Of a stretch of 30,138 nt of DNA, positions 1-30,138 are shown piece by piece. Source of the stretch: Smittium mucronatum (taxonomy: Eukaryota > Kickxellomycota > Harpellomycetes > Harpellales > Legeriomycetaceae); the NCBI GenBank assembly GCA_001953115.1, contig LSSL01000280.1:1-30138 (forward strand), read 5' to 3'. Position 1 is the first letter of the stretch. Each line of letters starts with the position of its first letter. Below the pieces are notes generated by a model, which saw only the letters and a list, made by a program, of their open reading frames with translations, did no database searches and had not been told where the DNA came from. The position numbers and the translations under genes are program-made.

Positions 1-135
1 ATAGCTGTTAGACGCTGAGATCCGTCTGACTGTCGAACGCTGGACTTGTGCACTAGATTATGTCTCAGCTGTGCTAAACGATCGGTTCCTCCTGTTTCTA
101 GATGGTCCTCCTCTGGAATCGCTGTCCTCCGAATC

Positions 136-221
136 GCTGTGCGCTGTCTCCACTACTCCCAACCAAGAATAGTGCAACGCTGTGCGCTGTCTCCACTACT
201 TCCAACCAAAAATAGTACAAC
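136..221. repeat. Tandem duplication, 2 x 43 bp, inside retroposon copy 1
   Basis: Units 136-178 and 179-221 differ at only a few positions. Copies at 17759 and 18441 have a single unit at this place, so the duplication arose in copy 1 or its lineage. A shorter 15-bp period (GAATCGCTGT at 116-125 and 131-140) lies just beside it. Confidence 0.85.
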
Positions 222-226
222 GCTGC

Positions 227-305
227 GTGAAATTTTAGTCTAGTGTACTTCGAAAAGTACACTATTAAGCCCCTAAACCACGGCAAGGTATTTCACTCTT
301 AGGAG
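227..305 (-). ncRNA. Candidate HDV-like self-cleaving ribozyme (copy 1)
   Basis: Read on the minus strand from 305: P1 strand CTCCTAA (305-299), J1/2 GA, P2 strand GTGAAAT (296-290), P3 strand ACC (289-287), L3 TTGCCGT (286-280), P3' GGT (279-277), P1' TTAGGGG (276-270), a 5-nt joiner, P4 TAGTGTACTT (264-255) closed by a TTCG loop, J4/2 GACTAAA (240-234) and P2' ATTTCAC (233-227). P2 pairs perfectly here (7 of 7). P1 pairs throughout, with one U-G wobble. Known HDV-like ribozymes have this order of helices and a catalytic C in J4/2 followed by N-A-A. Weak points are a C instead of the usual G at nucleotide 1 and an unclear P1.1. Function as a self-cleaving RNA is inferred from fold and position only. 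Confidence 0.66.
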
Positions 306-372
306 ACATATGAAGACTAAAGAGCTAAAAAGGCGGTAATCTATTAAAAATCAACGGTAAAGTGTAAGTTTT

Positions 373-545
373 GACCTTGAGCTAACGTCCAGCTGTTGTG
401 GAGCCGTTATAACGACAGATGCGAGTGGGAAAAAATACATTTATATTTATTATTTTTCTTTTATCGAATTTTTTTAGTATTATTATCTATATTTTAAATA
501 TTTTAAATAAATACTCTATAAAATGTAAAAAAGTATATGACACAA
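373..545 (+). mobile_element. Diverged LINE-type 3' tail, copy a
   Basis: A G+C-richer block with GGAGCCG (400-406), CGACAGATG (413-421) and GAGTGGGA (423-430) is followed by a T-rich tract. The same succession occurs at 2541-2700, and a similar block lies near the 3' end of the ribozyme element at 18900-18935. The tail continues as T-rich then A-rich DNA with AATAAA-like words. I read it as the 3' end of a truncated LINE or of the ribozyme-headed element. The left boundary is approximate, because a retroposon head ends at 305 and the spacer 306-372 has no clear match. The short frame across 419-619 is not supported as a gene. Confidence 0.5.
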
Positions 546-2512
546 TGTATTATAACTTATACGAATATTTATCACCTAAATTCACTTTTCCAACCACATC
601 TCTGTCATCCAAATTGTGAATACATTTTAAAAAATCCTAAAATATTTGTCACAATTTCGAATTTATAAAACAAATATTTAATAAAAGGTGTTTTTGAGAT
701 TATGAGTAATATCAATAATTTTGTTAAGCTTGAAAATTTCATAGATAACCAAGCTTTACTATATATGTATTTTAATATATATGTTTTTATCATATATATG
801 GTATTTAATCAAAAATAATTATATAGCATTTTTTTTGAAATTTAATCTTATTGCTTATATTTTTAATATTATGGCTAGTTTCAGTTGTGGCATTCACGTT
901 GATTTTTACAAGTGACTGTACTATTCAAACTTAGAGATAAAGATACTCAGACATTGATTTTTTTTACATACAATACTATATCAAACAAAAAATTTTAGTG
1001 AAATTATCAAAAATATATAAATAATTTGATTTTACACGGAGTGAAATTGGTATTTATTTAATGAGGTTTAGTAACCGTTTCTTTTTTTTAATAAAGAAAT
1101 CAGCTTTATCTAGGCGCAAGCTCTGAAGAGTTCAAACATATTGAATTTAAAAAAACTATTCTGCAAATATAAATCCCCACTAATCTTACAAAAAATATGA
1201 ACATTAGTTTAATTTATTAAGAAATTTTAATCAAATTAAAGAAATGAGAAAGAAAACATATGTATAATGAAAAAAGATGCTTTAATATTTAAAAAAAATA
1301 TCAACTTATACGAATTTGTTAATAAAAATTAGAAATATTCAAAGTTTTAATCAGTCTCCAGAACAAAAATAAAATTTTAATAAAAGGAAACATACAGGAA
1401 AACATTTTATAATGAAAATCATATTAAAATGTATAAAATTTTTAAACCATCTTAAAATTACTTCTACAATTTTTTTCAAACTATAATCACCAAAAAATAA
1501 TCACCAATTTTTTTGCAAAGTTTTGAAATATATTAAACGTATTTTTATTTTTATTTATTGAATACCCTTTAATAATTATGGTATGAGAGTAATAAGGGGA
1601 ATGGAACTACATTTATAATCCAATGAATCCCAGATTTTAATTTCAGATTGACTCAGTAAGCTTTATTAAATGTGGAAAAAATTTTAAATAGTTTTATTCA
1701 ATTAATACTCAACAAAAATATATAGATTTATAGACAGTTCTTCACATTTATATGCAATTGAATATTTTTTTTGCTGTGCAAAATTGAAAATTCTAGTAAA
1801 TTTATAAATTCAAATTATCTCTAGCTAATTCACTTTCATATTACATCATATTTACATTTCCTGAGTAATTGGCTATATAAGCAAATGTAAATTCAATTAT
1901 TTGTATTTTTATTCATCAAAATACCTTGAGATTGTTTTATTTAAAATAAAATAGAATTTTGCAAAAAAGGAACTAAAAAACGATAATCCCACTAATTTAT
2001 TATGAGCATACTTTCCTAATTCTCCACAACTTTCATTGCTTAGTTTAAGAAGCCACTAATATACTAAGAAAATATTTTTTTCTTTATACATCTTCTAAAA
2101 GTGATATAAGAAAAAAAAACAACTGTGATTATTTACGTAAATGTGTTTAATTATTCGTCAATCAAAGCAATTGAATAGGAAAATATCTCTTTAGAGATTT
2201 TTTTCCTTTGTATTAATAATATAGCTATTAATAAATATAAATAATTTCCTATAATAATAAATAAAACCAAAAAAATTTACTATTTTATCATAAGGTTAAA
2301 CCAAAAAAATTCTAAATGATATAGTAAGACAATCAAAAAAATTCATTTTTTTTTCTCCTTAACCTAAAATATTTTTATAATTATAACTATTTATAAAAAT
2401 AAATTCCCTAGGTGTAGAATGTTCTAAGAATTTAAAGATATTAATGGATATAAAAGATAGAGATTATAAAAAAATATATTCTGAAACTCACTACTTTTTT
2501 TAATAAAGATTT
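546..2512. other. AT-rich non-coding DNA
   Basis: No reading frame of convincing length or composition on either strand, no RNA gene recognised, many stops in all frames. The only compositional bump is around 1105-1140, which has weak tRNA-like words but no cloverleaf. Confidence 0.7.
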
Positions 2513-2700
2513 TATCGTGATTGTGTACCTACAATGATTACCTTGAACCAATGCCCAGTGGGTACGGAGCCGCTAGAGCGACAGATGGGAGTGGGATGAA
2601 TTATTATTATTTTTTCCTTTTATTGTATTTTTTATTTTAGTTTTATTCTAGTATTTAAATATAATAAATAAATTCCCTTTAAAAAATAAAATAAAAGTGT
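2513..2700 (+). mobile_element. Diverged LINE-type 3' tail, copy b, with remnant ORF end
   Basis: The block from CCTTGAACCAATG (2541) through GGGTACGGAGCCG and GACAGATGGGAGTGGGA (to about 2596) matches copy a and copy c. It also matches the 3' end of the decayed LINE near 16620-16665 read on the minus strand, where CTTTAACCAAT and GGGTGGGA appear in the same order. A frame of 28 codons runs from 2513 to the TGA at 2597-2599 and includes LNQCPVG, comparable to the FNQYP end of the LINE frame at 16642. A T-rich then A-rich tail with AATAAA follows. This is probably a 5'-truncated LINE copy with the last codons of ORF2 and the 3' UTR. Confidence 0.5.
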
Positions 2701-5039
2701 ACCTAAAATGATAAAAGCCTCCAATTAAAAATAATACTTTCTTGGTTATCTTAAAAAAATGTTATACTCATTTAATGTGTATCTATTATTAGTTATTAGT
2801 AATTTTTTTCGATATAATTGTGGTCAATTCAAAAGCCGAATTACTTATTTAGGAATTAATGAGTTATTGATTAACAAAATTTACAATAAGTAATAACTCG
2901 TGGAATTAATTGATAACTTGAAAGACTGCTAATATTTGATGAATTATTTAAATTGAGTTTGTATTAATTAATATTCTTTCAGTTATTTAATAAAAGAAGT
3001 ATAATAACGAGATCTGTTTATTTGTTTGGTTAAGGGATTAAAATTTGAACATTATTATTTATTTAACTATAAAAAATGTGAAATTAGAGAATGGTTTGAA
3101 TTTTATATAAATTCTAGCAGTACTAAACTTTAATCGGAAATAAAACCGTAAATTAAGATAGTTTAATTTTAAAGATGTAACACTTTTTAATACTATACAG
3201 TAAGCTAAAAAATGATTCAAATTTTTCGCTCTATAAAAACATCCAATTAATCCAGTCTTTTTAATTATCTTAATTCCCTGAAATTTTTAATTGGAAGACA
3301 TTTTTTATTCTTGTAACTTCAATCAATCTCTTTCAACTTGCTATTAAAAAAGAAACCTTTTTTCCTTTTGAAAATTTTAATATCCCGAAATTGTGGTGCT
3401 ATATAAGTAGTAATAGATATAATACAAGTGCATATATCTTTAAAAATAAAATGTTGCGAAAGGGTATCTATAAAAGTTAACACTGAATTTAGGGATTCAT
3501 AAATAAATAAACCAAACTTTTCTTATTACTCTTGATATTCAAGAGATTATAAGGCAAGATCAGAATTTTGCCTCTATAAAATAAGTATACTCAATTGTAT
3601 ATTTGGATTAATAATCAGTTTTTCAATAAAATACCGAATATTAGTTATTATATAAAATTCAACAGCCATGCTTATTTCAAATTTAATTTATCTCTTTCAG
3701 GACTGAATGAACACAAATCACTTTCATTTTATTGCCAATTCTGTCATTAAACCGAAAATTATTTCATATTATTGATTAATTAAATACTTATGACCAACTT
3801 TGGTAGCAAATATATGCATAAAAGAGTAAGGCAATAAATTACGCCCAAATTTTTCAATTTGAATAAATGAAGCTATTTATCATCAGTTTGTTTTGATAGA
3901 ATTTAAATGCTATTAATTTTTAATAAATAACATTAATATTTAGATTAATCAGTCGTGATTAAATATTTATCTAAATATTAAGAAATTGATCAAGTTATTT
4001 CGAAATAGCTTTTTTTAAAATTTTTTTAATGGGAGTATTAGGTTTTTCGAATGTTTATAAAATTATTGGACCAATAAATTTGATATCATTCGATGTTTTT
4101 ATTTTAGAATCATAAATTATCTAATTAGTCTAACATTTAAAAATAACTCAGTCAAAAAAAATTTTTAAAGTGTTATTAAGATATTCGGTTACACTATTTT
4201 TTAAATTGTGCGATTTTATCTTTACAGGTAAACAATTAAGATAAAATATCTATTGTATATAAAAAAATATTATACATTTTCGCCATTAAAAAACTGGTTT
4301 AAAATTTTCATTACTTAGTTTTTATAATAAAAAATGAAATAATTCGTATATTATTAATAATTCATAAATATCTGATGGAGCTGATTAAATAAACTAAATC
4401 AAAATCAAAATCATTAAAATTAAAATTTCAAATTTAGGTATTATTTTTTCCTATTTTTTCAAAAATACTATAAAGTAATAAAGAAGTATCGAAATTTTTA
4501 ATGATACCCTCAAATATTTCAAATTCTGAATACAAGTCAACATATAATGTAAAAATTACACAAAATATATTAAAGTTCATTTTTAAAGTCGCATATCATA
4601 GAGTTTTTTATTCAATAAATACCCCCTTAAAGGGAGCTATTTCCGTAAAAATCCACATTTTTTCTAAATAACTTTAGTCACGCTATTTTTATTTTCAACA
4701 ATATCGTCAATTTTGGAGAATAAATTTTATATTTAGATTATAATTTGGTATTTTCAAATTAACATTTAAGTAATCTCATGTTAAAATTGAACTAATAAGG
4801 AAATTTTGATTTTATAAAGGTAAAATTAAATGAAATGTTGAGCTGAAAGCTTTATATTTCGAAATTTTACTTTTTAGACATTCAGTTAATAAAAATTTTC
4901 TTTTCCGTACAATAAATCTTTAATAATATCACTAAATCAATTTAGAGATGGTGTGTATAAGAGTTTAATCTAAAATCTCTAAAGGGTTTTAAGTGATATA
5001 AGAAAAAATTTAGGAAAAAATTTAATTTTTTTTATTTCG
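2701..5039. other. AT-rich non-coding DNA
   Basis: Nothing supportable as a gene or element. Stops are dense in all six frames. Confidence 0.7.
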
Positions 5040-5090
5040 TTCATCTCATTCTCATATATGAATCCGTACCCATTAAGCACCAGTCCAAGG
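5040..5090 (-). mobile_element. Short diverged LINE-type 3' tail, copy c
   Basis: On the minus strand, CCTTGGACTGGTGC followed by GGGTACGG aligns with CCTTGAACCAATGC and GGGTACGG of copy b, and then with a G/A-rich block ending in an A/T tract. Many of the differences are transitions. Only the G+C-rich core is recognisable. Confidence 0.4.
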
Positions 5091-8000
5091 GCTTATATAA
5101 AAGAGAAAAAAATAATTCCAATTATAATGTAAAAAGAAAAATCTCGATTAACGCATTTTAACTAAATATAGCATAAATAATCAAATAGAATTATACATAA
5201 ACTTTATTTATTTTTACATATTCATAAATAAGTTTTTAGTATCTAATAGTTATTAAAATATTATATTATAATTTATTATATGTATTTAAAGTTATAAAAA
5301 TTTTCTTTATATAAAAAAACTTAGCAAATATAAATTTAAAATGATAAATAAAAAATATTTTAAAAAAATATAGTCAATATAACTCTTGAAACCATAAGTG
5401 ATTTCAATAAATATATTTAGTGATGATAAGTATAAAGCTCTTAATTATATGAACCAGAAAAAATCAAAAATATATCTATTTTAACTATTGAAGTTATTAA
5501 AAATGCTTTTTTATTCACTATAGATTTCTATTTAAAATAATAGAAATCTTATCTTAGAATAATTTACTTAAAACCGTGATTAAAAAAAAGATTCTAATAA
5601 ATAAAAAATTGATTGTATAAATTTATGATTTGAAATAAAAGCCAGAAGAAAATATAATAATAAGAAAAAGAGGTAATAGTAACAATATTTTTTTTGTATT
5701 ATGTATGATTATATATATTAATAAATTTTTTTTTGGGCAAATTTATTGATTTTTTTTAAAAGAATACATATATGATTAGTTTTTCAATATTTTTCGAATA
5801 AAACTTGATGGATTATTATTTGTTTTTTCCCATTTAATCCGCCACAAATTATGTTTTTTACTTTGTTGAAGAAATACTGAAACTAATAATAGCTAATATA
5901 TTTAGTAGCTAAAATTTATCATCATTAGGTATCACAAATACCAATATAAATTTGATTTTATAATAATTATAACAATAATAAAGTGTGAGCATCAATATAT
6001 CATAATATTTCATTTTAAGTAATGATGGCTCTATTATATGATTGAATAATAATAAATGGACTCTTAAAAATATAAATTAAGACTGAAAAGCAATAAAATA
6101 TAATTATTATAAAAATAAATAATTAGTTTTGAGCCATTTAACAATATTTTTTTATTAAAAATAACTAAAATTATTTTAAATTATTTAATTTGCAATTCAT
6201 TGCAGCTATGTTGGAACAAAATATGATAATGTAATATTAAATCATTATATAATATTTTAGCACTAATAGGAGTTATATTATCATCTTGTTTTATTAGAAA
6301 TCGATATTTTTTTAAAAAATTTTAAATAAACATTTGTAAAAAGAACGTTCTTATTTCGAATTTCTCATTTAAAAAAATGAATAAACCATATTTTAAACTA
6401 AATATACTGCAAAATTTAATATAAAATATTGTGTTTATTTTATTTTTGGGTAGTTTTTTAGGAGATCCTGGAAATTTTTTTTCACTTTTAAATATTTTTA
6501 TATAGGGGCATATGATCTATAAAAAACGCGTATTTTTTATTAAATTGAAAAAAAGACATTTGATTCTTTTGAATCAGTTAATAATTTATTTAATATTTTT
6601 ATATAATTCACAGGAATCTTTCTGTGAATATAATTAATTTTTTTACTAAAGATTTCTTAAATTTCTATAACAGATTTGATTATTTATATAAATACAGAAT
6701 ATTAAGCCAATTATTATAGATTTTTAAGTATAATTAATTAGATTTTTGTAAATTTTTTCACAAAAAGAAGGGAAATTTTCTCTATTTCATTATTAATTTT
6801 AAAATTATATGGGCAGCAGAAATAATAAATATTTTTTGTCTATGTTATACCCCAATAAAAAAATAATATTTTGATTTAATGAAAATAAATATATATAACA
6901 TGTTGGAGAAAAAAAAAAGTCTTCGTTTTTATTTACATTTATAAAATTAATTAATTTTTTCCATAGTTTAAATAATTTTCCTTAATTTTAATTTAAATTT
7001 AGCTTCAAATAAAAAAAAAAGGTTTTGAAGATTTTTATCATCTCAATTATACTGAAAGAAAATTTTTTGGATTTTATTTTGGAGTTTTATTTTCTACAGA
7101 TTTCGAATAGCACTATAGTTTTGGATTTTCGTTTACAAACTATGTAAACAGTTCTATTTGAATTATTTAAAATAGCAGTATGGGGATATTAAATAAATTC
7201 TTGTAATTTAAGATAATCAAGCAATATATTATGAAATGATGTTTTATTTATTTATAAAGTTTTATTAGTTATAGTATAAAATATATTAATCAATAAATTG
7301 TAAAATAATAATTAATTAATTTTTAAAATTATGATTTTTTTAGATAATTTCTTGGTGCTTTAAAAATAATTTTAAACTTTTTCTATTTTAATTAAATTAT
7401 TGTGGTTAATTTTTTGTTTTGAAAATATTTGTATTGGAAAAAAATGTAAAAAATTTATCTTTTTCTTATAATTATAATTTATTATTTTTTTGTAGAAATA
7501 TGTAAATTTTCTCCAATTCATGATTTTTAAATAGATTTATTTGAAAAAAAATACACAGCCAGATCCAATTTAGTTCTAATAATTAAATTAAATTAAATTG
7601 AAACTTTGTGTTTAAAGTAATATTAAAAATTAAAATATTCCTTTTTATCAATTTTTTTTTATAAAAATGGAGTAAATTGTTTAATGTCTCCGATTAGGCC
7701 ATATATTTTTTTTAAAATCATAATATTGCCAAAATTTTCATTTCCTTCCAATCGCTCATAATCGTGGCTGTCATATCTTTTTTTTAATCCAAATTCTCAT
7801 TTCGTGTTAGTAAGATATTTTTATCTCATTTTGATTTTGATTTACAGTTAAATATAAATTTAATTAAATATATTTTATTAATGTTATCTTATTTTTTTGG
7901 GGTTTAAAATTTAAAAATTTACAATCATATCAAGTGCCTTTTCTTTGTGATTTTAAATAAATTTATGATAATTCATTGCTATAAAAAATATACACTTTAG

Positions 8001-9363
8001 ATTATTTATATTTTAAACAAACAGAAAATTGATTTTTTTGGACAAAAACCTAAAATATAATCAAATTAATATTTTTAAAAATCAAATTGTTCACCATTTC
8101 GAATTATTTAAAGAATTGTCACAAAAAAAGCCCTTTTTTGTATCCCAAATTTGATTAATTCAAAGAAATCAATTTTAAATCAAAATAATTTAAGACACTG
8201 ATATTTCACTTTTCTTATTAAAACTATTAATACTAAATCGATTTATAAAAATAATAGAATAAAGTAGGCTCTTTATTAAGTCCACATCCTGTTAAAAAAA
8301 TTTTTTTTTTCTTATTGGTGGTTCAGAACTTCTAATAAATATACACGGATTTTTTTAACTTGATTTCCAAAAAATCAAAGATCTATTTGCTATATCAGAA
8401 ACGAGTTAGTAATTCAATTCATTTTTTTAAAATTTAGATGATATTGAAAATACTTAGCACTTTGATTATGTTTTTTATTATTATTACGCATAAAAAAGCT
8501 GTAAAAATATGCAAATATCTTTCTTAAATTAATGTTAACTCAATATTTCACTTCTTTAGCTTCAAACCGAATTCAAAAAGAAAAGCAAAATTTAAGGCGT
8601 GAATAAATGTAAGATAGAATATATATTATTAAAGTTAACTAAACTCCTTTGGAAATGGCTTAATTCCACACAAAGAATTAAGTAAATGATGCGGACTTAA
8701 GGCAAACTCTAATGTAATAATTTTTTGTTACAGATTTTTTTCATATTCTACATCATTTAGTTTTTTGAAGATTTAAAATTTCATTTACTATATAAACCAT
8801 CAGTAGATATAGAATATATTGATTATTTGATCCTTGTAATCAATATTTAAATGAAAATTATGCAAAATTCACTGAATTAAAATTTCATCATATTTAAATA
8901 CTGACTACTTGTAATAATTATACATATAGTTAAACTTGAAAAAATATAAAAATAACGGGGAAATCATCGAAATTTGAAAAATAACTCAGAAAACATTTCC
9001 CGATATTATTTTTTTCTGTAAATTTGAGAAAAGTTTCAAGTTTTTTTTGTCACGATATATTGTTTAATACGTTCAAATTTTATATTTTTTTTTATATTTA
9101 AATTTCAAATGGATTTCTTTTCAAAGTTTAATTAGACCAATATCCAGATTAATATGATAATTTATAAGGTTTTTTGATTTGATTTGGATATTATTTATAT
9201 AAAATTCTATTCAAGAATAAGATAAGGGAATTTAGATTAAATTTATAGAATTAAATATTATTTATGTTTAAAATAATGTTTATTGTCAATATAAATATTT
9301 AAATTTTATTTAAATTTTATTTAAATTTTTTTAAATTTCATTAGCATTACAAAAAATTACTCT

Positions 9364-9375
9364 GGGGGGGGGGGG
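9364..9375. repeat. Poly(G) tract, 12 nt
   Basis: Uninterrupted run of 12 G in DNA that is otherwise overwhelmingly A+T. Confidence 0.95.
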
Positions 9376-12300
9376 TTGGTCTATAATACAGATATGCGTT
9401 ACTTTCATAAGCCTCCAATATTTTTATTATATTGAATTCGGATTTTAGACCATGTAAGTTAATATCATTTTTTTTCGAGATATTTTATAATATTTTTAGA
9501 TAATAAAGAGTGATTATTATTATAAAAAAATCGATTGGCTTTAAAATCGGTAATTTAACTATCAAGTAAGTTATTTTTTTAAAAATATTTATAATTAACC
9601 TAAGAAAGTAAAAAAAATCCAGAACATTTTTTTTAGTGACTTAGTTCTGAAAACTGATATTTATTATTTAAATATTGAGATGATTATAAAAAAATCTTAA
9701 TTTTACAAATTCTGAGTGTTTATTACTTGGCCACGAATAAGCACTTGTCTAATGCAACATTTTATGGTTTATTTGATAAGACTAATTCAGATATATATTT
9801 TTCTCTATTATCGACAATTTTTTAATCACAGCTTCTTTGAATCAATTATATTTAAATATTTTTAAATTAAACGCGATTTCAACTAGAACTAGTACTTCAA
9901 AATGAACTTAAATTTTAGATATATAGATCGAAGATGTAACTAGAATTTAAAATAGTCATTTATCCATTATTTGGAAATGGAATGCAAGTAAATTTAGATT
10001 TAAAAATTTGATATGGATTTGAAATTATAATTCATATAATTAATTTTTAACCATCATGCTACATACCGTTAATATTATGAAAAAATAAAATAAAATTTAA
10101 GTTTTGAGTCTTATAGATTATTAGGATTTTCTTTAAAAATAATACAACCTCGAATTAATATTTTATTCGGCAATTTTTTTTGGGGTTTAATTTCCTTAAT
10201 AATCTATTTTATTTATATTCGGTATTAACCTCTTGATACAATTAGATTTATTTTGATAAAAAAGGCAAATATTTTATGAATTTAATATTATAAATTTTAT
10301 TTTCTGAAAATAATAGAGCTTTTCATAATTTTTCTAGAGCGATTTTTTTTAAGAGTTATCATTTCTACTAAAATTATACAATCCATAAAAAATATCTTTT
10401 AAATAATTTTATAAGCGAATTATAATTTTTTTTATGAAGTCGCAACATAAGCATGATATATTCGTAAAAATGCTACTATTAACAATAATAACAGTATAGG
10501 ATTATGGAAATTCGACCTTTAGTGAAAAAAATACTGAAAAAAATTTACAGGAAATATTTGAAAATTCAAGAGATCTTATTAGCTTTCACTTGCACTATAA
10601 AATTTTTTTTCCAACTTTTTCTAAATATTCTTGAATGAGAAATTGCTCCAAACCCAAAATATCGAATGATCTGTATGTCATTTATTTCTTAAGGTGCTTA
10701 TTATTTTCATTCAGAACTTAAAATTTTTCTGATAATTTTGAAATTTCTTCTGATATTTTTAGAGTTTAATTATAAAATTTTTGTTTTAAATAAACGAAGT
10801 CTATTATATATATTTTTATAATAGATGTATAAAAATAAGCTTGTTCATATCCATGTAAATATTTTTTTAAAAAAAATCAAGAACATGTATTAACACTTCT
10901 TTATCATAATAATATTTTTTTCGGAAATAACTCCAATAGAGTTCAAATAACCTATATTGCGATATTTTTAAGCTTTTGAAATGTCAGAATTGATTTTTCC
11001 TGATGCAATATATTAAAATTTGAATTTTTGTTTTGTTTTATATTATTTTTTCATGTGTTCTTGGAGATGATTCAACAATATTGTTATATATTTTATTAAT
11101 AGTTAAAATGTATGAAATCATTATAACTATTTAAAGATAGTTATAAAATTTTCAACTATTCCTATTATTTTTTTAAATTTCCATCTAAAAGATTTTTGAT
11201 TTCATTTTAATTTTTCCATGAGGTTACAGGAATAAATCGAAGCTAATAAATTATACATGAATAAAAAAATGGTGATAATTACCGTTTATTATAAAAGTTT
11301 TTCCAAAATAAATACTGCTGGTTACTATAATTACATAAAAATATTTTTTGTGCATAATTTTTTTTTATTTATCTTTATTAAAAATTATAACTGAAGCCAA
11401 TCAAACTGATGTTGATTTTTTTACAAAATTTTATTGAATGGAATAAGGAAATTGTTCTTCATTGCTTATTTTTTTAAATTATGATATTTATGAGTGAAAT
11501 ACACAAAACTTGATTTTTTAAAAAAAAAACAGAACTAAATACTGCTTATAAAATGATTTTTTTATCTGTAAATTTTTTTTGAATCCTTCCGATTAGGGAT
11601 ACATTCTCTCCTCACTTTCAAATTAAATTTGTTTAAATTTAAAAGCATATTTTCAAATCTTATCATCAAAATAGAGTTTTTTCAAAATGTTCTTGAGTTT
11701 AATTTTAATCTATTACGTTTTTTTCCGTCATATTAAATATTTAAAAATGTTATTTGATTAATATGTCAATTTTATTTCAGCTCTCCATTATTTGAAAAAA
11801 TTATGATCGAAAATTTAATATTTTTTTTTAAAAAAATTAAGACGCAGAGTTATAAAAATAAACTGTATATATTAAAGAAATAATTGATTATTCTTCTTGA
11901 TTTCGTAATATGTTATATCCCTAATTTTTATTGAATTTTTATATACGAAAAAAACTATAAAATTTTACACTTTAGAATATTAGAGTTATATTTTTTAAAT
12001 AGAATGCATATTTTCCAATAAAAATCGATATAATAAAAAGAATTAGATTTTTCTGTTAAAAGCCGATAAGTTTTTTGGAAAATTTTTCAAATTTTTTATT
12101 ATCAAAAATTAGTGGAAAAAAAATATGCATATTTTTTAACTTTGAAACAATTATATTATGAACTATAGCTTCCCGGGTAGTAGAGGGAGGGGGGGTATTG
12201 AATAATTTTTTTAATTTTTTTTTATAACTTTAAAATATATTTCCCAAAAAAAAGAGCCTAATTTCCAATTAGCAAGATTTTACAGATTTGATATAAATTT

Positions 12301-12775
12301 CCCAAACTTTTGTAGATATAAAAAAACAATTATTATAAAATTTTCTGCATTTAACGTCTCTATAAAAATGTCTTTTTTTTTATCAAGAAAATCCTCAATT
12401 GATTTTTTAAAATTTACTTTCTTTTTTCAATTGTTATTTAAAATTAAATTAGGCATATAAATTATTCTTTCCCTGCTATTACTTATAAACATATATATAT
12501 TCAACTATAATAAATATATCTGAATTATAATCAATGATAGGTTATAGTAATTAAAAAAATCCATTTATAGAGACAATAAACCAAAATTCATATTTTTGCA
12601 GTCCAAAAAATCAGCCAAAAAAGGATAATAAGTTTCTAAAAACCTTACATTAATTATATACTTAATATTAATGAAAAAATTAGTAATTTTTTAATAAACT
12701 GAAGTGTGTTTAAAGATATTTCTAATATCACCCCACCCCCCTCTGATTTTATAATCCATTATTATTTTTTTTCTA

Positions 12776-12796
12776 ATATATATATATATATATATA
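12776..12796. repeat. (AT)n microsatellite, 21 bp
   Basis: Perfect alternating AT tract. Confidence 0.95.
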
Positions 12797-13801
12797 ATAT
12801 TATTTCGGGGTTGAAAAGAATATCATAGTGAGCTAAAATTTAAATGTATTTCGATTAATGTTTTTTTTTACCTTATTTCCATATTTTTGTTAAAAAAAAT
12901 AAAAAATTTTGCTCGAAATTCAAAAAAAATGTTTTTACGGTACTTAAAATCAAAAATTAATTTTTAAATAAGGAATAATGAAATTTTGAGGTATATTATT
13001 AACAATAATTTTGAGATCTTGATATATATATATCAATTTTTTTATCTATTTAATAATATTTTTATTATAAATAAATTTCGTGAAATATATCTCATAAATT
13101 TCGAATACAAATGAATTTTTAATATCCTCATTTTAATTATCACATTTTACGAAAAACTTCAGTTATCCAATTAATCAAACATAGACGAAATTATCCTAAA
13201 ACATATTATTAAGATATTAAAAAAATAATACATAACTTCAATGTAAAAAATAGTTTTAAAAAATTATTATCATTAACATTAATTATTATAGGGCCTTCAA
13301 AATAATTAATTTAACTATTTTAAAACATATTTTTCATGGAATTAATGGTCATTATCTAATCTATTTTTAATAATAAATAATCATTTTTTTTACTTAAACT
13401 AAGTCAAAGAGTTGATCGAATTAGGCAAAATTAAAAATGATCGTTTCTCATATATTTTTAAATAAACAGATAACATTATTTATTTCGAAAATAGATCATG
13501 AAAATTATTTCAAGGTAAATGTGTTATAAGTAATTAAAATGGATGATTTACATAAAAATTTATTATAATTCAAATATAAAAAAGAGATAAGCAAAGATAT
13601 AGGAATATTTAAAAATATATTCATCCCAAAAATTATGTATGATAAGTAATAATATTTGATTCTTGATACAAAATTTCCTAATATAATTCAATATAATATA
13701 AAAAGAGATAATCTAAAAACCACTGTAATCAATAAAATTAGGATATCAGAAATTATTTCGTTGAAATTTAACCCATTTAAACCAGAAAATATTTAAATAT
13801 C

Positions 13802-13822
13802 ATATATATATATATATATATA
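13802..13822. repeat. (AT)n microsatellite, 21 bp
   Basis: Perfect alternating AT tract. Confidence 0.95.
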
Positions 13823-16641
13823 AAATAAAGTACTGCTAATTCTCTGAATCACCATCACCTATCGCTAAAAAATTGTTAATTTTTTTGAATCTCTATTTTT
13901 GAAAAGTTCAAATTTATTTTAAATAAACTTTTCGTTTATATTGCTTATAAAAATTATATACCGTATATATATTTGCTCATTTCACGTCCAAATTATTACA
14001 TGACTCATATTTTGGTGTATCTATTAATCCAATAGAACATTTTTTTTGATATATCAAATATAATATTATAATGATGGTATAATATTAGCATCTGGGATTT
14101 TTTTTAAATCTAACAGCTATGAAAGAGCAAACATATGGAGATATTTATTATTAATATGAATAATTATCGTACGAATTTCATAGTAGAAAACAACTAAGCT
14201 ATTTCACCGCTTTAATATTAAATCTTTATTAAAAAATTTAAAAAAAATCTGCACTAATTTTTGAAAAAACAAAAGAGTCCAAAATAATATTTGTCAAAAT
14301 TTTAGTGATAGATAGCGTAATTTTTGTTAAAATTATAGAGAATTTTACTTCTAGTGATTTGGGCTATTTTAAATAAATTAGATATAAATATTAGTTTTTA
14401 ATATTTTTACACATTAAAAAAAATATATTATAAACAGAATTCGCTAAATTATTTTAAAAAAAGTTCTTTAAATATGGAGTTTCAATTTTTATAATTACTT
14501 GGCATGTATAAAGTAAATAGAAATAGTATTATGCAAAATATAAATTTAAATTATTAAAACAAGTTGAATTTTATACAAAAATTTTAATTAGAGAAACAAA
14601 TTTTTTATCCTAATAGAAAGTTAAATCAAAAAGTGAAACATTTATCTATATATTTGAACGTTCTTAGCTGTTTCAATTTTGAAATCGTGAAAGCGTGAAT
14701 TTAGATAGGAACATAAATATGATATAATAAAACAATATAAATTATTTCTTTATTTCTTTATTTTTTACTAATTTTTTCAGTTTTTTTATTAGATATTTCT
14801 TGTCTATTTTATCAATTTATGCTTTTAGATAAAAAAAACTAGAATTAAAATATATCTAATTAGTTATTAAAATTAAAAAATATTTTTACAATTAAAAATC
14901 TATAAATGGCGATGTAAAAAACCCAAAAATTAAATATTTTTTAGATGTTTACAACTTGGTATCTTTGATTATAATATATTAGAGATGTTAAAATAAATAG
15001 TTTATTCTATTACTAAATAACGGCTAATTTAGTATAATTAATTATTTTTTAATTTATCGACTAATTTTGCGATAAAAAAAATGTATCATAAAATTTAAGA
15101 TAATTTAATTTAATTTTATTTAAAAATAATGTTATAGTAAAATATTTTCGGCATTATAAGAAAAAAAGAAAATGTAATTTTCTATCAGGAGAAAAATTAT
15201 TATATTTTAATTAAACCCAAAACCTTAAATTTTATTCAAAATAGTGAATTGAGAGTAAAATTTATATATATTACCTATGCTCATTTAAAGCCGTTACTAA
15301 ATATAATAAATTGAAGGTATTGATTAAATTTTTTTCTAAAAAACTTTTATTCTCTTAAAAACTTAAATTAATAAATTTTATTTTAGGAGAAGAAAAATTG
15401 CAGAACTCAAAACTATCATCTCGATAAACATAAGTGCTAAAAATAAACAGTATGAAAAATGGTCTGTTATAAATGAGTGCTAATCTTATTTCAATTCTAC
15501 AGATAAAAGGAGTAAATGATTTTATAAAGTTAATTTCCCCCCCTAAAATCCCAAAAAAAATTAAACTAAGCCAATTTTGAATACATACTAGAACAAAAAA
15601 AAACTGAATAATAAAGGAATATTTTTTTTAATTGTTTCGATAAACCGAAATAAAAATTAAAAATTCTGATAATTTTTAATTTCATTAAATAAGAATAAAA
15701 TTTGCGAAATTTAATGATAGTTTTTTATTATTTTAATAAAAAATACCCATTTTGGAGCAAAATATTTAATTGCAGAAAAAATAGTACATATTATGTTAAA
15801 ATGTCAATTTAAAGGTAATGATTTTTTTTTCTGAATTAATAATTTAAAATTAAAATTAATTTAATATCTGATGAAAATATAAAACCTAGTAATAATGAGC
15901 TAAAATTTTTTCTTAATTAATCGCTTATTAATGTATTAAAGAATAACCTATCTAAAAAAACATTATTAGATGGCTGCTCCCAAATTTATATATTATTCAG
16001 CCTTTATAGATATAATAAAATTGAATATTATAAAAAATATTACAAGTTTCTTGATGATTTTTTCTTTGGTTCTTAATATTTTTACAAATAAACTCTAGCC
16101 AAGTCTTTTTTTATAAGGTGTTTATTTAAAATGTTTCAATACAAGATATAGCTATTATCAGCTTTAATTCCATATTAAAATTATATGAATGTTTAAATCC
16201 CCAAAATTATATAAGAATTTAATACAAATGAAAAGTTTAAATATGATTCATATAGTTTTCAATTTTTTTTTAAAAATTTTTTAGGCGAAATAATTTATAT
16301 TTATATTTAAATAAAAAATAAAATGGAAATAAAAAAATTCTAAAAAAAGTTTTCATGGTTAATTATTATTTCTAATTAATTATAAACCTTTGATATTAAA
16401 TTTCCAAATTATAAAAATGTAATTTTATTTTATTTGTGTTTAGTATTTTCATGCCAATTATAATGAAATTTTAATAAATTTCGCGAAATTTCGAAAAAAA
16501 TATTCATAAAAAAATATAAAATGTATTTTTTTTACTTTTTACGAAAAAAATATGTTGTTATTAAAAATGAATTAAAATAATGATAAAAAAGTATAAAAAA
16601 TTTAGAAAAATTCCCACCCGCTGTATATTCAGGTTTATTCC

Positions 16642-17758
16642 TCATGGATATTGGTTAAAGAGGATTGAAGGAAAGCTTACTTTGTGAAGTTTAAGATTTA
16701 TTGGGACATTTTTTACAAATAGAAATTTTACCTTATCCAACATGAAATCAAGATCTTCATTATAAGTGTTTAACTGGCCTAAATAATAATTTAAAGCAAT
16801 TTCCATTACAAGCGGTATTTCAATATCACTTACCATTTTTGATTTAAATCAAAATTTTATTAAAAAAATATTTGTAGATTAGAGCAGGACGAACCTTCCT
16901 AAAGTCTCATCCCGCCCCCCATTTTTTTCAGCAGTGTTTAGTTCGAAAGAATGTGGCAGATTGCTTTCAACATATAGAATTTTGAATTATTTAGTATTGA
17001 TAATGTTTGAAATATATATATTTTTATTTGATTGTCATATAAAGGTTCATAAGATATTCTTTCACATTTTCCCAGTGTTCTGAAGACCAAATTTCAATCC
17101 AAAGTTCAGAATTTGAAGATTTAGCAAATTTCTTTTTCTGTATTCTTTAGATATTAGTTTATTAGTGTATTTTTGATAGATTTTTTTTTCCAATCTATTG
17201 TAGTGTTAGTTGTTTCAACTTTTGAATTTTGTACACATAGTATTTTATCCACCATGCACCGCAAATCACTCAGTTGACTATTCTGGCCTTAATGGGTAAC
17301 TTAATATGGTCGTAAGGCCAAGTTTTTAATTTTGATACTTTTGATGTACACGCTCTCGAGTAGCACTAGTTTTTTCAGAAGGCGTCCTTATATACAGTTT
17401 GGATAGGACTCGTTTCATATCAGCAGACTTACTGACTTTGGCAAATAATCTGATGGGTTTGTCGATTTAGATTTAGATTTTTTTGAGTTTGTCTTCGCCC
17501 ATATCAAATTTTTGGCATACTCGACAGCAGATAGGCATCAGACCGAATTAACGGATTTTATTTTTGTACTAACAGGCGTGCCAGACCGCTTATTCCGTTC
17601 ATGACCGATAGTGCAAATATGGCTTTGATTTTTTGTACAATGTTATTTACTTTGAAAATACTAGTATACTATTGGATATATCGATAAGTTAGACCAATTG
17701 AAAATGTTAATATATAAAAATGATAATAAGGCAATAATTTGGATACTGAAATGGTTAA
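16642..17758 (-). pseudogene. LINE ORF2 remnant: region after RT to the C-terminus
   Basis: This continues the same ORF2 left of the insertion. About 17634-17560 gives IKAIFALSVMNGISG then RLLVQK and NPLIRS, comparable to the LINE block L-I-K-x-I-L-x-P-x-x-x-Y-G-x-E-x(n)-P-x-Q-K. About 17460-17330 gives KSADMKRVLSKLYIRTPSEK and TSATRERVHQ. 17362-17234, in another frame, gives SRACTSKVSKLKTW, then IKLPIKARIVN, a stop, and GAWWIKYY, the typical RARA-x-K-x(3)-LKTW and W-x-K blocks. About 17105-17030 has a WSSEHWENVKEYL segment. The last part is an open frame of 64 codons (16836-16642) with IALNYYLGQLNTYNEDLDF, which fits the end of fungal LINE ORF2. At least four frame changes and several stops are present. 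Confidence 0.66.
17743..17758. repeat. Target-site duplication, left copy (16 bp)
   Basis: ATACTGAAATGGTTAA directly precedes the retroposon's first base at 17759 and is repeated exactly at 19049-19064. Confidence 0.85.
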
Positions 17759-17837
17759 CCCCTAAGAGTGAAATACCTTGCCGTGGTTTAGGGGCTTAAT
17801 AGTGTACTTATCGAAGTACACTAGACCAAAATTCCAC
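17759..17837 (+). ncRNA. Candidate HDV-like self-cleaving ribozyme (copy 2)
   Basis: P1 CCCCTAA (17759-17765) pairs with TTAGGGG (17788-17794). J1/2 is GA. P2 GTGAAAT (17768-17774) pairs with ATTCCAC (17831-17837), with one A-C mismatch that copy 1 lacks. P3 ACC/GGT (17775-17777/17785-17787) encloses the 7-nt L3 TTGCCGT. P4 is a perfect 10-bp hairpin (17800-17809/17814-17823) with loop ATCG. J4/2 is GACCAAA (17824-17830), with C17826 the candidate catalytic C. The spacing follows the HDV ribozyme closely. An alternative register has a 6-bp P1 and a 2-bp P1.1 from G17780-C17795 and C17781-G17794. Known roles of such ribozymes are release of the element RNA with a defined 5' end from a larger transcript. 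Activity is not shown. Confidence 0.66.
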
Positions 17838-18154
17838 ACAGCGTTGTACTATTCTTGGTTTGGAGTAGTAGAGACAGTACACAGCGATTTGGAGAACAGC
17901 GATTCCAGAGAAGGACCATCTAGAAACAGGAGGAACCGATTGTTTAGCACAGCTGAGACTTAGTCTAGTGCAAAAGTCCAGCGTTCGACAGTCAGACAGA
18001 TCTCAGCGTCTAACAGCTATTTGTAGGAAAGCCATGTCGATCAACCCCAAGTTTTGGTAGGAGCTTAATTTTATTAATCCTGTTTGAAGTAGGCTCTGAA
18101 TAGGAGCTCAGTAGATTCAGTGAACTATTGTTCATTGACAAAGAGCTTAATTCA
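17780..18154 (+). repeat. 375-bp exact repeat, left of the gap
   Basis: Base for base the same as 18441-18815 as far as I can compare. It ends precisely where the N run begins, while its partner starts precisely where the N run ends. This is the signature of two contigs that overlap but were scaffolded without merging. Confidence 0.9.
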
Positions 18155-18440
18155 NNNNNNNNNNNNNNNNNNNNNNNNNNNNNNNNNNNNNNNNNNNNNN
18201 NNNNNNNNNNNNNNNNNNNNNNNNNNNNNNNNNNNNNNNNNNNNNNNNNNNNNNNNNNNNNNNNNNNNNNNNNNNNNNNNNNNNNNNNNNNNNNNNNNNN
18301 NNNNNNNNNNNNNNNNNNNNNNNNNNNNNNNNNNNNNNNNNNNNNNNNNNNNNNNNNNNNNNNNNNNNNNNNNNNNNNNNNNNNNNNNNNNNNNNNNNNN
18401 NNNNNNNNNNNNNNNNNNNNNNNNNNNNNNNNNNNNNNNN
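18155..18440. other. Assembly gap, 286 N
   Basis: Undetermined bases. Any reading frame drawn across it is meaningless. Confidence 1.
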
Positions 18441-18815
18441 GCCGTGGTTTAGGGGCTTAATAGTGTACTTATCGAAGTACACTAGACCAAAATTCCACAC
18501 AGCGTTGTACTATTCTTGGTTTGGAGTAGTAGAGACAGTACACAGCGATTTGGAGAACAGCGATTCCAGAGAAGGACCATCTAGAAACAGGAGGAACCGA
18601 TTGTTTAGCACAGCTGAGACTTAGTCTAGTGCAAAAGTCCAGCGTTCGACAGTCAGACAGATCTCAGCGTCTAACAGCTATTTGTAGGAAAGCCATGTCG
18701 ATCAACCCCAAGTTTTGGTAGGAGCTTAATTTTATTAATCCTGTTTGAAGTAGGCTCTGAATAGGAGCTCAGTAGATTCAGTGAACTATTGTTCATTGAC
18801 AAAGAGCTTAATTCA
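18441..18815 (+). repeat. 375-bp exact repeat, right of the gap
   Basis: Partner of 17780-18154. It begins at nucleotide 22 of the retroposon, inside the ribozyme's L3, so it lacks the P1, P2 and P3 5' strands. A true tandem element would have to start mid-ribozyme at exactly the contig edge, which is unlikely. Confidence 0.9.
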
Positions 18816-18861
18816 TGACTGCACGTAACCTCAGTCATCCAGCCTACTTGAAGCAATGCCA

Positions 18862-18871
18862 GGGGGGGGGG
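18862..18871. repeat. Poly(G) tract, 10 nt, inside the retroposon
   Basis: Run of 10 G followed by TCTTTCGG. Confidence 0.95.
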
Positions 18872-18913
18872 TCTTTCGGTTGGTAGATTGAACCCTTTTC
18901 CCGTAGGTACGCA

Positions 18914-18927
18914 GCCGGTAGTCCGGC
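18914..18927 (+). other. Short perfect hairpin in the retroposon 3' region
   Basis: GCCGG-TAGT-CCGGC. The related tails at 2562-2581 (GCCGCTAGAGCG) and 403-414 keep similar wording but weaker pairing. It could be a recognition structure for the reverse transcriptase, but that is inference. Confidence 0.5.
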
Positions 18928-19022
18928 AGAGGAGCTTATTGTAGTTAGGATAATAGTCTTTTCTATACGACTTTTTCTTTTTTTCATAATTTTTAGTATA
19001 GTTTTTAATGACGTTATCTTAC

Positions 19023-19048
19023 AATAAAATTCCGTGATACAAAAAAAA
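19023..19048 (+). terminator. Polyadenylation signal and poly(A) tail of the retroposon
   Basis: AATAAA at 19023-19028, 12 nt of spacer, then A-run 19041-19048 (a ninth A belongs to the target-site duplication). This fixes the element's orientation as plus strand. Confidence 0.75.
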
Positions 19049-19064
19049 ATACTGAAATGGTTAA
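19049..19064. repeat. Target-site duplication, right copy (16 bp)
   Basis: Exact repeat of 17743-17758, here continuing into the older LINE's reverse transcriptase frame. Confidence 0.85.
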
Positions 19065-19560
19065 GGAAGCTAAATGCATTATAGAAAGCTTTCCTGAATT
19101 TTAATTTGTTGTTTTTGATGGTCCCTGATACGTCTAATTTAATATTTAGGATGTACCCCAAATATGATTACTGATTGATATTTGGAATTTTTTGACCTTG
19201 TGATATTGGATATGACGATCAGAGGTCTAAAAAATTCATTACACCTCAGTTGGATGCATTTAAAGTCATTTCCAAGGTGCTCGGCCAACCAAAATGTTAT
19301 TAAATGCTATTTGAATTTCAGTCTTAGATTCGACCAATAAAATGACTTAATCTATAAAAAACAGTCCAATATCCAAGCGGTGAGACTAAAGAAATGTACA
19401 CCTATTATATCCTTGAAAAGATCGTTAATATAGAATTTGGAAGGTGTAGGTGCTGCTTGGTAGCCTTGTCGAAACCCACGCAGGCATCAGTAGGTTCGGA
19501 GAAATAATATCCAATAATAACAGCAGTTTTCCAAAATATATAGGGCGAAAAATATAAATA
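19065..19560 (-). pseudogene. LINE ORF2 remnant: reverse transcriptase palm and thumb
   Basis: Minus-strand segments in three frames chain into one RT. Near 19555-19480 a segment contains KTAVIIGYYFSEPT. At 19477-19401 is GFRQGYQAAPTPSKFYINDL, matching the classic LINE block G-x-RQG-x(2)-SP-x-LF-x(2)-YIND with several substitutions. At about 19368-19287 is LFFID, a stop, then VILLVESKTEIQIAFNNIL, which corresponds to the FADD box with the second Asp replaced by a stop. LNAS(N/K), stop, GVMNF at about 19246-19215 follows, as expected downstream of FADD. SYLGYILNIKLD and KLKFRKAFYNAFSFLNHFS follow down to 19050. Stops and frameshifts make it non-functional. The fragment ends exactly at the target-site duplication and resumes at 17758. 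Confidence 0.8.
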
Positions 19561-19564
19561 TGAA

Positions 19565-19972
19565 TGTTCTACCCAATCCTTATAGTCTTCAGTTCGTGAA
19601 GCGATGCAGTATGAGTCACTATTTTATAAAAAAAACTTTAAAAAATGCAGAATATAACATTAAAAGTTACCCATTACGCTCTATTTATTTAGTGATAATC
19701 CAAAACCTTGGTACAGTATGATATTCCAGATACTTAACACTAAAAATAGAGGCCTAATTATTTCATTATCCAGAAGTTTATCTTTGAGGTTGTTAAATTT
19801 AATATGTAACCCGTTTTTTATTTATTATAATTACAAAAAAATATCTCCCAATAGCTAATTTTTATAATAAAAAATTATGAGAAATTTTATTAGATCAATT
19901 AAAATAACATGTATTGATTTTATTTTGATAATTATCTATAATATTATTTTCTAGAAAATTTTTCTGAAATAA
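19565..19972. other. Spacer between LINE remnant and trypsin pseudogene
   Basis: AT-rich. The first 100 bp are a little richer in G+C and may be further decayed LINE sequence, but I see no motif to prove it. Confidence 0.5.
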
Positions 19973-21015
19973 TCAAAATACTAATAAAAGCCATAAAATT
20001 GTGATAAGGCCAGATAATGGATTATAAATTCCGGTAAACAATGGTTTTGCTGATCTAATAGCATGAGAGACTGCTGAACCATTGAAAGCTGGTCCATTGT
20101 AAACCAAATCATCTACATTTAATTTAGCGCTTGAGACAATCCAATCTATATAATTAATGACGTGTTTATAGTATGTAGCTCCATTTGAGCTACCGCAAAC
20201 GTATTTTTCACCCAATTTCGAATCCGATATTCCAAAGCTAGTTAATCCTACAACTGACATAGGTGAGGTACCAGGATAGGCTAAAGATCCATCTGAGTCA
20301 CCAAAACAAGTAACCTTGCCGTTTGAAATAGGTACACAGATCAAGTTTCCATCATTAGATTCCCAAGTTGGTTTAAGGGAAGAGCAAACTTTCGAGGATG
20401 GAATTTTAAGTGGGACGGATAACAAAACATTTAAAGTAGAACCTGAAATGTTTGACTTCTGACCCCAGCCAGCTGCATCAACAGGAAAGTTTTGATTCAT
20501 TTTATAACTGTAAAACTTTGCATATGAGATGGTATTAGCCCATGTGGATCGTAAATGATTAAGCCTATATCATTTTCTGCTGATTGGGTCGAGTATGCTG
20601 GGTGGGGTCTAGTAGAATACACTCCGTAAAAGTTTGGATTATTTTCTATGTTATAGATGTTTCCAACGGATATGTACATCGATGAAGGTGGGGTTCTTAT
20701 CACTTCAGAATAAAATAAACAGTGTGCTGCAGTCATTACCACACCTTCGCCTATTAATGAGCCGGTACATAAGTAGCTATCATCATAAAGATCTTTAAAG
20801 ATGAAAGTAGCGTAGGGAAAATCACTAAAACTGGCAACTGCTCCATCGATTATTTTGAAATTCGATGCCAGCTTCTGATTAAAGCGAATTATTAAATCCA
20901 AAAATCTGGTTGAATTATACTGATTTGCCTTTGAGAAACCTATTATCAAAAATAATGATACAACTTGTAGAATATTAAAATTTATATTAAATTCAATAAA
21001 TTGATTATAGTTCAA
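19973..21015 (-). pseudogene. Trypsin-like serine protease (S1 family) paralogue, frameshifted
   Basis: Two adjoining minus-strand frames (21015-20497 and 20500-19973) align end to end with the intact protease at 25449-26534. They share the GFSKAN motif after the signal peptide, FKIIDG activation site, TAAHC (His98), NDIGLIIYD (Asp149) and CFGDS (Ser at residue 69 of the second frame). A single-base deletion near 20537-20543 breaks the frame: restoring it gives an alignable segment where the first frame instead ends in a short unrelated tail. Other damage: the ancestral start codon is ATA (complement of 20983-20985), leaving an in-frame ATG ten codons upstream. The position equivalent to Asp189, which sets trypsin specificity, is Val. 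The Gly226 equivalent is Thr. GDSGGP has become GDSDGS. The C-terminus is still hydrophobic. It is probably a dead tandem-type duplicate. A sequencing error could explain the frameshift alone, but not all the lost key residues. Confidence 0.85.
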
Positions 21016-21608
21016 GAAAGGAAAGACCTTTGATCGATAATTATTATTGAGTTCACATTAAAGAATTTATATTATGTTTAAATAATAATTATTGCATATT
21101 TCAACTGTAATATTAATAAAGCCAAAATAGAGTAAAATAAAGAAATTTATATTATTTTCCCCCCTTAACAATGCCGCTTGGTTCCCAAATTGCACGAGCT
21201 TTATTTATTTGTTATTATTATAGGATTTGATATGTGATTTTATAAAAAGATATTAACAAAGTTAGTAGAGCAATTTCTCTGCTACTCTTTAGTAAATCGC
21301 TGAATTTCTTAAAATTATTTAGATTATTTTGGTTTTGAAGAGATCAAGCGAACTAAATCAAAGTACAATATTGTCGGCGGTGATATCAAATATCATATAA
21401 TAATCTTAATTCCAAGTAAAAAGCCAAGTTAGTGATCTACCGATACTTGTTTTTTATTCACTATAAAATATATCCACAGTAATTTCCGTGATTGGAGGTA
21501 TATACTTATATTGTCGCTAATACCATCATATTAATAGATCTGAAATTGTCAATAAAACACCGTATTGGCATCAATTTAACATTTTAACGAAAAAAGATTT
21601 CAATAGGC

Positions 21609-21620
21609 GGGGGGGGGGGG
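21609..21620. repeat. Poly(G) tract, 12 nt
   Basis: Uninterrupted run of 12 G, preceded by GGC. Confidence 0.95.
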
Positions 21621-22532
21621 TTATGGGAAAATGATTTAAATGGAAATCTAATCGCGTCTAATATATAATTCTATTCGGTTGAATAAAATATTGGAATTGT
21701 CACGGCGGTTGTATATCCGTGATTTATTAGTAGGAATAATATTTGAGAAAAATAGAAAATTATAACAATAACAGCAAATATATAATTACAAAAAAGTTTA
21801 GTCTATTAGTAAAATCTAAAATGATATATGTTTCTATTTAATGTAAACTAAGTTGATTATCTAGTCAAAAATCAATCATCATGGCAAATTTTGTACAAAA
21901 CTAAAAAATCTCAGAATTCATTGCCCCTAATAAAAAAATTTCGAGTGATTTTTAGCAATTTAACCATATCCTATTACTAAATAATGTAAAAAAGAAAAAA
22001 AATAGAGTATTCGATGTTTATTATCATGAATTAGTCTATGTTATATAGCTATACAGAAATTAAACTTAGGCTAATGGGCCAAATAATTAACATGATAAAA
22101 TTAAATCATTAAGGAAGTAATGATTTTTTCAAGAATATTCATTTTTTCCAAAAAATTTGTAGAAATTTCCGTAACTTTCTTTTTTTTCCAATTAATTTAA
22201 CATTAACATTATCCCGAGTGTTTTATTATATATATTTTTTATTTTCGTTTTTATATAATTTAATTCAATAAATATAAATCCTGTTTTTAGATTAGATTTA
22301 GCAAGAAATTGAGTAGCGTTCAAATTTTTATAAATTGGGATATCATAAGCTCATGATTATAGCTATTTTAGCTTCACAATTGAAACTTTTTTAATAAATA
22401 CTAATAATCAAAACTCTAGATAGTAAAAAAAAACGCAATTAGTAAACTGGATTTTATTTCTACTTCTATTGATATTTAAAATTTTAGTTAATTTTTTTTT
22501 ATGAAGACTCATATCATAAATTATATCCCTCA

Positions 22533-22543
22533 CCCCCCCCCCC
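22533..22543. repeat. Poly(C) tract, 11 nt
   Basis: Uninterrupted run of 11 C, flanked by CCCTCA and TCAT. Confidence 0.95.
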
Positions 22544-25379
22544 TCATAACTAAGTTTATTTAAATTTCAAGTATTTATACTGCATGTTTATTGACTTTAG
22601 TCTTGATCAATATTTCCTATTAATATTTGATTTTTAGCAACAGAATTGGAATTCACTCATTAACAGGATAATTTTTATTTAACTCAATCCAAAACTTGAA
22701 TTGTAAATAATAGTTTTCAATGGATAAAAATCTATATATTTTTATAATTTGGGTTTAAACATTTTCTTTTGATATAATTGGGGTTTCAAGATAAAAGATA
22801 GCGCTTGGGTGTTAAGAAATGAAATATAAATAAATATTTAAGTGGTGTTTTCTAATTTTTAATAAAAAAATTACATATCCTCTATTAAATAATTCATAAT
22901 GTCTAAAAAAACTCATTTTTTAGTTTTAACACAAAAAAAATGAAATAGAGTTACAGGAATATCATAATTTAAATATTCGAGAAATTTTTTTTTTATGAAA
23001 TGCAGTTTTAAACTTAAATTTTTTTCGAATTGCTTATATATATATCCACAGAGCATATATTAAGAAAATAGAGCTAAATTGATAAGAAACCTCTCATATA
23101 CACAAAAAAAATAACTCTTTTGCCAATTATTGCGACCCTGTAAAGCCAATAGCTATTCTAATATTTAAAAACATCGAATATTTAAAGAGTTTAGATCAAT
23201 CTCAATCCTGTTCTAAAAAATTGATAAAAAGTGGGGACTCGATTAAATGTTCAAGTTAAAGTCTTGAAAAAAATTCGAGGTTATAAAAAAAAACTCAATC
23301 AAATCTAGAGCTAAATTATCAGCATAATCATAAAAATCTTAATTGTTATGGTTATAATTTTTATATGTTTTGATTTTAATTTTTTTTTTGGCTTATTTCT
23401 TTTTTATATAAATTATTTATCTAAAATTATTAAACACTAGATAAAATTATCAAAAAAATACATAAAATGAGAAAAGAAATTTATATAGTAAACTTCGGAA
23501 CCAATCAAATATATTTCTCTATCAGCACTGTACATACTGGGCAATATTTCAAATAATATAATCATATCGATCCTTTTTTAGTTCATAATATAACAACATT
23601 ATATTATTTCAATTCCCCTCAAAAAGATGAATTGTATTTAAATTTTTTTTCGAAGACACTATCATTTTTGTCATTTTCCATTATAACTATGAAAAAAAAA
23701 GCTTAAGATCTTGTCCCTTTAACATTTCAAAGAAAATTCAAGATAATAATTCTCACTCAATCTGTAATAACTTTTTTCTTCAAAAGATTCTAATCAATAT
23801 CTTTTATTTTATAAAAACAGAAAATCAAAAATCAAAACCGCTATGAAATTATAAACCAAATAAAATAGTTCAAATTAATTTTCTAGATGTATTTTTTTTT
23901 AATTTTGAAAATTATATAATAAAAAGCTTATAAAAAGCATTAACTTGGCATTTATATTTGACCACTTTAATAATAAACTTCTATTCTTACCGCTTTTGCC
24001 ATATAAAAGATATATACGGCGTTTTAATCAACCTGTGAATAATAAATTAAAAAAATTGGTTATCAAAAATTAGGTTATTTTATATCGTTGAGTTTTATAT
24101 TTTAATAACATTTTTCATGTTGTTTTTAAAAAGATTCATCGAAACCAATTTATTATTATGCATACTAAAAAAATTACACCTGAAACCTCAATTATTCATT
24201 ATAAACTTCTTATAGAACCTTTATAAATAATAATAATTATTCTCAAACCCATTTAAATGTAATAACGGATTTAAAATTCAGGTAAAATTAAATTTGTAAT
24301 AAATAGAAAAAATATGAAAGCCCCAAATCTGTTTTTTTTTTTAAAAACCAGCTAGAATCAAAGTTATAAAGATTATAAATGTATGTTCTAGTAGCTTTTA
24401 TATATTTATTGAGATACTTTTATTGGGGTAAAAAGAATCAATCCAATTAAGTTATTATTTTTTGACATCTAAAATTAGGGTATTCAAAAAAAGTAAAAAA
24501 AATTAAAATAAGGTTTCTCAGTTGTTTTTTTATTCGCTTAATGATCATTTTCTCTTTTTCCAAAGAAGGGCTCGTAGTATCAAAGTTCTGATTTTAATTT
24601 TTGAACAAATTTTTTGAGGGTTTAGTTAGTTTAAGATCGGTGAATTTGAAAGGATCCGATGTTACTATTTTTACCAATAATAGATTTTTTTAGAAAATTT
24701 CTTTCTAAAAAAATGAAAAGAATTCTTATGGTATTATTATTCTTACAATTGGTTCAATTTTTTTTTTAATATTTATGAAATATTGAGTTATTATATGAGA
24801 ATATAACAGAAAGAAAAAAAGTTTAGTTATGTCCAGCTTTTTAATATCATGTTCAGATTTTCTTAACGCATCACTTAAGAAAAATATGCAAGTTTATAAC
24901 TTTTCATTAGACTTTATATCTAAGATTTACCAGATTTCAAAATTTTCATTTCAAAGATAACTATGTTATACATCTATTTTGGTAATTTTTTATTTAAAAA
25001 AACCAAAGAATCCTACTCCAAAACACACTAATCTGTGTTTATTCTAAAATCAAGTAAAATAAGATGTCGCGCTTGAGTTCTTGTTACAGTTTCATAAATT
25101 AAAGCTTTTTTTAAAAAAAAATTTGTAATTTTTTAGAATCACTGAATCAGAAACTTTATTGAATTGCTGAAATTATTTTAGCTAAACTCTATTAAGCTTC
25201 AAATCCTTCTGTTCCCCAAAATAATTTAAATGTTGAAATCTTTTCGATTTTAAGTAGTTTTTATGACTGGTAGTAATCTTAAATAAATCAAGTGTAACGT
25301 AAAATGTTATTACTAAGAGCCAACTTCTGCAGAAAAAATATTGTTTTTTTATTATAGAATATCAAAGATAATGATATTA

Positions 25380-25385
25380 TTTATT
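25380..25385 (-). terminator. Possible polyadenylation signal of the protease gene
   Basis: AATAAA on the minus strand about 65 nt past the TAA stop. Such words are common by chance in this composition. Confidence 0.3.
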
Positions 25386-25448
25386 TAACAGCCATAATGT
25401 TTTATACAAAATTGATTTAGAAAATGATAAAGGCGATAATACAATTGT

Positions 25449-26534
25449 TTAATATAAATACATGATAGATAATACCAAAGCTGCTTGTGAGATAAAGTGG
25501 TATAAAAGGCAAATTTTCGATGACTTAGCTGCAAAAGAAGTAGAAGAGTTTTTTGTAGAATTTTCAACACTCTTTGAAGAGCTAAATGCAGCATAACCAT
25601 ATGGATAATTTAGTGAACCGTTTGCAGGCTGTTCCATGTATATTAAACTATCCTTATTTAATTTAGTACTAGAAACAATCCAATCAATGTAATTAATAAT
25701 ATGAGTATAGTATCCCGTACCATTTGAGCTACCACATTGGTGTTTTACACCAGACATGGGATCAGATGACAAGTTCACACCAAAACTGGTCAATCCTATG
25801 ATTGGCATTGGGGATACGCCGGAGAAAACTAATGGTCCTCCGGAATCGCCAAAGCAAGTATCCTGACCATTCACAACAGCTGTGCAAATAAGACTGCCAT
25901 TATTGGATTTCCAAAGGGGGTAAAGGTTAGAGCATATTTTTAAGGATGATATTTGGAGAGGAACAGATAATAATACGTCTGAATTTGAGCCAGCTATATT
26001 TGATGTGGCTCCCCATCCAGCAGTCATAACCGGAAGATTGTCAGTGACATCAGAACTATAAATTTTTGCACAAGGAATAGAATCAGCGCCAACTGGATCG
26101 TACGTGATTATCGCGATGTCATTTGCTAGCGTATCAGGCGAATAAGCTGGATGTGGCATGGTATTTAGCACTTCATAAACGTTTGGATTATCAGCTGCAT
26201 TATTTAAACTTCCTACGGACACATACATTGAAGATGGAGGAGTTCTTTCGTTTGAAGAGTAAAACATACAGTGAGCAGCAGTAATAATTACCCCTTCGCT
26301 AATCAATGAGCCAGAGCAGAAGTAGCTATTTTTGCCAAGATCTGCATAGATAAAAACAGCATAGGGAAAATCATCTAAATTCGCAGCCACCCCATTGATT
26401 ATTTTGAAAGAATTCGATGATTTCTGATTTAAACGGCTAATAAAATTGGTCAGATTAGTATATTTTTGATGATTTGCTTTTGAGAATCCGATTTTTATGA
26501 GGAAAAATAGAAATATTAGAATATTAAACTTCAT
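25449..26534 (-). CDS. Secreted trypsin-like serine protease (S1 family), possibly GPI-anchored
   Basis: 361 residues from the ATG at 26534 to TAA, intronless. Residues 1-19 form a signal peptide ending in GFSKA. A short propeptide ends at Lys44, followed by IINGV (45-49), the zymogen activation site, suggesting tryptic or self activation. The catalytic triad is complete: His88 in TAAHC, Asp139 in NDIAIITYD and Ser231 in GDSGGP. Asp225, six residues before the Ser, is the Asp189 equivalent, and Gly252 and Gly274 correspond to Gly216 and Gly226, so cleavage after Lys or Arg is expected. Likely disulfides are Cys73-Cys89, Cys201-Cys217 and Cys227-Cys267, leaving Cys155 unpaired. After the protease domain (to about 290) comes a Ser/Asn-rich stretch (about 317-341) and a hydrophobic C-terminus (about 342-361), which looks like a GPI-anchor signal. 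That would tether the enzyme to the cell surface or wall. The alternative is a plain membrane tail. The start is supported by the signal peptide and by alignment with the paralogue at 19973-21015. The natural substrate is unknown. Confidence 0.95.
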   Translation of the reverse strand: MKFNILIFLFFLIKIGFSKANHQKYTNLTNFISRLNQKSSNSFKIINGVAANLDDFPYAVFIYADLGKNSYFCSGSLISEGVIITAAHCMFYSSNERTPPSSMYVSVGSLNNAADNPNVYEVLNTMPHPAYSPDTLANDIAIITYDPVGADSIPCAKIYSSDVTDNLPVMTAGWGATSNIAGSNSDVLLSVPLQISSLKICSNLYPLWKSNNGSLICTAVVNGQDTCFGDSGGPLVFSGVSPMPIIGLTSFGVNLSSDPMSGVKHQCGSSNGTGYYTHIINYIDWIVSSTKLNKDSLIYMEQPANGSLNYPYGYAAFSSSKSVENSTKNSSTSFAAKSSKICLLYHFISQAALVLSIMYLY

Positions 26535-26609
26535 ATCCGCATCAATAAATCAATTAAGTTAAAAAATAGTACACAGAATTACAAAGAAAAAGGGCAAAAT
26601 GTGAACAAT

Positions 26610-26619
26610 TTTATTTATA
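26610..26619 (-). promoter_or_regulatory. Possible TATA box of the protease gene
   Basis: TATAAATAAA on the minus strand about 76-85 nt upstream of the ATG. Weak evidence, because AT words of this kind are frequent here. Confidence 0.3.
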
Positions 26620-26960
26620 CAATTTATTGAAATTGAAAACTCCGAACATTTTGAATGCTGTTTACAAAAAGTTTCATAAAATTAAACAAAAAATACGAGA
26701 GCTGTTAGCTTTATGAAAATCTAGTGATACCTAAACCCGACGAATGTTATTCATTTGCGTGTATTTAAGACGAAAGATTTACAGGTTTTTGTAAAAAAAA
26801 ATTACGATAAAACGAATAAATAAATACTTTTTCTGAAACCAAAAATCTAGCAAATTTCATTTAATTATCAGGCTTACTACTTTGAGATTTAATTTTCATA
26901 AAATATATTAGTCGGGAAATCGGTCTTTTTACAGTGACGATCTCCCGTTCTACCCAACCA

Positions 26961-26980
26961 TTGGCAAATTTTATAAAAGT
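26961..26980 (+). repeat. TTGGC...TTTATAAAAGT block, copy 1
   Basis: TTGGCAAATTTTATAAAAGT is followed by a G6 run. Almost the same word recurs at 27202-27222. It looks like a core promoter (TATAAAAG) but no open frame follows on the plus strand. Confidence 0.5.
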
Positions 26981-27201
26981 GGGGGGTTTTTTCACTTAAT
27001 TGCCGTTTATATTTTTAATATTTAAGGAGAAACTCGTAACGGAATAATATATGAGAATCTATACTAAAGTGTTCAAAACTAACGTACATGTTTATTTACT
27101 TCTTCAGCGCCTGATTACATTCCATAAACCACGACATGATAATTTATTGGAATGGTGATGTCATTATTTAAAAGATCCAATCACCCATATATTTTTTTTG
27201 G

Positions 27202-27222
27202 TTGGCCAAAGTTTATAAAAGT
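27202..27222 (+). repeat. TTGGC...TTTATAAAAGT block, copy 2
   Basis: TTGGCCAAAG then TTTATAAAAGT, differing from copy 1 by one inserted and one changed base. The following CACGGTGATTTTATACCCGT also resembles 21701-21720. Confidence 0.5.
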
Positions 27223-28310
27223 CACGGTGATTTTATACCCGTCATTTATCAACTAAATTGATTTTTGTGGATAAATGGGTAATAAGCCAAATATATGTTT
27301 GATATATATAAAAAAAGTCAAATGTGCGCGAATTAGTAATTCACCAGCATTTCTTTTTACACATAAATTCGATAACCAATATTTTTGTAAAAAATGTAAA
27401 TTTAAAAGTTTTCCATTCAAAAGTTAAAATATTATGATAAACCCATCAATACTTGATATTTACGTTATCGATTTTTTCCCCCAGTAATTTTACTATATAA
27501 TACCTAATATTCATCTCTAAAGAAAAAAAAATTACAATCAAATCAGCTAGATTATTTTCAAAAAGATTAAAAGAAAGAAATCGATAATTTTTTTAACACT
27601 GCTACAAAGTTAAGCAATAAACGAGTAAAAATTTTGGAAAGCGAGAAATATTATTTTATCCAATGTCTATTAAATTTACAAAAGCAATGCCCAATAGAAA
27701 GTAGAACAAATTATCAAAAGTCAGAGTCCAATCTTTAAAGGTTTCATAAAATTCAATGGTTGAATATGGAATCATAGGTCTAACTCTGAATAAATTTTAT
27801 TAGGAAAATGGAAAGGATACATAATTGGAAAGTTGCATTCAGGTAATACAGGATTTTTGAAAAAAGCTAAAAAAAAATCCGTTTTATAGATATTTTAAGT
27901 GAAAACTATTGAATTTTATAATTTAAAAGCATAACATAAGTACAAATTTTATTTATTAAAATAAAAAAAAGCCATTTAGTAAACAAAGTTAGCAAGTATA
28001 CCAATGTAAAATGTTGAAAACATCATAACTTTTTAGGCTAAGAGATGATTAATTTTTATAATTGCATTAGCTTATAAAATCAATTTCTTAAATCATGATA
28101 CTTATTTATTCTATCAGCGTTGGTATTTAAGGATGTTTTATATAGTCATAAAATGACCAGTTTAAAGTCAAAGAAATATAAATAACACAATTATATATTT
28201 TTGATTTAGAACATAATAAGATAATACACAAAATGGTAATCAAAAATCAATGTAATTATCCTAAGTAAACCATTATAGAAGAAAAATTAAGCTCTAAAAA
28301 TCAAGAAAGT

Positions 28311-28541
28311 TTAGCTTAAAAACTTGAAAAATCTATATACTGATCTTTTATACCTTAAGACTTTTCCTACTGACTTATAGTCCATAATTCTGGGAATCAA
28401 AGGTCCTTTTAGTGGTAGAGTCTTGAAATATAAAGGTATTTGCTGCGATATATAATTATTTACAATTATACTAATAAATGTATTTTTATCTTTCATTATA
28501 CCATTTAGTCCATAACTTTTTTCAAACCAACCCAATATCAC
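28311..28541 (-). pseudogene. LINE reverse transcriptase fragment
   Basis: An open minus-strand frame of 76 codons (beginning at a GTG, with an in-frame TGA two codons upstream and no ATG for the first 15 codons) contains ILGWFEKSYGL, NNYISQQIPLYFKTL, LKGPLIPRIMDY and YKRSV. This fits the LINE segment between YLG and P-x-Q-K: IPL-x-x-K-x(2)-L-I-K-x-I-L-I-P-x-x-x-Y-G. The intact ORF has no recognisable start, so I take it as a 5'- and 3'-decayed LINE piece. It is a different copy from the LINE at 16560-19564, because the same region is present there. Confidence rests on motif order alone. Confidence 0.45.
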
Positions 28542-29100
28542 GTTTCATTTAATATATAAATCTAAAGAAAAAATAAATAAAGATGATGAAGAAAAAAATA
28601 TTCAAAGATGAAAAGAATGTCCTCATAACCCTCTAACATACTCTAGTACGAGATTAACATTTTTGGTAAAACAAAAATGTCTCTTTCGTCAAAAAATTCA
28701 AATAAATTTTAGCAAACAGGATCGATTGATCCGTTTTTTTGAAGTTGTAAGGCACTTTAGTTGTTAAATTGAAGATTATTCATTTGAAACATAAAGTTTT
28801 AAAAGATCGAAATCCCTCTTAAAAAGGTTGAGAGGGGGGGGGGGTAGAAACCATCGGAGTAAGATTGATTTAAAGATAAAACTTGCTTATTTATTTTGAA
28901 TTCTCAATTCGAGATTAAGATATTTAGGTTATAGGTACTATAAAAATTTCTGCATTAGAAAGCGCTGTTTTACTAAAAATAAAGAATTAATTGGATTGAA
29001 TTTATATTCCATCATCTTATGAATTCCTGGCACTTCCTAAAATAAAAGTATCGAATTAAAATGCATTAAATTATACAATAGAAAAAGAACACAGTTTTTC
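28542..29100. other. AT-rich non-coding DNA
   Basis: No gene seen. The stretch directly right of 28541 could be more LINE debris. Contains the G11 run. Confidence 0.5.
28834..28844. repeat. Poly(G) tract, 11 nt
   Basis: Uninterrupted run of 11 G, preceded by GAGA. Confidence 0.95.
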
Positions 29101-29262
29101 TCGAATCTTGCTTAATTCTTCATGCTATTCTATGCAGGCAATTTCAAAAAAATATGTTTCTGCTTATTTTACTCGAATCTTGCTTAATTTTTCTTGCTAT
29201 TCTATGCAGGCAATTTCAAAAAAATTCGTTTCTGCATATTTTACTCGAATTTTGATTAATTT
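29101..29262 (+). repeat. 72-bp tandem repeat, two full units and a partial third
   Basis: Units 29101-29172 and 29173-29244 differ at few bases, and the third breaks off near 29262. The period is a multiple of three, so an open plus-strand frame (about 29108-29347, no ATG start) reads as a 24-residue repeat with CYSMQAISKK in each unit. Each unit also carries a splice-acceptor-like word, TGCTATTCTATGCAG. I do not recognise the protein. It may be a non-coding minisatellite or an exon fragment. Confidence 0.75.
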
Positions 29263-29347
29263 ATTAGATCTTTGTCTAAATTTATCGTCGAATAATTACC
29301 AACCTTTTCAAAAATTCTATAGCATTAAAAATTCAAGCTTTCACTGA

Positions 29348-30099
29348 ACTAATTTCTGAAATTATTATTTATGAAAGAGAGAAGATGGTTTTTATATCTC
29401 AATAATAATAAAAAAATTTTATGCGTTAAAAAAAAATTCATTATTAAGATTTTAATTAAATATCAAATCCTAACAATATTCATATCTAAATTATGATGAT
29501 TTTATTTGTTATTTTTTTCAAAGAAAATTAAATTAAATGGTATAATGTAAGGTATTTTGAGGTGGTGATCGTTATAAAATTAACTATATATCCATAAACC
29601 AAGGAGTTTTCTAGCAAAAAGCCAGCATTAATCCTTTAGTTGATTTTTTTGACTGTGTAATATTTTTAAATAAATAAATTTCTATAAAAGTATTGTAGGG
29701 TTTTTTGACATATACAAACTATTCTAGTAAGGCAAAACTTACTAAGGTTAACTAAAAACAAACATCAAAAATTTTATAAAGGATTTATTCTATTGCAAAC
29801 TAATCTGAATTTTTTTTAACACCTTGTAAACACCCTCTTTTTATACTTTTTTTTTGATAACTCTTTTCCACTATGAGCTCAATAACTGTGTAACTTTATA
29901 AACTCCAATTCCTACTGCAGATAAAATAATGATGCGTTATCGATATAATTTCGATCCAGTAAACATTAAAGCTATTGATTTTCCTTAATTCTGCATCTTA
30001 TCTTGCAATTTTTTCCCCATCAATAGCTCTTCTGTCCAATGAATATTACAGTATGCAAATTGTTTTAGCATGCAAATTATCTTTTATCAGATTGAGCAT
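29348..30099. other. AT-rich non-coding DNA left of retroposon copy 3
   Basis: No gene seen. Two ATGCAAAT words (30053-30060 and 30070-30077) precede the retroposon start. Confidence 0.6.
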
Positions 30100-30138
30100 C
30101 CCCTAAGAGTGAAATACCTTGCCGTGGTTTAGGGGCTT
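30100..30138 (+). mobile_element. Ribozyme-headed retroposon, copy 3 (first 39 bases, leaves the window)
   Basis: Identical to 17759-17797: P1, P2 5' strand, P3 with L3, and P1' are all present, and P4, J4/2 and P2' lie beyond the window. It begins at the same first base as copy 2 after a different flank (GAGCAT), so the shared start is a property of the element and not of the insertion site. Confidence 0.85.

Follow-up and report, generated by a model that had tools for sequence, protein, structure and literature searches.

A predicted HDV-like ribozyme at the 5' end of a short, high-copy retroposon of Smittium mucronatum

The window analyzed here, i.e., the whole stretch of 30,138 nucleotides at positions 1 to 30,138 of contig LSSL01000280.1 of Smittium mucronatum, contains copies of a short repeated element that begins at the same base in nearly all copies read. 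The question raised by this locus is whether the first 79 nt of the element, which can be drawn as the HDV nested double pseudoknot, form a self-cleaving ribozyme, and whether such a ribozyme makes the 5' end of a retroposon, as was claimed in the first-pass annotation.

Fold of the 79-nt head

Three copies of the element were found in the window. Copy 1 (1-305, minus strand) is ended by the contig edge and carries the putative ribozyme head at 227-305. The head of copy 2 is located at 17759-17837 on the plus strand. Copy 3 comprises the first 39 nt of the element (30100-30138, plus strand) and is ended by the other contig edge; both contig ends fall within retroposon copies. A covariance model of P2, P3, and P4, herein referred to as R1 and run on 61 sources, scored the heads of copies 1 and 2 at 115.7 and 113.3 bits, respectively.

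The helices at 17759 are arranged in the order P1-P2-P3-P3'-P1'-P4-P2', which is that of the HDV nested double pseudoknot. P1 is formed by 17759-17765 and 17788-17794 (7/7 pairs), J1/2 is 2 nt long, P3 is formed by 17775-17777 and 17785-17787 (3/3 pairs) and closes the 7-nt loop L3 (UUGCCGU, 17778-17784, plus strand), and P4 is a perfect hairpin of 17800-17809 and 17814-17823 (10/10 pairs, loop ATCG). All these lengths agree with the first-pass annotation. The 7 bp claimed for P2 are complete in copy 1 (7/7), and copy 2 has 6/7 pairs (17768-17774 with 17831-17837), with A17771 opposite C17834. The J4/2 segment of copy 2 reads GACCAAA, i.e., the claimed C-N-A-A plus one extra A; its presumed catalytic C is element C68 (17826, plus strand), which is invariant in the aligned copies. 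In copy 1 (305-227, minus strand), the features described earlier were all present: the U2-G35 wobble in P1, the TTCG loop of P4, the fully paired P2, and a J4/2 segment, GACTAAA, differing only at the N position.

HDV ribozymes have a P1.1 of two pairs. In the element, only one P1.1 pair (G22-C37) is sure and a second one (C23-G36) is gained if P1 is shortened to 6 bp; the weakness of P1.1 admitted in the first-pass annotation is thus a real one. In L3, U20 and G25 of the element stand at what we take, from the HDV numbering, to be the places of the HDV L3 U and G. The L3 G is known to have a role in HDV-like ribozymes (PMC3774820).

A descriptor demanding full pairing (P1 of 7 bp, P2 of 5-8 bp, P3 of 3 bp, L3 of 5-10 nt, P4 of at least 5 bp, and C-N-R-A before P2') accepted copy 1 and rejected the 17759 copy because of its one P2 mismatch. 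In the dinucleotide-shuffled window, the descriptor was fitted at 281 of 10,985,536 positions, or 2.6e-5 per position, and just 1 fit was found among the same number of positions when at least 7 bp in P2 and at least 10 bp in P4 were required. Mononucleotide shuffles of the 85-nt head of the copy at locus L010 gave 1 fit at nt 1 in 4,586,130. A whole shuffled 30-kb window contains about 1.5 relaxed fits (306 in 203 shuffles), and the weight of the fold therefore comes from its position at nt 1 of the element.

Copies, insertion sites, and the LINE-like tail

The element is non-coding, with a longest sense-strand open stretch of 43 codons (L010 copy), and about 621 nt long (396 nt before and 225 nt after an assembly gap in the window); it is present in hundreds of copies in an AT-rich genome. 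In copy 2, the 5' 396 nt extend to this gap (17759-18154, plus strand), and the copy resumes after 286 N at 18441-19040 (plus strand). The stretch 18441-18815 repeats 17780-18154 with 100% identity over 375 nt, against 90-93% identity for other listed copies. The same arrangement of element, N gap, and element was found in L015, L025, and L054, and the coordinates indicate it for L035 and L048 too; the 375-nt repeat across the gap is probably a scaffolding duplication or artefact at repeats. Copy 1 additionally contains a 43-nt tandem duplication (135-220, 93% identical).

The 3' part of copy 2 includes, all on the plus strand, a hairpin, GCCGG-TAGT-CCGGC (18914-18927), that lies in the stretch common to LINE 3' ends, an AATAAA (19023-19028) 18 nt ahead of the A tail, and the A tail itself (19041-19049). 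The copy is flanked by two identical target-site duplications, TACTGAAATGGTTAA, of which the left one (17744-17758, plus strand) directly adjoins C1 and the right one (19050-19064, plus strand) directly follows the A tail.

Searches of the DNA of the same genome (73.8 Mb, 2957 contigs) were carried out with two queries, nt 1-396 and nt 1-92 of the element, and 40 of 1882 and 40 of 1241 first-look candidates, respectively, were scored. Loci L002, L031, and L032 were left out as repeats of loci already included. The claimed fixed 5' end was recovered: the same first C was found in 55 of the 56 copies read, and the remaining one (L029) is without one C. Three pairs of loci (L019/L020, L038/L042, and L041/L045) have common flanks by eye, so the 56 copies represent about 53 sites. 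Copies truncated at the 5' end exist in the flanks, e.g., nt 247-623 in L004, and are under-counted because both queries begin at nt 1.

Target-site duplications with a score of at least 9 were found in 9 of the 22 copies with both ends located, compared to 5 of 462 in a control pairing 5' and 3' flanks taken from different copies. The duplications are 10-16 bp long. Among the other copies, L051 has a weaker duplication (9/10 bases), 5 are without a readable 3' flank, and 7 have none. Together with the short length, the absence of coding capacity, the A tail, and a LINE-like 3' end, these duplications are features of a non-autonomous non-LTR retroposon. The two parts of the initial claim, a retroposon and an HDV-like fold at its fixed 5' end, are both supported.

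Close to the retroposon in L026 is a 149-nt stretch that matches the sequence downstream of a reverse-transcriptase match in L069, L071, L075, and L088. Repeat-like, it also matches the window, L064, L077, and L083, and flanking sequence at several retroposon loci. In L075, this stretch spans the 3' untranslated region together with the end of an open frame (...PLNQCPVCTEPLERQMGVE, stop). Since the retroposon tail is 70% identical to the L026 stretch over 104 columns, including the hairpin, which corresponds there to GCUGC-UAGA-GCGGC, the 3' end of the retroposon looks LINE-derived, and the tail may be used by a LINE protein. In Pfam searches, the L069 piece matched RVT_1; one EN-side and one ORF1-side LINE piece gave no convincing match. 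An internally deleted LINE (SIDE) would have its 5' end in common with the parent LINE. No ribozyme head was found at the 5' ends of two related LINEs (L093 and L094, alignable from 232 and 269), which may not belong to the partner subfamily.

Other LINE sequences were also observed. Fragments of the LINE clade lie antisense beside copy 2 (19048-19637 and 17422-17588, minus strand), with protein identities of mostly 50-62% and one piece at 26%; an old LINE copy may therefore have been the insertion site of the retroposon. A LINE-type 3' tail at 2541-2684 (plus strand), 74% identical to the L026 tail, is perhaps another short 5'-truncated LINE copy. Reverse transcriptases of both the LTR and the non-LTR type were found in the genome. 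L087 (G000:C2602) holds one of the non-LTR type in a frame of 1002 codons without interruption; this locus covers only about 50 nt upstream of the frame. RVT_1 matches with open frames of 984-1008 codons, possibly of several families, were found in C217, C1118, C614, C2254, and C2122; these and L087 are possibly recent copies.

Conservation of the head in young and older copies

The young family was analyzed in an alignment of 57 rows, 46 of them distinct (A1). Across the distinct rows, 97.4% of the cells of the 27 named pairs are paired. The commonest head (7/57 rows) has all 27 pairs as well as C68, U20, and G25. From the young family, RNAalifold, which is unable to show P2 beside P1, recovered P3 together with 6 pairs of P1 and 7 of P4. 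No pair with a double change and no pair score above shuffles were found in A1; this result neither supports nor refutes the fold because dead copies decay independently. The P1' change G35A is accompanied by the compensating C2U in 2 places and uncompensated in 11, and many copies are therefore decaying.

The C of J4/2, claimed to be conserved, was found in 57/57 aligned copies of the young family. Genome-wide, the 27-nt block covering nt 57-83 was found in 323 places, some perhaps doubled by assembly: 230 with both G66 and C68, 9 with C68 changed, and 84 with G66 changed. Copies without this C, the kind that the first-pass annotation had held against the fold, thus exist in 9/239 blocks, and the C is kept in 230. 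C68 varies far less than the G two bases away (9/239 vs. 84/314), in a comparison where the copies are related and the variability of G66 in A1 was known before it was chosen as comparator. The N of C-N-A-A (N69) has C and T as subfamily alleles and is the single variant in nt 1-79 common to at least 4 of 28 copies. In these 28 copies, chosen on 396 nt, the mean difference is 2.76% in nt 1-79 and 3.28% in nt 80-396; the numbers of common variants in the two parts (1 vs. 11) are too few to claim a constraint on nt 1-79.

Divergent heads were found by R1 in L089 (4521-4440, 63.1 bits) and L006 (1220-1134, 26.2 bits). With the L006 element as query, a DNA search yielded 39 other places with 66-76% identity over various stretches. 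Three of these (L095, L096, and L097), whose match extended close to the 5' end, were selected for DNA similarity, independently of any fold, and read at the 5' end, and a ribozyme head was found in L096 (27.7 bits) and L097 (26.4 bits). L095 (C2296), being without the 5' block, was left out as an older relative. The relatives of L089 proved to be young-family copies at 77-80%. Further R1 matches in L043 (754-801, E 0.15), L078 (3246-3304, E 4.2), and L091 (404-447, E 7), as well as reverse-strand matches to P4 only (E 0.99 to 6.1), were attributed to chance or a palindrome.

The young head, window copy 1, L089, L006, L096, and L097 were aligned by MAFFT into six rows that were not structure-fitted (A2). 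C68 (6/6 rows), A70-A72, U20, U21, C37, and U38 are invariant in A2. At the presumed reverse-wobble positions of L3, the U (U20) was found in 5/5 and the G (G25) in 4/5 kinds of A2. G22 of P1.1 is missing in L006 and L096, and the G22-C37 pair is lost in 2/5 kinds. None of the four older heads (L089, L006, L096, and L097) passed the descriptor.

Compensatory changes, which the first-pass annotation had proposed to look for, appeared with the four older copies in P4 (four pairs) and P1 (two pairs); P2, P3, and the young family have none. The P4 columns in which both bases have changed and pairing is kept are 45-64, 48-61, 50-59, and 51-58, with the changes G-C to A-U, U-A to C-G, C-G to U-A, and U-A to C-G. 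In P1, C-G is replaced by U-A at 1-36 in L006 and at 2-35 in L089. In total, 9 cells of A2 have a double change compared to 4.7 in shuffled alignments (reached by 2/500) and 2 to 5 in slid versions, and the covariation score was reached by 6/500 shuffles. The fraction of paired cells is 81.3%, compared to 78.0% shuffled (3/500 reach it) and 28.8-48.8% slid; for P2, it is 73.2%. Shuffles reached the count of doubly changed pairs (6) in 52/500 cases and that of further pair types (14) in 493/500. When P4 alone was compared with 2000 mononucleotide shuffles, 2 and 5 shuffles folded as low as the two young copies tested, 27 as low as L006, and 70 as low as L089. The P4 of L096 (405/2000 as low) and L097 (1012/2000) folds no better than shuffles. 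In this comparison, L006 and L089 are slightly favoured because P4 is part of the model by which they were detected.

Interpretation and relation to known systems

From these sequence comparisons, we consider it likely that the 79 nt are an HDV-class ribozyme forming the 5' end of a non-coding, LINE-dependent retroposon. Self-cutting of the HDV type would account for the same clean 5' end across copies. Co-transcription, cleavage, and the use of a LINE protein would then proceed as follows. A copy would be transcribed within a longer RNA started from outside; the ribozyme, as its fold and the fixed end suggest, would fold, cut just before C1, and leave a 5'-OH at the element end. The RNA would end at the poly(A) signal and tail, which are seen in the sequence as AATAAA and the A tail. 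A LINE reverse transcriptase may then recognize the LINE-like 3' tail, the poly(A), or both, and target-primed reverse transcription would insert a copy between duplications of the observed 10-16 bp, with the ribozyme again at the 5' edge. A copy of this kind would bring its own 5' processing signal and so would not need a 5' promoter.

A promoter is at the centre of the best of the other explanations, which we regard as unlikely: the 5' block may be an internal promoter or protein-binding site, with the fixed end being the transcription start and the fold incidental or a by-product. A fixed start site would also give a fixed 5' end, and the L010 copy has A-box-like sites at nt 26 (TGGTTTAGGGG), 187, and 354. 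However, no strict B box was found in this copy, and its T runs of at least 4 at nt 50 and from nt 311 onward argue against full-length Pol III transcription. Searches of Rfam for tRNA, 5S, and 7SL gave no match in the window or in L010, L096, L097, and L006. Moreover, a promoter leaves unexplained the pairing-preserving changes in P4 and P1 and the occurrence of a 10-bp hairpin and C-N-A-A in HDV order at nt 1. The Pr77 hallmark of trypanosomatids is both promoter and ribozyme (PMC4035085), so the two roles may hold together here as well. The retroposon counts as a SINE in the strict sense only with Pol III transcription and is herein called SINE-like.

It is quite improbable, in our estimate, that the fold arose by coincidence within a repeat whose conserved 5' end is an ordinary one without catalysis. 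Such an explanation can draw on the 1.5 relaxed fits per shuffled window, the failure of the 17759 copy itself in the descriptor, the weak P1.1, the lack of covariation in the young family, and the lack of an Rfam match. It is opposed by the rate of fits at a preset position (2.6e-5, or 1 in 11.0 million with the longer P2 and P4) and by the double changes and the core kept in the older relatives. As for Rfam, the proposed search with HDV_ribozyme (RF00094) gave no match in the window (E ≤ 5), in L010, L096, L097, and L006 (E ≤ 10), or in the genome (E ≤ 10, 68 candidates scored). This miss weighs lightly because fungal HDV ribozyme variants are likewise described as breaking earlier search criteria (PMC5640933). 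That a ribozyme once active is now dead or vestigial in the young family, which spread by another route, is the least credible explanation and a very improbable one: 24/57 aligned copies fail the descriptor at nt 1 and P1.1 has one certain pair, but 33/57 pass, the commonest head is complete (27 pairs, C68, U20, and G25), and the 5' ends are exact.

An HDV-class ribozyme heading a retroposon can be compared with several known systems. In the fungal variants, the cleavage site typically has a C-G pair, and constructs of two species proved active in cleavage (PMC5640933). The retroposon head has the same pair; its nucleotide 1 is indeed C, as the first-pass annotation cautioned, but this objection is weaker than was thought. 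The fungal variants differ from the plain P4 hairpin and the adjoining P2 and P3 found here in that their P4 contains a loop E and their P2 and P3 are separated by an additional nucleotide, and the words SINE and retrotransposon do not occur in the main text of their description (PMC5640933).

Ribozyme-headed short retroposons are a known kind. The trypanosomatid NARTc/NARTco and SIDER elements, likened here by description and not by sequence comparison, carry the HDV-like ribozyme Pr77 and have a partner LINE in the genome, as the retroposon probably does; the C1-A39 mismatch of Pr77 implies a C at nucleotide 1 there too (PMC4035085). The trypanosomatid LINEs (L1Tc/ingi) carry the 5' hallmark as well (PMC4035085), unlike L093 and L094. 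The R2/R1 hybrid SIDEs of Drosophila are also short, combine a ribozyme head with the 3' end of a different LINE, and have target-site duplications; they are located in 28S genes and have a head from R2 (PMC3414825), whereas the retroposon occupies dispersed sites. The R2 ribozymes have the HDV-like fold at the 5' end, the catalytic C, and the conserved L3 G, but R2 is an autonomous rDNA-specific LINE, and its J1/2 loop in silkmoth has 216-498 nt (PMC3774820) compared to 2 nt in the retroposon. The retroposon family itself was not found in the open-licence literature searched.

More tentatively, and leaning slightly against it ourselves, we suggest that the ribozyme was not taken from the partner LINE: the retroposon would then belong to a long-lived parasitic lineage that joins a ribozyme head to a borrowed LINE tail, lacks a 5' promoter, can be released from any host transcript in which it has inserted, and predates the split of families now about 67-70% identical. 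If the head cleaves, it adds a high-copy ribozyme family missed by the Rfam HDV model. It would also mean that a ribozyme head works in a dispersed SINE-like element, while two LINE relatives whose 5' end is readable are without one. The hundreds of copies, the two N69 subfamily alleles, and the natural C68 changes provide natural material for a direct test.

Elsewhere in the window, two genes for trypsin-type serine proteases (Pfam: PF00089) were found on the minus strand, at 25449-26534 and 19973-21015, the latter being split over two open frames. Two 72-nt tandem copies, 92% identical, are located at 29095-29238.
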